A stretch of 64,000 bases of DNA from Pseudomonas nunensis (lineage in GTDB: Bacteria; Pseudomonadota; Gammaproteobacteria; Pseudomonadales; Pseudomonadaceae): contig NZ_CP101125.1 of assembly GCF_024296925.1 (NCBI RefSeq), positions 5,768,501-5,832,500 on the forward strand. The letters run 5' to 3'. Position 1 is the first letter of the stretch. Each line of letters begins with the position of its first letter. Below, one piece after another: positions 1 to 64,000 of the stretch. The notes below the pieces were generated by a model that was not told where the DNA came from, ran no database searches, and worked only from the letters and a program-made list of their open reading frames with translations. The translations under genes and the position numbers were made by a program.

Positions 1-98
1 CCGGCGCTGAGCAGACACAGCAGTGCAGAGCCCGCTACCAGAGCGCTTCGGAACCGTTGGGCAGACAATTTTGGTGCATTACAGGGACTAACAATCAC
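1..98 (-). CDS. opgG: OpgG, periplasmic glucan biosynthesis protein (5' end only)
   Basis: Only the first 32 codons are inside the window; the gene runs off the left edge. From a GTG at 98 the frame is open to base 1 and encodes a long positively charged n-region followed by a hydrophobic stretch (ALVAGSALLCLLSA) typical of a signal peptide. A GAGGG ribosome site lies just upstream. The N-terminus closely resembles what I recall for Pseudomonas OpgG (MdoG), which builds the beta-1,2 backbone branches of osmoregulated periplasmic glucans with OpgH. In P. aeruginosa opgGH also lies next to dtd and pip, which supports the call. The mature domain is not visible, so identity rests on the leader and on context. 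Confidence 0.65.
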   Translation of the reverse strand, partial: MIVSPCNAPKLSAQRFRSALVAGSALLCLLSA

Positions 99-374
99 GA
101 GCAACCCTCGCCGAAAACAGATCAAAAAACCAACGGCCAGCTATCTATATGCCAGGTTGGCGAGCATTGTTCCGACTCCTCTGGGGCTAAATGATTCCCC
201 AACAGGTTCCGGGCAAGTCTCTACCTAAGTCAAAATGGGCCAACGAACGCTGATCCCCGTAGCGCGCGATTATCTAGTAGGCCGCGTTACAACGCATCAG
301 GGGTAACAAAGTATTTATCGCGAAAAACCCCTGTTTTCAGTCGAAATGCCCTTAAAAACATGTTTCAGGGGCTT

Positions 375-812
375 TCAGGTCTGTAACAGGAAGGTTACCG
401 GGCCATCATTGACCAGGTGCACCTGCATATCCGCGCCGAATCTACCTGATGCCACAGTGCCATGCACCTCTTTCGCTCTGCCTAATAGATAGTCGAAAAG
501 TTCTTCACCGAGGGCCGGAGGCGCCGCCGTCGAAAAACTCGGGCGCAACCCGCTCTTGGTGTCCGCCGCCAGGGTGAACTGCGAGACCAACAGCAGGCCA
601 CCACCGACATCCGCCAGGGACAGATTCATCTTGCCTTCTGTATCACTGAATACACGATAGTTAAGCAGTTTATGCAGAAGTTTGTCGGCGCTGGCCCGAG
701 TGTCCTCGGGCTCGACCGCCACCAGAACCAGCAAACCCTGGTCCACCGCGCCAACCACCTCCCCCGCTACCTCGACTCGCGCGCCACGCACGCGTTGCAG
801 CAGGCCCTTCAT
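375..812 (-). CDS. dtd: D-aminoacyl-tRNA deacylase
   Basis: The 145-residue product has the length and both signature motifs of bacterial [12 protein letters not shown] near residue 77 and the C-terminal NDGPVTF carrying the Gly-Pro dipeptide that gates the active site. The enzyme hydrolyses D-amino acids (and glycine misattached to tRNA-Ala) from tRNA in the cytoplasm, protecting translation. Its ATG overlaps the stop of the upstream pip gene by four bases (ATGA), so the two are probably translationally coupled. Full length, no irregularities seen. Confidence 0.95.
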
Positions 813-1780
813 GCTTCTTCAGGCGGCAGATCAAGCAAGCGCCGGGCCATCTGACCAGCGGCACGCACCAAGGCATCGGTGATACCCGGTTCGGACGCCG
901 CGTGGCCGGCATCGCGGATCACCTGCAGCTCGCTGTTCGGCCAGGCTTGATGCAATTCCCAGGCATTGTCCAACGGGCAGATCACGTCGTAACGGCCATG
1001 CACGATCACGCCGGGCAAATGGGCGATCTTGCCCATGTCGCGAATCAGCTGGTTCGGTTCAAGGAACGCATTGTTGGTGAAGTAGTGACATTCGATCCGG
1101 GCGATCGACAGCGCGCGCTGCGGCTCGGAGAAACGATCGACCACCAGCGGATTCGGGCGCAGGGTCGCGGTCCGGCCTTCCCAAGTGGACCAGGCCTTGG
1201 CCGCGTGCATCTGAGCGATCTGATCGTTGCCGGTCAGGCGCTTGTGGAAAGCCGTGAGCAAGTCGCCGCGCTCGTCCAGCGGGATCGGCGCGATGTAGTC
1301 CTGCCAGTAGTCGGGAAACAGACGACTGGCGCCGGCCTGATAGAACCACTCGATTTCCTGCGGACGGCAAAGAAAAATCCCGCGCAGGATCAGACCGTGC
1401 ACACGCTCCGGGTGGGTTTGCGCGTAGGCCAAGGCCAGGGTCGAACCCCAGGAGCCGCCAAACAGCACCCATTTTTCGATGTTCAGGTGTTTGCGGATCC
1501 GCTCAAGGTCGGCGACCAGATCCCAGGTGGTGTTGTTTTCAAGATTGGCGTGGGGCGTGGAGCGACCGCAACCGCGCTGGTCGAAGGTGACAATGCGATA
1601 CAGGTTGGGATCGAAGTACCGACGGCTCTGTGCATCACACCCGGCGCCGGGGCCGCCGTGGATGAACACCACCGGCAAACCTTCCGGTGAACCGCTTTCG
1701 TCGACATACAGCGTGTGGGTTTTATCGACGGCCAGATCGTGCCGGGCGTAGGGTTTGATCTGCGGGTACAAAGTCTGCAT
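809..1780 (-). CDS. pip: Proline iminopeptidase
   Basis: A 323-residue alpha/beta hydrolase of peptidase family S33. Visible features are the oxyanion-hole HGGPGAGCD motif near residue 41, the nucleophile elbow GGSWGS near residue 110, a late Asp in HGRYDVICP and the catalytic His in DAGHAASE. Proline iminopeptidase releases N-terminal proline from peptides in the cytoplasm. It is the first gene of a two-gene unit with dtd, overlapping it by four bases. The start ATG at 1780 is preceded by a short AAGGGG-free leader; no better in-frame start upstream was seen. Confidence 0.93.
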
Positions 1781-1884
1781 TGCACGCTCCGTAAGGGGTC
1801 GAGGTCATCCCTGGGGGGACTTCAATTATTCTGCCGTCCGGCATCATAAACCCGAATTACGTCAATGAGCATGCACTTGCAACG

Positions 1885-2802
1885 TCAGAGTCTGTCAGCC
1901 AGAAACCCGAGCAGGTTTTCATAGAGCCGGTCGACCTCCGCGACCTGCCTGCGGCCGCGTAAACAGCCGTGAACCAGCCCTTCGCCGTAGTACAACTTCG
2001 CGCTCACGCCAGCGGCGTTGAGTTGCTCGGCATAGCGCACACCGTCGTCGCGCAACGGGTCGAATTGCGCCACGGCGATCAGTGCGGGGGGCAAACTGAT
2101 GAAATCGTCGGCGAGCAATGGCATGGCATAGGCGCTCGATTGTCCGGCACCACGCAAATAGAGCGCGTGATAACAATCCACATCGCTGCTGCTGAGTAAC
2201 GGCGCGTCGGCGCATTCGCTGCGCGACGGTGAGTGGTGATCGCCGCCCAGCCCCGGATAAATCAGCACTTGAGCGCAGGGCATCGGCTCGCCCGTATCGC
2301 GCAAGGCCAGGCATAACGCGGCGGCCAGGTTGCCGCCGGCGCTGTCCCCGGCGACCAGCATCCGCTCCGGATCAAACCAGAACGGTCCCGAGCGCAAGGC
2401 GCGCCAGACTTTCAGGCAATCTTCAAAACCTGCCGGGAATGGATGCTCGGGCGCCAGCCGATAATCCACGGCCACCACCATCGTCCCCAGTTCCGAAGCC
2501 AGTTCCGCGCAGATGAAGTCATGGGAGTCCAGATCCCCGACCACCCAGCCGCCACCGTGCAGATACAAAATGCACGGCCAGCCGCTGGTCGGTGGCGTCA
2601 CCGGCGGTCGATAGGAGCGAACCGCCACACCCGCCAGCGTGAAGTCGGTGACCTCCAGCCCAGCAGGACGCGGCGGGGTAAACGCCCGGCACATCGTGCT
2701 GTAAGCCTGGCGCAACCCGATGAGGCTGCTGTCGGTGCTGTTGAAGCCGAGGGTTTTCTCGACGAAGGCCGACATTTGGTCAGAGAGGGGGTAAGTGGAC
2801 AT
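1885..2802 (-). CDS. HSL-family alpha/beta hydrolase (esterase)
   Basis: A 305-residue protein of the hormone-sensitive-lipase (bacterial family IV esterase) group. The oxyanion motif HGGG is at residues 82-85, the nucleophile motif GDSAGG at 152-157, an acid residue in FDPLRDDG and the catalytic His in GLVHGC near the C-terminus, so the triad looks complete. No signal peptide is apparent, suggesting a cytoplasmic carboxylesterase for short acyl esters. The substrate cannot be read from sequence. It lies between pip and the end of the hut cluster, separated from the latter by a REP pair, and appears to be its own unit. Confidence 0.85.
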   Translation of the reverse strand: MSTYPLSDQMSAFVEKTLGFNSTDSSLIGLRQAYSTMCRAFTPPRPAGLEVTDFTLAGVAVRSYRPPVTPPTSGWPCILYLHGGGWVVGDLDSHDFICAELASELGTMVVAVDYRLAPEHPFPAGFEDCLKVWRALRSGPFWFDPERMLVAGDSAGGNLAAALCLALRDTGEPMPCAQVLIYPGLGGDHHSPSRSECADAPLLSSSDVDCYHALYLRGAGQSSAYAMPLLADDFISLPPALIAVAQFDPLRDDGVRYAEQLNAAGVSAKLYYGEGLVHGCLRGRRQVAEVDRLYENLLGFLADRL

Positions 2803-2840
2803 GAGCCTGCCGCCAATTCTTCAAGGGTTTGAGATAACCC

Positions 2841-2930
2841 TGTGGGAGCGGGCTTGCTCGCGAAGGCGTCGTGTCAGTCGATACAACTGTTGCCTGACAC
2901 CCCGACTTCGCGAGCAAGCCCGCTCCCACA
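2841..2930. repeat. REP pair (BIME), family 1
   Basis: Two inverted copies of the REP core GTGGGAGCGGGCTTGCTCGC flank a short spacer. The element sits between the esterase gene and the choline-type binding protein. Such pairs form long RNA hairpins and can protect or terminate transcripts; here it lies beyond the last gene of the hut-side transcription unit. Confidence 0.93.
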
Positions 2931-2946
2931 GGTTCTTCATTCCAAG

Positions 2947-3903
2947 TCAGTTTTTCAGGCTGGCCTGCACGGTCGCCACGCCATCCTTGCCATCAAAACT
3001 GCTGACACCGGCCAACCAGCGCTGAAGGTCTTGCGGATGATCACGCAGCCAGGCCTTGGCAACGTCCTGAGGCGTTTTGCGCTCCATGATCGGCACCATC
3101 AACTGGCTTTCCTGGGACGCGGTAAACGTCAGGTTTTGCAGCAGGCGATTCACGTTCGGGCAGCGTTCGGCGTAGTCCGGGGCGGTCACCGTGGAGACAG
3201 TCGCGGCACCTTCGTTCGGGCCGTACACATCTTCACTGCCGGTCAGGTAGGCGATTTTCATGTTGATGTTCATCGGGTGCGGGGTCCAGCCGACGAACAC
3301 TACGAACTCCTTGCGATTCACCGCCCGTTGCACGGCGGCGAGCATGCCGGCCTCACCGGACTCGATCAGTTTGAAATCCTTCAGGCCGAAGTGGTTGGTC
3401 TCGATCATGGTCTTGATGGTGGTGTTGGCGCCGCTGCCCGGCTCGATGCCATAGATCTTGCCGCCGAGCTGATCCTTGAACTTGGTGATATCGGCGAAGG
3501 TTTTCAGCCCGGCCGCAGCCACGTAGTCAGGTACGGCGAGGGTGGCCTGGGCGTCGGCCAGGCTCGGTTTGTCCATGACCTTGACTTGATTGGCGGCGAC
3601 GAACGGGGCGATGTTCTTGTCCATCGCCGGTTTCCAGTAACCGAGGAAAATATCGAGGCGCTTGTCGCGGATGCCGGCGAAGATGATCTGCTGCACGGCG
3701 CTGGTTTGTTTGCTTTCGTAGCCCAGGCCATTGAGCAACACATCGGCCATGCCGCTGGTGGCGATCACGTCGGTCCAGTTGACCACGCCCATGCGCACGG
3801 CTTTGCAGGAAGGGTCTTCACTGGCCAGGACGCTGGTGCTCAAAAGAGCGGAGCCGCAGAGGATGGAGAGACAGCGGGTGAACAAACCTTTGGTGCTTGT
3901 CAT
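2947..3903 (-). CDS. Choline/betaine-type ABC transporter substrate-binding protein
   Basis: From the ATG at 3903 the product is 318 residues with a signal peptide (hydrophobic SILCGSALLSTSVLA, cleavage near Ala-Ser). The mature part has the OpuAC/ChoX fold signature, with tryptophans in NWTDV, GYWKPAM and GWTPHP that could form the aromatic cage for a quaternary ammonium ligand. Translation could extend to 4140, but that part is a translated REP element, so the shorter start is used. No cognate permease or ATPase lies beside it; the nearest are hutW and hutV in the same orientation. It may be the last gene of the hut unit or an independent choline/betaine/histidine-binding protein. Ligand is inferred from family only. 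Confidence 0.8.
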   Translation of the reverse strand: MTSTKGLFTRCLSILCGSALLSTSVLASEDPSCKAVRMGVVNWTDVIATSGMADVLLNGLGYESKQTSAVQQIIFAGIRDKRLDIFLGYWKPAMDKNIAPFVAANQVKVMDKPSLADAQATLAVPDYVAAAGLKTFADITKFKDQLGGKIYGIEPGSGANTTIKTMIETNHFGLKDFKLIESGEAGMLAAVQRAVNRKEFVVFVGWTPHPMNINMKIAYLTGSEDVYGPNEGAATVSTVTAPDYAERCPNVNRLLQNLTFTASQESQLMVPIMERKTPQDVAKAWLRDHPQDLQRWLAGVSSFDGKDGVATVQASLKN

Positions 3904-4049
3904 GGAGGGCGTTCTCGTGCGGCAGATTATTGTCGGGGCCGGTGTCTTCACGCACCGTGCCCGGAACATTACGCAGCGTCGAGAAGGTAAAAGCGAACTG
4001 TAGCGACCGAGATTTGCACGGTGGCGACTTGCTGGCACAGCGCCGTACC

Positions 4050-4139
4050 TGTGGGAGCGGGCTTGCTCGCGAAAGCGGTGTGTCATTCCACGCTGATGGC
4101 GACTGACACGGCCTCTTCGCGAGCAAGCCCGATCCCACA
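4050..4139. repeat. REP pair (BIME), family 1
   Basis: Inverted REP copies with the core GGGAGCGGGCTTGCTCGCGAA; the right copy has one change (GATCCCACA for GCTCCCACA). It fills most of the gap between the binding-protein gene and hutG and ends four bases from the hutG stop codon. Confidence 0.92.
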
Positions 4140-4143
4140 AGGG

Positions 4144-4947
4144 TTATGCGTTGTAGTGCTTTTGGCCCCACGCCAACAGCCCTTGCAACAACTCCTTGAG
4201 CACCACTTGCGTCGGCGCCGCCAGATCAGGCCGATAACGGAACGGCTCAAACTCTTCCATGTACGTGCACTGCCCCAGCTCCAGCTGCACCGCGTGGATG
4301 TTTTCGGCCGGGTTGCCGTAATGCCGGGTGATGTGGCCGCCCTTGAAGCGGCCGTTCAGCACGTGGCTGTAATCGGTGTGTTTCGCGCAGATGGCTTCCA
4401 GTTGCGTGGCCAACTGAGGATCGCAACTGGCGCCGTTGAAGGTGCCGAGGTTGAAGTCCGGCAGTTTGCCGTCGAACAGGTGCGGGATGATGGAGCGGAT
4501 CGAGTGCGCATCGAACAACAGCGCGTAGCCGAATTCGGCTTTGAGTCGCGCCAGCTCGTTCTGCAACGTGCTGTGATACGGCGTCCAGATTTGCTCCAGA
4601 TAGGTCGCGCGCTCGGCTGCTGACGGTTCCATGCCCTCGCGAAACAACGGAATGCCGTCGAACAGGATCGATGGGTACAGACCGGTGGTGGCGCCGACGT
4701 ACATCGGTTTGTCGTCGGACGGTCGGTTCAGGTCGATGACAAACCGCGAGTACTCGGCGGCCAGGGTGCTGGCGCCCAGTTCTGCGGCAAATTCGTAAAG
4801 CTGCGGAATGTGCCAATCGGTATCGGGCAAGCTGCGTGCGTCGGGGATCAACCCGGCCTCGACCGCCGGGGTCAGGCGCAGACCGGCGTGGGGCATGCTG
4901 ATCAGCAGCGGCACGCGGCCTTGTTTGAAGTTCAGAACCTTATCCAC
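4144..4947 (-). CDS. hutG: N-formylglutamate deformylase (formylglutamate amidohydrolase)
   Basis: HutG releases formate from N-formylglutamate, the last step of the five-step histidine pathway used by Pseudomonas. I start it at the GTG at 4947, which has a good TAGGAGAA ribosome site and gives 267 residues, the usual length; a longer frame to 5124 overlaps hutI and adds non-homologous sequence. Family features include SMPHAGLRL near the N-terminus, DAHSIRS in the middle and GRFKGGHITRHYG. It follows hutI by 10 bases and is the terminal catabolic gene of the hutU-hutG operon. Confidence 0.94.
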   Translation of the reverse strand: MDKVLNFKQGRVPLLISMPHAGLRLTPAVEAGLIPDARSLPDTDWHIPQLYEFAAELGASTLAAEYSRFVIDLNRPSDDKPMYVGATTGLYPSILFDGIPLFREGMEPSAAERATYLEQIWTPYHSTLQNELARLKAEFGYALLFDAHSIRSIIPHLFDGKLPDFNLGTFNGASCDPQLATQLEAICAKHTDYSHVLNGRFKGGHITRHYGNPAENIHAVQLELGQCTYMEEFEPFRYRPDLAAPTQVVLKELLQGLLAWGQKHYNA

Positions 4948-4957
4948 AACCGTTCTC

Positions 4958-6163
4958 CTAAACGCTAATTTCGACGCCGTGACGCACGACGCGTTTTTCC
5001 AGGTCACCGCCCAGCCAGTACGACAAGTCGGCGGGACGATCGATTTGCCAGGCCACAAAGTCTGCGACCTTGCCGACTTCCAGCGAACCGTGAGTCTCGG
5101 CCATGCCCAGTGCGGTGGCGGCATGAATCGTCGCGCCGGCCAGGGCTTCTTCCGGGGTCATGCGGAAACAGGTGCAGGCCATGTTCAGCATCAGGCGCAG
5201 CGACAGCGCCGGCGAAGTGCCGGGGTTGAGGTCGCTGGCGATGGCGATTTTCACGCCGTGTTTGCGCAAGGCGTCCATCGGCGGCAATTGGGTTTCGCGC
5301 AGGAAATAGAACGCCCCCGGCAGCAACACCGCGACGGTGCCGGACGCGGCCATGGCGATGGCGTCGTCTTCGTCCATGAATTCCAGGTGATCGGCGGACA
5401 GCGCGTGGTAACGCGCGGCCAGGCTCGAACCGTGGAGGGACGACAACTGCTCGGCATGCAGCTTCACCGGCAAACCGAGTTCCTGTGCGGTGATGAAGAC
5501 GCGCTCGACTTGTGCCGGCGAGAACGCCAGGTATTCGCAGAACGCATCTACCGCATCCACTAGCCCTTCGGCCGCCAGGGCCGGGAGCATTTCAGCGCAG
5601 ATGTGATCGATGTAGTCGTCGGCGCGATCCTTGTATTCCGGCGGCAAGGCGTGGGCCGCCAGGCATGTGCTGCGCACGCTGACCGGCAGCTCGGCGCCGA
5701 GGCGACGGATGACCCGCAGGATCTTGCGTTCGCTGGCCAGGTCCAGGCCGTAGCCGGATTTCATCTCGACCGTGGTTACGCCGTCGCGCAGGAGGCTTTT
5801 CAGGCGCTTGGCGGCGCTGGCGAACAGTTCGTCTTCACTGGCGGCGCGGGTGGCGCGCACGGTGCTGGCGATGCCGCCACCGGCCGCGGCGATTTCCGAA
5901 TAGCTGACGCCTTGCAGGCGCTGCTCGAATTCACCGCTGCGGTTACCGCCGAACACCGTATGTGTGTGGCAGTCGATCAGGCCCGGGGTAACCCAGGCCC
6001 CTTTCAAATCGTTGACCGCCGGGTATTCACCGGACGGCAGTTCAGCACGTGGGCCGATCCACTCAATGTGCGCACCGGACGTCACGATGGCCGCATCCTC
6101 GATGATCGAGTAGACGCCTTGCGCCATGGTTGCGACGTGGCAGTGTTGCCAGAGAGTTTTCAT
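4958..6163 (-). CDS. hutI: Imidazolonepropionase
   Basis: A 401-residue amidohydrolase that opens the imidazolone ring of 4-imidazolone-5-propionate to give N-formimino-L-glutamate. The metal-binding HTH of [10 protein letters not shown] is at residues 66-68, with further ligands in LHAEQLS and SADHLEF and the late Asp in IASDLNPG. It lies between hutH (100 bp upstream, with a REP in the gap) and hutG (10 bp downstream) in the hut operon. Full length, no anomalies. Confidence 0.96.
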
Positions 6164-6193
6164 CCCTTAGTCTCCACAAAATTCAAAATCGAT

Positions 6194-6256
6194 TCGCGAG
6201 CAAGCCCGCTCCCACATGGGAATGCGTACTCCTGTGGGAGCGGGCTTGCTCGCGAA
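6194..6256. repeat. Compact REP pair, family 1, inside the hut operon
   Basis: Two head-to-head REP copies separated by only about 17 bases (TGGGAATGCGTACTCC), a shorter loop than the ~90-bp pairs elsewhere in the window. The element lies between hutH and hutI, inside an operon, where its hairpin could affect segmental mRNA stability. Confidence 0.9.
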
Positions 6257-6263
6257 GAGGCCA

Positions 6264-7796
6264 TTACAGGCTAGGCAACAACTTCGCCGACACCAGCTCA
6301 TTCAGGCAGCGGGTCGCCAACAACTCGCTCGCCGCATTGATGTCCGGGGCAAAGAACCGGTCCTTCTCATAGAACGGCACTTCAGCGCGCAGGATGGCCC
6401 GAGCCTTTTCCAGTTTGGTCGACGTCTTCAGGCCTTCACGCAGATCCAGGCCCTGGCACGCCGCCAGCCATTCCACGGCCAGCACGCCGCGGGTGTTCTC
6501 GGCCATTTCCCACAGACGCTTGCCGGCGGCCGGGGCCATCGACACGTGGTCTTCCTGGTTGGCGGAAGTCGGCAGGCTGTCCACCGAATGCGGATGGGAC
6601 AACGCCTTGTTCTCGCTGGCGAGTGCCGCTGCGGTCACTTGGGCGATCATGAAACCGGAGTTCACGCCGCCATTGGCCACCAGGAACGGCGGCAGTTGCG
6701 ACATGTGCTTGTCCATCATCAGCGAGATGCGGCGTTCGCTCAGGGAACCGATTTCGGCGATGGCCAACGCCATGTTGTCAGCGGCCATGGCCACCGGTTC
6801 GGCGTGGAAGTTACCACCAGAGATCACATCGCCTTCAGCGGCGAAAACCAATGGGTTGTCGGAAACGGCGTTGGCTTCGACGGCCAGCACTTCGGCAGCC
6901 TGGCGGAACTGAGTCAGGCAGGCGCCCATGACTTGCGGCTGGCAGCGCAGGGAGTACGGGTCCTGAACCTTCTCGCAGTTCTCGTGGGAAGCGGACACTT
7001 CACTGCGCTCACCGAGCAAATCGCGATAAGCGGCAGCGGCGTCGATCTGGCCTTTCTGGCCGCGAGCCGCATGAATGCGCGCGTCGAACGGCGAGCGCGA
7101 ACCCAATACCGCTTCAACCGTCATGCCACCAATGGCCAAGGCACCGGCGAACAAGTCTTCGCCTTCGAACAGACCGCGCAGGGCGTAAGCGGTAGAAACC
7201 TGAGTGCCGTTGAGCAGCGCCAGGCCTTCTTTCGCAGCCAGGGTCAGCGGAGTCAGACCGGCGACTTTCAGCGCTTCGGTGGCTTCCATCCACTCGCCCT
7301 TGTAGCGAGCCTTGCCTTCGCCCAGCAGCACCAGGGACATATGGGCCAAAGGCGCGAGGTCACCGGAAGCCCCCACCGAACCTTTCAATGGAATGTGCGG
7401 GTAAACCTCGGCGTTGATCAGCGCGATCAACGCGTCGATCACCACGCGACGAATCCCGGAGAACCCACGGCTCAGGCTGTTGACCTTGAGCACCATGACC
7501 AAGCGTACCAGCGCGTCGCTGATTGGCTCGCCGACACCGGCGGCGTGGGACAACACCAGCGAGCGCTGCAGGTTTTCCAGGTCTTCACTGGCGATGCGGG
7601 TCGAGGCCAGCAGGCCGAAACCGGTGTTAATGCCATAGGCAGTGCGGTTCTCGGCGAGGATCTGTTCCACGCAGGCAACGCTGGCTTCAATCTGGGCCGA
7701 AGCGCTGTTGTCGAGGGTGATTTTGACCGGTTGCTGATAGATATCACGCAGTTGGGCAAGGCTCAGTTGGCCGGGAATCAAATTTAGCGCAGTCAC
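6264..7796 (-). CDS. hutH: Histidine ammonia-lyase (catalytic copy)
   Basis: HutH removes ammonia from L-histidine to give urocanate. The 510-residue product keeps every expected feature: Tyr in AYGINTGFG (about 54), His in SHAAGVG, the Ala-Ser-Gly triad at 143-145 ([12 protein letters not shown]) that self-condenses to the MIO cofactor, Asn in LLNGT, Tyr281 in QDPYSLRC and Glu in NQEDHVSM. A paralogue without the triad lies 119 bp upstream. In published Pseudomonas hut operons a histidine permease gene sits between two hutH copies; it is absent here. Ribosome site AAAGGAGAAT precedes the ATG. Confidence 0.97.
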
Positions 7797-7915
7797 TTTT
7801 ATTCTCCTTTTGAGAGTTTTTATTAACTAACCAGACGCTCCGGATAATTCCGTTGTCCGTCGCTTCCCGACTTTGTGAGAGGGGCTGGCGCCTTGGCACG
7901 CTGGTGTTGTGGATT

Positions 7916-9439
7916 TCAGTTCAGATTGGGTAAAGCCTTGTGCAGCAAAATCGGGTCTTTCAACACGCTGGCAGCGGCGGCGATATCCGGCGCCAGCCAA
8001 CGATCCTGGTCGTAGGCCGGAACGCGTTCGCGCAGCAGACGCCACGCCGAATCGGTACCCGCGCCAAAACGCTGCTCTTTCAAGAATTCAAACGCCTGTG
8101 CCGCCAACAGGTACTCGATGGCGAGGATCTGCGTGACGTTTTCAAGGGCGCGATGCAGCTTCAGCGCGGCGTTGGTGCCCAGGCTCAAATGGTCTTCCTG
8201 CAGGCCCGAAGTCACGTAGTTGTCGAGCACCGCCGGTTGCGCTAATTGGCGGTTTTCCGCACACAACGAAGCGGCGACATACTGGACGATCATCATCCCG
8301 GAGTTAACCCCCGGATTGGCCACCAGGAATGCCGGCAAGCCACTGACGTGCGGGTTGATCAAACGGTCCAGGCGACGCTCGGCGATGGAGCCGATTTCGG
8401 CCATGGCAATCGCCAGCAAATCCGCCGCCATTGCCACGGATTGACCGTGGGGGTTGGCCTGGGACATCACGCGATAGTTGTCCGGCGTGCCCAGCAGCAT
8501 CGGGTTATCGGTGACCGAGTTGAGTTCAATTTCGATCTGCTGCCGGGCGTGCTCCAGTTGATCGCGAGCGGCGCCGTGGACTTGCGGGATCGAACGGATG
8601 CTCAGCGCATCCTGGGTGCGAATGCCTTTGCTCGAAGCAATCACTTCACTGCCATCAAGCAACGCCCGCAGGTTGATGCCGACTTGCTGCATGCCCGGGT
8701 GCGGTTTGAGCGCGATGATCTCGGCGTCGAACGCGGCGATCTGACCGCGCTGGGCTTCGAAACTCATGGCACCGATCACGTCGGCCCATTGCACCAGACG
8801 CGTCGCGTCGGCCAGCGCCAGGCAACTTAGGCCGGTCATGCACGGCGTGCCGTTGACCAGGCACAAACCGTCCTTGGCACCGAGTTGAACCGGCTCCAGG
8901 CCTTCTTCGGCCAGGGCTTGTTGCGCGGAGACGATCTGCCCGCGATAGCTGACGTTGCCGACACCCAAAAGCGCGATGCTGATGTGGGCCATGTGGGTCA
9001 GGTAACCCACCGAACCCTGGGACGGCACTTGCGGGGTGATGCCGCGATTGAGCAGCGCCAGCAAGGCTTCGACGACCCGGCGATGGATGCCGGATTTGCC
9101 ATGGCTGTAGTTGCGAATGGCAGCGCAGATGATTGCGCGAGTCTGCTCGTCGGCCAATGGCACGCCAACGCCACAGGCGTGACTGAGCAAGGTGTTGCGG
9201 GACAACTGGCTGAGTTGTTCGTCTTTCAGCGAGACATTGCACAAAGCGCCGAGGCCGGTGTTGACGCCATACGCACGCTCGCCGCTGGCGACGATGCGCT
9301 GGACGATGGCCTGGGCATTGTCGATCCGCGCCCAGGTCGCGGTCGACAGCTCAAGCTGCGCGCCATGACGGGCGACGGCCACCACATCCTGCCAACGCAA
9401 CGGGGCGTCGGCGATAACGATTTTTTCAGCCTGGGACAT
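7916..9439 (-). CDS. HutH paralogue lacking the MIO Ala-Ser-Gly triad
   Basis: From the ATG at 9439 (ribosome site GAGG) the product is 507 residues and aligns over its length with histidine ammonia-lyase. Conserved: Tyr in AYGVNTGLG, His in SHACGVG, Asn in LVNGT, TDNP, and LQEDH. The MIO region reads GSVG (142-145) directly followed by YLTHMAHIS, so the three cofactor-forming residues Ala-Ser-Gly are cleanly missing, and the catalytic Tyr of QDPYS is Leu279 (QDALS). It is therefore unlikely to be an MIO ammonia-lyase. Position matches the first of the two hutH genes (hutH1) described for P. fluorescens, whose role was not established as far as I recall. Possible roles: ligand sensor, tetramer partner of HutH, or another lyase chemistry. 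The frame is intact and not a pseudogene. Confidence 0.88.
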   Translation of the reverse strand: MSQAEKIVIADAPLRWQDVVAVARHGAQLELSTATWARIDNAQAIVQRIVASGERAYGVNTGLGALCNVSLKDEQLSQLSRNTLLSHACGVGVPLADEQTRAIICAAIRNYSHGKSGIHRRVVEALLALLNRGITPQVPSQGSVGYLTHMAHISIALLGVGNVSYRGQIVSAQQALAEEGLEPVQLGAKDGLCLVNGTPCMTGLSCLALADATRLVQWADVIGAMSFEAQRGQIAAFDAEIIALKPHPGMQQVGINLRALLDGSEVIASSKGIRTQDALSIRSIPQVHGAARDQLEHARQQIEIELNSVTDNPMLLGTPDNYRVMSQANPHGQSVAMAADLLAIAMAEIGSIAERRLDRLINPHVSGLPAFLVANPGVNSGMMIVQYVAASLCAENRQLAQPAVLDNYVTSGLQEDHLSLGTNAALKLHRALENVTQILAIEYLLAAQAFEFLKEQRFGAGTDSAWRLLRERVPAYDQDRWLAPDIAAAASVLKDPILLHKALPNLN

Positions 9440-9477
9440 CTTTGACCTCATACAAAATTCTTGAACGCATGACACCT

Positions 9478-9571
9478 GTGGCGAGGGAGCTTGCTCCCGC
9501 TGGGCTGCGAAGCTGCCCCAAAAAATCTGCGACCGCTTCGCGCTCGAGCGGGAGCAAGCTCCCTCGCCACA
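9478..9571. repeat. Inverted repeat, REP-like family 4
   Basis: Arms TGTGGCGAGGGAGCTTGCTC and its complement flank a spacer. The core differs from the family 1 REP and is the only copy of this variant in the window. It lies between hutV and the HutH paralogue. Confidence 0.85.
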
Positions 9572-9596
9572 AAAGCAATCTCGCCATCATTCATTG

Positions 9597-10427
9597 TCAA
9601 ACCACCGCCGCCCGCCGCTGCACGAACCGGTCGACATACTCATCCGCCGGCGAGTGCAGGATCTCTCTTGGCGTGCCGACCTGGATCAGGCGCCCGTCCT
9701 TGAGAATCGCAATGCGATTGCCGATGCGCACGGCCTCGTCGAGGTCGTGGGTGATGAAGACGATGGTCTTGTGCAGGGTCTTTTGCAGTTCCAGCAACTG
9801 GTCCTGCATCTCGGCGCGAATCAGCGGGTCGAGGGCGCTGAACGCTTCGTCCATCAGGATGATGTCGGTGTCCGCCGCCAGGGCGCGGGCCAGGCCTACA
9901 CGTTGGCGCATGCCGCCCGAGAGCTGGTGCGGGTATTTGTTTTCGTAGCCCTTGAGGCCCACGGTGTTGATCCAGTGCAGCGCGCGTTCGGAGCACATTT
10001 GCTTGCTCTCGCCACGCACTTTCAAGCCGTAGGCGACGTTGTCCACCACGGTCTTGTGCGGCAGCAGGCCGAAGCTCTGGAACACCATGCTGATCTTGTG
10101 CCGGCGAAATTCGCGCAGGGCTTCCATGTCGTATTGCAGGATGTCCACGCCGTCCACCAGGATCGCGCCGCTGGTCGGGTCGATCAGGCGGTTGAAGTGA
10201 CGCACCAGGGTCGATTTGCCGGAACCCGACAGGCCCATGATCACGAAGATCTCGCCAGTGCCGATGCTCAGGGACAAGTCATTCACGCCGACCACGCAGC
10301 CGGTTTCGGCCAGCACCTGGTCCTTGGTCTTGCCCTGGCCAATCATGCCCAGCGCTTCCTTGGAACGGTTGCCGAAAATCTTGAAGACGTTTTTGACTTC
10401 GATTTTGCTCACGGTTGCGTCGTTCAT
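9597..10427 (-). CDS. hutV: ABC transporter ATP-binding protein (histidine/betaine type)
   Basis: A 276-residue ATPase of the proline/glycine-betaine class (ProV/OpuAA). Walker A is GLSGSGKST, the signature LSGGMRQRV, and Walker B ILMDEAFSALDP, followed by the H-loop in FITHDLDE. No CBS domains are present, the protein ending shortly after the nucleotide-binding domain. It overlaps the stop of hutW by four bases. With HutX and HutW it forms the ABC importer embedded in the hut operon, expected to import histidine. Confidence 0.92.
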   Translation of the reverse strand: MNDATVSKIEVKNVFKIFGNRSKEALGMIGQGKTKDQVLAETGCVVGVNDLSLSIGTGEIFVIMGLSGSGKSTLVRHFNRLIDPTSGAILVDGVDILQYDMEALREFRRHKISMVFQSFGLLPHKTVVDNVAYGLKVRGESKQMCSERALHWINTVGLKGYENKYPHQLSGGMRQRVGLARALAADTDIILMDEAFSALDPLIRAEMQDQLLELQKTLHKTIVFITHDLDEAVRIGNRIAILKDGRLIQVGTPREILHSPADEYVDRFVQRRAAVV

Positions 10428-11275
10428 TTGCTCACCTCATGCCGTGGCCGACCATACGCTTGAGTAATGCGGTCGATCACCACTGCCAGAATCACGATCG
10501 CCAGACCGGCCTCAAGGCCACGTCCGACGTTGAGGGTCTGAATCCCCACCAACACGTCTTCGCCCAGGCCACGGGCACCGATCATCGAGGCGATAACTAC
10601 CATCGACAGGGCCATCATGGTGGTCTGGTTGATCCCGGCCATGATGCTCGGCAGGGCCAGCGGCAGTTGCACGCCGAACAGTTGCTGCCAACGGTTGGCA
10701 CCGAAGGCGTTGATCGCTTCCATCACTTCACCGTCTACCTGGCGGATGCCCAGGTCGGTCAGGCGGATCAGCGGTGGCGCGGCGTAGATCACGGTGGCGA
10801 AAATCGCCGGGACCTTGCCCAGGCCGAACAGCATCAGCACCGGGATCAGGTACACGAAACTCGGCATGGTCTGCATGATGTCCAGCAACGGCATCAGCAC
10901 CGAACGCAGGCGATTGCTGCGCGCCGAGAGAATGCCCAGCGGAATGCCGATCAGCACCGAAATGACCGTCGCCACCATCATCAGCGCGAGGGTCTGCATC
11001 AGCTTGTCCCACAGGCCGACCGCACCCACCAGAAACAGCAGCCCGACGATCACGGCGGTGGTCAGCACTTTACGGGTCGCGTGCCAGGCAATGCCGGCCA
11101 CGATGGCGAGCATCAGCCACCACGGTGCGGCACGCAGCATGCCTTCAAGATTGACGATGGCCCACAACAGGGTGTCGGAGATGTGCCGGAACACGTCGCC
11201 GTAGTTGGTGACCAGCGAATCGACCCAACCGTTGACCCAGTCGGCGATGGAAAAGGTAAAGCTTTCGGGAAACAT
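10424..11275 (-). CDS. hutW: ABC transporter permease (histidine/betaine type)
   Basis: A 283-residue inner-membrane protein with several hydrophobic segments and the binding-protein-dependent permease (ProW-type) domain, including IGIPLGILSARS and the coupling region around MEAINAFGANRWQQLF, which matches the EAA loop. It lies 70 bp after hutX and overlaps hutV by four bases. It forms the membrane channel of the importer fed by HutX. Confidence 0.92.
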   Translation of the reverse strand: MFPESFTFSIADWVNGWVDSLVTNYGDVFRHISDTLLWAIVNLEGMLRAAPWWLMLAIVAGIAWHATRKVLTTAVIVGLLFLVGAVGLWDKLMQTLALMMVATVISVLIGIPLGILSARSNRLRSVLMPLLDIMQTMPSFVYLIPVLMLFGLGKVPAIFATVIYAAPPLIRLTDLGIRQVDGEVMEAINAFGANRWQQLFGVQLPLALPSIMAGINQTTMMALSMVVIASMIGARGLGEDVLVGIQTLNVGRGLEAGLAIVILAVVIDRITQAYGRPRHEVSK

Positions 11276-11345
11276 AAGAGACTCTCAATCAAGGGGTTGC
11301 GATCAAGCGTCCGACTGCCGTTGCCGACAGTCGGAGAGGCCTAAC

Positions 11346-12314
11346 CTACAAGGCCGCGTCGATTTTCTTGGCTGCGTCTTCGCTCACCCACGCGTGCCAA
11401 ACTTCAGGATGTTCCTTCAAGAAGATCTTGGCCAGTTTTGGCGATTCGATCCGCTCTTTGGTCATGCGCCCGAGGTTCTGGTTGAGGATGTCGATCGGCA
11501 GGTTGACCTTTTCCAGCACGGCCACCAGTTCCGGGGCTTCGTCGTGGAAGGTCTTGGACAGGCCGACCTTGATGGTCACGCTTTTGTCCACGCCTGGCTT
11601 CTCTTCGAGTTTGACCAGGTCAACCTGACCCATCAGCGGTGTTGGCGACCAGTAGTAGAACAGGATCGGCTCGCCACGCTTGTAGCTCGACAGCACCGCC
11701 GCATCCAGCGCCGGACCAGTGCCTGGGCGGAAGTTGGTGTAGGTGCTTTCCAGACCGTAGCTTTTCAGCATTTCGCTGTTGTCGAGTTCACAGGTCCAGC
11801 CGGCCGGGCAGTTGTAGAAACGCCCCTTGGATGGCTCTTCCTGATCCTTGAACACGGCCGAATATTTGGCCAGGTCAGCGATGTTTTTCAGGTCCGGTGC
11901 CTTGGGTTCCAGCTTGCGCTTGGCATCGCCTTCGATCACGTAGCGCGGCACGTACCAACCTTCGATTGCCCCCACAACCGGAGCGCCGACGCCGACGACT
12001 TTGCCGGCCTTCTCAGCCTTGTTCCAGACTTCGCTGCGGCCGACCCACTCTTCGGCAAACACTTGGATGTCGTTGCTGCTCAGGGCGTTTTCCATAGTGA
12101 TGGAGTTGCCAGGCAAGCTGTCGGTCTTGCAGTCGTAGCCTTTCTCCAACACGACTTGCAGCACGTCGGTCAGCAGCATGGCGCTTTCCCAGTTCAGGCC
12201 GGCGAATTTCACCGGTTTGCCCGACTCGCACCAACCGGCTGCCTGGGTGGCTCCGGCGCTGGCCAGCAGGCCCATGGAAAGCAATGTGGTCAGCAGGGTC
12301 TTGTTCGATTTCAT
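11346..12314 (-). CDS. hutX: ABC transporter substrate-binding protein
   Basis: From the ATG at 12314 the product is 322 residues with a signal peptide (TTLLSMGLLASAGATQA). The mature protein belongs to the OpuAC-like glycine-betaine/choline binding family but sits in the hut operon, so histidine is the likely ligand. Aromatic ligand-box candidates are in GLNWESA and YYWSPTP. A cysteine pair (YNCPAGWTC) may form a disulphide. An in-frame TTG/ATG extension to 12383 has no leader-like character and was not used. A TAGGAG ribosome site precedes the chosen ATG. Confidence 0.9.
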   Translation of the reverse strand: MKSNKTLLTTLLSMGLLASAGATQAAGWCESGKPVKFAGLNWESAMLLTDVLQVVLEKGYDCKTDSLPGNSITMENALSSNDIQVFAEEWVGRSEVWNKAEKAGKVVGVGAPVVGAIEGWYVPRYVIEGDAKRKLEPKAPDLKNIADLAKYSAVFKDQEEPSKGRFYNCPAGWTCELDNSEMLKSYGLESTYTNFRPGTGPALDAAVLSSYKRGEPILFYYWSPTPLMGQVDLVKLEEKPGVDKSVTIKVGLSKTFHDEAPELVAVLEKVNLPIDILNQNLGRMTKERIESPKLAKIFLKEHPEVWHAWVSEDAAKKIDAAL

Positions 12315-12383
12315 TGTTGTGACGCTCCTAATCATGAGTTGGCTTACGGCAGTCAAGAGGCATCCAGCCCTGTCCACGTCCAA

Positions 12384-13856
12384 TCAGGCCTGCGCCGCAG
12401 CGCGACCGGCCCCGCTTGTTTTAGGTTGTACAACGCTGTCCTGCTCGACCGGCAGAATCAGTTGATCGGGCACGGTGCCGTGCCATTTTTTGGCGCACAC
12501 GTAATAAAGGGCTGCGGGAAGCACCAGACCGATGATCCAGGAAATATCCACATCGCCCAAAGCTGCCACCAGCGGACCGGTATAGAACTTGGTGGAAATG
12601 AACGGCAACTGCACCAGCACGCCGAACACATAGATGCTGATACCGAGCATGTTCCAGCGGCCGTAGCGACCGTTTGGATCGGCCAGCGCCGGCACGTCAT
12701 AGCGCTCACGGGTGATGCAGTAGTAGTCCACCAGGTTGATCGCGCTCCATGGTGTAAAGAATGCGAGCAGGAACAGGATGAAGGACTTGAACGCACCGAG
12801 GAACGAGTGCTGACCGAGCAGCGCCATCAGGGTCGCAGCACCGACGATGACCAGCACGAAGACCAGACGCTGCAAGCGCGTGACCTTCAGCTCACCACGG
12901 AAGCCGCTGATGATGGTCGCAATGCACATGAAGCTGCCGTAGGAGTTCAGCGTGGAGATGGTGACCTTGCCGAACGCGATGCTGAAATACAGCAACGCAG
13001 CAGTGGCACCGGTACCGCCAAGACCCACGATGTAGGCCACTTCGTGACCGACGAATTGCCCGTTGGCCGACGCAGCGGCAAACACGCCGAGGATCATCGC
13101 CACCTGTGCGCCAATCACCGAACCCGCACCGGCGGCGAAAAAGGTTTTGACCGAGGAAGTCTTGCTCGGCAGGTAGCGCGAATAGTCAGCCACGTAAGGA
13201 CCGAATGCGATCTGCCAGGACGCCGCGAGCGACACCGCCAGCAGGAAGCTGCTCCAGCTGAAGTGGCGGATTTGCAGGAGTGCGCCAACGTCAGTCTGGC
13301 TGATCAGGCGACTGAACAGGTAAACAAAGGCAATCACACCAATGACACTGGCAATACGGCCAATCCAATGGATCACCCGATAACCGAGCACCGTGACCAG
13401 CACGATGACACTGGCGAAGATGAGGATACCGACGGTGTCACTGACGCCAAACAACTGGCCCAGGGCCTGGCCGGAAAGCACCGTCCCCGTCGCGGTGAAG
13501 CCGAGGTACATCAGACACACCAGCACGATCGGGATGGCCGCACCGTAAACACCGAACTGCACGCGGCTGGAGATCATCTGCGGCAGGCCAAGCTTGGGCC
13601 CTTGCGCGGCATGCAACGCCATCACGCCGCCGCCGAGCAGTTGCCCGATCAGCAAACCGATCAACGACCAGAACACATCACCACCGAGTACGACGGCGAG
13701 AGCGCCCGTCACGATGGCGGTGATTTGCAGGTTGGCACCCATCCACAATGTGAACTGGCTCAACAGACGACCGTGTCTTTCCGCTTCCGGGATGTAGTCG
13801 ATCGAGCGCTTCTCGATCAACGGTTTACTGCCTGCACGATCGCTGTTAACAGCCAT
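12384..13856 (-). CDS. hutT: NCS1-family permease, probable urocanate/histidine-pathway transporter
   Basis: A 490-residue integral membrane protein with about 12 hydrophobic segments, related to purine-cytosine permeases (NCS1, CodB-like): GANLQITAIVTGAL near the N-terminus and the central TFFAAGAGSVIGAQ. It lies directly downstream of hutU. In P. fluorescens a transporter in this operon position was assigned to urocanate uptake (hutTu); that role is taken from context rather than from residues. The 69 bp between it and hutX hold no recognisable signal besides the hutX ribosome site. Confidence 0.8.
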   Translation of the reverse strand: MAVNSDRAGSKPLIEKRSIDYIPEAERHGRLLSQFTLWMGANLQITAIVTGALAVVLGGDVFWSLIGLLIGQLLGGGVMALHAAQGPKLGLPQMISSRVQFGVYGAAIPIVLVCLMYLGFTATGTVLSGQALGQLFGVSDTVGILIFASVIVLVTVLGYRVIHWIGRIASVIGVIAFVYLFSRLISQTDVGALLQIRHFSWSSFLLAVSLAASWQIAFGPYVADYSRYLPSKTSSVKTFFAAGAGSVIGAQVAMILGVFAAASANGQFVGHEVAYIVGLGGTGATAALLYFSIAFGKVTISTLNSYGSFMCIATIISGFRGELKVTRLQRLVFVLVIVGAATLMALLGQHSFLGAFKSFILFLLAFFTPWSAINLVDYYCITRERYDVPALADPNGRYGRWNMLGISIYVFGVLVQLPFISTKFYTGPLVAALGDVDISWIIGLVLPAALYYVCAKKWHGTVPDQLILPVEQDSVVQPKTSGAGRAAAQA

Positions 13857-13898
13857 GATTCAACCTCTGTGGATTGTTGTCGGTGTGGGTGTGATCCC

Positions 13899-13976
13899 CT
13901 GTAGGAGCTGTCGAGTGAAACGAGGCTGCGATCTTTTCAAGATCAAAAGATCGCAGCCTTCGGCAGCTCCTACAGG
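13899..13976. repeat. Inverted repeat, family 2 (GTAGGAGCTGTCGAG type)
   Basis: Arms CCTGTAGGAGCTGTCGAG...GCGATCTTTT and AAAAGATCGCAGCC...CTCCTACAGG pair imperfectly: the left arm holds extra bases (TCGAGTGAAACGAGG) where the right has TTCGGC. It lies between hutU and the NCS1 permease gene. The same family recurs at 16041 and, in a longer variant, at 32754. Confidence 0.88.
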
Positions 13977-14002
13977 GTTTTGCATCAGGGCAAAGCCTGT
14001 TT

Positions 14003-15685
14003 TTATTTGCCGGTGATCATCGGCAGGTTCAGGCCTTGTTCCTTGGCGCAGTCGATCGCGATCTGGTAACCCGCATCGGCGTGACGCATAACGCCAGTCG
14101 CCGGGTCGTTGTGCAGCACGCGAGCGATACGCTCGGCCGCTTCGTCGGTACCGTCACAGACAATCACCATGCCCGAGTGCTGGGAGAAGCCCATGCCGAC
14201 GCCGCCGCCGTGGTGCAGGGAAACCCAGGTCGCGCCGCTCGCGGTGTTGAGCAGGGCGTTGAGCAGTGGCCAGTCGGACACAGCGTCGGAACCGTCCTGC
14301 ATCGACTCGGTTTCGCGGTTCGGGCTGGCGACCGAACCGGAGTCCAGATGGTCGCGACCGATCACGATTGGCGCGGACAATTCACCGCTGCGCACCATTT
14401 CGTTGAACGCCAGGCCGAGCTTGGCGCGCAGGCCCAGGCCAACCCAGCAGATACGTGCCGGCAGACCCTGGAAGCTGATGCGCTCGCGGGCCATGTCCAG
14501 CCAGTTGTGCAGGTGGGCGTCGTCCGGGATCAGTTCTTTTACTTTGGCGTCGGTCTTGTAGATGTCTTCCGCGTTACCCGACAGTGCGGCCCAACGGAAT
14601 GGACCGATGCCACGGCAGAACAGCGGACGGATGTAAGCCGGTACGAAGCCTGGGAAGTCGAATGCGTTTTCCACGCCTTCTTCCTGGGCCATCTGACGGA
14701 TGTTGTTGCCGTAGTCGAAGGTTGGAATGCCCATTTTCTGGAATTCGAGCATCGCTTTAACGTGCACGGCCATCGATTGCTTGGCGGCTTTGACCACGGC
14801 AGCAGGCTCGGTCTTGGCGCGAGCGCGATACTCTTCCCAGGTCCAGCCGGCCGGCAGGTAACCGTTGAGCGGGTCGTGGGCGCTGGTCTGGTCGGTGACC
14901 ATATCCGGGCGCACGCCGCGCTTGACCAGTTCCGGCAGGATTTCCGCCGCGTTGCCCAGCAGTGCGATGGAGATCGCCTTGCCTTCTTTGGTGTATTTCT
15001 CGATGCGGGCCAGCGCGTCGTCGAGGTCGGTGGCTTGTTCGTCGACGTAACGGCTGTTCAGGCGGAAATCGATGCTGACCTGCTGGCATTCGATGTTCAG
15101 CGAGCAAGCGCCGGCCAACGTTGCAGCAAGAGGCTGAGCACCGCCCATGCCGCCGAGGCCGGCGGTCAGGACCCAACGACCTTTCAGGTCATCGTTGTAG
15201 TGTTGGCGACCGGCTTCGACGAAGGTTTCGTAGGTGCCCTGGACGATGCCCTGGCTGCCGATGTAGATCCAGCTGCCGGCGGTCATCTGGCCGTACATGG
15301 CCAGGCCTTTGGCGTCGAGTTCGTTGAAGTGTTCCCAGCTCGCCCAGTGTGGCACCAGGTTGGAGTTGGCGATCAGTACGCGAGGTGCATTGGTGTGGGT
15401 CTTGAACACGCCGACCGGCTTGCCGGATTGCACCAGCAGGGTCTCGTCGTCATTCAGGTTGGTCAGGCTTTCGACGATCTTGTCGTAGCATTCCCAGTTA
15501 CGCGCCGCACGACCGATACCACCGTAAACCACCAATTCTTTAGGGTTCTCGGCGACTTCCGGGTCGAGGTTGTTCATCAACATGCGCAGCGGCGCTTCAG
15601 TCAGCCAGCTCTTGGCGGTCAGCTTGTTGCCGCGGGCGGCGCGGATTTCTACGTCACGGTACTTAGTGGGCTTATTGTCAGTCAC
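14003..15685 (-). CDS. hutU: Urocanate hydratase (urocanase)
   Basis: A 560-residue NAD-dependent enzyme that hydrates urocanate to imidazolonepropionate. Family signatures are abundant: [27 protein letters not shown] near the nucleotide-binding region, [16 protein letters not shown] and the C-terminal [15 protein letters not shown]. It is the first gene of the long minus-strand hut operon. Upstream lie a candidate sigma54 element (15724-15738) and a HutC-type operator (15819-15832). The leader contains GAGGAGTC as ribosome site. Confidence 0.97.
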
Positions 15686-15723
15686 GAAAAAGACTCCTCA
15701 GCGATCAATTCAAACCAACCCTG

Positions 15724-15738
15724 GCAGTGGGCAAGCCA
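15724..15738 (-). promoter_or_regulatory. Candidate sigma54 -24/-12 element for hutU
   Basis: On the minus strand the sequence TGGCTTGCCCACTGCC has GG and GC separated by ten bases, the invariant spacing of sigma54 promoters, though the -12 box is CTGC rather than TTGC. Transcription would start near 15712, leaving a 27-base leader before the hutU ATG. Regulation of hut by CbrAB/NtrBC through sigma54 is known in Pseudomonas; the site itself is a prediction. Confidence 0.45.
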
Positions 15739-15818
15739 GCCTGTGCGCGTCGTTGCGCCACAAGCGAATCAGTGGACGCTGCGAGGAGTCTCGGTCGACT
15801 CATACGCATACGTCTTTA

Positions 15819-15832
15819 CTTGTACATACAAG
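15819..15832. promoter_or_regulatory. HutC-type operator upstream of hutU
   Basis: CTTGTACATACAAG is a near-perfect 14-base palindrome whose complement reads CTTGTATGTACAAG, the form I recall for HutC operators of P. putida. It lies 134 bp upstream of the hutU start, outside the candidate -24/-12 element. HutC is released by urocanate, which would induce the operon. Confidence 0.7.
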
Positions 15833-16040
15833 CATATGCAATCAAGCGGCCAACTTATTGGATGGGCATTCAAGAAAAGTTTTGGCAGAGCTGGAAAGCC
15901 TGTAGATCAAGGGTTTGATGAAGATGAAATTTTTCGGGGGGATTTTTGCGCGGAGGTGACAGCTGTTACTGGAGCGTGGTTTTGCGCCACGCTGGGGCGT
16001 TCGGTAACAAAGTGGTGCGCTTTGGGGAACGTCGGAAAGC

Positions 16041-16133
16041 AAAAGATCGCAGCCTCGTTTCACTCGACAGCTCCTACGCGGGATGGCGCTCATCCTGTAG
16101 GAGCTGTCGAGTGAAACGAGGCTGCGATCTTTT
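16041..16133. repeat. Perfect 37-bp inverted repeat, family 2
   Basis: Arms at 16041-16077 and 16097-16133 are exact complements with a 19-base loop. It lies immediately downstream of hutD, between hutD and the hutU promoter region, where it could stop transcription running out of hutCD. The rest of 15686-16145 holds the hutU leader and operator and about 200 bases in which I see no gene. Confidence 0.93.
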
Positions 16134-16145
16134 AAAAATCTTGAA

Positions 16146-16712
16146 TCAGCGTGCAGTCAGCTCAATCACGCAGCATTGGCCGTTACTGGAGACTTCCAGC
16201 AAACCAGCATTACCATCAAGTTGCAGGCAATCATGGCGACCCAATTGTGCGTCGCTGTTACTCACTTTCACGTCCAGCGCTTCGGCGACACTGAACACCA
16301 GCACAGTCCCGGCCGAACTGAAAAACCGCTGCTCGCCTTCCAGCCACTGCAACCGTGCGCTGTAGCGCTGCGGCGCGTAGATCAGGTTGAAATCGCGAAT
16401 CGGCCCGCCGAGCAAGGCGCACGACACCTGGCTCTCACCGCTAAAGGCAAATGGGTCCAGCGGTAACAATGGCCGTGTGTTCTGGCCATCGACGCGCAGG
16501 GTCATGCCGTCGCCCTGCAGCACGGTGATCACGCGCTCATAGCCGGCGAACGTCGAGAAGCCGCCCGATTCACCGATATCGGCAATCGACAGGCGCCAGC
16601 CGAAACCATCGAGGCCCGTACCCGCATCGCGGGTGATTTCTTCAGTGCTGCCGCCGCCGTTTTTCCACGGCATGCGCGGGTAATCTTTGGCGCGTAAAAC
16701 CTTCATTTTCAT
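16146..16712 (-). CDS. hutD: HutD family protein
   Basis: A 188-residue HutD protein with the conserved N-terminal MPWKNGGGSTEEI and the WRLSIADIGESGGFS motif of this cupin-like family. HutD is thought to bind formylglutamate or a related pathway product and limit hut expression; its exact role is not settled. The gene overlaps hutC by four bases, forming the two-gene hutCD unit. Two starts are possible (ATG AAA ATG); the first is used. Confidence 0.92.
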   Translation of the reverse strand: MKMKVLRAKDYPRMPWKNGGGSTEEITRDAGTGLDGFGWRLSIADIGESGGFSTFAGYERVITVLQGDGMTLRVDGQNTRPLLPLDPFAFSGESQVSCALLGGPIRDFNLIYAPQRYSARLQWLEGEQRFFSSAGTVLVFSVAEALDVKVSNSDAQLGRHDCLQLDGNAGLLEVSSNGQCCVIELTAR

Positions 16713-17458
16713 TTATGGAACCGACCTTCCAGACGATGACGGGAACCGGGGTGGATCAAACGGGCGGCGGTCACTGGCTGACGGCCGGACCAGGTGCGGC
16801 GACGGATCAGCAGGCACGGCTCGCCCTTTTCAATCTGCAGCAATTTGCACTCGGAGGCTTCAGCCAGTATCGCCTCGACCACGTGCTCACCCTCGGTCAG
16901 CGGCGCGACCTGGTTGAGGTAGGCGTAAGGCGTTTGCAGGGTGAAGTCCTGCTTGAGGTAGTCCGGCGCCACCAGCGCGTTGACGAAACGGTCTTCAATT
17001 TGCACCGGAATGTCGTTTTCGAAATGCACAATCAGCGAGTGAAACACCTTCTGCCCTTCGCGCATGTCCAGGGCCAGGGCGCGCTCGGAACCGGCGGCCT
17101 CTTCTTCCAGCGTGATGACCTGGCAAGTATGGCGATGACCGCGCGAGGCGATTTCGTCGGCGATGTTGTGCACTTCAAACAGGGCGGATTGGCTTTTCGG
17201 CTCGGCGACAAACGTGCCGACACCTTGCATGCGCACCAACAGACCGTCGGCGGTCATCTCGCGCAGGGCGCGGTTGATGGTCATGCGGCTGAAACCCAGT
17301 TGATTGACCAGCTCGCTTTCCGACGGAACGCGGTAGTGCGGCGGCCAGTTTCCACTGTCGATTTGCTGGGTGATCATCTGTTTGACGCGGGCGTACAAGG
17401 GCGCCGGACTGTCGCCCATGTTCGCGGCCAACGGTGACACTGCAGGCGGAGTCGGCAC
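16709..17458 (-). CDS. hutC: Histidine utilisation repressor, GntR family
   Basis: A 249-residue GntR/HutC regulator: N-terminal winged helix with YRVPSESELVNQLGFSRMT and the downstream VGTFVAEPKS wing, then the UTRA ligand domain (to LLIRRRTWS). It represses hut genes and is released by urocanate. I use the GTG at 17458, which has AAGGAT six bases upstream; an internal ATG at 17419 is possible. The operator at 17524-17541 lies in the shared hutC-hutF promoter region, so the gene is likely autoregulated. Confidence 0.95.
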   Translation of the reverse strand: MPTPPAVSPLAANMGDSPAPLYARVKQMITQQIDSGNWPPHYRVPSESELVNQLGFSRMTINRALREMTADGLLVRMQGVGTFVAEPKSQSALFEVHNIADEIASRGHRHTCQVITLEEEAAGSERALALDMREGQKVFHSLIVHFENDIPVQIEDRFVNALVAPDYLKQDFTLQTPYAYLNQVAPLTEGEHVVEAILAEASECKLLQIEKGEPCLLIRRRTWSGRQPVTAARLIHPGSRHRLEGRFHK

Positions 17459-17523
17459 GGTTAATCCTTGTTCGTTTGGAATAGGTTGCTAGCTTGCCGG
17501 AGTTTACCGAGCAGGCAAACGTC

Positions 17524-17541
17524 TGTATATGTATATACAAA
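17524..17541. promoter_or_regulatory. HutC-type operator between hutC and hutF
   Basis: TGTATATGTATATACAAA contains the TGTATATACA palindrome typical of HutC-subfamily GntR operators. It sits 25 bp upstream of the hutF ATG and 66 bp upstream of the hutC start, placed to control both divergent genes. Confidence 0.65.
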
Positions 17542-17565
17542 TAACACACGATGGGGTGCTGAACC

Positions 17566-18930
17566 ATGTCCGCCTTCTTTGCTGAACGCGCGCTGCTGCC
17601 TAGTGGATGGGCCAACAATGTACGTCTTGAGGTCAGCGCCGATGGCGTCTTGACCCATATCCAGGCCGATTCCCACGCAGATGGCGCCGAACGGCTAAGC
17701 GGTCCGGTGCTGCCGGGCATGCCGAATCTGCACTCCCACGCCTTCCAGCGAGCCATGGCTGGGCTGGCGGAAGTGGCGGGCAATCCGAACGACAGTTTCT
17801 GGACCTGGCGCGATTTGATGTATCGCCTCGTCGGAAAAATCAGCCCGGACCAACTCGGCGTTATCGCCCGTCAGCTGTACATAGAAATGCTCAAGGCCGG
17901 TTACACCTCGGTCGCGGAATTTCATTACGTGCACCACGACACCGATGGCCAGCCTTACGCTGACCCGGCCGAACTGGCGCTGCGCATCAGCCAGGCCGCG
18001 AGCTCGGCCGGTATTGGTTTGAGCCTGTTGCCGGTGCTCTACAGTCATTCCGGTTTCGGTGGCCAGGCCCCGAACGATGGCCAGCGGCGCTTTATCAACA
18101 GCACCGAAAACTACCTCAAGCTTCAGTCGCGTTTGCAGCCGATCCTGGTGCAGCAACCGGCGCAATCGCTTGGTTTGTGTTTCCACTCGTTGCGCGCGGT
18201 CACCCCGCAGCAGATCAGCGAAGTGTTGGCAGCCAGCGACAAACAATGCCCGGTGCACATTCACATCGCCGAGCAGCAGAAGGAAGTCGATGACTGCCTG
18301 AGCTGGAGCGGCCGCCGTCCGCTGCAATGGCTGTACGAAAACACCGAAGTCGATCAGCGCTGGTGCCTGGTCCACGCGACCCACGCCAACCCGGAAGAAG
18401 TCACGCTGATGGCCAAGAGTCGCGCCATCGCCGGCCTGTGCCTGACTACCGAAGCCAACCTCGGCGACGGGATTTTCCCCGCCGTTGATTTCCTCGCCCA
18501 GGGCGGACGCATGGGCATCGGGTCCGACAGCCATGTGTCATTGAGCGTGGTGGAAGAATTGCGCTGGCTGGAATACGGCCAGCGGCTGCGTGATCAGCGG
18601 CGTAATCGTTTGTATGGCGCGGAGCAGCCGATGGTTGGCCGCACGCTGTATGACGCCGCGCTGGATGGCGGCGCTCAGGCGCTGGGGCAGCCGATTGGTG
18701 CGTTGGAAGTCGGCAAGCGGGCGGATTGGTTGGTGCTGGACGGTAATGATCCGTACCTGGCGACGGCCAGTGGTGACGGGATTTTGAATCGCTGGCTATT
18801 CGCTGGCGGTGATCGCCAGGTGCGTGATGTGCTGGTTAATGGCCAGTGGGTTGTGCGTGACGGGCGCCATGCCGGCGAAGAAGAAAGCAACCGGGCGTTC
18901 ACCCAAGTCCTGCGCGACCTTTTGGGCTAA
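17566..18930 (+). CDS. hutF: Formimidoylglutamate deiminase
   Basis: A 454-residue amidohydrolase converting N-formimino-L-glutamate to N-formyl-L-glutamate and ammonia, the fourth step of the Pseudomonas pathway. The metal-binding motif is in MPNLHSHAFQRAM, with further ligands in VHIHIAEQQKE, LVHATH and the late Asp in GIGSDSHVSLS. It diverges from hutC and is separated from the rest of the structural genes, as is usual in pseudomonads. Its product feeds HutG. Confidence 0.96.
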   Translation: MSAFFAERALLPSGWANNVRLEVSADGVLTHIQADSHADGAERLSGPVLPGMPNLHSHAFQRAMAGLAEVAGNPNDSFWTWRDLMYRLVGKISPDQLGVIARQLYIEMLKAGYTSVAEFHYVHHDTDGQPYADPAELALRISQAASSAGIGLSLLPVLYSHSGFGGQAPNDGQRRFINSTENYLKLQSRLQPILVQQPAQSLGLCFHSLRAVTPQQISEVLAASDKQCPVHIHIAEQQKEVDDCLSWSGRRPLQWLYENTEVDQRWCLVHATHANPEEVTLMAKSRAIAGLCLTTEANLGDGIFPAVDFLAQGGRMGIGSDSHVSLSVVEELRWLEYGQRLRDQRRNRLYGAEQPMVGRTLYDAALDGGAQALGQPIGALEVGKRADWLVLDGNDPYLATASGDGILNRWLFAGGDRQVRDVLVNGQWVVRDGRHAGEEESNRAFTQVLRDLLG

Positions 18931-18942
18931 CACAAAACCAAA

Positions 18943-19032
18943 TGTGGGAGCGGGCTTGCTCGCGAAGGCGTTGTGTCAGTCAACATCAATGTTGAATGAA
19001 CAACCGCTTTCGCGAGCAAGCCCGCTCCCACA
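18943..19032. repeat. REP pair (BIME), family 1
   Basis: Inverted REP copies with an inner spacer (TCAACATCAATGTTGA) that is itself palindromic. It lies between the convergent hutF and lipocalin genes. Confidence 0.93.
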
Positions 19033-19050
19033 TGGGTGATGCGCTAGCCG

Positions 19051-19620
19051 TCAGTTCGAGGTCTTGGCCATCTTCGTATCCGACGCACGCCAGATCAGTC
19101 GCGTCGTGTCGTAGCCCTGCTGACGCGCCTTGCTCAGCAGTTCTTCACGCACCACACCGTTGACCGTTGGGGTCCGGGACAGCAGCCACAGATACTTGCG
19201 GCTCGGGTCGCCAACAATGGCGGTCTTGTAGTCATCGCTGACGTACAGCACCCAGTATTCGCCCTTCGCCACACCCGGAATCAGCCGCGAAAACCAGTTG
19301 TCGAACTCGACCCATAGCTTGTCGGTCTTGCCCGGCACCTGTGGATAAGCCGTGCCCTTGGCCTCTTCCCATTGCCAGTCCGGCGTCAGGCAGCGGTTGA
19401 GCACCGCCACATTACCGTCCGGCTTGAGGGTGTAATGCGCTTCGGATTGCGCGCAGTTGCGCTGGAAGTACATCGGCAGGCGGGCCAACTCGTACCAGGT
19501 GCCCTGGTAACGCTTGAGGTTGACGCTGTTGGCCGTCTTGGGTGCTAACGGATCTACACCAGAAGAGGCGCAGCCAGCCAATACCAGGCCAGCGAAAAGA
19601 ACTATCAATAACCGCTTCAT
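19051..19620 (-). CDS. blc: Outer-membrane lipocalin (Blc family)
   Basis: A 189-residue lipoprotein: signal MKRLLIVLFAGLVLAGC ends in a LAGC lipobox, so the mature protein is lipid-anchored. The lipocalin signature is in YQGTWYELARLPMYFQR near residue 40, and the C-terminal VLYVSDDYKTAIVGDPSRKY strand pair matches bacterial Blc. These proteins bind lysophospholipids or fatty acids at the outer membrane. Convergent with hutF; the next gene upstream encodes another small lipoprotein. Confidence 0.93.
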   Translation of the reverse strand: MKRLLIVLFAGLVLAGCASSGVDPLAPKTANSVNLKRYQGTWYELARLPMYFQRNCAQSEAHYTLKPDGNVAVLNRCLTPDWQWEEAKGTAYPQVPGKTDKLWVEFDNWFSRLIPGVAKGEYWVLYVSDDYKTAIVGDPSRKYLWLLSRTPTVNGVVREELLSKARQQGYDTTRLIWRASDTKMAKTSN

Positions 19621-19651
19621 TGTTTTTCTCCCGTGGGCGCATCGCCCCGGT

Positions 19652-19906
19652 TTACTTCAGGCCTTGGCCGGAAAACATCAGCACTTTGTCACCGGCGTAC
19701 TGCACGCTGATAAAGCTGTTTTTGTCGCCCCAAGTGCAACTGGACATACCAAGCGCGCCCGAACAATCGGCGGGTTTGCCCAGCAAGGTTTCAACCTCGG
19801 CCTTGGCCATGCCGGCCGACAGCTTGGAGTAGTTCTCCTGATTGACCTTGCTGCATGCGACCAACAACACGCAGAACGAGAGCAAGGCGATAGATCGCAG
19901 CGACAT
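19652..19906 (-). CDS. Small lipoprotein with BamE/SmpA-like motif
   Basis: From the ATG at 19906 an 84-residue product with a lipoprotein signal (ALLSFCVLLVACSK, lipobox VAC) and the sequence YSKLSAGMAKAEVETLLGKP, the turn typical of the BamE-like/DUF3862 fold. Two cysteines (DCSG, SCTWG) may pair. Function unknown. A longer frame to 19945 lacks a leader. It lies 31 bp upstream of blc in the same direction and may be cotranscribed with it. Confidence 0.8.
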   Translation of the reverse strand: MSLRSIALLSFCVLLVACSKVNQENYSKLSAGMAKAEVETLLGKPADCSGALGMSSCTWGDKNSFISVQYAGDKVLMFSGQGLK

Positions 19907-20188
19907 GGTGTAGCTCCTGGAGCGAAGGGGGTTGGCAGGTGCCAAGCTGAAGCTTAGAAGAGAAAACCCCTATCTGGTTCCCCGACCGCCCGGCTATTTA
20001 TTAAGCCACTCGTCTGGGTTTTTTCGATAAATCAGCCACTTTCTCGCCCTATTGGGCATTTCGTCGGTATTTGCAGAAAGTCGCCTAATCTTTGGCGCTG
20101 ACCGGTCGACATAACAGCAGCGTTAAGTCGGCCACTGTGGCAAATTGACGCCCCTTGTTGACCAGCCCCCTCCGCGGTAGCTCATTTA

Positions 20189-22081
20189 ATGACCAGAAAC
20201 ATGAAGTTCAGCCACAAGATCTTGCTGGCTGCTGCCCTCGTAGTGGCCGTTGCATTCGCGTGCTTCATCCTCTTCAACGACTACCGCCAGCGCCAGACCC
20301 TGCGCAGCAGTACCGAGTCTTCAATGCAGGAACTCGGCAGTCTGACCACCAGTAACATCCAGACCTGGCTGGAAAGCCGCATCCAGTTGCTGCAATCGCT
20401 GTCCCAGCAGATCGCCGTGGATGGCAGCGCTCCGGCCAGCCTGAAACGCGCCATCGACCTGCCGGCCTACACCGGCAATTTCCAGTTGAGCTACTTCGGC
20501 AGCACCGAAGGCGTGATGACCTCGATTCCGGCCGGCAACCGTGCCGCCGACTACGACCCGCGTGCCCGTGGCTGGTACAAAGCCGCCGACAGTGCGCGGC
20601 AAACCATCGTCACCGAACCGTACATCGCCGCCTCGTCCGGCAAACTGGTGATCACTGTCGCCACGCCCGTGCAGCATGAGAACAAGATGATCGGCGTCGC
20701 CGGTGCGGACATTGACCTGTCCAGCGTCAGCGCGATCATCAACTCGCTGAACTTCGGCGGTCACGGCCACGCGTTTATCGTCAGCGCCGACGGCAAGATC
20801 CTGATCCACCCGGACAGCAAACTGGTGCTCAAGACCCTCGCCGAGGCCTACCCGAACGGCGCGCCGAAGGTCAGCCCGGGCCTGAAAGAAGTCGAGCTCG
20901 ACGGCAAGTCCCAGTTCATCTCCTTCACCCACGTCAACGGCGTGCCGTCGGCCGACTGGTACGTGGCGCTGGTGCTGGACCAGGAAACCGCGTTCGCGAT
21001 GCTCAGCGAGTTCCGCACCTCGGCGATCATCGCCATGGTCATCGCCGTGGTGATCATCATTGCGCTGCTGGGCATGCTGATCAGTTTCCTGATGCAACCG
21101 CTGCTGACCATGGGTCGCGCGATGCATGACATCGCCGAAGGTGAAGGCGATTTGACCAAACGCCTGACCATCCACGGCCATGATGAATTCGGCGCGCTGG
21201 GCACGTCGTTCAACCGTTTTGTGGAGCGGATCCACACCTCGATCCGCGAAGTCGCCTCGGCCACCGGCCAGGTCAACGAAGTCGCCTTGCGGGTGGTCGC
21301 CGCCTCCAACTCGTCGATGTACAACTCCGACCAGCAATCCTCGCGCACCAGCAGCGTGGCTGCCGCTATCAACGAGCTAGGCGCCGCTGCCCAGGAAATC
21401 GCCCAGAACGCCGCCCTCGCCTCCCAGCATTCGAGCGACGCCCGCGCCCTGGCCGAAGACGGTCAGCAAGTGGTGGATAAAACCATCGCAGCGATGCAGC
21501 AGCTGTCGGCGAAGATCAGCGATTCGTGCGGCAACATCGAGACGCTCAACAGCAACACGGTGAACATCGGGCAGATTCTGGAAGTGATCACCAGCATCTC
21601 CCAGCAGACCAATTTGCTGGCGCTCAACGCTGCGATTGAAGCCGCACGTGCCGGTGAAGCCGGTCGCGGTTTCGCGGTAGTTGCCGATGAAGTGCGCAAC
21701 CTCGCCCACCGCACCCAGGATTCAGCGCAGCAAGTGCAGAAGATGATCGAAGAGCTGCAAGTCGGCGCCCGGGAAGCTGTAAGTACCATGACCGACAGCC
21801 AGCGCCAGAGCGAAAGCAGCGTAGGCATCGCCAACCAGGCCGGCGAACGCCTGGGCAGCGTGACGCAGCGTATCGGTGAAATCGACGGCATGAACCAGTC
21901 CGTGGCCACCGCAACCGAAGAACAGACTGCCGTGGTGGAGTCGATCAACGTCGACATCACCGAGATCAACACGCTGAACCAGGAAGGTGTGGAGAACTTG
22001 CAAGCCACATTGCGCGCTTGCTCGGACCTTGAGCAGCAGGCTGCGCGGTTGAAGCAGTTGGTGGGTAGTTTCAGGATCTAA
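20189..22081 (+). CDS. Methyl-accepting chemotaxis protein with dCache sensor
   Basis: A 630-residue chemoreceptor. A first membrane segment lies at about 9-30, followed by a ~245-residue periplasmic dCache domain ([13 protein letters not shown], and the APVxDxxG-like [20 protein letters not shown]), a second membrane segment near 275-300, a HAMP domain and the signalling hairpin with [20 protein letters not shown]. The domain plan resembles amino-acid receptors PctA/B/C of P. aeruginosa, so amino acids are a reasonable ligand guess. No che genes are near. The 240 bp upstream hold an AT-rich stretch but no promoter I can assign. Confidence 0.93.
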
Positions 22082-22099
22082 GCCATTTTTGAGGGCCCC

Positions 22100-22167
22100 T
22101 TCGCGGGCAAGCCTCGCTCCTACAGGATTACAGCGCGTTACCTGTAGGAGCGAGGCTTGCCCGCGAA
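22100..22167. repeat. Inverted repeat, family 3 (CTGTAGGAGCGAGG type)
   Basis: Arms TTCGCGGGCAAGCCTCGCTC and its complement separated by a short loop, downstream of the chemoreceptor gene. The same family occurs at 24234. Confidence 0.9.
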
Positions 22168-22280
22168 AGCGTCTTGAGCCGCGCAGAGAATTTGAAATGT
22201 AATCTACAGCCTCAGAAGCTGCGTTCGACTCGGAAGCCTCGTAAGATCAAGCGCCCCGCCTTTCAGACAAAACACGCCAG

Positions 22281-22454
22281 ATGAGTGACTGCCAGCTTAT
22301 GGATAGAGACAATGATTTTTCTCAAGGCGAGCAGATTGCATTGCTTGCAATCCTTGCTATGGGTGCAGAAGAAATTGCACAAGGAAAAATCAGAGACGTG
22401 GAAGACGTATTCGCTGAGCTCGACGAGATGGAGTCACCCTCAAAACGGCGATAG
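22281..22454 (+). CDS. Small antitoxin-like protein, no partner seen
   Basis: A clean 58-codon frame from ATG at 22281 to TAG at 22454, encoding a 57-residue acidic protein (IALLAILAMGAEEIAQGKIR, then DVEDVFAELDEM). The ending resembles the C-terminal segment of small type II antitoxins that wrap RelE/ParE toxins, but I cannot name the family. Base composition is visibly more AT-rich than its neighbours. No ribosome site is evident before either ATG (22281 or 22299), and no toxin gene follows: the next gene is on the other strand 12 bp away. It may be an orphan remnant or a chance frame. Confidence 0.5.
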   Translation: MSDCQLMDRDNDFSQGEQIALLAILAMGAEEIAQGKIRDVEDVFAELDEMESPSKRR

Positions 22455-22465
22455 CCTCCACCCCT

Positions 22466-23068
22466 TCAAAAACGCGATCCTGGCCCATTCAAAAACTCAA
22501 TTTCCTCAGCCGTAGACTCCCGCCCCAACACCCCATTGCGATGCGGAAACCGTCCAAACCGCGCAATCACCTTTTGATGCCGCTCGGCATAGTCCAGGTT
22601 ATCGGCGAACACCGCCCGATCCCCTTCCGGCTGTTCATCAACCAGCGCGATAAACCGCGAAACCGCCTCGTTCTGCACTGCCAGGTTTTCGCAATGCTCG
22701 AACACCAGGTAGATGAAAACCCTCTGGATCGGCTTTAACTGCCGATCGAAATCCGCAGCAATGCCTTGCGCCACCAGGGCTTGGGCCCGGAGATCGCCAG
22801 AGAAGGATTTGGGGGTGTCGCGAAAGATCATTCGCGGGAGTTGGTCGAGTAGCAGCACCAAGGCCAGCCAACCTTCGGGGCGTTGCGCCCAGTCGGTCAA
22901 ACCGCCGGCCAGTGCCTGCTCGACCCAGTCCCCGAAACGCTCGCGCGCTTCGAGGTCCTGGCTGTCGTGCTTGCCAAACCATAACTTTTCCCTGTCAGCC
23001 GCTACGTCGTTGGGGGCTTCGGCTGATCCGAACCACCATTCGAGCAACGGCTGCCAAGGCGCGGTCAT
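22466..23068 (-). CDS. DUF924 family protein
   Basis: A 200-residue cytoplasmic protein with the DUF924 hallmarks: WFG motifs near the N-terminus, LVLLLDQLPRMIFRDTP in the middle and HRNGVLGRES near the C-terminus, predicted alpha-helical. The family has a TPR-like fold and no firmly assigned biochemical role. It starts 4 bp after the fbp stop and is probably cotranscribed with fbp, which may hint at a link to central carbon metabolism. Confidence 0.9.
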   Translation of the reverse strand: MTAPWQPLLEWWFGSAEAPNDVAADREKLWFGKHDSQDLEARERFGDWVEQALAGGLTDWAQRPEGWLALVLLLDQLPRMIFRDTPKSFSGDLRAQALVAQGIAADFDRQLKPIQRVFIYLVFEHCENLAVQNEAVSRFIALVDEQPEGDRAVFADNLDYAERHQKVIARFGRFPHRNGVLGRESTAEEIEFLNGPGSRF

Positions 23069-23072
23069 GGGT

Positions 23073-24083
23073 TTATTCCTTGTGGTAAGCCGTGACGCGT
23101 GCGACTTCTTCTTTCGAGCCCAGGAACACCGCTACGCGCTGGTGCAGGCCGTCCGGCTGGATGTCGAGAATGCGCTGGTGACCATCGGTGGACGCGCCGC
23201 CGGCTTGTTCGACCAGGAACGACATCGGGTTGGCTTCGTACATCAAACGCAGCTTGCCCGGCTTGGATGGCTCGCGGCTGTCGCGCGGGTACATGAACAG
23301 ACCGCCACGGGTCAGGATGCGGTGCACGTCGGCAACCATCGCAGCCACCCAACGCATGTTGTAGTTCTTTTTCAGCGGACCTTCATCGCCTGCCAGCAAT
23401 TCGCCGACGTAGCGTTGTACCGGGGCTTCCCAGTGACGCTGGTTGGACGAGTTGATCGCGAATTCCTGGGTGGATTCCGGGATCGTGATGTCTTCGTGGG
23501 TCAGTACGAAGCTGCCCATTTCACGGTCCAGGGTGAAGCCTTTGACGCCGTTGCCCAGGGTCAGCACCAGCATGGTCTGTGGACCGTAAATCGCATATCC
23601 GGCGGCAACCTGCTGAGTCCCTGGCTGCAGGAAGGCCTTTTCGTTCAAAGGCTCGTTCTGGGTCAGGTATTCGTTCGGGCAACGCAGCACCGAGAAGATC
23701 GTACCGACCGGCGCGTTGATGTCGATGTTCGACGAACCGTCCAGTGGGTCGAATACCAGCAGGTAGGCACCTTTCGGGTATTTGCCCGGGATCTGGTAGG
23801 CATTGTCCATTTCTTCGGACGCCATGCCGGCCAGGTGACCGCCCCATTCGTTGGCTTCGAGCAGGATGTCGTTGGACATCACATCGAGCTTCTTCTGCAC
23901 TTCGCCTTGGACGTTTTCAGTGCCCATGCTGCCCAGAACACCACCGAGGGCGCCCTTGGAGACGGCGTGGCTGATTTCTTTACAGGCGCGCGCCACCACT
24001 TCGATCAGGAAACGCAGATCGGCAGGGGTGTTGTTGCTACGGGTCTGCTCAATCAAATAGCGACTCAGGGTAACGCGGGACAT
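23073..24083 (-). CDS. fbp: Fructose-1,6-bisphosphatase, class 1
   Basis: A 336-residue class 1 FBPase, removing the C1 phosphate of fructose-1,6-bisphosphate in gluconeogenesis. The metal and substrate signature [20 protein letters not shown] is intact, with further motifs in [13 protein letters not shown] and [11 protein letters not shown]. Pseudomonads depend on this step because they lack phosphofructokinase. DUF924 follows closely. The upstream 240 bp contain a family 3 repeat pair. Confidence 0.96.
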
Positions 24084-24233
24084 GGAAGGCTCCGGTGGAA
24101 TGGGGGGCTAAAAACCCGCGCAGTTTAACGCGAGTCGGGGCGCATTTCCTCCTATCAGACGTGATACACCCAATAGAGTTCATGTGCGGGGTTTAGCGTA
24201 GTTCGAAACCGGCATCTTTACCGGCTGACAAAT

Positions 24234-24309
24234 CGCCTTCGCGGCGCCAGCCTCGCTCCTACAGAAGAGCGCGGTCCCTGTAGGAGCGAGGCTTGCCCGC
24301 GAATGGCGC
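24234..24309. repeat. Inverted repeat, family 3
   Basis: Arms with CGCCTTCGCGG...GCCTCGCTCCTACAG and CTGTAGGAGCGAGGCTTGCC...GCG face each other across a short loop, between the DUF3999 gene and fbp. Confidence 0.88.
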
Positions 24310-24325
24310 GCAGTGCCAGCCATTC

Positions 24326-25699
24326 TCAGGGTTTGACCGGCGGCTTGCGCAGCAGACTGAAGGCCATCACCGCCAGAAACAGCACGCTCAGCAACAACAC
24401 CGCCCACAACCCGAATTTCTTCCAGTTGGTGTCAGCCGTCGCAGCAGCCACCGCCGTCGGCGCCTGCGTTACCGCCGCCCCGCTATCAACCGTAGCCTTG
24501 CCCAAGGCCGCGAACTTCGCCGGGCTGTAATCCGGGATCAACGTCGACAACGGCAAGTTCGCCGTCTTCACCGTCGCACTGCCCAGCGCCAGCGTATACG
24601 GCCCGGCGCCACGCGCCAGGAACACCACTTGCGTCGAGCGCACGGCAAATTTCACGGTCGGTGCTTCAGTGCCCAGGCCACCGCCGCGTTCATCCACAGT
24701 CAGTTTCAATTGCTGCACGGTTTGCCCCGACAGCTGCAGTTCGTTCTGCACCACGTCCTGACCATTCTGAGTCAGGCGATAGAGCAGACCGCCGCTCAGC
24801 GACTGCCACGGCAAACTGCTTTCGCGACGACCGGACAGGGTCACCGGCGCCAAACTGTTGGGCTGGCTCAACTCGACCTGCACCCGCTCGAGATTCAGCC
24901 CCATCGGTAATTGCCAGGTGTATTCGCCGTCCTTCAAGCGGCTGCCGGCCAACGGTTGCGACCAGACCAACGGCAACGGCAGGCTGCGGGTGCTGGCGCT
25001 TTCCAGTTGCGCCGAGGTCAGCACCGGCGCCGACTGTGGAGAGTTCCACAACAAACGCAGATAACGCGCCGATTGCCCCGGCAGACCGACTTCGTGTTGC
25101 TCGACCCGCTCATCGGCAAACGACAACCGCGCCACCTGCCCTTCGCCCCACGACTGCCAATGCTGCAAGTCGTCGCTGGCTTCGATGCTGAACCGCTGGA
25201 AGCCATCGCGCTCGCTGGTCCAGTCGAGGATCAACTGCTGCAACGGCGCCTTGATCCCGCTGGCGTCGAGCAACCAGCCACGCAACACTTCTTCCCCCGC
25301 CTCCAACTGAGTGGACGGCTGCACTTCCACCAGCGTGCCGTTGGCACTCGATTGCACGCGCACACTCGGCGCGCGCTCGGTGGCGTCCGCCGAGCTGTAC
25401 AGCGGGAACCACTTCACGTCAGTGGTGCTGCGGTTTTCGGCGGATTGCGCGGTTTCCCGGGCCAAGGCATAAGCCTGAGCTTCACCGGCCGCGTTGAACA
25501 CGCGCACGTCGCTCAGATCGGTCTGCCGCGCGTTCAGTTGCACGCTCAGCGGCAGTTCAAGGCGATACCACGGCCCTTCGCCGCTCACGGACAACGGCAC
25601 CTGAGTGCTGAAGTCCGAAGGTTTCTCCTGGGCGCTGGCCGACAGCACCACGCCCATCGCAACAGCGCCCAACCAACCCAGGTTCAGCTTCTGACTCAA
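24326..25699 (-). CDS. DUF3999 exported protein
   Basis: A 457-residue protein with an N-terminal signal peptide (GAVAMGVVLSASAQ), a large predicted beta-rich periplasmic region and one C-terminal membrane segment (KFGLWAVLLLSVLFLAVMAF). This layout matches DUF3999. Function is unknown. It overlaps the upstream DUF2339 gene by four bases (ATGA), so the two products are almost certainly made together and may act as one envelope complex. No catalytic motif was recognised. Confidence 0.85.
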   Translation of the reverse strand: MSQKLNLGWLGAVAMGVVLSASAQEKPSDFSTQVPLSVSGEGPWYRLELPLSVQLNARQTDLSDVRVFNAAGEAQAYALARETAQSAENRSTTDVKWFPLYSSADATERAPSVRVQSSANGTLVEVQPSTQLEAGEEVLRGWLLDASGIKAPLQQLILDWTSERDGFQRFSIEASDDLQHWQSWGEGQVARLSFADERVEQHEVGLPGQSARYLRLLWNSPQSAPVLTSAQLESASTRSLPLPLVWSQPLAGSRLKDGEYTWQLPMGLNLERVQVELSQPNSLAPVTLSGRRESSLPWQSLSGGLLYRLTQNGQDVVQNELQLSGQTVQQLKLTVDERGGGLGTEAPTVKFAVRSTQVVFLARGAGPYTLALGSATVKTANLPLSTLIPDYSPAKFAALGKATVDSGAAVTQAPTAVAAATADTNWKKFGLWAVLLLSVLFLAVMAFSLLRKPPVKP

Positions 25700-28600
25700 G
25701 AGGACACTCCTTCGGTTTCAGGGGCCGGACTTTCAGACTCCGGCGCAGCCTCGGCACGCTTGGGCGGCAGCGGGGCGAAATAGCCCACCACCAGCAACAG
25801 CACGCCAACGCCGATAAACGAGACGATCCGCGCAAGTCCGCCACGGTTACTCAATTCGACAAAGAACAGTTTGGCCACCACCACACCAATCAGCGCAGCG
25901 CCGATCAGCCAGACTTCACGGCGATGGCGCAGATGACCACCGATCATCAAGCCCAGCGCCATCAAGGTCCAGACGATCGACAGACCAGCCTGCACCTGCA
26001 TCGACGCCAGCAGTTGATCCAGCTCGAACGGCACACCACCCCAATGGTGCGCGGTGCGCGTGACCACGGCGGAGAAAAACACGAACAGCGAAGCACCGGC
26101 GATCAGTTGCGTAGCGTTCTCTGCGTACACCTTCGGCAAGGCAAATTGCGTCACCGCGCTGCGCGACCACACGTAAACGCCGAACAGCGCAAACAGCAGG
26201 CCCAATTCCAGCGGGTTGATCAGCGGCACATACGGCAGCGGCTCGGCGGTGCCGTCGCTGACACCGTTCGCCAGCCAGAACCAGCCGAGCATCAGCAAGG
26301 CCAGCGGCGCGGCGGCGTAGACGCGGTACTCCCGGGAATACGCCGATACCGGCCATGGGAAGTTGCGCGGCGCGGCGGCCAGCACCAGATACAGGCTCGG
26401 CAGAATCGCCCAGCCCAACCAGCGCCAGGCGTTGTACTGCTCGGACAACAGCAGCAAGCCGTAACGCAACTCCAGCGCCAGCACACCGATCAACAGCCAG
26501 CAGCCGAGCACATGCGCGGTGCTGAGGGCGCGCGTCGGCAGCATCGGCGCCAAACGCCGCAGGGAAATGAAGTGCACGACGAACACCGCGGCCCACACCA
26601 GCCAGCCAAAGTCGGCCGCCGGGTGATAACGCGAATGCCACGAAGAGAGCAAGACCAGCCCCGCCGCCGGAATCAGGAAGGTGCAGACCAGGCCCAACGA
26701 CGGCCATTTCAATCGCAGCGACAACAGCGTCCACAGCGCCACACTCAGCGCCGCAACAGCCAGCAGCAACGTCGCTTGCAGATTCACCGGAGCAAAGCGC
26801 AGCACTTCACTGATCCACGCCAGCGCCCACCAACCCACGCCCCACACCAGCAGCAATTCGGACAAGCGATTCAGGCTCAACGCATCGAACGCCGACGCGT
26901 GATTACCCAACTGCAAGCGCCAGGCACCGACCAGCGCAGCCAGGCCAAGCACCAGCGGTGTCCAGAAACCGCTGTGGGCCAGAGGTTTCAAACCTTCACT
27001 GACCAACGGCCCCAGCAGATCCGGCCCTGCGTACAGGAATGCAGCGCCGCCGATCACTTGCAACAGCAGGCCAAAGACAAAACTCACGCGCTGCTTGAGG
27101 TACAGACTCAGCCAGATGATGAACAACCCGCTGGCCGCCCACACCGCACTCGCGGTTTGCCATGGCAGCACAAACAGCACCGCGAGGTTGATCAGCACCA
27201 GACCGGCGAGCAGCACCACCGACAAACCGCGCAGCAACCGGACATCGTTGCGCACCATCTCGTCACGGGCTGCGAGCAACATGCCGGCGATCAACGCCAG
27301 GCCAATCAGCGAGCCGCTAAGCAGCCCGCTCCATCCGGCGCTGAACACAGCAGCGGAATCCCCGCTCGCCCCTTTCAGGCGCAACAGGAACAACGCACCG
27401 CCGAGCAATTGCACGGCAAACGCGGTGAACAGAAACGTGCGCGATTGCAGGCGCAAACCAACGAACAGCGTCGCCAACCCGGCCAGCGCCCAACTGATCG
27501 CCGTGCCGTGAGTCAGGAAGAACAACGGCGCCAGCAGATAAAGGAAGGTCAGGCCGAGACACGCCAACACTGGCAGGCCCTGGCGCTCCCACGCCGACGC
27601 CTGCTCCGGCAAGGCTTTGCGCAGTTGGTAAAAGCTGAACAGCAACGCCACGCCAAGCATCAACGCGCCCAGCCATGAACCGTCCAGCAGGCTGCCTTCG
27701 CCGGGCTGCAATTCGCTGAGAAACGCCAGTGCCGAACCCAGTTGCAACAACAAGGCAAAGGCACGGGCCAGCGGTCGTTGCTGACGCAGGCCGAGCCAGA
27801 AGATCCCCGCGCCTTCCACGGCCCAGGCCGCAGCGGTCCAACGTGCGTCGAGCCCCAGCGGAATCGCCAGACTGGCGAAGATCACGCCCAGCGCCAGACA
27901 GGTTTCCGCCAACAACAACGCTCGACCACCCATCAGCAAACGCGCCAGGCCCATGTAGATCATGCCCAGCGCCAGCGCGCTGAAAGCAGCGGCGAATTCC
28001 TGATGCTGGACCAACGCGAACTGCAAACCGAAGCCCACCAGCGGCGGCCCGAACAGCATCGTGCCGTCGACGTAATCGCCCTTGCGCGCTGACCAATTCA
28101 GCAGCGCCTGGCGATCATCGTCCGCCGGGGCGTCGGTCATTTCCAACAGCTTGCGCCGGGTAAACAATAGGCCGATGCCCAGGTACATCAGGAAGAACAG
28201 AATCAGGAACGGTTCAGTGCTCCACAGCAACTCAGGCGTGTAGGAGCGCAGGCCCCAAGCGAAGCCGATGCCGAACGTGCCGACAAAGCCGATCAGGTTG
28301 AGCGGTCGCCACGCCTTGAACCAGGCGATGGCGAGGATGCCGGTGTTGAGCAACGCGAAGTAACTGAACAGCGCGACGTGGTTGCCGGCGCCGGTGGAGG
28401 TCAGGATCGGCGCGGCGAAACCGCCCAATGCAGCGGCGCAGGCCAATGCCAGGGAATCCTGGGTGATTGCCAGAATCGCCGAGAACACCGTCACCGCCAC
28501 CAGCAGGCCCAGGGCTGCCGTCGGGTCGAGCAGCGGGTGCAAGCGCATCGCGGCGAACACCGTCAGGTACAACACGGCAATCCCGGTGCCTTGCAACATC

Positions 28601-29298
28601 AACGCGTAATGGTTGTTGCGATGGCGCAGCCACCAGCCCAAGGCGAGCAAGCCCAAAGCACTGGCGGCGACCCCGGCGTAACGCATTTCGATCGGCACCA
28701 CCATGCCTTCGGTGGCGTAGCGCAGCAGGAACGCCAGACCGAGGAACAACAGCACCACACCGACTCGCAGCACGGTGTTGCCACCGAACAGCCAGTTGCG
28801 CGCACCGGTGACGGCGCGGTCGAAAATGTTGGGTTCGCGAGGTGCGGCGGGTTTTCGGGGTTCGCGGGCGACCGGTTCCGGGGTCCACACATCGGCGGGC
28901 AGCGGACGGCTGGCTTCGCTGGCGGCGGCGGTGATCGGTTCTAGTTCGGGCGGGAGTTCCCAGATCAGTTCCGGGGTTTGGACAGGGATGTCGTCGAGAA
29001 TGAATTCCGGGGGTGCAGCGGGCTCGCTGACTTCAGGGTGAATCGCTTCTGGCGGACTGGCTTCGGGCGCTTTGACGCCGGACACCTCCAACAACGCCAG
29101 ACGTTGCTGCACCGCATTCAGCGCCACCTGTGCCTGTTCAAGCAGCACGCGTTGCCGGGCCGATTGCGAACTCAAGCGGCCAATGCGAAAGGCCTGGCCG
29201 ATGCCCAACCCGAGCAGCGCGCCCAACAGCGCATCGCTGAACGACTCATCGAGCATCCAGCCCAGCGCCAAACCAATCAGCATCAAGATCCATTGCAT
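25696..29298 (-). CDS. Very large DUF2339 polytopic membrane protein
   Basis: A 1200-residue protein. It starts with a membrane segment and a coiled-coil-like stretch (RVLLEQAQVALNAVQQRLAL), then a Pro/Glu-rich linker to about residue 160, and from FLGLAFLLRYATEGM onward roughly 25-30 hydrophobic segments to the C-terminus. This is the DUF2339 family; no enzymatic role is established. The gene is the first of a two-gene unit with DUF3999. The ATG at 29298 is preceded by a weak AGGGATAT ribosome site. Confidence 0.88.
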   Translation of the reverse strand: MQWILMLIGLALGWMLDESFSDALLGALLGLGIGQAFRIGRLSSQSARQRVLLEQAQVALNAVQQRLALLEVSGVKAPEASPPEAIHPEVSEPAAPPEFILDDIPVQTPELIWELPPELEPITAAASEASRPLPADVWTPEPVAREPRKPAAPREPNIFDRAVTGARNWLFGGNTVLRVGVVLLFLGLAFLLRYATEGMVVPIEMRYAGVAASALGLLALGWWLRHRNNHYALMLQGTGIAVLYLTVFAAMRLHPLLDPTAALGLLVAVTVFSAILAITQDSLALACAAALGGFAAPILTSTGAGNHVALFSYFALLNTGILAIAWFKAWRPLNLIGFVGTFGIGFAWGLRSYTPELLWSTEPFLILFFLMYLGIGLLFTRRKLLEMTDAPADDDRQALLNWSARKGDYVDGTMLFGPPLVGFGLQFALVQHQEFAAAFSALALGMIYMGLARLLMGGRALLLAETCLALGVIFASLAIPLGLDARWTAAAWAVEGAGIFWLGLRQQRPLARAFALLLQLGSALAFLSELQPGEGSLLDGSWLGALMLGVALLFSFYQLRKALPEQASAWERQGLPVLACLGLTFLYLLAPLFFLTHGTAISWALAGLATLFVGLRLQSRTFLFTAFAVQLLGGALFLLRLKGASGDSAAVFSAGWSGLLSGSLIGLALIAGMLLAARDEMVRNDVRLLRGLSVVLLAGLVLINLAVLFVLPWQTASAVWAASGLFIIWLSLYLKQRVSFVFGLLLQVIGGAAFLYAGPDLLGPLVSEGLKPLAHSGFWTPLVLGLAALVGAWRLQLGNHASAFDALSLNRLSELLLVWGVGWWALAWISEVLRFAPVNLQATLLLAVAALSVALWTLLSLRLKWPSLGLVCTFLIPAAGLVLLSSWHSRYHPAADFGWLVWAAVFVVHFISLRRLAPMLPTRALSTAHVLGCWLLIGVLALELRYGLLLLSEQYNAWRWLGWAILPSLYLVLAAAPRNFPWPVSAYSREYRVYAAAPLALLMLGWFWLANGVSDGTAEPLPYVPLINPLELGLLFALFGVYVWSRSAVTQFALPKVYAENATQLIAGASLFVFFSAVVTRTAHHWGGVPFELDQLLASMQVQAGLSIVWTLMALGLMIGGHLRHRREVWLIGAALIGVVVAKLFFVELSNRGGLARIVSFIGVGVLLLVVGYFAPLPPKRAEAAPESESPAPETEGVSS

Positions 29299-29422
29299 GG
29301 TCGATATCCCTAAGTGGCCCCGCGATGGGGCGATTCCGGGTACAACAGCCTCTGGCTGAGTCTAGTGACCAGACACCCGGATTCCAGTGTGAGAGCAGAT
29401 TGCATCTGCACCACAAACCCAA

Positions 29423-29500
29423 TGTGGGAGCGGGCTTGCTCGCGAAGGCGTCGTATCAGTCAACTGATAGACCGCTTTCGCGAGCAAGCCCGCTCCCACA
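29423..29500. repeat. REP pair (BIME), family 1
   Basis: Inverted REP cores with a shorter spacer than most copies, between glgP and the DUF2339 gene. Confidence 0.93.
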
Positions 29501-29574
29501 AGGGTGAAGTTGGCGCTTAGTATATCGATCCGGCCCAACAGGCGTTGGGCCTTGCTCGTAATTATTGCTAAAAG

Positions 29575-32025
29575 TTACTCCAAAGCCTTCCAGATTTCCG
29601 TGGCGTACTCACGAATCGTCCGATCCGACGAGAACCAGCCCATGCGCGAGGTGTTCAACACCGCCGAACGCCACCATTCCTGGGAATCGTGCCAGTGCGC
29701 CTCAACGCGCATCTGCGCGTCCCAGTAAGAGTCGAAATCGGCGCAAACCAGGAAGCGGTCGTAGTCCACCAGCGAATCGATCAACCCGGTGTAACGGGAC
29801 GGATCATCCGGCGAGAACACCCCGCCGCGAATCGCTTGCAGCACGTCATTTAGACGATGGGACGCGGCAATATCCGGTGCAGCGTTGAACTCGTGGTTTT
29901 GCTTGCGCGCTTCAACCTGCTGCGCACTGAGGCCGAAGATGAACATGTGCTCGGCGCCAATGCGCTCACACATTTCGACGTTGGCGCCATCGAGCGTGCC
30001 GATAGTCAGCGCGCCGTTGAGGCCGAACTTCATGTTGCTGGTGCCCGACGCCTCGAAGCCTGCGGTGGAAATCTGCTCCGACAAATCCGCCGCCGGAATA
30101 ATGCTTTCCGCCAGGCTGACGTTGTAGTTAGGCAAGAACACCACCTTGAGCAAACCGCGCACGGTCGGATCATTGTTGACCACCCGGGCGATGTCGTTGG
30201 TCAGCTTGATGATCAACTTGGCCTGGTGATAACTGGCCGCAGCCTTGCCCGCGAAGATTTTTACTCGCGGTACCCAGTCGATTTCCGGCTCGGCACGAAT
30301 CGCCTGATACAGCGCAACCGTGTGCATCAGGTTGAGCAACTGGCGTTTGTATTCGTGGATCCGCTTGACCTGCACGTCGAACATCGCCGCCGGGTTGACC
30401 GCGATGCCCAGCCGTTCATGGATCAGATAGGCCAAGGCTTTCTTGCTGTGCAGACGCTGATCGGCGAAGGCTTTGCGGAAAGCGGTCTTGTCGGCGAACG
30501 GCTCCAGATCAAGCAAGCGCTCTTCCGGGTTATCCAGCAAGTCCGGCCCGAGGGCATCGACCAGCATCGACGTGAGTTCGGGGTTGGCCTGGTAGAGCCA
30601 GCGGCGGAAGGTGATGCCGTTGGTTTTGTTGTTGATCCGTTCCGGGTAGAGCTTGTGCAGTTCGGAAAACACGGTTTTGCGCATCAGCTGCGTGTGCAAT
30701 GCGGACACGCCATTGACGCTGTGGGAACCGAGGAACGCCAGGTTGCCCATGCGCACGCGGCGGCCGTTGTCCTCTTCGATCAGCGAGACAGCGCGCAGCA
30801 CGTCGAAATCGTGAATGCCTTTGGCCCGCAGCGAGTCGATGTGCTGGGCGTTGATCAGATAGATGATCTGCATGTGCCGTGGCAGCATGCGTTCCATCAA
30901 ACCGACCGGCCAGGTTTCCAGGGCTTCCGGCAACAGCGTGTGGTTGGTGTACGACAGCGTATCGACCGTGACCTGCCACGCGGCATCCCACGCGACATCG
31001 TAGACATCGACCAGTTGACGCATCAGCTCGGCTACGGCGATCGACGGGTGAGTGTCGTTGAGCTGGATCGCCGCATGGTCGCCCAGGGTCAACACCGAGG
31101 TGTGCATGTTGCGATGGCGACGCAGCAAATCCTGCAGGGACGCGGCGACGAAGAAGTATTCCTGACGCAGGCGCAATTCCTGGCCGGCTTCGGTGCTGTC
31201 CGCCGGGTACAGGACGCGGGAAATACTTTCGGCCCGGGCCACTTCGGCCACAGCGCCCAAGTGGTCACCGGCGTTGAAGCGTTCCAGGTGCAAATCTTCG
31301 ACGGCGCGGGCACGCCACAGGCGCAGGGTGTTGACGCTCGCACCGCGCCAGCCGACCACCGGAGTGTCATAGGCAATCGCCCGTACGGTTTCCGCCGGGG
31401 TCCAGACTTGCTTGGTCTTGCCGGCTTCGTCGGTGACGGTTTCGACGCTGCCGCCAAAGCCGATCGGGTAGACCACTTCTGGGCGTTCGAACTCCCACGG
31501 GTTACCGAAATCCAGCCAGTGTTCGGTCTGCTCTTGTTGCCAGCCATCGACGATCGCCTGGCGGAACAAGCCGTGCTCATAACGAATGCCATAACCATGA
31601 CCGGCGATGCCGAGGGTCGACATGCTTTCCATGAAGCACGCAGCCAGGCGACCGAGGCCACCGTTGCCCAGGGCCGCATCGGGCTCCAGCAGGCGAATGC
31701 GTTCCAGGTCGACACCGAGTTCGGTCAACGCTTCGCGGGCAACGTCGAGCAGGCCGAGGTTGCTCAGGCTGTCGTAGAGCAAGCGGCCGATGAGAAATTC
31801 CAGGGAGAGGTAGTAAACCCGCTTCTGGCCTTTGCGGTAGATCTGCCGCGTGTGATCCATCCAGTGCTCGACCATGTGGTCGCGCGCTGCCAGCGCAATA
31901 GCTTCGAACCAGTCGTGGTCGAAGGCGTGATCCGGGTCTTTGCCCACCGCGTAGGTGAGTTTGGTCAAGACGGCGTCGCGGAATGCGGCCACCTCTGCTT
32001 CGCGAACAAGTGGTTCTTGAGTCAT
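29575..32025 (-). CDS. glgP: Glycogen/alpha-glucan phosphorylase
   Basis: An 816-residue GT35 phosphorylase, releasing glucose-1-phosphate from alpha-1,4-glucans with pyridoxal phosphate. The cofactor lysine lies in EASGTSNMKFGLNGALTIGT; other family blocks are GNGGLGRLAACFMES, NDTHPSIAVAELMR and VFLPNYNVSLAE. It stands alone here, without other glg genes. The start ATG at 32025 is preceded by GAGGTCCTATCG. The promoter region 32026-32282 is shared with the divergent YkgJ-type gene. Confidence 0.97.
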   Translation of the reverse strand: MTQEPLVREAEVAAFRDAVLTKLTYAVGKDPDHAFDHDWFEAIALAARDHMVEHWMDHTRQIYRKGQKRVYYLSLEFLIGRLLYDSLSNLGLLDVAREALTELGVDLERIRLLEPDAALGNGGLGRLAACFMESMSTLGIAGHGYGIRYEHGLFRQAIVDGWQQEQTEHWLDFGNPWEFERPEVVYPIGFGGSVETVTDEAGKTKQVWTPAETVRAIAYDTPVVGWRGASVNTLRLWRARAVEDLHLERFNAGDHLGAVAEVARAESISRVLYPADSTEAGQELRLRQEYFFVAASLQDLLRRHRNMHTSVLTLGDHAAIQLNDTHPSIAVAELMRQLVDVYDVAWDAAWQVTVDTLSYTNHTLLPEALETWPVGLMERMLPRHMQIIYLINAQHIDSLRAKGIHDFDVLRAVSLIEEDNGRRVRMGNLAFLGSHSVNGVSALHTQLMRKTVFSELHKLYPERINNKTNGITFRRWLYQANPELTSMLVDALGPDLLDNPEERLLDLEPFADKTAFRKAFADQRLHSKKALAYLIHERLGIAVNPAAMFDVQVKRIHEYKRQLLNLMHTVALYQAIRAEPEIDWVPRVKIFAGKAAASYHQAKLIIKLTNDIARVVNNDPTVRGLLKVVFLPNYNVSLAESIIPAADLSEQISTAGFEASGTSNMKFGLNGALTIGTLDGANVEMCERIGAEHMFIFGLSAQQVEARKQNHEFNAAPDIAASHRLNDVLQAIRGGVFSPDDPSRYTGLIDSLVDYDRFLVCADFDSYWDAQMRVEAHWHDSQEWWRSAVLNTSRMGWFSSDRTIREYATEIWKALE

Positions 32026-32282
32026 CGATAGGACCTCGAGCGAGCTTTGAGTTGTCTGAGCCTAGACGGTCTGACAGGCGGTATGGGCTCTGGTTCGGCA
32101 GTTTTTCCTGATAGTGCGAGATAGGCCGGCATTACATTGTCATGTACCTGAATCAATGCAGGGGCCGTGCCGGATTAACAGCAATTATTGGGTAATCCTG
32201 AAAAAAACTGGCGAAAGGTTGTTCAAAAATCCACCAGTCCCGGTATGATCGCGCGCCCTGATGCACACGCTGGTAACAACCG

Positions 32283-32726
32283 ATGATGAAGTCCAACCTG
32301 ATCGCCGCCGCGGAGATCGACCGCCTCGATACCTGGGCCAAATATTCTGCCCCGATGTGCGGTTCCTGCGTGTCGAGCTGCTGCACCTTGCCGGTCGAGG
32401 TCAAGATCAAGGATCTGATCCGCATCGGCATCGTCGACGAGTTCGAGCGCGGCGAGCCGGCGAAAAACATCGCCAAGCGCCTGCAGAAGGAAGGGATCGT
32501 CGAGCGTTACAGCCAGAAGACCGAGATCTTCACCCTCCAGCGCATGAGCAACAACGATTGCCTGTACCTGGATCGTAAGAGCCGTCTGTGCACTATTTAT
32601 GAAAAGCGCCCGGATACTTGCCGCAACCATCCAAAAATCGGTCCGCGGCCGGGGTATTGCGCTTACAAGCCCAAAGAAATTGTGCGTGAGACCAGCGCCA
32701 GTCGCCGCACCCTCGAGAAGTTTTAA
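32283..32726 (+). CDS. YkgJ-type cysteine-cluster protein
   Basis: A 147-residue protein with the Zn- or Fe-S-binding cysteine pattern of the YkgJ/CxxCxxCC family: CGSCVSSCC near residue 25 and later CLYLDRKSRLCTIYEKRPDTC. The biochemical role of the family is not established. Two adjacent ATG codons (32283, 32286) are possible starts. It diverges from glgP and converges on typA; a perfect 51-bp inverted repeat follows its stop. Confidence 0.88.
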   Translation: MMKSNLIAAAEIDRLDTWAKYSAPMCGSCVSSCCTLPVEVKIKDLIRIGIVDEFERGEPAKNIAKRLQKEGIVERYSQKTEIFTLQRMSNNDCLYLDRKSRLCTIYEKRPDTCRNHPKIGPRPGYCAYKPKEIVRETSASRRTLEKF

Positions 32727-32753
32727 CCCGATCACAAAAATCGCCCCAATCCC

Positions 32754-32901
32754 GTAGCAGCTGTCGAGCCCCAGCGAGGCTGCGTCCGACTGCGCAGCAG
32801 TCGTAAATTCTGTAAATGCAGTCCCAGGAATTACCGTGGCGCATGGTTTAACGACTGCTGCGCAGTCGGACGCAGCCTCGCTGGGGCTCGACAGCTGCTA
32901 C
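32754..32901. repeat. Perfect 51-bp inverted repeat, 46-base loop
   Basis: Arms 32754-32804 and 32851-32901 are exact reverse complements. The outer part (GTAGCAGCTGTCGAG) relates it to the family 2 repeats at 13899 and 16041, but the arms continue with GCCCCAGCGAGGCTGCGTCC and a further inner palindrome (CGACTGCGCAGCAGTCG). It lies between the YkgJ-type gene and the typA terminator. Confidence 0.95.
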
Positions 32902-32929
32902 AAGAGCTGATTGCGTTGCCCAGACAAAC

Positions 32930-32967
32930 AAAAACGCCCCCGACCTTGCGGTCGGGGGCGTTTTTTT
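32930..32967. terminator. Bidirectional intrinsic terminator of typA
   Basis: The stem ACGCCCCCGACC / GGTCGGGGGCGT with a four-base loop is flanked by A-runs on the left and T-runs on the right, so it can end transcription both from typA (minus) and from the YkgJ-type gene (plus). Confidence 0.93.
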
Positions 32968-32985
32968 GTCAGCTAACTAAGTAAC

Positions 32986-34806
32986 TCAGTTACCGGACTT
33001 CTTGGCAGCGCGGGTACGCTCGCTTTCGCCCAGGATCTTCTTACGAAGACGGATGGACTTAGGAGTCACTTCGCACAATTCGTCTTCTTGAACGAATTCC
33101 AGAGCTTGTTCCAGGGTGAAACGGATAGGCGGAACCAGAGCGATGGTTTCGTCTTTACCCGAGGCACGCATGTTGTCGAGCTTCTTGCCTTTGGTTGGGT
33201 TAACGCCCAGGTCGTTGTCGCGGCTGTTGATGCCGACGATTTGACCTTCGTACACGTCTTCACCGTGACCGAGGAACAGTTTGCCGCGAGCTTGCAGGGT
33301 TTCCAGCGAGTAAGTCAGAGCCTTACCGGTAGCAACCGAAACCAGCACGCCGTTCTGACGGCCGGACATGTCGCCGGACTTCATCACGTCGTAACGGTCG
33401 AAGATCGAGGTCAGGATGCCTGCACCGGAGGTCAGGGTCAGGAACTCGTTACGGAAACCGATCAAGCCACGAGCCGGGATGTTGTACTCAAGGCGCACAC
33501 GGCCCTTGCCATCCGGAACCATGTTGGTCAGGTCGCCTTTACGGATACCGATCTGTTCCATGATCGAACCTTGCGATTCTTCTGGCAGGTCGATGGTCAC
33601 GTTTTCGTACGGTTCGTGCTTGACGCCGTCAACCATGCGGATGATCACTTCCGGACGACCAACACCCATTTCGAAGCCTTCGCGACGCATGGTTTCGATC
33701 AGTACCGAGAGGTGCAGCTCACCACGGCCGGAGACTTTGAACTTGTCGGCGGTGTCGCCTTCTTCAACGCGCAGGGCAACGTTGTAGAGCAGTTCTTTGT
33801 CCAGACGTTCCTTGATGTTACGGGAAGTCACGAACTTGCCTTCTTTACCGCAGAAAGGCGAGTCGTTTACCTGGAAGGTCATGGAAACGGTTGGTTCGTC
33901 AACGGTCAGCGGCTTCATCGCTTCGACGTTCAGTGGGTCGCACAGAGTGTCGGAGATGAACAGCTGGTCGAAGCCGCTGATGCAGACGATATCGCCGGCA
34001 GCTGCTTCTTCAACGTCGATACGGTGCAGACCGTGGTGACCCATCAGCTTCAGGATACGGCCAGTACGCTTCTTGCCGTCGGCGTCGATAGCGACAACCG
34101 GAGTGTTCGGCTTGATGCGGCCACGAGCGATACGGCCAACGCCGATAACACCCAGGAAGCTGTTGTAGTCCAGAGCCGAGATTTGCATCTGGAACGGACC
34201 ATCGCGGTCGACTTTCGGCGCAGGTACGTTGTCGACGATCGACTGGTACAGCGGGGTCATGTCTTCAGCCATGTCGGTGTGTTCCAGACCGGCAATACCG
34301 TTCAGGGCCGAGGCGTAGACGACTTTGAAGTCCAGCTGTTCTTCGGTAGCACCGAGGTTGTCGAACAGATCGAAGATCTGGTCCAGAACCCAGTCCGGAC
34401 GCGCGCCTGGACGGTCAACCTTGTTGATGACCACGATTGGACGCAGGCCGGCTTCGAAAGCCTTCTTGGTCACGAAACGGGTTTGCGGCATAGGGCCGTC
34501 TTGAGCGTCAACCAGCAGCAGAACGGAGTCAACCATCGACATTACGCGTTCAACTTCGCCGCCGAAGTCGGCGTGGCCCGGGGTGTCCACGATGTTGATG
34601 TGGTAGCCGTTCCAGTTGATGGCGGTGTTTTTCGCCAGAATGGTAATACCGCGCTCTTTCTCCTGGTCGTTGGAGTCCATCACGCGCTCGTCGTTGAGCT
34701 CGTTGCGCTCCAGGGTGCCGGATTGACGCAAGAGTTTGTCTACCAGGGTGGTTTTACCATGGTCAACGTGAGCAATGATGGCGATGTTGCGTAGATTTTC
34801 GATCAC
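32986..34806 (-). CDS. typA: Ribosome-associated GTPase TypA/BipA
   Basis: A 606-residue translational GTPase. G1 is [10 protein letters not shown]2 around [11 protein letters not shown]3 [15 protein letters not shown] and G4 [10 protein letters not shown], followed by EF-G-like domains and the BipA C-terminal domain. It acts on the ribosome in assembly and stress adaptation. The C-terminus ends in a basic tail ([17 protein letters not shown]). It is followed by a strong terminator; thiI is upstream in the same direction, 139 bp away, with a GC-rich gap. Confidence 0.97.
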
Positions 34807-34945
34807 TTGTGTATCTCGATCAGAGGATTCGGTGTGCTGACAAGTCTTGGCAGCGATTAACAGTAGAGTCCGGCAAAGCCGTTACAGCTTGACGGCGGCG
34901 TCGGGGGGCCGGTGACGCAGGCCACAGGCAAACAGCCCCGGGCAC

Positions 34946-36400
34946 TTAGCTCGGTCGATAAACGCGCACATTGGCATGCCCCTCACTGAGCAAATGGTGG
35001 GCATGCAGGCGACTCATCACGCCTTTGTCGCAATACAGCAGGTACTGGCGAGTAGGGTCCAGTTCCTTGAAACGAGCGTTCAATGCATAAAACGGCATCG
35101 TCTGTACCTCAATGCCAGCAAGTTCCAGCGGCTCGTCTTCAGCGGCATCCGGGTGACGGATGTCGATGATGATCTGGCCCGCCAGTGCTTCGCTGACTTC
35201 TTCGATCTGCAAGTCCTGGCCCAATTCGTCGATCACGCGATCGATCGGCACCAGTTTGGCGTTTTCGAGCGCACGCTCGAGGACCGCCATGTCGAACTGT
35301 TGTTCTTCGTACTCCACGCGGTTGCGCTTGGCGTGGGTCTTGGGGTTCACCGAGATGACCCCGCAGTATTCCGGCATGTGCTTGGCGAAGTCGGCAGTCC
35401 CGATTTCGTTGGCCAGGTCGATGATGTCCTGCTTGTGACTGGCGATCAGCGGGCGCAAGACCAGCTTCTCGGTCACACAGTCGATCAACGACAGGTTCGG
35501 CAACGTCTGGCTCGAAACCTGGGAGATCGCCTCACCGGTAACCAGCGCATCAATGTCCAGCCGATCGGCAATCTTCGACGCAGCGCGCAACATCATACGC
35601 TTCAAAACTACGCCCATATGACTGTTATCGACTTTCCCGAGAATTTCTCCCAGTACTTCCTCGAACGGCACACTGACAAATAACACGCGTTGGGAGCTGC
35701 CGTACTTCTTCCAGATGAAGTGCGCGACTTCCATGACGCCCAGTTCATGGGCCCGTCCGCCCAGATTAAAGAAGCAGAAATGGCTCATCAGGCCACGGCG
35801 CATGATCTGGTAGGCGGCGACTGTCGAGTCAAAGCCGCCGGACATCAATACAAGCGTCTGTTCCAGCGCTCCCAGCGGATAACCGCCGATGCTGTTGTGC
35901 TGGCTGTGGATCACATACAACCGTTGGTCGCGAATTTCGATGCGAACTTCGATTTCCGGCTCTTTCAGCGAAATCCCGGCGGCGCCGCACTGACGACGCA
36001 GCTGGCTGCCGACGTATTTCTCCACGTCCATGGACGAGAAGGTGTGATGCCCACCGCGCTTGCAACGCACCGAAAAGATCTTCCCGGCCAGTGCATCGCC
36101 GTAGTGCTGCTTGCACTTGGCAACGATGTCGTCGAAGTCACCCAGCGGGTATTCATCGACCTGCAGGAAATGCGCGATGCCCGGCATGCAGCTCAGGCGC
36201 TCGGTCATCTCCTTCAGGGCCCGGGGCTCAGTGACGCGGGTTTCCAGCTCGAGGTTGTCCCACACACCGTTCACCACCACAGCCGGGTCCAGATCGCGGA
36301 GCACGGCACGGATGTTCTTGGCCAATTGGCGGATGAAACGCATCCGTACCGGGCGGCTCTTGATGGTGATCTCGGGGAAGACTTTTACGATTAGTTTCAT
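34946..36400 (-). CDS. thiI: tRNA 4-thiouridine synthetase with rhodanese domain
   Basis: From the ATG at 36400 the product is 484 residues: ferredoxin-like and THUMP domain at the N-terminus, the PP-loop SGGFDST near the middle, and a C-terminal rhodanese-like domain with the persulfide-carrying Cys in [12 protein letters not shown]. This long form makes 4-thiouridine at tRNA position 8 and supplies sulfur for thiamine thiazole. The frame could extend to 36463, but the extra segment is not family-like. It diverges from glnA. Confidence 0.95.
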
Positions 36401-36495
36401 GAAAACAGCGCGCGCTGGGCCAGCCGAAAAAGGGGGGCGCGGATTATAGCGGAAATTGCTCAAGGTTTAACCAGTTAATATGCAGAACGTTTCGC

Positions 36496-36513
36496 GCGCA
36501 CCAAAACGGGTCA
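36496..36513 (+). promoter_or_regulatory. Possible NtrC binding site upstream of glnA
   Basis: GCGCACCAAAACGGGTCA resembles the NtrC consensus TGCACCAnnnTGGTGCA on the left half and only partly on the right. It lies about 140 bp before the predicted sigma54 start, a usual enhancer distance. A second half-site (TGCACC) is near 36568. Confidence 0.35.
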
Positions 36514-36616
36514 TTTGTTGAAATAGACGCTACATTACGGGGCAGTTATTTCAGCTTTGCGGCGCAATGCACCTCTATAAGCGTGATATTGGGGCAAAAA
36601 ACCCATGGTGGGGCAC

Positions 36617-36632
36617 TGGCATGCAATTTGCT
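36617..36632 (+). promoter_or_regulatory. Sigma54 promoter of glnA
   Basis: TGGCATGCAATTTGCT fits the -24/-12 consensus (TGGCAC-N5-TTGCW) with one mismatch and exact GG-N10-GC spacing. Transcription would start near 36643, giving an 88-base leader. NtrC/sigma54 control of glnA is known in related bacteria. The remainder of the 330-bp thiI-glnA gap shows no gene. Confidence 0.8.
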
Positions 36633-36730
36633 CCCTTGTGAGGCAGGTTGCCTTGGCAGAGTATTCGCGCCGGCATCACCCACATTCTAAGGGCATCCAC
36701 TACTAAGCCCGAAGCCACCCGGAGGACACT

Positions 36731-38137
36731 ATGTCGAAGTCGGTTCAACTCATCAAAGATCATGACGTCAAGTGGATTGATCTGCGCTTCACGGACACCA
36801 AAGGCACTCAGCACCACGTGACCATGCCGGCTCGCGACGCGCTGGATGACGCTTTCTTCGAAGAAGGCAAAATGTTCGACGGTTCCTCCATTGCTGGCTG
36901 GAAAGGCATCGAAGCCTCCGACATGATCCTGATGCCGGACGACAGCACTGCCGTTCTCGACCCGTTCACCGAAGAGCCGACCCTGATCCTGGTTTGCGAC
37001 GTGATCGAGCCTTCGACCATGCAAGGCTACGACCGTGACCCACGTGCGATCGCCAAGCGTGCCGAGGAATACCTGAAGTCGACCGGTATCGGCGACACCG
37101 TATTCGTAGGTCCAGAGCCAGAATTCTTCATCTTCGACCAAGTTAAATTCAAGTCGGACATCTCCGGCTCGATGTTCAAAATCTACTCCGAACAAGGTTC
37201 GTGGATGTCCGACCAGGACGTGGAAGGCGGCAACCGCGGGCACCGTCCAGGTATCAAAGGTGGCTACTTCCCGGTTCCGCCATTCGACCACGACCACGAA
37301 ATCCGTACCTCCATGTGCAACGCCATGGAAGAAATGGGCCTGACCATCGAAGTTCACCACCACGAAGTGGCGACTGCTGGCCAGAACGAAATCGGTGTGA
37401 AGTTCAACACCCTGGTCGCCAAGGCTGACGAAGTTCAGACCCTGAAGTACTGCGTACACAACGTTGCTGACGCATACGGCCGCACCGCGACCTTCATGCC
37501 TAAGCCTCTGTACGGCGATAACGGTTCGGGTATGCACGTTCACTTGTCCATCGCCAAAGATGGCAAGAACACCTTCGCTGGCGAAGGTTATGCCGGCCTG
37601 TCCGACACCGCCCTGTACTTCATCGGCGGTATCATCAAGCACGGTAAGGCCCTGAACGGCTTCACCAACCCGTCGACCAACTCCTACAAGCGTCTGGTCC
37701 CAGGTTTCGAAGCTCCGGTAATGCTGGCCTACTCGGCTCGTAACCGTTCCGCTTCGATCCGTATTCCTTACGTGTCCAGCCCTCGCGCTCGCCGTATCGA
37801 AGCTCGCTTCCCGGATCCAGCAGCCAACCCGTACCTGGGCTTCGCTGCACTGTTGATGGCTGGCCTGGACGGCATCCAGAACAAGATCCACCCTGGCGAC
37901 GCAGCTGACAAAAACCTGTACGACCTGCCGCCTGAAGAGGCGAAAGAGATCCCACAAGTTTGCGGCAGCCTGAAAGAAGCCCTGGAAGAGCTGGACAAAG
38001 GTCGCGCGTTCCTGACCAAAGGCGGCGTGTTCTCCGACGACTTCATCGACGCTTACATCGCTCTGAAAAGCGAAGAAGAAATCAAGGTCCGCACCTTCGT
38101 ACACCCACTGGAATATGAGCTGTACTACAGCTGCTGA
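36731..38137 (+). CDS. glnA: Glutamine synthetase type I
   Basis: A 468-residue GSI-beta enzyme making glutamine from glutamate, ammonia and ATP. Visible motifs are the N-terminal FDGSSIAGW, the metal/ATP-binding [25 protein letters not shown], and [13 protein letters not shown], whose Tyr is the adenylylation site used by GlnE for inactivation. The ATG is preceded by GGAGGACACT. The gene has a sigma54 promoter upstream and a strong terminator 30 bp downstream, so it is mainly monocistronic although ntrBC lie nearby. Confidence 0.98.
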
Positions 38138-38167
38138 TCCGGTAGCGCCGGCTGCACGCGGCGTGAC

Positions 38168-38198
38168 AAAAAGAGGCCTCCTTCGGGAGGCCTTTTTT
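38168..38198 (+). terminator. Intrinsic terminator after glnA
   Basis: Stem AGGCCTCC / GGAGGCCT with loop TTCG, flanked by AAAAAG and TTTTTT. Strong rho-independent terminator 31 bp after the glnA stop. Confidence 0.95.
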
Positions 38199-38231
38199 GT
38201 GCCTGCGATTCGTCGACTGACGATGATCACC

Positions 38232-38321
38232 TGTGGGAGCGGGCTTGCTCGCGAATGCGGTGTGTCATTCAGAAAAAATGCAGGCTGACACACCGCATTC
38301 GCGAGCAAGCCCGCTCCCACA
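38232..38321. repeat. REP pair (BIME), family 1
   Basis: Inverted REP copies just beyond the glnA terminator. The inner arms (GCGGTGTGTCA / TGACACACCGC) extend the pairing, so almost the whole 90 bp can fold into one hairpin. Confidence 0.94.
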
Positions 38322-38437
38322 TGGGTTTTGTGCTGTCTGATAGACCGAGGTAAATCATGCCCAAATGTTAACGACTTGGGTCTATCGCCAGCCCTGACCT
38401 ATGCTGCAACCCAACACCTTCGCTTCCGGTCGATTTT

Positions 38438-38947
38438 ATGGGTCGTGGTTTTCTCCTGATGTTGCTGCTGATCGCCCTGCCCGCCGCAGCGCAGATCTAT
38501 AAGTACACCGACGCCAACGGCAACACCGCCTACAGCAATCAACCGCCGGATGGCGTCAAGGCGCAGCCGGTGGAGTTGCCGCCGCTCAACAGTGTCGCGC
38601 CTTCGGCACCTGTCACTCCGCCTGCCGAATCCAGCAGCCGCGAACAACCGCGCAACGCCTACGAGGTGCTTGAACTCACAGGCCTGCCCACCACCGAAGC
38701 CCTGCGCGCCAACAACGGCACCTTCACCGTTAGCGTGCTGATCAAGCCGCGACTGCAAGGCCCGCACTTGTTCAGGCTGTTGCTGGACGAACAACCTTAT
38801 GGCCAGCCGAGCAACGTGCCGATCCTGCAACTGGTGAACATTGATCGCGGCGAGCACAGCCTCGCGGTCCAAGTGATCAACGGGGAAGACGTGGTGCAGC
38901 AAAGCCCCAGCGTGACGCTCACTGTGCAACGGGTACACACGCCTTGA
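38438..38947 (+). CDS. DUF4124 exported protein (first of two)
   Basis: A 169-residue protein with a signal peptide (FLLMLLLIALPAAAQ) followed at once by the DUF4124 motif IYKYTDANGNTAYSNQPP. The remaining part is a Pro-rich linker and a predicted beta-sandwich (SVLIKPRLQGPHLFRLLLDE). Presumed periplasmic; function unknown. Its stop overlaps the TTG start of a second DUF4124 gene, and both lie between glnA and ntrB, the same order I recall from P. aeruginosa. Confidence 0.88.
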   Translation: MGRGFLLMLLLIALPAAAQIYKYTDANGNTAYSNQPPDGVKAQPVELPPLNSVAPSAPVTPPAESSSREQPRNAYEVLELTGLPTTEALRANNGTFTVSVLIKPRLQGPHLFRLLLDEQPYGQPSNVPILQLVNIDRGEHSLAVQVINGEDVVQQSPSVTLTVQRVHTP

Positions 38948-39564
38948 AGGGCTGGCTGTTGATCATCTGCCTGATCGCCTTTCCGGCGATGGCCGACGTC
39001 TATACCTACGTCGACGCCCAAGGCAATCGGGTCTTCACCGACCAGCCGCGCCCCGGCAATGCCAAGCGTGTGCCGCTGGCCACCAGCAATCGAATGTCCG
39101 CCAACCCGACCAACGCTGCGCCGGTGATCGCCGCGCAAAAGCCGGAAGAACAACCGCTGTTCCACTACGACATGCTGCGGGTACTGGTGCCGGAACCAGA
39201 CACCACGGTCCGCAGCAGCGCCGGCGAGTTGATCGTCAGCGTTACCAGCGAACCCGGCTTGCAGCGCGGTCATCGCTACCGTTTGTTACTCGACGGCCAG
39301 CCCACCGCCGAACCTGGCATCAGTCCGGTGTTCGCCTTGAGCAATATCGATCGCGGCAGCCATAACCTGTCAGTGGAAATCCTCGACGAACAGGGTCGCA
39401 CCGTCGAGCGCACAGCAAATCAGCCGTTCCACATGCTGCGCATTTCCCTGGCGCAGAAGCGCAAGGTCAAGCCTTGCACCCTCACCGACTACGGCCAACG
39501 GCCGGAATGTCCGCTCAAAGACAAACCTCCCGAAGAAAAAAATCCCTTCCTGAAGTTCTTCTAA
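38944..39564 (+). CDS. DUF4124 exported protein (second of two)
   Basis: A 206-residue paralogue of the preceding gene, read from a TTG whose last bases overlap the upstream stop (TTGA), indicating translational coupling. Signal peptide LLIICLIAFPAMA is followed by DVYTYVDAQGNRVFTDQP, then the same C-terminal beta-rich domain (ELIVSVTSEPGLQRGHRYRL) and a Lys/Pro-rich tail. The two proteins share domain order throughout, consistent with an old tandem duplication. Function unknown. Confidence 0.87.
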   Translation: MKGWLLIICLIAFPAMADVYTYVDAQGNRVFTDQPRPGNAKRVPLATSNRMSANPTNAAPVIAAQKPEEQPLFHYDMLRVLVPEPDTTVRSSAGELIVSVTSEPGLQRGHRYRLLLDGQPTAEPGISPVFALSNIDRGSHNLSVEILDEQGRTVERTANQPFHMLRISLAQKRKVKPCTLTDYGQRPECPLKDKPPEEKNPFLKFF

Positions 39565-39577
39565 CCTCGTTCAGGTT

Positions 39578-39598
39578 TGCGCACTATATTGGTGCGAT
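39578..39598 (+). promoter_or_regulatory. NtrC enhancer site upstream of ntrBC
   Basis: The sequence GCGCACTATATTGGTGCG is nearly identical to the classical enterobacterial NtrC site TGCACTATATTGGTGCA. It starts 14 bases after the DUF4124 stop and lies about 160 bp before the predicted sigma54 start of ntrB. A further GTGCACC half-site follows at 39602. Confidence 0.75.
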
Positions 39599-39721
39599 AG
39601 GGTGCACCGTACCCACATCCAAGCCCATTTTGGTTCGAAAGTACCCGCAAAAGCTGGCAGAACGCCACGCGATCGAGCGTCAAACGCCCGTTTCAGGCCT
39701 CAAACGCTTCTTTTCGGAGCT

Positions 39722-39738
39722 TTGGTTTGGTTTTTGCA
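39722..39738 (+). promoter_or_regulatory. Sigma54 promoter of ntrBC
   Basis: TTGGTTTGGTTTTTGCA has GG and GC exactly ten bases apart and a consensus TTTTTGCA -12 box; the -24 box is TTGGTT rather than TTGGCA. Transcription would begin near 39749, 46 bases before the ntrB start. Together with the upstream NtrC site this implies autoregulation of ntrBC. Confidence 0.65.
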
Positions 39739-39794
39739 TTTTCCCCGCATCAGCGCTCATTTGTTGCGCGCACCCTGCTCCAAAAGAGGTCCGG

Positions 39795-40880
39795 ATGACC
39801 ATTAGCGACGCACTGCATCGACTATTACTCGACAACCTGACCACCGCCACCATCCTGCTCGACGCCGAACTGCGCCTCGAGTACATGAACCCGGCGGCGG
39901 AAATGCTCCTGGCCATCAGCGGCCAGCGTAGCCATGGGCAGTTCATCAGTGAGTTGTTCACCGAATCTACTGAAGCCTTGAATTCCCTGCGCCAGGCCGT
40001 CGAGCAAGCGCACCCGTTCACCAAGCGCGAAGCGATGCTCACCGCCCTCACCGGCCAGACCCTGACCGTTGATTACGCGGTCACGCCGATCCTGAGCAAC
40101 GGCGACACGATGCTGCTGCTGGAAGTCCACCCCCGTGACCGCTTGCTGCGGATCACCAAGGAAGAGGCGCAGCTGTCGAAGCAGGAAACCAGCAAGATGC
40201 TGGTACGCGGCCTCGCTCATGAGATTAAGAATCCGCTGGGCGGGATTCGCGGCGCCGCGCAATTGCTCGCCCGCGAGCTGCCGGAAGAAAGCCTGCGCGA
40301 CTACACCAACGTGATCATCGAAGAAGCCGATCGTCTGCGAAACCTCGTGGACCGGATGCTCGGCTCGAACAAACTGCCTTCTCTGGCCATGTGCAATATC
40401 CACGAAGTGCTGGAGCGGGTCAGTCAGTTGGTTGAGGCCGAAAGCCAGGGCTGCATCACCTTGGTGCGCGACTACGACCCGAGCATTCCCGACGTGTTGA
40501 TCGATCGCGAACAGATGATCCAGGCCGTGCTGAACATCGTGCGCAACGCGATGCAGGCCATCAGCAGCCAGAACGAGCTGCGCCTGGGCCGCATCAGTTT
40601 GCGCACCCGCGCCATGCGCCAGTTCACCATCGGCCACGTGCGCCATCGCCTGGTGACCAAGATCGAGATCATCGACAACGGTCCGGGCATTCCTGCGGAT
40701 TTGCAGGAAACCATCTTCTTTCCAATGGTCAGTGGCCGCCCGGACGGTACCGGGCTGGGCTTGGCCATTACCCAGAACATCATCAGCCAGCACCAGGGCT
40801 TGATCGAGTGTGACAGCCACCCAGGCCACACCACTTTCTCGATCTTTCTGCCACTGGAACAAGGAGCCACATCGACATGA
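39795..40880 (+). CDS. ntrB: Nitrogen sensor kinase NtrB (NRII)
   Basis: From the ATG at 39795 (AGAGGT upstream) the product is 361 residues: an N-terminal PAS domain, the phosphorylated His142 in RGLAHEIKNPLGG, the N-box IVRNAMQAIS and the G-boxes IDNGPGIP and GTGLGLAI. It is cytoplasmic, with no membrane segment. It phosphorylates NtrC under nitrogen limitation and is switched to phosphatase by PII. A longer frame back to 39474 is not homologous. It overlaps ntrC by four bases. Confidence 0.96.
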   Translation: MTISDALHRLLLDNLTTATILLDAELRLEYMNPAAEMLLAISGQRSHGQFISELFTESTEALNSLRQAVEQAHPFTKREAMLTALTGQTLTVDYAVTPILSNGDTMLLLEVHPRDRLLRITKEEAQLSKQETSKMLVRGLAHEIKNPLGGIRGAAQLLARELPEESLRDYTNVIIEEADRLRNLVDRMLGSNKLPSLAMCNIHEVLERVSQLVEAESQGCITLVRDYDPSIPDVLIDREQMIQAVLNIVRNAMQAISSQNELRLGRISLRTRAMRQFTIGHVRHRLVTKIEIIDNGPGIPADLQETIFFPMVSGRPDGTGLGLAITQNIISQHQGLIECDSHPGHTTFSIFLPLEQGATST

Positions 40881-42313
40881 GCCGTAGTGAAACCGTGTGG
40901 ATCGTCGATGACGACCGTTCTATCCGTTGGGTCCTGGAAAAAGCCTTGCAGCAAGAAGGCATGACCACGCAAAGCTTCGACAGCGCCGATGGCGTGATGA
41001 GCCGCCTGGCGCGCCAGCAGCCGGACGTGATCATCTCCGACATCCGCATGCCGGGTGCCAGCGGCCTGGACCTTTTGGCGCGGATTCGCGAACAACACCC
41101 ACGGCTGCCGGTCATCATCATGACTGCCCACTCGGACCTGGACAGCGCTGTCGCCTCCTACCAGGGCGGCGCGTTCGAATACCTGCCCAAGCCGTTCGAT
41201 GTCGACGAAGCGGTCTCCCTGGTCAAGCGCGCCAACCAGCACGCCCAGGAACAGCAAGGCCTGGAAGTCCCGGTCGCCTTGACTCGCACCCCGGAAATCA
41301 TCGGTGAAGCGCCGGCGATGCAGGAAGTGTTTCGCGCCATCGGGCGCTTGAGCCACTCCAACATCACCGTGCTGATCAACGGCGAATCCGGCACCGGTAA
41401 AGAACTGGTGGCCCACGCCCTGCACCGCCACAGCCCACGCGCGGCCTCGCCGTTCATTGCGTTGAACATGGCGGCGATCCCGAAAGACCTGATGGAATCC
41501 GAGCTCTTCGGCCACGAAAAAGGCGCGTTCACTGGCGCGGCCAACCTGCGTCGCGGGCGCTTTGAACAGGCTGACGGCGGCACGTTGTTCCTCGATGAAA
41601 TCGGCGACATGCCGGCGGACACCCAGACCCGTTTGCTGCGGGTATTGGCCGATGGCGAGTTCTATCGCGTCGGTGGTCATACACCGGTGAAGGTCGATGT
41701 GCGCATCATCGCCGCGACCCACCAGAATCTGGAAACTCTGGTGCACGCCGGGAAATTCCGTGAGGACTTGTTCCACCGCCTCAACGTGATCCGCATCCAC
41801 ATTCCACGGCTGTCGGACCGTCGCGAAGACATCCCGACCCTGGCCAAGCACTTCCTCAGCCGCGCCGCGCAAGAACTGGCGGTGGAACCGAAGCTGCTGA
41901 AAAGCGAAACCGAGGAATACCTGAAGAACCTGCCGTGGGGCGGCAACGTGCGTCAGCTGGAGAACACCTGCCGCTGGATCACGGTGATGGCTTCGGGTCG
42001 CGAAGTGCACATCAGTGACTTGCCGCCGGAGCTGCTGAACCTGCCGCAGGATTCGGCGCCGGTGACCAACTGGGAGCAAGCGCTGCGCCAGTGGGCTGAT
42101 CAGGCGTTGGCTCGTGGTCAGTCGAGCCTGCTCGACAGCGCGGTGCCGGCGTTCGAGCGGATCATGATCGAAACCGCCCTCAAACACACCGCCGGCCGCC
42201 GTCGCGATGCAGCGGTTTTGCTGGGCTGGGGGCGTAATACCCTGACGCGCAAGATCAAGGAATTGGGGATGAAGGTCGATGGTGGGGATGATGATGAGGG
42301 GGAAGAGGGTTAA
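40877..42313 (+). CDS. ntrC: Nitrogen response regulator NtrC (NRI)
   Basis: A 478-residue sigma54 activator: receiver domain with phospho-acceptor Asp55 (IISDIRMPG), AAA+ domain with Walker A GESGTGKE at 169-176, the sigma54-contact loop GAFTGA, Walker B GGTLFLDEIGD, and a C-terminal Fis-type helix-turn-helix (RRRDAAVLLGWGRNTLTRKI). It should activate glnA, ntrBC itself and the NrsZ-like RNA gene downstream, all of which carry sigma54 elements here. Confidence 0.97.
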   Translation: MSRSETVWIVDDDRSIRWVLEKALQQEGMTTQSFDSADGVMSRLARQQPDVIISDIRMPGASGLDLLARIREQHPRLPVIIMTAHSDLDSAVASYQGGAFEYLPKPFDVDEAVSLVKRANQHAQEQQGLEVPVALTRTPEIIGEAPAMQEVFRAIGRLSHSNITVLINGESGTGKELVAHALHRHSPRAASPFIALNMAAIPKDLMESELFGHEKGAFTGAANLRRGRFEQADGGTLFLDEIGDMPADTQTRLLRVLADGEFYRVGGHTPVKVDVRIIAATHQNLETLVHAGKFREDLFHRLNVIRIHIPRLSDRREDIPTLAKHFLSRAAQELAVEPKLLKSETEEYLKNLPWGGNVRQLENTCRWITVMASGREVHISDLPPELLNLPQDSAPVTNWEQALRQWADQALARGQSSLLDSAVPAFERIMIETALKHTAGRRRDAAVLLGWGRNTLTRKIKELGMKVDGGDDDEGEEG

Positions 42314-42347
42314 TTAGCCTTCAGTTATTCGCTGACCTCTAGATCCA

Positions 42348-42505
42348 ATCGCGAGCAAGCTCGCTCCCACAGGGATTTTTGGTGGTTTCACAATCGGGTG
42401 AACACTATCGAACCCTGTGGGAGCGGGCTTGCTCGCGAAGGGGCCGGCACATCCAACATCGATATCGCTTGAAACACCGCCTTCGCGAGCAAGCCCGCTC
42501 CCACA
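42348..42505. repeat. Triple REP cluster, family 1
   Basis: Three REP copies: one inverted copy with a changed base (GAGCAAGCTCGCTCCCACA), then a standard inverted pair (tail at 42505). It lies right after the ntrC stop and before the NrsZ-like RNA gene. Between 42314 and 42928 there is no protein gene. Confidence 0.92.
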
Positions 42506-42616
42506 TTTAAAGCTTCATGCACCGCACCAATGCACGATGACCCGCAATCGCGCACAGCAGCTCTTCTGAAATCTCGTCCTGAAACGCAAAAAATCTCAAC
42601 CTGCACAAACACAAAA

Positions 42617-42633
42617 GCCCCGAATAACGGGGC
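42617..42633 (-). terminator. Intrinsic terminator for minus-strand transcripts
   Basis: GCCCCG-AATAA-CGGGGC forms a perfect six-pair stem. On the minus strand it is followed by TTTTGTGTTTG, a usable U-tract; on the plus strand no T-run follows. It would end a transcript coming from the minus-strand gene at 42929, which would then run antisense through the NrsZ-like RNA. Confidence 0.55.
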
Positions 42634-42676
42634 CTGCAGCGCATTAGCACAACTTTCTGTTTCAACTTGTTAAAAC

Positions 42677-42694
42677 CTGGCACGCCCCCTGCAG
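42677..42694 (+). promoter_or_regulatory. Sigma54 promoter of the NrsZ-like RNA
   Basis: CTGGCACGCCCCCTGCAG matches the -24 box TGGCACG perfectly and has GC at the exact -12 distance (GG-N10-GC). Transcription is expected near 42704. Upstream, TGCACCGCACCAATGCAC at 42518-42535 contains NtrC-like half-sites about 180 bp before the start. Confidence 0.82.
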
Positions 42695-42703
42695 TAGTCC
42701 TTT

Positions 42704-42931
42704 CAGTGATTCAGTTCACTACCCGGTTTCGGGGACCTTGGTACAGGCAGGCCGGGGATTCCCCTCTTTACATCGGGCTCACACCGCCAACGCGACGAGC
42801 CCAACCCGTTTTGGGGCCCTTGATACAGGCAGGTCAGGGGTTCCTTCTTTACACCGGGACTTGCACGCAATGCGTAAGTCCCTGCCGTTTTGGGAACCTT
42901 GGTACAGGCAGGCCGGGGATTCCCTCTTTTA
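42704..42931 (+). ncRNA. nrsZ: NrsZ-type nitrogen-regulated small RNA
   Basis: Downstream of ntrC and behind a sigma54 promoter lies a non-coding stretch with three repeats. Each folds into an inner stem CCUUGG/CCGGGG (42736-42757, 42897-42918) or CCUUGA/UCAGGG (42818-42839) closing the same loop UACAGGCAGG, with an outer GGGG-type stem. The middle copy carries compensatory changes, evidence of selection on structure. Two linker hairpins lie between (GGGCTC/GAGCCC at 42775-42802; GGGACTT...AAGTCCC at 42856-42882). The third repeat is followed by CTCTTTTATT and can serve as terminator. Position and layout match NrsZ of P. aeruginosa, an NtrBC/sigma54-dependent RNA that is processed and affects rhamnolipid synthesis and swarming. 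Ends are predicted. Confidence 0.85.
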
Positions 42932-43324
42932 TTGCTCCCGGAGATGGATCTCCAGCCGCCAGCGATCATCGACCTCACTACCGGCCCACTCACCTTGCAG
43001 TGGCCGGGCCGCCACCACCGTCAGCAACACCCCCCCATCACTCAAACGCACGCGCCAGTTCACGTCTTTGCCGTTGACCTTGAGCTGGCCTTTCTGCGCC
43101 TTGCCTTCGGCCTCGAACAACAACGCGACGCTGCCATCCACCACCTCGCCATGAGTCTTGGGTTCGTTGTTGAACCACACCACCAGCCCGTCGTCGGTGA
43201 CCTCGACCTGCTGCAGTTCAGTGGGGTCGGGCGTGGTCAGGCGACCGATCATCAGCCCCACCATCAGCCCGACAATCGCCAGCGATCCCATCACTCGCGG
43301 GAATAGTTTCGAACGGTTGTCCAC
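42929..43324 (-). CDS. Conserved membrane-anchored hypothetical protein
   Basis: The minus-strand frame encodes an N-terminal hydrophobic anchor (VMGSLAIVGLMVGLMIG) followed by a small beta-rich domain (DDGLVVWFNNEPKTHGEVV, then VALLFEAEG) probably in the periplasm. I start it at GTG 43324 (131 residues); the ATG at 43369 overlaps the trmL start codon on the other strand. An internal ATG at 43291 is also possible. It occupies the place of PA5126 in P. aeruginosa. Function unknown. Its stop meets the 3' end of the NrsZ-like RNA. Confidence 0.75.
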   Translation of the reverse strand: MDNRSKLFPRVMGSLAIVGLMVGLMIGRLTTPDPTELQQVEVTDDGLVVWFNNEPKTHGEVVDGSVALLFEAEGKAQKGQLKVNGKDVNWRVRLSDGGVLLTVVAARPLQGEWAGSEVDDRWRLEIHLREQ

Positions 43325-43367
43325 GGGCGGCGTAGAATGCCGCTCATCTTTACCTTCGGAGCCGTGC

Positions 43368-43823
43368 ATGTTTCACGTCATCCTCTTCCAACCAGAAATT
43401 CCGCCGAATACCGGCAACGTTATCAGGCTGTGCGCCAACAGTGGCTGCCACCTGCATTTGATCGAACCGCTGGGCTTCGAGATGGACGACAAGCGCCTGC
43501 GCCGGGCCGGCCTCGATTACCACGAGTACGCCACCCTGCAACGCCACGCCGACCTGGCGAGTTGCCTGGAAAGCCTCGGTCATCCACGGCTGTTCGCGTT
43601 CACCACCAAGGGCTCGCGGCCGTTTCACGATGCCAGCTTCGCCGAGGGCGACGCCTTCCTGTTCGGCCCGGAAAGCCGTGGCTTGCCCGCCGAAGTGCTC
43701 GATGCACTCCCCGGCGAACAACGCCTGCGCCTGCCGATGCGCGAAGGCTGCCGCAGCCTGAACCTGTCGAACACCGTGGCGGTTGCCGTGTACGAAGGCT
43801 GGCGCCAACTCGGTTTCAAGTAA
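43368..43823 (+). CDS. trmL: tRNA (cytidine/uridine-34 2'-O)-methyltransferase
   Basis: From the ATG at 43368 a 151-residue SPOUT methyltransferase with the knot motifs EIPPNTGNVIRLCANSG, FLFGPESRGLP and the C-terminal CRSLNLSNTVAVAVYE. TrmL methylates the wobble base of tRNA-Leu isoacceptors. A longer frame from 43158 overlaps the divergent gene and is not used. Start is supported by the conserved MFHVILFQPEIP N-terminus. Confidence 0.95.
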   Translation: MFHVILFQPEIPPNTGNVIRLCANSGCHLHLIEPLGFEMDDKRLRRAGLDYHEYATLQRHADLASCLESLGHPRLFAFTTKGSRPFHDASFAEGDAFLFGPESRGLPAEVLDALPGEQRLRLPMREGCRSLNLSNTVAVAVYEGWRQLGFK

Positions 43824-43836
43824 CGCACATAACAAA

Positions 43837-43926
43837 TGTGGGAGCGGGCTTGCTCGCGAAGGGGCCATAACATTCAACATCATCGTTGACTGTTACACCG
43901 CCTTCGCGAGCAAGCCCGCTCCCACA
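43837..43926. repeat. REP pair (BIME), family 1
   Basis: Inverted REP copies in the convergent gap between trmL and secB, with an inner palindrome around TCAACATCATCGTTGA. Confidence 0.93.
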
Positions 43927-43952
43927 TTGGACTTGCCTGGACTCGGGACCGT

Positions 43953-44438
43953 TTATTGAACGGTTGGAGTCTCGCCCTCTGCCTGCATGCGTTGCAGTTC
44001 TTGTGCGTACAGCGCGTCGAAGTTCACCGGAGCCAGCATCAGGGCCGGGAACGAACCGCGGGTCACCAGGCTGTCCAGGGTTTCGCGAGCGTACGGGAAC
44101 AGGATGTTCGGGCAGAACGCGCCGAGGGTGTGGCTCATCGAAGCGTCGTCCAGGTTCTTGATCAGGAAGATCCCGGCCTGTTGCACTTCAGCGATGAACG
44201 CCACTTCTTCACCGTTTTTCACGGTAACCGACAAAGTCAGCACTACTTCGTGGAAGTCACCTTCCAGAGCCTTTTGACGGGTATTCAGATCCAGACCGAC
44301 GCTCGGTTCCCACTGCTGGCGGAAGATCGCCGGGCTTTTCGGGGCTTCGAAGGACAAGTCACGTACGTAGATGCGCTGCAAGGAGAATTGCGGTGCGGTT
44401 TCTTCTTCGCTAGCTGCAGTGTTCTGTTGGTCAGTCAT
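43953..44438 (-). CDS. secB: Protein-export chaperone SecB
   Basis: A 161-residue acidic protein matching SecB over its length, with the conserved [19 protein letters not shown] near residue 18 and the late [20 protein letters not shown]. SecB holds precursors unfolded and hands them to SecA. It is the last gene of a rhodanese-like / grxC / secB cluster, 56 bp after grxC. No irregularities. Confidence 0.97.
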
Positions 44439-44494
44439 CTCAGATCCTTTCTGATCTTTGGTCTTTTAGGGTTTGCTGTTCTTGGGTGCTTAAG

Positions 44495-44749
44495 TCAGGC
44501 CTTGAGCATGGCGTCGAGCTTACCGGCACGCTCAAGGGCAAACAAATCATCACAGCCACCGATGTGGCGCTCGCCGATCCAGATCTGCGGCACGGACGTA
44601 CGCCCGGCTTTCTGGGCCATGGCGGCACGCACCTGCGGCTTGCCATCGACCTTGATCTCTTCGAAGGCCACACCTTTGTTCTCGAGCAAGTACTTGGCTC
44701 GCGAGCAATAAGGGCAGTAATCGCTGGAATAGACGACGACGTTGCTCAT
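44495..44749 (-). CDS. grxC: Glutaredoxin 3
   Basis: An 84-residue glutaredoxin with the dithiol active site CPYC near residue 12 (YCPYCSRAK), the cis-Pro region VPQIWIG and the GSH-binding HIGGCDDL. It reduces disulfides and mixed glutathione disulfides in the cytoplasm. It starts one base before the stop of the upstream rhodanese-like gene ends, giving a tight operon with secB. Confidence 0.96.
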   Translation of the reverse strand: MSNVVVYSSDYCPYCSRAKYLLENKGVAFEEIKVDGKPQVRAAMAQKAGRTSVPQIWIGERHIGGCDDLFALERAGKLDAMLKA

Positions 44750-44750
44750 A

Positions 44751-45164
44751 TCACTTCACCAGCGGCAGGTTGTCGCCCTTCCAGCTGGAAATCCCGCCGG
44801 AGAGCTTGGCGGCGGTGAAGCCGGATTTCATCAGTTCGCGGGCATGAGTGCCGGCGGTCTGGCCCTGGGCATCGACCAGAATGATGGTCTTGGCCTTGTG
44901 CTTTTCCAGTTCGCCAACGCGAGCGGTCAACTTGTCGTGAGGAATGTTCAACGCGCCAACGATATGGCCGGCGGCGAAATCCTTGGTCGAACGAATGTCG
45001 ATCACCACGCCTGCGTCCTTGTTGACCAGCCCGGTCAGCTCGCCGGTGCTCAGGCTGCGACCGCCGCCTTTCATCTCATGGGCGATCAGCAGAGCCAGCA
45101 GAACAACGAAAATACCGGCCAGCAAATAGTGGGTGGTGGCAAATGCAATCAGGTGATCAAGCAT
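44751..45164 (-). CDS. Membrane-anchored rhodanese-like protein, no catalytic Cys
   Basis: A 137-residue protein with an N-terminal membrane segment (HYLLAGIFVVLLALLIAHE) and a rhodanese fold (VVIDIRSTKDFAAGHIVGAL, later AAKLSGGISSW). The active-site loop reads VDAQGQTAGTHA, without the cysteine that carries persulfide in active rhodaneses, and no other Cys is present in the domain. It resembles YibN, found next to grxC and secB in many gammaproteobacteria. Likely a binding or scaffold domain at the membrane. Confidence 0.9.
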   Translation of the reverse strand: MLDHLIAFATTHYLLAGIFVVLLALLIAHEMKGGGRSLSTGELTGLVNKDAGVVIDIRSTKDFAAGHIVGALNIPHDKLTARVGELEKHKAKTIILVDAQGQTAGTHARELMKSGFTAAKLSGGISSWKGDNLPLVK

Positions 45165-45317
45165 TTAAGGTGGTTCCAGGGCGTTAAAAGTGGGCCAGTA
45201 TACACAGCCCCTAGGGTGGGCCAAACCCCGTCCGGCGGTGACGCGGTGTGAACTTCGCTTTAAACTGCCACTCCCTTTTCCATCGCCCTCTTTTTAACTC
45301 AGCCACGAGTGGAATCC

Positions 45318-46847
45318 ATGACTACCACGCCTAAACCTTTGGTCCTGATCATTCTCGATGGCTTCGGTCACAGTGAGAGCCACGAAGCCAACGCCGTGTA
45401 CTCGGCGAAGAAGCCAGTCCTGGACCGTCTGACCGCCAGCGTACCGAACGGCCTGATCTCGGGCAGCGGCATGGACGTCGGCTTGCCGGACGGCCAGATG
45501 GGCAACTCCGAAGTCGGCCACATGAACCTCGGCGCCGGCCGCGTGGTGTATCAGGACTTCACCCGCGTGACCAAATCGATCCGCGACGGCGAGTTCTTCG
45601 AGAACCCGACCATCTGCGCCGCCGTCGATAAAGCCGTCGCTGCTGGCAAAGCCGTGCACTTCATGGGTCTGCTGTCCGACGGCGGCGTGCACAGCCACCA
45701 GGATCACCTGGTCGCCATGGCCGAACTGGCCTTCAAGCGCGGCGCCGAAAAAATCTACTTGCACGCTTTCCTCGACGGTCGCGACACCCCGCCGAAAAGC
45801 GCCCAGTCGTCCATCGAACTGCTCGACGCGACGTTCCAGGCTTTGGGTAAAGGCCGGATCGCCAGCATCGTCGGCCGTTATTTCGCCATGGACCGTGACA
45901 ACCGTTGGGATCGTGTAGCCCAGGCTTACAACCTGATTGTCGACGGCAACGGCGAATTCAACGCCGCCACCGCTCAGGAAGGCCTGCAAGCCGCTTACGA
46001 GCGTGGCGAGAGCGACGAATTCGTCAAAGCCACCTCGATCGGCGAGCCGGTGAAAGTCGAAGACGGCGACGCCGTGGTGTTCATGAACTTCCGCGCTGAC
46101 CGCGCCCGTGAACTGACCCGCGTGTTCGTCGAAGACGATTTCAAGGACTTCGAACGGGCGCGCCAGCCAAAACTGGCCGGCTTCGTGATGCTGACCCAAT
46201 ACGCCGCCAGCATTCCTGCACCGTCGGCCTTCGCCGCTGGCAGCCTGGAAAACGTGCTGGGCGATTACCTGGCGAAAAACGGCAAGACTCAGCTGCGTAT
46301 CGCTGAAACCGAAAAATATGCCCACGTGACCTTCTTCTTCTCTGGCGGTCGCGAAGAACCGTTCCCGGGCGAAGAACGCATCCTGATCCCGTCGCCAAAA
46401 GTCGCCACCTATGACTTGCAGCCAGAGATGAGCGCCCCGGAAGTTACCGACCGCATCGTCGACGCCATCGAAAATCAGCGCTACGACGTGATCGTGGTCA
46501 ACTACGCCAACGGCGACATGGTCGGCCACAGCGGCAACCTTGAAGCTGCGGTGAAAGCTGTGGAATGCCTGGACCTGTGCGTCGGTCGCATCACCGCCGC
46601 GCTGGAAAAAGTCGGCGGCGAAGCGCTGATCACTGCCGACCACGGCAACTGCGAAAAAATGTCCGACGAAGAAACCCACCAGGCACACACCGCTCACACC
46701 ACCGAGCCGGTGCCGTTCATTTATGTCGGCAAGCGTGACTTCAAGGTCCGTGATGGCGGCGTGCTGGCGGATGTCGCGCCGACCATGCTGATGCTGATGG
46801 GCCTGGAAATCCCGAAAGAAATGACCGGGACTTCGATTTTGGTGTAA
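45318..46847 (+). CDS. gpmI: Phosphoglycerate mutase, cofactor-independent
   Basis: A 509-residue Mn-dependent enzyme of the alkaline phosphatase superfamily, interconverting 2- and 3-phosphoglycerate. Motifs: [15 protein letters not shown] [13 protein letters not shown] at the N-terminus, catalytic Ser in [41 protein letters not shown] and [11 protein letters not shown]. The ATG at 45318 follows GAGTGG; a GTG at 45309 is in frame but less likely. It is the first gene of a run with envC, ctpA and yibQ, from which it is separated by a REP pair. Confidence 0.96.
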
Positions 46848-46873
46848 TCGCTCTTTCAAACACCGAAAAACCC

Positions 46874-46963
46874 TGTGGGAGCGGGCTTGCTCGCGAATGC
46901 GGTGTATCAGGCAATAAAGATGTCGCCTGACACACCCTCTTCGCGAGCAAGCCCGCTCCCACA
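46874..46963. repeat. REP pair (BIME), family 1
   Basis: Inverted REP copies in the 250-bp gap between gpmI and envC. The remaining gap bases carry the envC leader, with a T-run (CATTTTTTTTGCGG) at 47035-47045. Confidence 0.93.
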
Positions 46964-47097
46964 TTGGTTTTGTGGTGTTTTGGAGTGTTTTTGGAGGCAA
47001 CTCCACTCCAGTTATCACACAGTCCCAATTGGGCATTTTTTTTGCGGCGCTTGCCGGGCATACTAGGCCGTCCCTTTCCCTGGTATCACCCGCCTCT

Positions 47098-48393
47098 ATG
47101 CTTCGCGTCCTGATAGCCCTCGCTCTGACTTGCCTGCTCCAACCGGCCTTTGCTGACGAGCGCGCGCAAACCCAACAACAGTTGGACGCCACGCGTCAGG
47201 ACATTGCCGAGCTGAAAAAACTGCTGAGCAAGGTGCAGGAAGAAAAATCCGGTGTGCAAAAAGACCTCAAGGGCACCGAGACCGAAATGGGCAAGCTCGA
47301 GAAGCAGGTCGATGCCCTGCAAAAAGAGCTGAAGAAAAGCGAATCCGAGCTGCAGCGACTCGATGGTGAGAAAAAAAAACTCCAGAGCGCGCGCATTGAA
47401 CAGCAACGACTGATCGCCATACAGGCCCGCGCGGCCTATCAGAATGGCCGTCAGGAGTACCTCAAGCTGCTGCTCAACCAGCAAAATCCAGAAAAATTCG
47501 CCCGCACCCTCACTTATTACGACTACCTGAGCCAGGCCCGCCTGGAGCAGCTGAAAAATTTCAACGAAACCTTGCGCCAACTGGCCAACGTCGAAAAAGA
47601 CATTTCGATGCAACAGGCTCAGTTGCTGGTGCAAAAAAGCAGCCTCGACAGCCAGCGTGACGAACTCGACAAGGTTCGCCAGGAACGCCAAAAGGCCCTG
47701 GCCAAGCTCAACGACGACGTCAAGGCACGCGATCAGAAGCTCGCCGCCCGCGAGCAGGATCAGGCAGACCTGTCTAAAGTCCTTAAAACCATCGAAGAAA
47801 CCCTGGCTCGCCAGGCTCGTGAGGCAGAAGAAGCGCGACAAAAAGCGCTGATTGCCCAGCAGGAAGCCGAAAAAAAGCGTTTACGTGAGGCTCAGGAACA
47901 GGCCGACGCCAACACTGATGCCCCACGCAAACCCGCCAAACCGACACCTGGCGCGCTAGTTTCCAGTTCAGGCGAGACCTTTGGCGGCGCATTTGCTTCA
48001 GCCCGCGGCAAACTTCCATGGCCGGTTGATGGTCGACTGTTGGCGCGCTTCGGTGAAAGCCGCGGCGACGATGCCCGGACCAAGTGGGACGGCGTGATGA
48101 TCAGCGCCTCCGCCGGCAGTCAGGTGCATGCCGTTCACGGTGGCCGCGTAGTGTTCGCCGATTGGTTGCGCGGTGCCGGGCTGCTGGTGATTCTGGACCA
48201 CGGCAACGGTTTTTTGAGTCTTTACGGTCACAACCAGACGCTGCTCAAGTCTGCGGGTGACGTGGTTAAAGCCGGTGAGTCCATCTCCACTGTCGGTAAC
48301 AGTGGCGGCCAGGACACACCAGCGCTGTATTTCGCAATTCGTCAGCAGGGTCACCCGAGTGATCCAGCGCAATGGTGTCGTGCGCAAGGATAA
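47098..48393 (+). CDS. envC: Murein hydrolase activator EnvC
   Basis: From the ATG at 47098 a 431-residue protein: signal peptide (VLIALALTCLLQPAFA), a long heptad-rich coiled coil to about residue 270 (many Lys/Glu/Gln), a linker, and a C-terminal LytM (M23-like) domain. The domain lacks the full HxxxD...HxH zinc set (for example ILDHGNGFLSLYGHN is kept but the first ligand region reads MISASAGSQVHAVHGG and the last ALYFAIR), as in EnvC, which activates AmiA/AmiB amidases during division instead of cutting itself. Followed by ctpA after 31 bp. Confidence 0.94.
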   Translation: MLRVLIALALTCLLQPAFADERAQTQQQLDATRQDIAELKKLLSKVQEEKSGVQKDLKGTETEMGKLEKQVDALQKELKKSESELQRLDGEKKKLQSARIEQQRLIAIQARAAYQNGRQEYLKLLLNQQNPEKFARTLTYYDYLSQARLEQLKNFNETLRQLANVEKDISMQQAQLLVQKSSLDSQRDELDKVRQERQKALAKLNDDVKARDQKLAAREQDQADLSKVLKTIEETLARQAREAEEARQKALIAQQEAEKKRLREAQEQADANTDAPRKPAKPTPGALVSSSGETFGGAFASARGKLPWPVDGRLLARFGESRGDDARTKWDGVMISASAGSQVHAVHGGRVVFADWLRGAGLLVILDHGNGFLSLYGHNQTLLKSAGDVVKAGESISTVGNSGGQDTPALYFAIRQQGHPSDPAQWCRAQG

Positions 48394-48424
48394 GCACGGC
48401 ATCTAATTCAGGAGTTCGTTCGAC

Positions 48425-49753
48425 ATGCTGCATTTGTCCCGCCTTACCTCGCTGGCCCTGACGATCGCCCTGGTGATCGGCGCGCCTCTGGCGTTCGCCG
48501 CTCAGCCTGCCCCGGCGGCTGCGCCAGCTCCTGCACCTGCGGGCACCGCTGCGACCACCAAGGCGCCATTGCCTCTGGAAGAGTTGCGCACCTTTGCCGA
48601 GGTCATGGACCGGATCAAAGCCGCGTATGTCGAACCGGTAGACGACAAGACCCTGCTGGAGAATGCCATCAAGGGCATGCTCAGCAATCTCGACCCGCAC
48701 TCCGCCTACCTGGGCCCGGAAGACTTCGCTGAACTGCAGGAAAGCACCAGCGGCGAATTCGGCGGCTTGGGCATCGAAGTCGGTGCCGAAGACGGCTTCA
48801 TCAAAGTGGTGTCGCCAATCGACGACACCCCGGCGTCCAAGGCCGGCATTCAGGCTGGCGACTTTATCGTCAAGATCAACGGTGCACCGACTCGCGGCCA
48901 GACCATGACCGAAGCCGTGGACAAGATGCGCGGCAAGATCGGCCAGAAAATCACCCTGACCCTCGTTCGCGACGGTGGCACGCCATTCGACGTGGTGCTG
49001 ACCCGCGCCACGATCCAGGTCAAGAGCGTCAAGGCGCAGTTGCTGGAATCCGGCTACGGCTACATCCGTATCACCCAGTTCCAGGTCAAGACCGGCGAAG
49101 AAGTTTCCAAGGCCCTGGCCAAGTTGCGCAAGGACAACGGCAAGAAGCTCAACGGCATCATCCTCGACCTGCGTAACAACCCGGGCGGCGTGCTGCAAGC
49201 AGCGGTGGAAGTGGTCGACCACTTCATCACCAAGGGCCTGATCGTCTACACCAAGGGCCGCATCGCCAACTCCGAACTGCGCTTCTCCGCCACCGGCAAA
49301 GACGAAAGCGAAGCGGTGCCAATGGTTGTGCTGATCAACGGCGGCAGCGCCTCGGCCTCGGAAATCGTCGCCGGTGCCTTGCAGGATCAGAAACGCGCTG
49401 TGCTGATGGGCACCACCAGTTTCGGCAAAGGGTCGGTACAAACCGTGCTGCCGCTGAACAACGATCGCGCCCTGAAGATCACCACCGCGCTGTACTTCAC
49501 GCCGAACGGTCGCTCGATCCAGGCTCAGGGCATCGTCCCGGACATCGAAGTGCGCAAGGCCAAGATCACCAACGAACAGGACGGCGAGTACTTCAAGGAA
49601 GCCGATCTGCAAGGTCACTTGGGCAATGGCAACGGCGGCGCCGACAAGCCGACGTCCAGCAGCAAAGCCAAGGCAATGCCGCAGGATGACGATTACCAAT
49701 TGGCCCAGGCCCTGAGCCTGCTCAAAGGGCTGAGCATCACCTCCGGCCGCTGA
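48425..49753 (+). CDS. ctpA: Carboxy-terminal processing protease, S41 family
   Basis: A 442-residue periplasmic protease: signal peptide (LTIALVIGAPLAFA), Ala/Pro-rich linker, a PDZ domain (GLGIEVGAEDGFIKVVSP) and the S41 catalytic core with nucleophile Ser in NGGSASASEIVAGAL and Lys in GTTSFGKGSVQT. Pseudomonas CtpA works with the LbcA adaptor to degrade murein-crosslink hydrolases. It lies between envC and yibQ, all envelope genes. Ends in a short Lys/Ser-rich tail. Confidence 0.95.
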   Translation: MLHLSRLTSLALTIALVIGAPLAFAAQPAPAAAPAPAPAGTAATTKAPLPLEELRTFAEVMDRIKAAYVEPVDDKTLLENAIKGMLSNLDPHSAYLGPEDFAELQESTSGEFGGLGIEVGAEDGFIKVVSPIDDTPASKAGIQAGDFIVKINGAPTRGQTMTEAVDKMRGKIGQKITLTLVRDGGTPFDVVLTRATIQVKSVKAQLLESGYGYIRITQFQVKTGEEVSKALAKLRKDNGKKLNGIILDLRNNPGGVLQAAVEVVDHFITKGLIVYTKGRIANSELRFSATGKDESEAVPMVVLINGGSASASEIVAGALQDQKRAVLMGTTSFGKGSVQTVLPLNNDRALKITTALYFTPNGRSIQAQGIVPDIEVRKAKITNEQDGEYFKEADLQGHLGNGNGGADKPTSSSKAKAMPQDDDYQLAQALSLLKGLSITSGR

Positions 49754-49754
49754 G

Positions 49755-50531
49755 ATGCGCTTGCGCTTCATCCTCGGTTTGTTGTGCTGTCTGGCGGGTG
49801 CTGCTCACGCAGAGCCCGCCAAGACCTCCCCGCACAAGGCTTACCTGACACTGATCATCGATGACCTGGGGCAGAACCTGCCCCGGGATCGTCGCGTGCT
49901 CGCCCTGCCCGGGCCGGTGACCACGGCGATCATGCCCGACACACCTCACGCCGCTGAATTCGCCCGCGAAGCCCATCGCGCCGGCAAAGTCGTCATCCTG
50001 CACATGCCCATGGACCCGGCCACCGGCCCGTTCGCCTGGCATCCTGATCTGCCCATCGAAGAGCTGGAAAAGCGCCTCAACGCCGCGTTCAAGGCTGTGC
50101 CGTACACCGCCGGCATCAACAACCACATGGGCAGCCGCATGACCGCCCAGCAACCGGCCATGGCCTGGTTGATGGCGGACTTGCAGCGCCGACATAAATT
50201 CTTCGTCGACAGCCGCACCAGCGCACAAACCGTGGGCGCGGCTGAAGCGCAGAAGATTGGCTTGGCGAGTGTTTCGCGGGATGTGTTTCTCGATGATGAG
50301 CGCACTGAAGCGGCGATCTTCACCCAGTTGCAAACGGCGATCAGCCTGGCGCACAAGCAAGGTTCGGCGGTGATGATCGGGCATCCATATCCGCAGACGC
50401 TGGCGGTGCTGGAGCGTGAACTGCCGAAGCTGAAAGCTCAGGGAATTGACTGGATCGACATCAAAATGATGATCAGCGTGCGCAGCAATCGGGCGACGGC
50501 TGCGCATGGAAAGGATGGCGTGTACCGGTAA
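49755..50531 (+). CDS. yibQ: Divergent polysaccharide deacetylase family protein (YibQ)
   Basis: A 258-residue protein with signal peptide (FILGLLCCLAGAAHA) and the divergent polysaccharide-deacetylase (DUF610) fold: LTLIIDDLGQN, LPGPVTTAIMPDTPHA, HMPMDPA and NNHMGSRMT. The metal-binding residues typical of NodB enzymes are partly kept (IDD, NNHMGS). Its substrate is unknown. Its ATG begins one base after the ctpA stop, and the envC-ctpA-yibQ order is common in gammaproteobacteria. Confidence 0.9.
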   Translation: MRLRFILGLLCCLAGAAHAEPAKTSPHKAYLTLIIDDLGQNLPRDRRVLALPGPVTTAIMPDTPHAAEFAREAHRAGKVVILHMPMDPATGPFAWHPDLPIEELEKRLNAAFKAVPYTAGINNHMGSRMTAQQPAMAWLMADLQRRHKFFVDSRTSAQTVGAAEAQKIGLASVSRDVFLDDERTEAAIFTQLQTAISLAHKQGSAVMIGHPYPQTLAVLERELPKLKAQGIDWIDIKMMISVRSNRATAAHGKDGVYR

Positions 50532-50552
50532 TTCGCAACACCACAAAACTAC

Positions 50553-50642
50553 TGTGGGAGCGGGCTTGCTCGCGAAGAGGGAGTGTCAGTCGACATGAAT
50601 GTTGACTGACACACCGCATTCGCGAGCAAGCCCGCTCCCACA
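50553..50642. repeat. REP pair (BIME), family 1
   Basis: Inverted REP copies with an inner GTGTCAGTC...GACTGACAC palindrome, in the convergent gap between yibQ and the binding-protein gene. Confidence 0.94.
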
Positions 50643-50659
50643 TTTTTGAATGGGTGGTG

Positions 50660-51415
50660 TCAGAGATACTTCGCCATGATGTCGTCCACCACGCCTTCCT
50701 TGCGCATCTGATCCAACGCCGCTTGAAGCTTGGCGACAATCTCATCCGGCACGTCTTTATTCAGCGCCAGGTACAGCTCGGCACTGTTGAAGCGCAGCAC
50801 CGTCTTGAGTCCGGTCACGCCATCCTGGCGCGCCAGATAACGACCCGCCGGATCACCAGTGGCCCACAGATCAATCTGGCCGCTGACCAGTTTCCTGGCG
50901 TTGTCCTGATCCCGCAGCACCACAATCGGCTTCAAACCCTGCTTGGCCAAGGTCTCGGCAATCGCATCGCCCTTGTAGGCGCCGATCTTGTATTTGCGTG
51001 CCTGATCCAGCGTCTCGAGGGTGATCTTGCTGTCAGCCTTGGCCAACATGATCCAGTCATCCGGGCCGATTGGGCCGACCCACTTGAAGAGCTTCTCGCG
51101 ATCCGGCAGCCGCGCCATCACAAACACGCCGTAACCGGGTTTCTCCAGGGCGAGTTTGTAGATGCGCTCCCAGGGGAAACGCAATGTCAGGCTGTAGGTG
51201 ATGTCGGTGCGCTTGAACATCTCGCGGACGATGTCCACGGCGATGCCGTTGATGTTCTCGTCCTGAGCGAAGTTTTTGCCGTTCTTTGCCATGTTGTATG
51301 GCGGGAAGTTTTCCGTCAGCAGCACCAGATCGGTGGCGGGACTTTCTTCGGCGCGGGCTCCGTTGATGAGCAACAGAGAAGCGCTGGCGAGGACGAGAAG
51401 AAAACGTTTGAACAT
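50660..51415 (-). CDS. Periplasmic substrate-binding protein, family 3
   Basis: A 251-residue solute-binding protein with signal peptide (FLLVLASASLLLINGARA) and the SBP_bac_3 fold (LLTENFPPYNM, NINGIAVDIVREMFKR, and the hinge region around RKYKIGAYKGDAIAETL). Ligand probably an amino acid or similar small polar compound. No transport genes adjoin it; proteins of this kind in Pseudomonas can be orphan binders or feed signalling. It lies 78 bp upstream of the hisF stop side but in the same direction, a separate unit. Confidence 0.87.
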   Translation of the reverse strand: MFKRFLLVLASASLLLINGARAEESPATDLVLLTENFPPYNMAKNGKNFAQDENINGIAVDIVREMFKRTDITYSLTLRFPWERIYKLALEKPGYGVFVMARLPDREKLFKWVGPIGPDDWIMLAKADSKITLETLDQARKYKIGAYKGDAIAETLAKQGLKPIVVLRDQDNARKLVSGQIDLWATGDPAGRYLARQDGVTGLKTVLRFNSAELYLALNKDVPDEIVAKLQAALDQMRKEGVVDDIMAKYL

Positions 51416-51493
51416 GTCGGGCTACCGGAATCCATGGCGTGCCCAAGAGTGCCCTGAGCCCGCCATGCTGTCCACTGGCCTGTATCGGTTTGT

Positions 51494-52264
51494 TTAGCGC
51501 ATCACGATTCCGCGATGGGCCATGTAGGCCTTGGCTTCCTGCACGGTGTACTCGCCGAAGTGGAAAATACTCGCCGCCAGCACCGCGCTGGCGTGGCCTT
51601 CGATGATGCCGTCGGCCAGATGCTGCAGGTTGCCGACGCCGCCGGAAGCGATCACCGGAATACCCAGCGCATCGCTGATAGCGCGGGTGACGCCGAGGTC
51701 GAAGCCGTTTTTCATGCCGTCCTGGTCCATGCTGGTCAGCAGGATTTCACCGGCGCCCAGGCCTTCCATCTTCTTCGCCCATTCAACGGCGTCGAGACCG
51801 GTTGGCTTGCGCCCGCCGTGGGTGAAGATTTCCCAGCGCGGGGTTTCGCCCGGACCGGAGACCTTCTTCGCGTCGATGGCGACGACGATGCATTGCGAAC
51901 CGAAATGCTGCGCCGCTTCACCGACGAATTCCGGATTGAACACGGCAGCAGTGTTGATCGAGACCTTGTCCGCGCCGGCATTCAGCAAGTTGCGAATGTC
52001 CTGCACGGTGCGCACGCCGCCGCCGACGGTCAGCGGGATAAACACCTGGCTGGCCATGCGCTCGACGGTGTGCAGCGTGGTGTCGCGACCATCGACGCTG
52101 GCGGTGATGTCGAGGAAGGTAATCTCGTCGGCACCCTGCTCGTCGTAGCGACGGGCGATTTCCACCGGGTCACCGGCGTCGCGGATGTTTTCGAACTTCA
52201 CACCTTTGACGACCCGGCCGTTATCCACGTCCAGGCAAGGGATGATGCGTTTGGCCAGCGCCAT
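51494..52264 (-). CDS. hisF: Imidazole glycerol phosphate synthase, cyclase subunit
   Basis: A 256-residue TIM barrel with the catalytic Asp11 in [14 protein letters not shown] and Asp130 region (VVAIDAKKV), and phosphate-binding loops VGGGVR and IASGGVG. With HisH it makes imidazole glycerol phosphate and AICAR from PRFAR. It follows hisA by 9 bases and closes the hisB-hisH-DUF2164-hisA-hisF cluster. Confidence 0.97.
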
Positions 52265-52273
52265 GGTCAGTCC

Positions 52274-53011
52274 TCAGCCTTTGTACGAATCGCAGAAAGC
52301 TTGCGCTTCCGCGACGTCGAGGGTGCCTTCGTAGATCGCCCGGCCGGTGATGGCGCCGATGATGCCTGGCGCCTTGGCGTCGAGCAGCGACTTGATGTCA
52401 CCCAGGTTGTGAATACCGCCGGAAGCGATCACCGGAATACGCGTGGCAGCGGCCAGGGCGGCGGTGAACGGAACGTTGCAGCCCTGCATCATGCCGTCTT
52501 TGGCGATGTCGGTATAAACGATCGCGGACACGCCGTCGGCTTCGAATTGCTTGGCCAGATCGATCACCTGAATGGTGCTGATTTCAGCCCAGCCGTCGGT
52601 GGCGACAAAACCGTCTTTAGCGTCGAGACCAACGATGACCTTGCCCGGGAATGCGCGGCAGGCTTCTGCAACGAAGGCCGGGTCTTTCACGGCTTTGGTG
52701 CCGATGATCACGTAGCTAACGCCAGCCTTGACGTAGTGCTCGATGGTTTCCAGGGAGCGAATACCGCCACCGATCTGGATCGGCAGGTTCGGATAGCGCT
52801 TGGCAATCGCGGTGACCACTTCGCCGTTGACCGGCTGGCCTTCGAAGGCGCCGTTCAAATCGACCAGATGCAGACGACGGCAACCGCCCTCCACCCACTT
52901 GGCAGCCATGCTCACCGGGTCATCGGAGAACACCGTGGAATCTTCCATGCGGCCCTGGCGCAGACGAACACAGGCACCGTCCTTGAGATCGATAGCGGGA
53001 ATAATCAGCAT
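52274..53011 (-). CDS. hisA: ProFAR isomerase
   Basis: A 245-residue TIM barrel starting at the ATG at 53011 (GAAGG upstream); a TTG at 53026 is in frame but less likely. Catalytic Asp8 is in IPAIDLKDG, the second acid in VYTDIAKDG, with phosphate loops IGGGIRS and IASGGIHN. It converts ProFAR to PRFAR, the HisF substrate. Confidence 0.97.
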
Positions 53012-53053
53012 CTGGCAAACCTTCAAATTCGATTGTTCAGCTTCGCTCGGAAA

Positions 53054-53314
53054 TCAGTTTTTCTCGAGCGCCCACAGGTCGCTTTCGATGCTTTCGAACC
53101 TTTCTTTAAGGTGCGTCTGCACATCGAAAATCGCCCTGTTGTAATAGTGCGGCGCGATTTCGCGGGTAAACAGCTCAAGAATTTCCGCCGCTTCGAACGA
53201 ACCCAGGTCCAGTTCGAAGCGATCCTCCATGAACCGCTTGATCTTGTGATTGGCCTCGTTCTCCTGTTCGGGAGTGAGGGTCAGGATCGGCGGCTTGGAT
53301 TTCTTGACGGCCAT
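53054..53314 (-). CDS. DUF2164 small protein inside the his cluster
   Basis: An 86-residue, mainly helical protein with the DUF2164 pattern: LTPEQENEANHKIKRFMEDR, FELDLGSFEAAEILELF and APHYYNRAIFDV. Function unknown. Its ATG directly abuts the hisH stop (TAAATG), so translation is probably coupled, and hisA follows 42 bp later. It does not resemble any histidine biosynthetic enzyme. Confidence 0.87.
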   Translation of the reverse strand: MAVKKSKPPILTLTPEQENEANHKIKRFMEDRFELDLGSFEAAEILELFTREIAPHYYNRAIFDVQTHLKERFESIESDLWALEKN

Positions 53315-53953
53315 TTACCAGCGACCATCCCACGCGGCGAAGTTCTGCAGCAATTGCAGGCCATGGGTATGGCTCTTCTCCGGGTGGAACTGCACGGCGA
53401 AACGCGAGCCATCGGCCAGCGCCGCAGCGAAATCGACACCGTAATGACCGCCACCCACCACTTGCCGCGGGTTGCCGGCAGCGATGTAGTAGCTGTGCAC
53501 GAAGTAGAAACGCGCCAGGTCCGGAATGTTGTGCCACAGCGGATGACTCACCGTCTGCTTCACTTCGTTCCAGCCCATGTGCGGGACTTTCAGGTGTTCG
53601 CCGTCTTCATGCAGGTCTTTGCCGAAGAACTTCACCGCGCCCGGGAACAGGCCGATGCAGTCCACGCCGTCGTTTTCTTCACTGCTGTCGAGCAAGGCTT
53701 GCATGCCGACGCAGATGCCGAGGAACGGACGGTCCTGGCTGACTTCACGCACAAGGGAGTCGAAACCCAGGCGACGGATCTCCGCCATGCAGTCGCGAAT
53801 CGCGCCGACGCCGGGGAAAACTACCCGGTCGGCTTCGCGAATCACATCGGCATCGCTGGTGATCAAGACCTTGCCGGCACCGACGTGCTCGAGGGCCTTG
53901 GCCACCGAGTGCAGGTTGCCCATGCCGTAATCGATAACCGCGACCGTCTGCAT
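53315..53953 (-). CDS. hisH: Imidazole glycerol phosphate synthase, glutaminase subunit
   Basis: A 212-residue class I glutamine amidotransferase. The nucleophile Cys is in [10 protein letters not shown] and the His-Glu pair in QFHPEKSH; the N-terminus [13 protein letters not shown] is typical. It supplies ammonia to HisF. It overlaps hisB by one base (TAATG type) and is followed immediately by DUF2164. Confidence 0.97.
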
Positions 53954-54546
53954 TACAGAACGCCCTTGGTCGATGGCATTTGCCCGGCCATGCGGTCATC
54001 CAGCTCTACCGCCATGCGCAGGGCGCGGCCGAAAGCCTTGAACACGGTTTCGATCTGGTGGTGAGTGTTGGTGCCGCGCAGGTTGTCGATGTGCAGGCTG
54101 ACGAGCGCATGATTGACGAAGCCCTGGAAGAATTCCTGGAACAGGTCAACGTCGAAGCCGCCAACGGTGGCGCGGGTATACGGAACGTGCATCTGCAGGC
54201 CAGGACGGCCGGAGAAGTCGATCACCACGCGCGACAGCGCTTCATCGAGCGGCACGTAGGCGTGGCCGTAGCGACGGATGCCTTTCTTGTCGCCGATGGC
54301 TTTGGCAAAGGCCTGACCCAGGGTGATACCGACGTCTTCCACGGTGTGGTGGTCGTCGATATGCAGGTCGCCCTTGCTGACAATATCCAGGTCGATCAGC
54401 CCGTGACGGGCGATCTGGTCCAGCATGTGCTCAAGAAAAGGAACACCGATATCAAATCGGGCCTTTCCGGTGCCATCCAGGTTGATCGAGGCTTTGATCT
54501 GGGTTTCCAGAGTGTCGCGCTCGACAGACGCCTTACGTTCGGCCAT
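53953..54546 (-). CDS. hisB: Imidazoleglycerol-phosphate dehydratase
   Basis: A 197-residue single-function HisB (no phosphatase domain) with both metal-binding signatures: [27 protein letters not shown], and in the second half [11 protein letters not shown] and NTHHQIE. The ATG at 54546 is chosen over an adjacent GTG. It is the first gene of this his cluster. Confidence 0.97.
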
Positions 54547-54703
54547 CACCAGCTCCGCAAAATCATTGGGCGAAAAAGGCAGCCATTATAGGGGCGCGGG
54601 CCGGAAACAGAAACACGAGACGTGATATGGCTGACGGACAGACTCCCGGGTTGTCGGGGATAGACATGTCCATACAAGCGTTTTGCCGCACACACAAAAC
54701 AAA

Positions 54704-54793
54704 TGTGGGAGCGGGCTTGCTCGCGAATGCGGTGTGTCAGCCAACATTCATGTCGACTGACACGCCCTCTTCGCGAGCAAGCCCGCTCCCACA
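54704..54793. repeat. REP pair (BIME), family 1
   Basis: Inverted REP copies between the end of the OFA transporter gene and hisB. The ~110 bp between it and hisB hold only the hisB upstream region. Confidence 0.93.
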
Positions 54794-54813
54794 GGGGTAG
54801 TGCGTTTACAGAC

Positions 54814-56478
54814 TTAGTGGAACAACACCGCTGTCTTCTGCAACGTCACCCAAACACCCCAAGCCAACGGAATCCCCACCACCAGCCAGGCGGCAATCGC
54901 CAACGGCTTTGTGCCCGGCGCAGCTTTCCACTCCAGTACGGTGCTGCTGTCAGCACCTTTGTCGTGGCCCAGCGCTTGTTCAGCAGCCAGTTCAGCGTCG
55001 GTCATGAAGTACTTGTCGGCCACCGGACGTACCAGCAGGTTGCACAGGAAACCCAGCACCAGCAGGCCCGCGAGGATGTACAGCGTGATGTCGTAAGCCG
55101 CGGCACGTTCAACGCCGATGCTCAGTTGATACTCACGCAGGTAGTTCACCAACACCGGACCCAACACGCCCGCCGCCGCCCACGCCGTCAACAAACGACC
55201 GTGGATCGCGCCGACCATTTGCGTACCGAAGAGGTCAGCCAGGTAAGCCGGAACAGTCGCAAAACCGCCGCCGTACATCGACAGGATGATGCAGAACGCC
55301 GCCACGAACAGCGCAACGTTACCCAGGTGACCGAGGTTCGGGATCAACGCGTACAGGGCAAAGCCCAGGGCGAAGAACACGAAATAGGTGTTTTTACGAC
55401 CCAGGTAATCGGAGAACGAAGCCCAGAAGAACCGGCCGCCGATGTTGAACAGGCTCAGCAAGCCGGTGAAACCAGCCGCAATTGCCGCGATCGAAGCCAG
55501 TTGCCCGGCGTCCAGTTTGCCGAATGGCAGGTCTACACCGATCAGTTTGCCGCCAAACACTTCCTGCAACAGTGGCGAAGCCATGCCGAGGATGCCGATA
55601 CCGGCGGATACGTTCAGGCACAGCACCAGCCATACCAAACGGAATTGCGGGGTTTTCCAGGCGACGTTCACGTGGACGTGACGATGAGTGATCATCGCGT
55701 TCGCCACTTTTTTCGCCGGAGCGGTCCAGCCTTCAGGCTTCCAGCCGGTTGGCGGAACGCGGTAGGACAATGCGCCGCCGATCATGAACACGAAGTAGAT
55801 CGCGGCCATCACCAGGAAGCTCTGCCACACGCCCACACCGGTCGGCGAAGCAAAGTGGCCCATCAGGGCTGCTGCCAGCGGAGCGCCAACCATCGCACCA
55901 CCACCGAAACCCATGATCGCCATGCCCGTCGCCATACCGCGCTTGTCCGGGAACCACTTGATCAGGGTCGAGACCGGCGAGATGTAGCCCAGGCCCAGAC
56001 CGATACCGCCAATGACCCCGGAGCCAACCCACATCAGCCAGATCTGGTGGGTATAAATCCCCAGCGCCGAAATCAGCAGACCGCCGCACCAGCACAGTGC
56101 CGATACAACGCCAGCCTTACGTGGGCCGGCATGTTCCAGCCAGCCACCCCAGATTGCTGCCGAGCAGCCGAGGAAGATGAAGAACAGGGTGTAGATCCAG
56201 CCGAGCATCGAGATCGGCCAGTCACATTGGGACGAGAAGATTTGCGAGATGAAGCTCATGTCCGGCGCACAAGCGACCGGAGCGGTGACGCCCAGGGCCT
56301 TGGACAGCGGCAACCAGAACACCGAGAAGCCGTAGGCCATGCCGATGCACAGGTGGATGGCCAAAGCGGCCGGTGGTACCAGCCAACGGTTGAAACCGGG
56401 CTTGGCGATGATGCGTTCCTTGGACAGGAACGCGGGCTGGCCGGCTACTGCGCCGTCCGCCGTGATGCTCGTGCTCAT
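54814..56478 (-). CDS. OFA-family MFS transporter
   Basis: From the ATG at 56478 (GGGGGAT upstream) a 554-residue transporter with about 12-14 membrane segments. The segments with GGIGLGLGYISPVSTLIKWF and PDKRGMATGMAIMGFGGGAM are characteristic of the oxalate/formate antiporter group of the major facilitator superfamily. An extra C-terminal membrane segment (AIAAWLVVGIPLAWGVWVTL) follows a hydrophilic linker. Substrate not evident; likely an organic acid such as oxalate, formate or pyruvate. It stands alone. Confidence 0.87.
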   Translation of the reverse strand: MSTSITADGAVAGQPAFLSKERIIAKPGFNRWLVPPAALAIHLCIGMAYGFSVFWLPLSKALGVTAPVACAPDMSFISQIFSSQCDWPISMLGWIYTLFFIFLGCSAAIWGGWLEHAGPRKAGVVSALCWCGGLLISALGIYTHQIWLMWVGSGVIGGIGLGLGYISPVSTLIKWFPDKRGMATGMAIMGFGGGAMVGAPLAAALMGHFASPTGVGVWQSFLVMAAIYFVFMIGGALSYRVPPTGWKPEGWTAPAKKVANAMITHRHVHVNVAWKTPQFRLVWLVLCLNVSAGIGILGMASPLLQEVFGGKLIGVDLPFGKLDAGQLASIAAIAAGFTGLLSLFNIGGRFFWASFSDYLGRKNTYFVFFALGFALYALIPNLGHLGNVALFVAAFCIILSMYGGGFATVPAYLADLFGTQMVGAIHGRLLTAWAAAGVLGPVLVNYLREYQLSIGVERAAAYDITLYILAGLLVLGFLCNLLVRPVADKYFMTDAELAAEQALGHDKGADSSTVLEWKAAPGTKPLAIAAWLVVGIPLAWGVWVTLQKTAVLFH

Positions 56479-56685
56479 TGTGTATCCCCCAATTATTAGT
56501 ATGGTTCGCCAGCCACTCCTCACCTCCGGCCTTTATGCACGCAGGCATGACCTTTTTTAAGTGAAGCTCCATTTAGGCGCGACGTTAAGTCGCAGAAGGA
56601 CGGACGAACCCGCAGAGGTTACCATTTGCTCGTGACAGAAAAACCAAACTGACATCACCTTTTGTATGTCGTCTGACCTCTTTTC

Positions 56686-56718
56686 TCTGTAGGCGCAGCC
56701 TTCGGCAGCGCCTACAGA
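56686..56718. repeat. Short palindromic repeat (CTGTAGGCGC type)
   Basis: TCTGTAGGCGCAGCC and its near complement form a compact hairpin. It resembles the outer ends of the family 2 and 3 repeats. It lies 35 bp before the PanZ-like gene in an otherwise featureless 275-bp gap. Confidence 0.75.
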
Positions 56719-56753
56719 GGTGATATCTGTAAAAATTTCTTTCAGGAACCGCC

Positions 56754-57158
56754 ATGCCGATCATCGTCGAGCCGCTGAACGAAGCCACTTACCAGGATCA
56801 GCAAGATCTGCAAAAGATCTACCGCGACGCGCCGGACTGGCTGTTTGCGCCATTTGCCGGTGAAGTGCAGTTGATTGAGGGATGCCTGCGGGACGGCTCG
56901 CTGATCGCTGGGCGCTTCAACGATCGGCTACTCGGTGCGGCACGTCTGCAACGTCAACAGGACGTCTGGCACTTGTCGCAAATTTGCGTGAGAAAAATTA
57001 CCCGTCGCCGTGGGGTGGCGGAGCGCCTGGTGAACGAAGCACAGAAAATGGCGTCGCAATCGGGCGCGACATTACGTTTGCTGGCGCCTGCCGGGCACCT
57101 GGAAGCCCAGGCACTGGCGGCCAAACTGAACGTGCCGCTGGACGTGCTGCCCATATGA
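56754..57158 (+). CDS. PanZ-like GNAT-family acetyl-CoA sensor
   Basis: A 134-residue single GNAT domain. The acetyl-CoA binding region is recognisable in LSQICVRKITRRRGVAERLV (motif A, RxxGxA-like), and the protein is short as in PanZ (PanM), which in enterobacteria binds acetyl-CoA and promotes maturation or inhibition of PanD. Whether it plays that role in Pseudomonas cannot be told from the sequence; panD is not nearby. It is otherwise an ordinary small acetyltransferase. RBS CAGGAACC. Confidence 0.75.
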   Translation: MPIIVEPLNEATYQDQQDLQKIYRDAPDWLFAPFAGEVQLIEGCLRDGSLIAGRFNDRLLGAARLQRQQDVWHLSQICVRKITRRRGVAERLVNEAQKMASQSGATLRLLAPAGHLEAQALAAKLNVPLDVLPI

Positions 57159-57234
57159 ACTGACCGGTCGTCAGTTTCGGAGCGCTATACTCCCCGGCTA
57201 AATTTCGAATTCGACTAACTACAAGGACTCGCCC

Positions 57235-59466
57235 ATGAAAGCGTTCGGCAAAATCCTGGGTCTGGTACTTCTCGGGCTGTTGCTGATCATTGTGGCGCTG
57301 GGCTTTGCCCTGACGCACCTCTTCGATCCCAACGACTATAAAGACGAGATTCGCCAGATTGCCCGCGACAAGGCCCACATCGAGCTGACGCTCAATGGCG
57401 ACATCGGTTGGAGCCTGTTCCCGTGGCTAGGCCTGGAATTGCACGAAGCCAGTGTCGCGACCCTGGTCAAACCCACCGAACCGTTCGCTGACTTGCAGAT
57501 GCTCGGCCTGTCGGTGCGCGTACTGCCGCTGCTGCGCCGTGAAGTACAGATGAGCGACGTCCGCGTCGAAGGCCTGAACCTGCGCCTGAACCGCGACAAG
57601 GACGGCCACGGCAACTGGGAAGACATCGGCAAGATCCCGGCCCCGGCGAATACCGGCGCGACCCCGCCCGCCGTTCCCGCTGGCGAACCGGCCCCGGAAG
57701 CCCCGGTCGTCGCGGAAAAACCACCGCAGCCGATCCGCCTGGACATCGACAGCCTGACCGTGAACAACGCGCGGGTTGAATACAACGATGAGAAAACCGG
57801 CAAGAGCTACACCGCCGAAAGCATCCAGATGAGCACCGGCGCGGTTCACGATTCGACCAATATTCCGCTCAAACTCACCGCGTTCCTGTCTTCCAACCAG
57901 CCGGCGCTGCGCGTGCGTACCGAGCTGAACGGTGAATTGCGCATTGCCCGCGCGCTCCAGCGTTACCAGTTTGAAGACATGAAACTGTCGGGCGAAGTGA
58001 CCGGCGACCCGCTGCAAGGCAAGACCATGACCTTCGCCGCCCAGGGCCAGTTGCTGCTGGACAAAGCAGCCAACGTCGCCGAATGGACCGGTATCAAGAT
58101 CTCCGCCAACCAGTTGCGCGCCTTGGGTGAACTGAAGGTCAACGACCTCGACAAGACCCCGCAGATCAATGGCGGACTGTCGATTGCCCAGTTTGACCTG
58201 GCGAAATTCGTCGACAGCATCGGCCAGAAACTTCCGGCCATGGCCGAAGGCAGCCTGAGCAAAGTCGAACTGGTCAGCCGTCTGGCCGGCACGCCGACCA
58301 GCCTGTCGTTCGACAACATCAACCTGAAAGTCGATGACAGCAGCTTCAGCGGCCGCATCGCCATCGAGGACTTCGCCAAACAATCGCTGCGCGCGATCCT
58401 CAAGGCTGACACGTTCAACGTCGACCGTTACCTGCCACCAAAATCTGCCGAAGCCAACAGCGCCACGCAAGTGCGTCAGGCCGAAGTGGCCAGCACCGAG
58501 GCCGATGCCATGGCCGGCGCGGGCAGCACGCCGCTGCCGGAATCACCGACCAAAGGCGCGTGGAGCACCGAACGCCTGTTGCCGGTGGAGCGCCTGGCCA
58601 AACTCGACGTGGATGCCGACCTGACCTTCGGCCAGCTGACCCTGGACAAACTGCCGATCCAGAACGCAGCGCTCAAGGCCAACGGCCAGGGCGGCTTGCT
58701 GACCCTGGAAAATCTGCGCGGTGACTTGTACAACGGCAACTTCGAAGCCAAGGGCACGCTGGATGTGCGTCAGCAAGTACCAGCGCTGAGCATGCAGACC
58801 CACATCACCAAAGTGCCGGTGGAAAAAATCCTCGAAAGCCAGGGCAAGAATCCGCCAGTCAAAGGCCTGGTGACGCTCACCAGCGCACTGACCGGTAGCG
58901 GCAACAGCCAAAAAGCGTTGGTCGAAACCCTCAACGGCAACGCCAGTTTTGTCATCAACAACGGCGTGCTGCTCAACGCTAACCTTGAGCAACAACTGTG
59001 CAAAGGCATCGCCACCCTGAACCGTAAAAGCCTCAGCGGCGAACCTCGGGGCAAGGACACGCCGTTCCAGGAACTCAAGGGCAACCTGACCTTCCGCAAC
59101 GGCGTGGCGAGCAACCCGGACATGAAAGTGCGCATCCCGGGCATGACCGTCAATGGTGACGGCGACGTCGATCTGCGGGTGCTGGGCATGGACTATCGTG
59201 TCGGCATCATCGTCGAAGGCGACACCAGCGCCATGCCCGATCCGGCTTGCCAAGTCGGCGAGAAGTTCGTCGGCATCGAGTGGCCGCTGCGCTGCCGTGG
59301 CCCGCTGGAACTCGGCGCCAAGGCGTGCCGCGTCGACAACGAACGCATGGGCCAGGTCGCGGCCAAACTGGCTGGCGAAAAGCTCAGCGACAAGATCGAC
59401 GAGAAGCTCGGTGACAAGGTCAGCCCGGAACTGAAAAACGCATTGAAGGGGCTGTTCAAGCGATGA
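57235..59466 (+). CDS. AsmA family protein
   Basis: A 743-residue protein with an N-terminal membrane anchor ([20 protein letters not shown]) and AsmA/TamB-like repeats through the periplasmic region ([20 protein letters not shown]; the C-terminal [19 protein letters not shown] block). Two Ala/Pro-rich linkers occur near 140 and 425. AsmA-type proteins are thought to carry phospholipids between the membranes. It overlaps mutY by four bases, so asmA-mutY-yggX form an operon. Confidence 0.9.
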
Positions 59467-60530
59467 GAGCCGAGCAGTTTTCATCGGCGGTGCTGGATTG
59501 GTACGACCGCCACGGCCGCCACGACTTGCCCTGGCAACAAGGCATCACCCCGTATCGGGTGTGGGTCTCGGAAATCATGTTGCAGCAGACCCAGGTCAGC
59601 ACCGTGCTGAATTACTTCGACCGCTTCATGGCGTCGCTGCCAACGGTCGAAGCCTTGGCCGCCGCACCGGAAGACGAAGTGCTGCACCTGTGGACGGGCC
59701 TGGGTTACTACACTCGTGCGCGCAATTTGCAGAAGACCGCAAAAATTGTCGTCGCCGAATACGGCGGCGAATTTCCCCGAGATGTGGAAAAACTGGTTGA
59801 GCTGCCGGGCATCGGTTTGTCCACGGCCGGCGCTATAGCCAGCCTGAGCATGGGCTTGCGCGCGCCGATCCTCGACGGCAACGTCAAACGGGTGCTGGCG
59901 CGCTTTACCGCGCAAGAGGGCTATCCGGGCGAGCCGAAGGTCGCGAAACAGCTCTGGGCGAACGCTGAGCGCTTTACGCCGCATGATCGGGTCAACGCCT
60001 ACACCCAGGCAATGATGGATCTGGGCGCCACGCTCTGCACCCGCAGTAAACCGAGTTGCCTGCTCTGCCCGCTGGAAAAGGGCTGCGAAGCGCACATGCT
60101 CGGCCTGGAAACCCGCTACCCGATCCCCAAGCCGCGCAAAGCCGTACCGCAGAAGCGCACGCTGATGCCAATGCTCGCCAACAGCGAAGGCGCGATTCTG
60201 CTTTACCGTCGCCCTTCCACGGGCCTGTGGGGCGGTTTGTGGAGCTTGCCGGAACTCGATGACCTCGACGACCTGCAACACCTCGCCACGCAGCATTCGC
60301 TGGAGCTGGGCAGCCAACAAGCGCTGCCGGCCCTGGTGCACACCTTCAGCCACTTCCAGTTGTCCATCGAACCCTGGCTGGTTCAGGTCCAGGAGGCCGG
60401 CCATCACGTGGCCGAGGCCGACTGGCTCTGGTATAACCTCGCCACCCCGCCGCGCCTGGGCCTTGCCGCCCCGGTCAAAACCTTGCTCGAACGCGCGGCC
60501 GCCGTATTGAACGCAGGAGAGTCGTCATGA
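59463..60530 (+). CDS. mutY: Adenine DNA glycosylase
   Basis: A 355-residue base-excision glycosylase removing A opposite 8-oxo-G. Catalytic Glu is in [13 protein letters not shown], the helix-hairpin-helix in [12 protein letters not shown] with the following Asp (LDGNVKRVL), the [4Fe-4S] ligands as C-X6-C-X2-C-X5-C in [17 protein letters not shown], and a C-terminal NUDIX-like 8-oxo-G recognition domain. Overlaps both neighbours by four bases. Confidence 0.97.
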
Positions 60531-60799
60531 CCCGCACCATCATGTGCCGCAAGTACAAAGAAGAATTGCCCGCCCTGGAGCGCGCTCCGTTCCCTGGCGC
60601 CAAAGGCCAGGACATTTTCGATCACGTCTCCGCCAAGGCCTGGGCCGACTGGCAGAAACACCAGACCCTGCTGATCAACGAAAAACGCCTGAACATGATG
60701 AACGCCGAAGATCGCAAATATCTTCAGGGCGAGATGGACAAGTTCTTTTCCGGCGAGGAATACGCCCAAGCTGAAGGCTACGTTCCGCCAGCTGAATAA
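60527..60799 (+). CDS. yggX: Fe(II)-trafficking protein YggX
   Basis: A 90-residue protein matching Ygg[20 protein letters not shown] at the N-terminus with its conserved Cys, and [18 protein letters not shown]. It protects Fe-S proteins such as MutY against oxidative damage, and mutY-yggX linkage is widespread. Its ATG overlaps the mutY stop. Confidence 0.96.
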
Positions 60800-60902
60800 T
60801 CCCGTTGTTGTGGGGGTCGGAACGTAAGCGACGGTAATAATTAAAATTTTTTTGAAAACTTTCTTGACGACCCCCTGAAAAACCAGTTTAATGCGCCCCG
60901 TT

Positions 60903-60978
60903 GCCCAGATAGCTCAGTCGGTAGAGCAGGGGATTGAAAATCCCCGTGTCGGCGGTTCGATTCCGTCTCTGGGCACCA
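60903..60978 (+). tRNA. tRNA-Phe (GAA)
   Basis: A 76-base cloverleaf with acceptor GCCCAGA/TCTGGGC, D-arm AGCTCAGTCGGTAGAGC, anticodon GAA in the stem-loop GGGGATTGAAAATCCCC, T-arm GGCGGTTCGATTCCGTC and encoded CCA end. A terminator follows nine bases later. Confidence 0.97.
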
Positions 60979-60986
60979 AATACCGA

Positions 60987-61019
60987 AAACCCTGAATCGC
61001 AAGATTCAGGGTTTTTTTA
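60987..61019 (+). terminator. Intrinsic terminator of tRNA-Phe
   Basis: Stem AACCCTGAATC / GATTCAGGGTT with a short loop, followed by TTTTTTT. From here to 61210 I see no gene. Confidence 0.94.
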
Positions 61020-61210
61020 TGCCTGCGATTTGATCAGGCACGGTTAGGCCGTCCAATCTGCGGCACTGGCATAGCGTCAGCGCTTTGGCTTGCCGACCTC
61101 AGACGCCGAGGCATTCTGACTGCATCGAATACAAGCCGAAGCGCAAACGCGTACGTGGTGAGCCCATGGATTGCCCGGGGCCTCACAAGACGCTCCAGGC
61201 TTATGCAACG

Positions 61211-61525
61211 TCATAGCGTGTTGATGTAATCCACTGGCAGCAAGACCGTATCCAGCGCGGCGTCCACCGGCAGCGAAACGACGGTGATGACCGGGCAGAC
61301 GATCATGAAGTAGCAAATGACAGCCGCCGGCATTCCGCTGCTGCCACCTCCCCTCGCGCCAAGCAAGTGCAGGCTGCCATCCACACCTTTGTAGTAATTC
61401 TCTTCCGACGCGCCGTTCATTCGGCCGATCATGGTTCCGCAACCGGCCAGCATCAGCGCAAGGCTCATAACAGAGCCCAATCGTAAAATCCCTTTCAAAT
61501 CCAGCATCCCTTTGTCACGGTTCAT
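61211..61525 (-). CDS. YceK/YidQ-type lipoprotein
   Basis: A 104-residue protein (from ATG 61525; ATG 61507 is equally possible and neither has a clear ribosome site) with a lipobox LAGC after MSLALMLAGCG, then NGASEENYYKGVDGSLHLLG and a hydrophobic region ending in SLPVDAALDTVLLPVDYINTL, which is the signature C-terminus of YceK/YidQ family lipoproteins. Function unknown. It is downstream of another exported-protein gene on the same strand, 55 bp away. Confidence 0.78.
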   Translation of the reverse strand: MNRDKGMLDLKGILRLGSVMSLALMLAGCGTMIGRMNGASEENYYKGVDGSLHLLGARGGGSSGMPAAVICYFMIVCPVITVVSLPVDAALDTVLLPVDYINTL

Positions 61526-61580
61526 GAGGCGCGGGATTTTAGCGGCAAAGGACTCCTGATCGGCGTAACTGCCCAATCGT

Positions 61581-62030
61581 TTATTGATCACCATTCCAGT
61601 GGAAAACCAGATTACGTGGTGTGCCACTTCCGACATCGGTCGTGTCGTGCTTCGCCTCGCCATTACGGGTCGCAACGACCGTGTATTTGCCGGCAGGCAA
61701 CTGAACGTACACCAAGGGGCCTGCCTGGCTCAGGGTCAGCACTGTTTGCCCTTGGGCTTTCTGAATGACCACATCCACATCGGGAATGTATTTGTTATCC
61801 ACGCCGACAGAGAACGTCATGTGCAGGTTGTAACCCTTGGCCTGCTGAATGGCTTTGGATTCATCCTCGCCGATACCACCGGACAGGTAGCTGATCCCGT
61901 TTTGTTGCTGCGGCTGGACTTGCACGCCTGAGCTGTCGATTGGATCAAGGCTGGCGGCATGCAACAGGACTGGGAACATCAAAACGCCGAGGGCGGCGAG
62001 TGACAATACGAAGGAATGGACGTGCTTCAT
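61581..62030 (-). CDS. Exported hypothetical protein with beta-sandwich
   Basis: A 149-residue protein with a signal peptide (FVLSLAALGVLMFPVLLHA) and a C-terminal half resembling a carboxypeptidase regulatory-like domain (VDVVIQKAQGQTVLTLSQAG, then LPAGKYTVVATRNGEAK). Presumed periplasmic. Function unknown. Probably cotranscribed with the YceK-type lipoprotein; a GGGAGTAG ribosome site precedes the ATG. Confidence 0.75.
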   Translation of the reverse strand: MKHVHSFVLSLAALGVLMFPVLLHAASLDPIDSSGVQVQPQQQNGISYLSGGIGEDESKAIQQAKGYNLHMTFSVGVDNKYIPDVDVVIQKAQGQTVLTLSQAGPLVYVQLPAGKYTVVATRNGEAKHDTTDVGSGTPRNLVFHWNGDQ

Positions 62031-62292
62031 GATGACTACTCCCGGGCTCCTCAGAACCCATTCGCTACTCCCCTTAGATTTCAGGCGGGATGCTCAAGTT
62101 TTAGATTGATTGGGACTTGGGGTCACTGCGAATGGGACTACACGGTGTATTCCGAATGCCTCCAGCGACGTCGGCCTGATCCCGCGAAACGAATCTGGAA
62201 TTTCCTTCCGATCTATCAGCCGCGCCCGGCATCGCTGACCAATGTGTCGTTGGCATTCTTTTCCGTCAGTTCATCCAGCTGCGGAAGACTTC

Positions 62293-63351
62293 ATGAGCAA
62301 CCTCAAACCCGAAGACACTCAAGACCCACATCTCGCCTCGCTGCTTGGCAACCTTGGCGAGCTGATTCGGCAGACGCGCCAGAAAGTGTTGAGAGCAGTC
62401 GATACGGCTCAGGTGCAAACCTGTTGGCAGATTGGACGGCATATTGTGGAGTTCGAGCAGGAAGGGGCTCGGCGGGCGGTGTATGGCAAGCAGTTGTTGT
62501 TGACGCTTTCACAGAGTTTGACAGCTGAATTCGGAAAGGGCTTTGACGAGACCAATTTGCGGAAAATGCGTCTGTTTTATCAGACGTTTCCAATTCGAGA
62601 CGCACTGCGTCTCGAATTGAGCTGGACCCACTATCGCCGGCTGCTGCGAGTCGACAGTGACAGCGCCCGCCAGTGGTATATGGACGAAGCCGCCAACCAG
62701 AACTGGTCAAGCCGCGCCCTGGAACGCCAGATCAACACCCTCTACTACGAGCGCCTGCTGATGAGTCGGGACAAGTCCGTCGTCATGGCCGAAGCCGCCA
62801 CCAACATCCATGCGATGCTCGAAAGCCCTCGGGAATTCATCCGCGATCCCGTGATGCTGGAGTTTCTTGGCCTGCCCAATGCAGGACTGGTTCTGGAAAC
62901 CGAACTCGAACAAGCACTCATCGAGCAACTCCAGGGCTTCCTGCTTGAGCTGGGCAAAGGCTTTGCCTTTGTCGCCCGCCAGCAACGCATAAGCACCGAA
63001 GGCAGAGACTTCTACATTGATCTGGTGTTCTACAACTACCTGCTCAAATGCTTTGTCATCTTCGATCTCAAGCGCGGTGAATTGACCCATCAGGATGTCG
63101 GGCAAATGGACATGTATGTCCGCATGTACGACGACCTCAAGCGCAGCGACGAAGACGGACCAACCGTCGGCATCATTCTTTGCGCGCAAAAAAACGAGTC
63201 AGTGGTGCGCTACTCGGTGTTACAGGGCAACGAACAACTGTTCGCCAGCAAGTACAAACTGGTGTTGCCGAGCGAGGAGGAATTGCGGGCAGAGCTGGAT
63301 CGAGAGCGGGCGGTAATTGCGGATCGGTTACTCAACCAGCAAACACAGTAG
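62293..63351 (+). CDS. YhcG/DUF1016 PD-(D/E)XK nuclease
   Basis: From the ATG at 62293 a 352-residue protein. The N-terminal DUF1016 helical domain contains CWQIGRHIVEFEQEG and FPIRDALRLELSWTHYRRLL; the C-terminal nuclease domain contains GRDFYIDLVFYNYLLKCFVI and FDLKRGELTHQDVGQMDMY, giving the Asp...Asp-x-Lys...Gln active-site pattern (Asp in place of the more usual Glu). The family often accompanies restriction-modification or mobile loci, but no methylase or other partner is visible here. Gene and upstream 260 bp are somewhat less GC-rich than the core genome, and it lies near tRNA-Phe, suggesting acquisition. Role unproven. Confidence 0.88.
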   Translation: MSNLKPEDTQDPHLASLLGNLGELIRQTRQKVLRAVDTAQVQTCWQIGRHIVEFEQEGARRAVYGKQLLLTLSQSLTAEFGKGFDETNLRKMRLFYQTFPIRDALRLELSWTHYRRLLRVDSDSARQWYMDEAANQNWSSRALERQINTLYYERLLMSRDKSVVMAEAATNIHAMLESPREFIRDPVMLEFLGLPNAGLVLETELEQALIEQLQGFLLELGKGFAFVARQQRISTEGRDFYIDLVFYNYLLKCFVIFDLKRGELTHQDVGQMDMYVRMYDDLKRSDEDGPTVGIILCAQKNESVVRYSVLQGNEQLFASKYKLVLPSEEELRAELDRERAVIADRLLNQQTQ

Positions 63352-63419
63352 CGGTGATGGATTGTTCATGAGCTGCGCGAAGACTATCGTTGGCAGCCAC
63401 CCGCAAAGGTTCGAAGTCG

Positions 63420-64000
63420 ATGAATTTGCAGGACACGCCCTCACCGGCATCCACTCAAATTGAGCTGTCACTGGCCACCTCCGCTTCCGGCGAACCGTTC
63501 AAAGAGCCCGCCGCAGACGGCTTCATCCTCGGCGGTTTCACCTGGAGGCACGCCCAACCGGACGCGAATCGCCCGGTGGTGATCATCAACGCCGCCACCT
63601 CGGTTCTTTGCCGCCACTACTCGCGCTTCGCCGACTACCTGTTCGCCAACGGCTTCGACGTCATCACCTACGACTACCGTGGCATCGGTGAATCGCGGCC
63701 GGCCTCTTTGAAAGGACTCGACGCCACATGGACCGACTGGGGCGCGCTGGACTTCGAAGCGATGCTCAAGCGCGCACAGCGGGATTTCCCCGGCCAGCCC
63801 ATCGACGTGGTCGGCCACAGCTTTGGCGGCTGTGCGGCGGGCCTGGGAGCCTCTGGGCACCTGATCCGGCACTTGGTGACCGTCGGTGCGCAATTCGCTT
63901 ACTGGTGCGACTACGCGCCGGCACATCGCTGGCGGATGTTCGGCAAGTGGCATCTGGTGATGCCGTTGGTGACAATGATCTGCGGCTACTTCCCCGGCAA
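63420..64000 (+). CDS. Alpha/beta hydrolase, 3' end beyond window
   Basis: An open frame from ATG 63420 (AAAGG ten bases upstream) runs off the right edge after 193 codons. It shows an alpha/beta hydrolase fold: VVIINAATSVLCRHYSRFA, the Asp-Tyr-Arg-Gly strand VITYDYRGIGESRP, and the nucleophile elbow GHSFGG near residue 140. The aspartate and histidine of the triad would lie outside the window. Resembles proteins annotated as predicted serine hydrolases of the COG4757 type. Substrate unknown. Confidence 0.83.
   Translation, partial: MNLQDTPSPASTQIELSLATSASGEPFKEPAADGFILGGFTWRHAQPDANRPVVIINAATSVLCRHYSRFADYLFANGFDVITYDYRGIGESRPASLKGLDATWTDWGALDFEAMLKRAQRDFPGQPIDVVGHSFGGCAAGLGASGHLIRHLVTVGAQFAYWCDYAPAHRWRMFGKWHLVMPLVTMICGYFPG

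Follow-up and report, generated by a model that had tools for sequence, protein, structure and literature searches.

The small RNA NrsZ of Pseudomonas is reportedly processed into three similar short modules, a description ascribed to Wenner et al. 2014. Published passages on P. aeruginosa give NrsZ as a transcript of approximately 226 nt, the expression of which depends on NtrB/C and RpoN (PMC8395346, PMC9308961, PMC6321483). It is induced by nitrogen limitation in strain PAO1, products of approximately 40 and 140 nt are processed from a longer RNA, and the first 60 nt, with the ACAGGCAG motif, are functional and sufficient, acting on rhlA (PMC8395346, PMC9308961). In the part of an Hfq CLIP-seq study that concerns it, NrsZ is among the sRNAs enriched, although not significantly, under the planktonic condition (PMC6890931).

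For a locus of Pseudomonas nunensis, processing into equivalent units had been proposed from the DNA alone; the idea is sound and already published for P. aeruginosa (PMC8395346, PMC9308961). Much of the remaining interpretation in that original prediction has likewise been published for P. aeruginosa, and what we add is the comparison at family level. The part worth following is the family picture, in which an RNA of one unit grows into arrays whose loop stays nearly the same. The passages available from the literature on NrsZ and on NtrC sRNAs gave no account of a variable unit number, and the primary paper may mention other numbers of units.

The NrsZ locus of Pseudomonas nunensis

The window (the whole stretch of 64,000 nt that was analysed) matches the Rfam NrsZ family RF02695 at 42720-42941 on the + strand. 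The covariance-model match scores 142 bits (E 1.3e-35, cut-off 76.9), spans the full model (positions 1-236), and is the single RF02695 locus found by a genome-wide search of the 7.33-Mb genome. This match identifies the element, first put forward as an NrsZ-like RNA, as NrsZ, the small RNA already known from nitrogen limitation in Pseudomonas, in its ordinary three-unit form. It is placed between ntrC upstream and a convergent 146-aa ORF downstream, with the following features:

40877 to 42313, + strand: ntrC, NtrC-type response regulator (478-aa ORF; Response_reg, Sigma54_activat and Fis-type HTH_8 domains)
42518 to 42534, + strand: candidate NtrC enhancer site TGCACCGCACCAATGCA (up to 3 mismatches to TGCACC-N5-GGTGCA)
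42678 to 42693, + strand: putative sigma54 -24/-12 promoter TGGCACG-CCCCC-TGCA (TGGCACGCCCCCTGCA), a motif reading
42704 to 42726, + strand: short 5' hairpin (-4.9 kcal/mol, z -1.95, 8/200 shuffles as good)
42726 to 42770, + strand: module 1 (loop ACAGGCAG at 42743-42750; tail UCUUUA)
42770 to 42810, + strand: linker hairpin 1, GGGCUC/GAGCCC (z -2.68, 1/200 shuffles as good)
42808 to 42852, + strand: module 2 (12 uninterrupted pairs; loop 42825-42832; A-U for G-C near the loop; U-rich tail UUCUUUAC; z -2.97, 0/200 shuffles as good)
42852 to 42889, + strand: linker hairpin 2, GGGACUUGC/GUAAGUCCC (z -2.93, 2/200 shuffles as good)
42887 to 42933, + strand: module 3 (loop 42904-42911; tail UCUUUUAUU, a longer U-tail; serves as terminator)
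42929 to 43369, - strand: convergent 146-aa ORF (stop codon within the U-tail of module 3; no Pfam match)

A relative of the 146-aa ORF was present at 145 of 196 fetched loci (several loci per genome) and is a frequent right-hand neighbour. Between ntrC and the NrsZ promoter, at 42349-42505, there are two pairs of inverted repeats of 26 nt; complementarity is 100% in one pair and 96% in the other, and the arms are 38 nt apart. We take these to resemble the REP or REPIN elements of Pseudomonas.

The modules are direct repeats of 45 nt (42726-42770, 42808-42852 and 42887-42931), the second and third being 73% and 89% alike to the first, and TACAGGCAGG occurs in exact form at only three places in the window, 42742, 42824 and 42903 (+ strand). 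Each hairpin presents the 8-nt loop ACAGGCAG, closed by a U-G wobble. The loop had been described as invariant and 10 nt long; the invariance holds, and the size is corrected to 8 nt plus the closing U-G pair. The replacement of G-C by A-U next to the closing pair of the middle copy, and of U-G by U-A further down, were both seen as predicted. Both linker hairpins fold, and the repeated module exposes one and the same loop three times, again as had been claimed. Folded as a whole, the RNA (42703-42933) reaches -94.3 kcal/mol (z -3.25, 2/200 shuffles as good). Module 1 alone is unremarkable in folding energy (z -1.51, 18/200 shuffles as good), and the energy of a single copy is therefore weak evidence; it is the family comparison that carries the case.

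Predicted promoter and NtrC control

The sigma54 site of the original prediction was recovered as a sequence motif, the -24/-12 box at 42678-42693, and the spacing of this box would put the start of NrsZ near 42704, where the earlier reader had also placed it. The enhancer search used TGCACC-N5-GGTGCA, which we assume to be the NtrC site consensus. For comparison, 89 loci were read, a non-random sample made up of the best-scoring loci from RF02695 searches of the genus and family together with chosen low scorers. A sigma54 box scoring 8 or 9 of 10 (GG and GC required) is found in 89/89 of these, and an NtrC-type site lies no more than 250 nt upstream of the box in 80/89, against 2/89 for the reversed consensus. 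The distance from box start to first loop is 51 or 52 nt in 62/89 loci and 65 nt in 13/89, including the window locus. From these motifs, an RpoN promoter and control by NtrC are predicted for NrsZ here.

Conservation of the loop and stem

The 89 loci yielded 256 modules, gathered by the exact ACAGGCAG string, and 70 divergent single modules were aligned (alignment A1). U and G flank the loop in 256/256 of the gathered units (TACAGGCAGG). Since these units were selected by the string itself, constancy was tested with a 3-mismatch scan of the same loci, which required a stem of six pairs and may miss weak modules; it returned ten stretches, three of which were judged to be modules (L084, L086 and L087), all with AGGCAG. 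In distant genera the first bases of the loop change, e.g. to TCAGGCAG in six g5 loci, and AGGCAG is kept in the credible loci read by eye. In the weak relative L195 the loop is replaced by ACAAGCAG, and the match at L196 looks like chance. The closing pair is U-G in 70/70 aligned units. Because it is fixed when other pairs would serve the helix equally, we infer that both of its bases are read as sequence.

In A1, 93.6% of helix cells are paired, compared to 89.6% after shuffling, double-sided change occurs in 7/11 pairs, and covariation is 0.310 versus 0.225. No shuffle out of 500 reaches any of the five measures, a test in which related sequences can exceed shuffles without structure, and all measures fall when the partner is shifted by 1 to 3 columns. 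The linker hairpins are freer to vary in sequence: between loops less than 120 nt apart there are 156 unique linkers, all but one of which (155) folded. An outer helix of at least 5 pairs is formed by 113, with 48 distinct complementary arm pairs, a descriptive count as folding itself selects paired arms. The median z over 157 unique linkers is -2.56 against mononucleotide shuffles. Across these relatives the loop thus appears almost constant, and stems and linkers vary with pairing kept. This agrees with the earlier argument that structure is selected, the A1 covariation (0/500 shuffles) and the changing linker arms both pointing that way. Had relatives lost the pattern of loop and stem, this would have spoken against an NrsZ-like RNA; such a loss was looked for, and the pattern is kept across genus and family.

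Terminator role of the last unit

A run of at least four T follows the hairpin in 68/72 last units, 17/17 single units and 48/167 inner units. Based on these T-runs, a single unit can be read as promoter-proximal hairpin and terminator in one, with the last unit taking the terminator part in longer arrays. The original prediction that the last repeat doubles as a terminator is borne out by its U-tail and by this comparison of tails, but not by a simple terminator scan, which flags the middle hairpin (42808-42852) and not the last. Partial termination at module 2 (42808-42852) is possible, this being the only hairpin of the three that was flagged.

Were each internal hairpin, with its short U-tail, a weak terminator, the array would be an attenuation device, and unit number would fix how much short transcript is made relative to long, not how many units are processed. 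We think this improbable. The flagged middle hairpin and the 48/167 inner tails with a run of at least four T are in its favour, whereas 119/167 inner tails have no run of four T, and the P. aeruginosa species of approximately 40 and 140 nt are described as processed from a longer RNA (PMC8395346, PMC9308961).

Distribution and number of units

RF02695 matches were obtained in 290/298 genomes of the genus, 0/14 controls and 127/198 genomes of a family sample. The curated cut-off is reached by 202 genus genomes, and 88 of the 290 matched genomes fall below it. Reading 21 of the below-cut-off loci (L041-L061) revealed one unit in 17 and two units in 4. Because the curated model spans three units, annotation can easily overlook short forms, which are picked up by a model of a single unit. 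Such a model (R1), a covariance model built from the A1 alignment, matches 290/298 genus genomes, which answers the call for a covariance check across Pseudomonas, as well as 162/198 genomes of the family sample (15/19 genera) and 19/341 of an order sample. Within the genus, one match is found in 79 genomes, two in 54, three in 116, four in 29, five in 6, six in 1, seven in 4 and eight in 1; these are genome-wide numbers, and placement in one array is known only for the 89 loci read. The single-unit form is hence the only one found in approximately a quarter of sampled genus genomes. R1 had no match in 8/298 genomes, and the complete genomes G037, G156, G272 and G297 also gave none in smaller runs. 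Matches outside the family were rejected as NrsZ: 4/341 order-sample genomes gave weak R1 hits (E 4e-4 to 6e-6), none with ntrC, the 146-aa ORF or trmL adjoining, and the stretches read, L160 and L163, do not resemble NrsZ.

NrsZ units also occur elsewhere on the chromosome. Neighbours were tallied for 164 genome-locus pairs (162 genomes, 192 loci; four chance loci omitted). The flank holds ntrC, the 146-aa ORF or a recurrent neighbour gene that we call trmL-like in 139 pairs, DUF6701 in 10 (L120, L121, L123, L124, L129, L150, L178, L179, L182, L194), dinB in 9 (L125, L127, L128, L131, L132, L146, L151, L180, L183) and none of these in 6; some weak matches in the 'other' neighbour class (L185, L188, L195, L196) may have arisen by chance. 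Pfam confirms DUF6701 at three loci and the polymerase domain of dinB at one. Two places in genome G310, L175 and L194, each hold a single unit, and a sigma54-like box is present at both.

Arrays in the 89 loci contain 1 to 7 units, the spacing of neighbouring units ranging from 58 to 199 nt and mostly lying between 78 and 87. Of the 20 arrays with at least four units, five contain an identical 48-nt unit pair, and in nine others the closest pair is 94-98% alike. Such near-identical pairs point to recent tandem duplication, mostly of inner units.

Likeness between units at the same position was compared in 18 of 37 three-unit loci (those numbered below L062), and is 0.874 for the first, 0.929 for the last and 0.792 for the middle unit. 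The better-kept first and last units are what would be expected if the units differ, with the first alone being regulatory and the others terminator and filler. That the first 60 nt suffice in P. aeruginosa also fits (PMC8395346, PMC9308961). However, the loop of the middle unit is equally constant, TACAGGCAGG being present in all 256 collected units, and most expanded arrays keep the loop in every copy, with the three variants in L084, L086 and L087. A division of labour of this kind is in our opinion rather unlikely.

The unit counts suggest that NrsZ at its smallest is a single hairpin-terminator, and that the three-unit form is just one of the sizes that an expandable array can take. We tentatively go a step further, to a possibility that we hold at somewhat under even chances: NrsZ may be an evolvable dosage array, in which a single NtrC/sigma54 promoter is followed by up to seven or eight tandem duplicates of the unit and unit number sets how many equivalent sRNAs arise per transcription event. 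The unit and its promoter motif would also sit at other chromosomal places, and a few genomes may hold two loci. The natural forms, from one unit to many, provide a series for asking why the loop is repeated, be it for dose, redundancy or multi-site binding.

Possible targets of the loop

The original prediction remarked that rhlA, the P. aeruginosa target, may be missing in fluorescent pseudomonads. Genome G414 is taken for P. aeruginosa because its NrsZ scores 259 bits and it carries rhlA-rhlB genes. Its RhlA has no credible relative in three stretches around the EryCIII-like (RhlB-like) glycosyltransferases of the window genome (best tblastn E 0.34). This fits a missing rhlA without proving it, and the remark gains indirect support only.

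In the rhlA leader of G414, UUGCCUGU at -33 to -26 can pair with the loop by seven Watson-Crick pairs and a possible G-U. The site is modest, as a 13-nt loop segment prefers the coding position +36, and among 500 shuffled leaders 6.8% are as good. A screen of 8 genomes for leaders of the form TGCCTGT-N0-25-RGGA-N4-10-ATG gave 96 matches versus 27 for the backwards pattern, a control that also destroys the order of the ribosome site. We read 91 of the 96, the remainder being one coding motif in four copies and a single additional place. One pair among them joins rhlA of G414 and a 43%-identical gene of G003, presumably phaG, the leader of which has two CTGCCTGT. A pilN-like pair (G012, G326) was discarded, its site being the coding end of an upstream ORF. 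Two further recurrences were likewise dismissed, one being a single site counted twice and the other a coding motif in a gene that we call TtcA-like.

As a target, phaG was also rejected: CTGCCTGT, TGCCTGT, CTGCCTG and CCTGCCT occur at -150 to +15 in 0/80 relatives (best 80 of 485). Among the same best 80 of 485 phaG-like leaders (L297-L376), 77 have GCCTACCTGTCA no more than 150 nt upstream of the start, often with AGGC-N4 before it. Within this box, CTACCTGT is one base off the loop complement (one C-A mismatch). Since AGGC-N4-GCCT is seen in many copies, we read the box as a DNA site, probably for a promoter or regulator; it may instead be an imperfect NrsZ site.

The loop complement CCTGCCTGTA occurs at 120 sites in 9 genomes versus 34 for the backwards pattern. 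NrsZ itself accounts for 27, and 91 of the remaining 93 contexts were analysed. The larger recurrent groups lie in gltB (8/9 genomes; L377, L391, L414, L416, L439, L453, L458, L468), nadB (6), ppsR-like (4) and nirB-like (3) genes, names that we assigned from protein motifs, and were excluded as a target pattern since they are TGC-CTG-TAY (Cys-Leu-Tyr) codons deep inside the genes. Two of these four coding groups are nitrogen genes, which we treat as coincidence. For gltB, a nitrogen-assimilation gene, coding explains the kept CCTGCCTGTA. Each of three smaller groups covers two genomes, and one of these (G012/G003) is again coding. Copies 48 and 76 nt before a transporter-like gene (G308, G414; name guessed) are C-L-Y codons ending an upstream ORF, and the pair L463 and L401 is a weak match. 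Only one leader case has no coding explanation: related acylase-like genes (L455, L466; name guessed) are preceded by CCTGCCTGTA at a distance of 21 nt in G326 and 117 nt in G145.

Searching translation start regions for the loop complement, as had been advised, thus gave no leader site that recurs in more than 2 of 8 or 9 genomes. Given this and the absence of the exact site from 80/80 phaG-like leaders, we find no support for loop conservation as the explanation of how NrsZ chooses its targets in fluorescent pseudomonads, as had been proposed. If the loop is the seed, the near-constant core AGGCAG predicts shared targets with CUGCCU-like sites, and these were not found outside P. aeruginosa.

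RsmY and RsmZ titrate RsmA, and the repeated identical loops of NrsZ could in the same manner be a sponge for a protein or another small RNA, with mRNA pairing secondary. Identical loops in variable number, and structure that is kept while sequence varies, fit a multi-site binder, as does the lack of a widely conserved mRNA leader site in our screens of 8 or 9 genomes. An RsmA-type GGA was looked for in the loops of the modules and is absent, all three being ACAGGCAG, and the single match in 79/298 genomes weakens the need for many sites. The first 60 nt, moreover, act on rhlA in P. aeruginosa (PMC8395346, PMC9308961). On balance we consider a sponge quite unlikely.

Proposed mechanism

With good confidence, we favour as the best explanation of the whole that NrsZ is a processed array of equivalent loop-exposing units built by unit duplication. 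Under nitrogen limitation, phosphorylated NtrC bound upstream would activate sigma54 polymerase at the promoter (42678-42693), giving a transcript of approximately 230 nt from about 42704 to about 42933. Three equivalent hairpins would form in this RNA, with a U-rich single strand after each (UCUUUA, UUCUUUAC and UCUUUUAUU, respectively) and the GC-rich linker hairpins between them, and the last hairpin would terminate transcription. Cleavage in the U-rich single strands, for which RNase E is a guess, would free units of approximately 40 nt, each displaying ACAGGCAG closed by U-G and able to pair with mRNA sites such as UGCCUGU near the ribosome-binding site. In the family, the basic unit would be one hairpin-terminator, and tandem duplication would lead to longer arrays, one promoter then yielding one to approximately eight equivalent units. 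Family membership, promoter and enhancer motifs, structure, unit number and loop conservation can be read from the sequences. The cleavage sites, the equal activity of units, the role of the loop as seed and all that concerns targets in P. nunensis are what we infer.

Comparison with known systems

RsmY, RsmZ and CrcZ are Pseudomonas sRNAs with repeated binding motifs under two-component control, which titrate proteins via GGA or A-rich motifs. The NrsZ loop is unlike these, having neither GGA nor an A-rich motif. Enterobacteriaceae have an sRNA from the 3'UTR of glnA, which we take to be GlnZ. Nitrogen limitation and the glnA-ntrBC region are what it has in common with NrsZ; unlike NrsZ, it is released from an mRNA, and the published passage on it mentions no repeated unit (PMC9731577).

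Compared with NrsZ of P. aeruginosa, the stem sequences differ, the distance from box to loop is 65 nt here and 51 in L062 (a P. aeruginosa-like genome), and a search next to the RhlB-like glycosyltransferases of the window genome gave no rhlA. The two are alike in their plan: NrsZ of P. aeruginosa PAO1 (RF02695), which lies between ntrC and PA5126, shares with the P. nunensis locus three hairpins, two linker hairpins, ACAGGCAG, the sigma54 box and the upstream ntrC.
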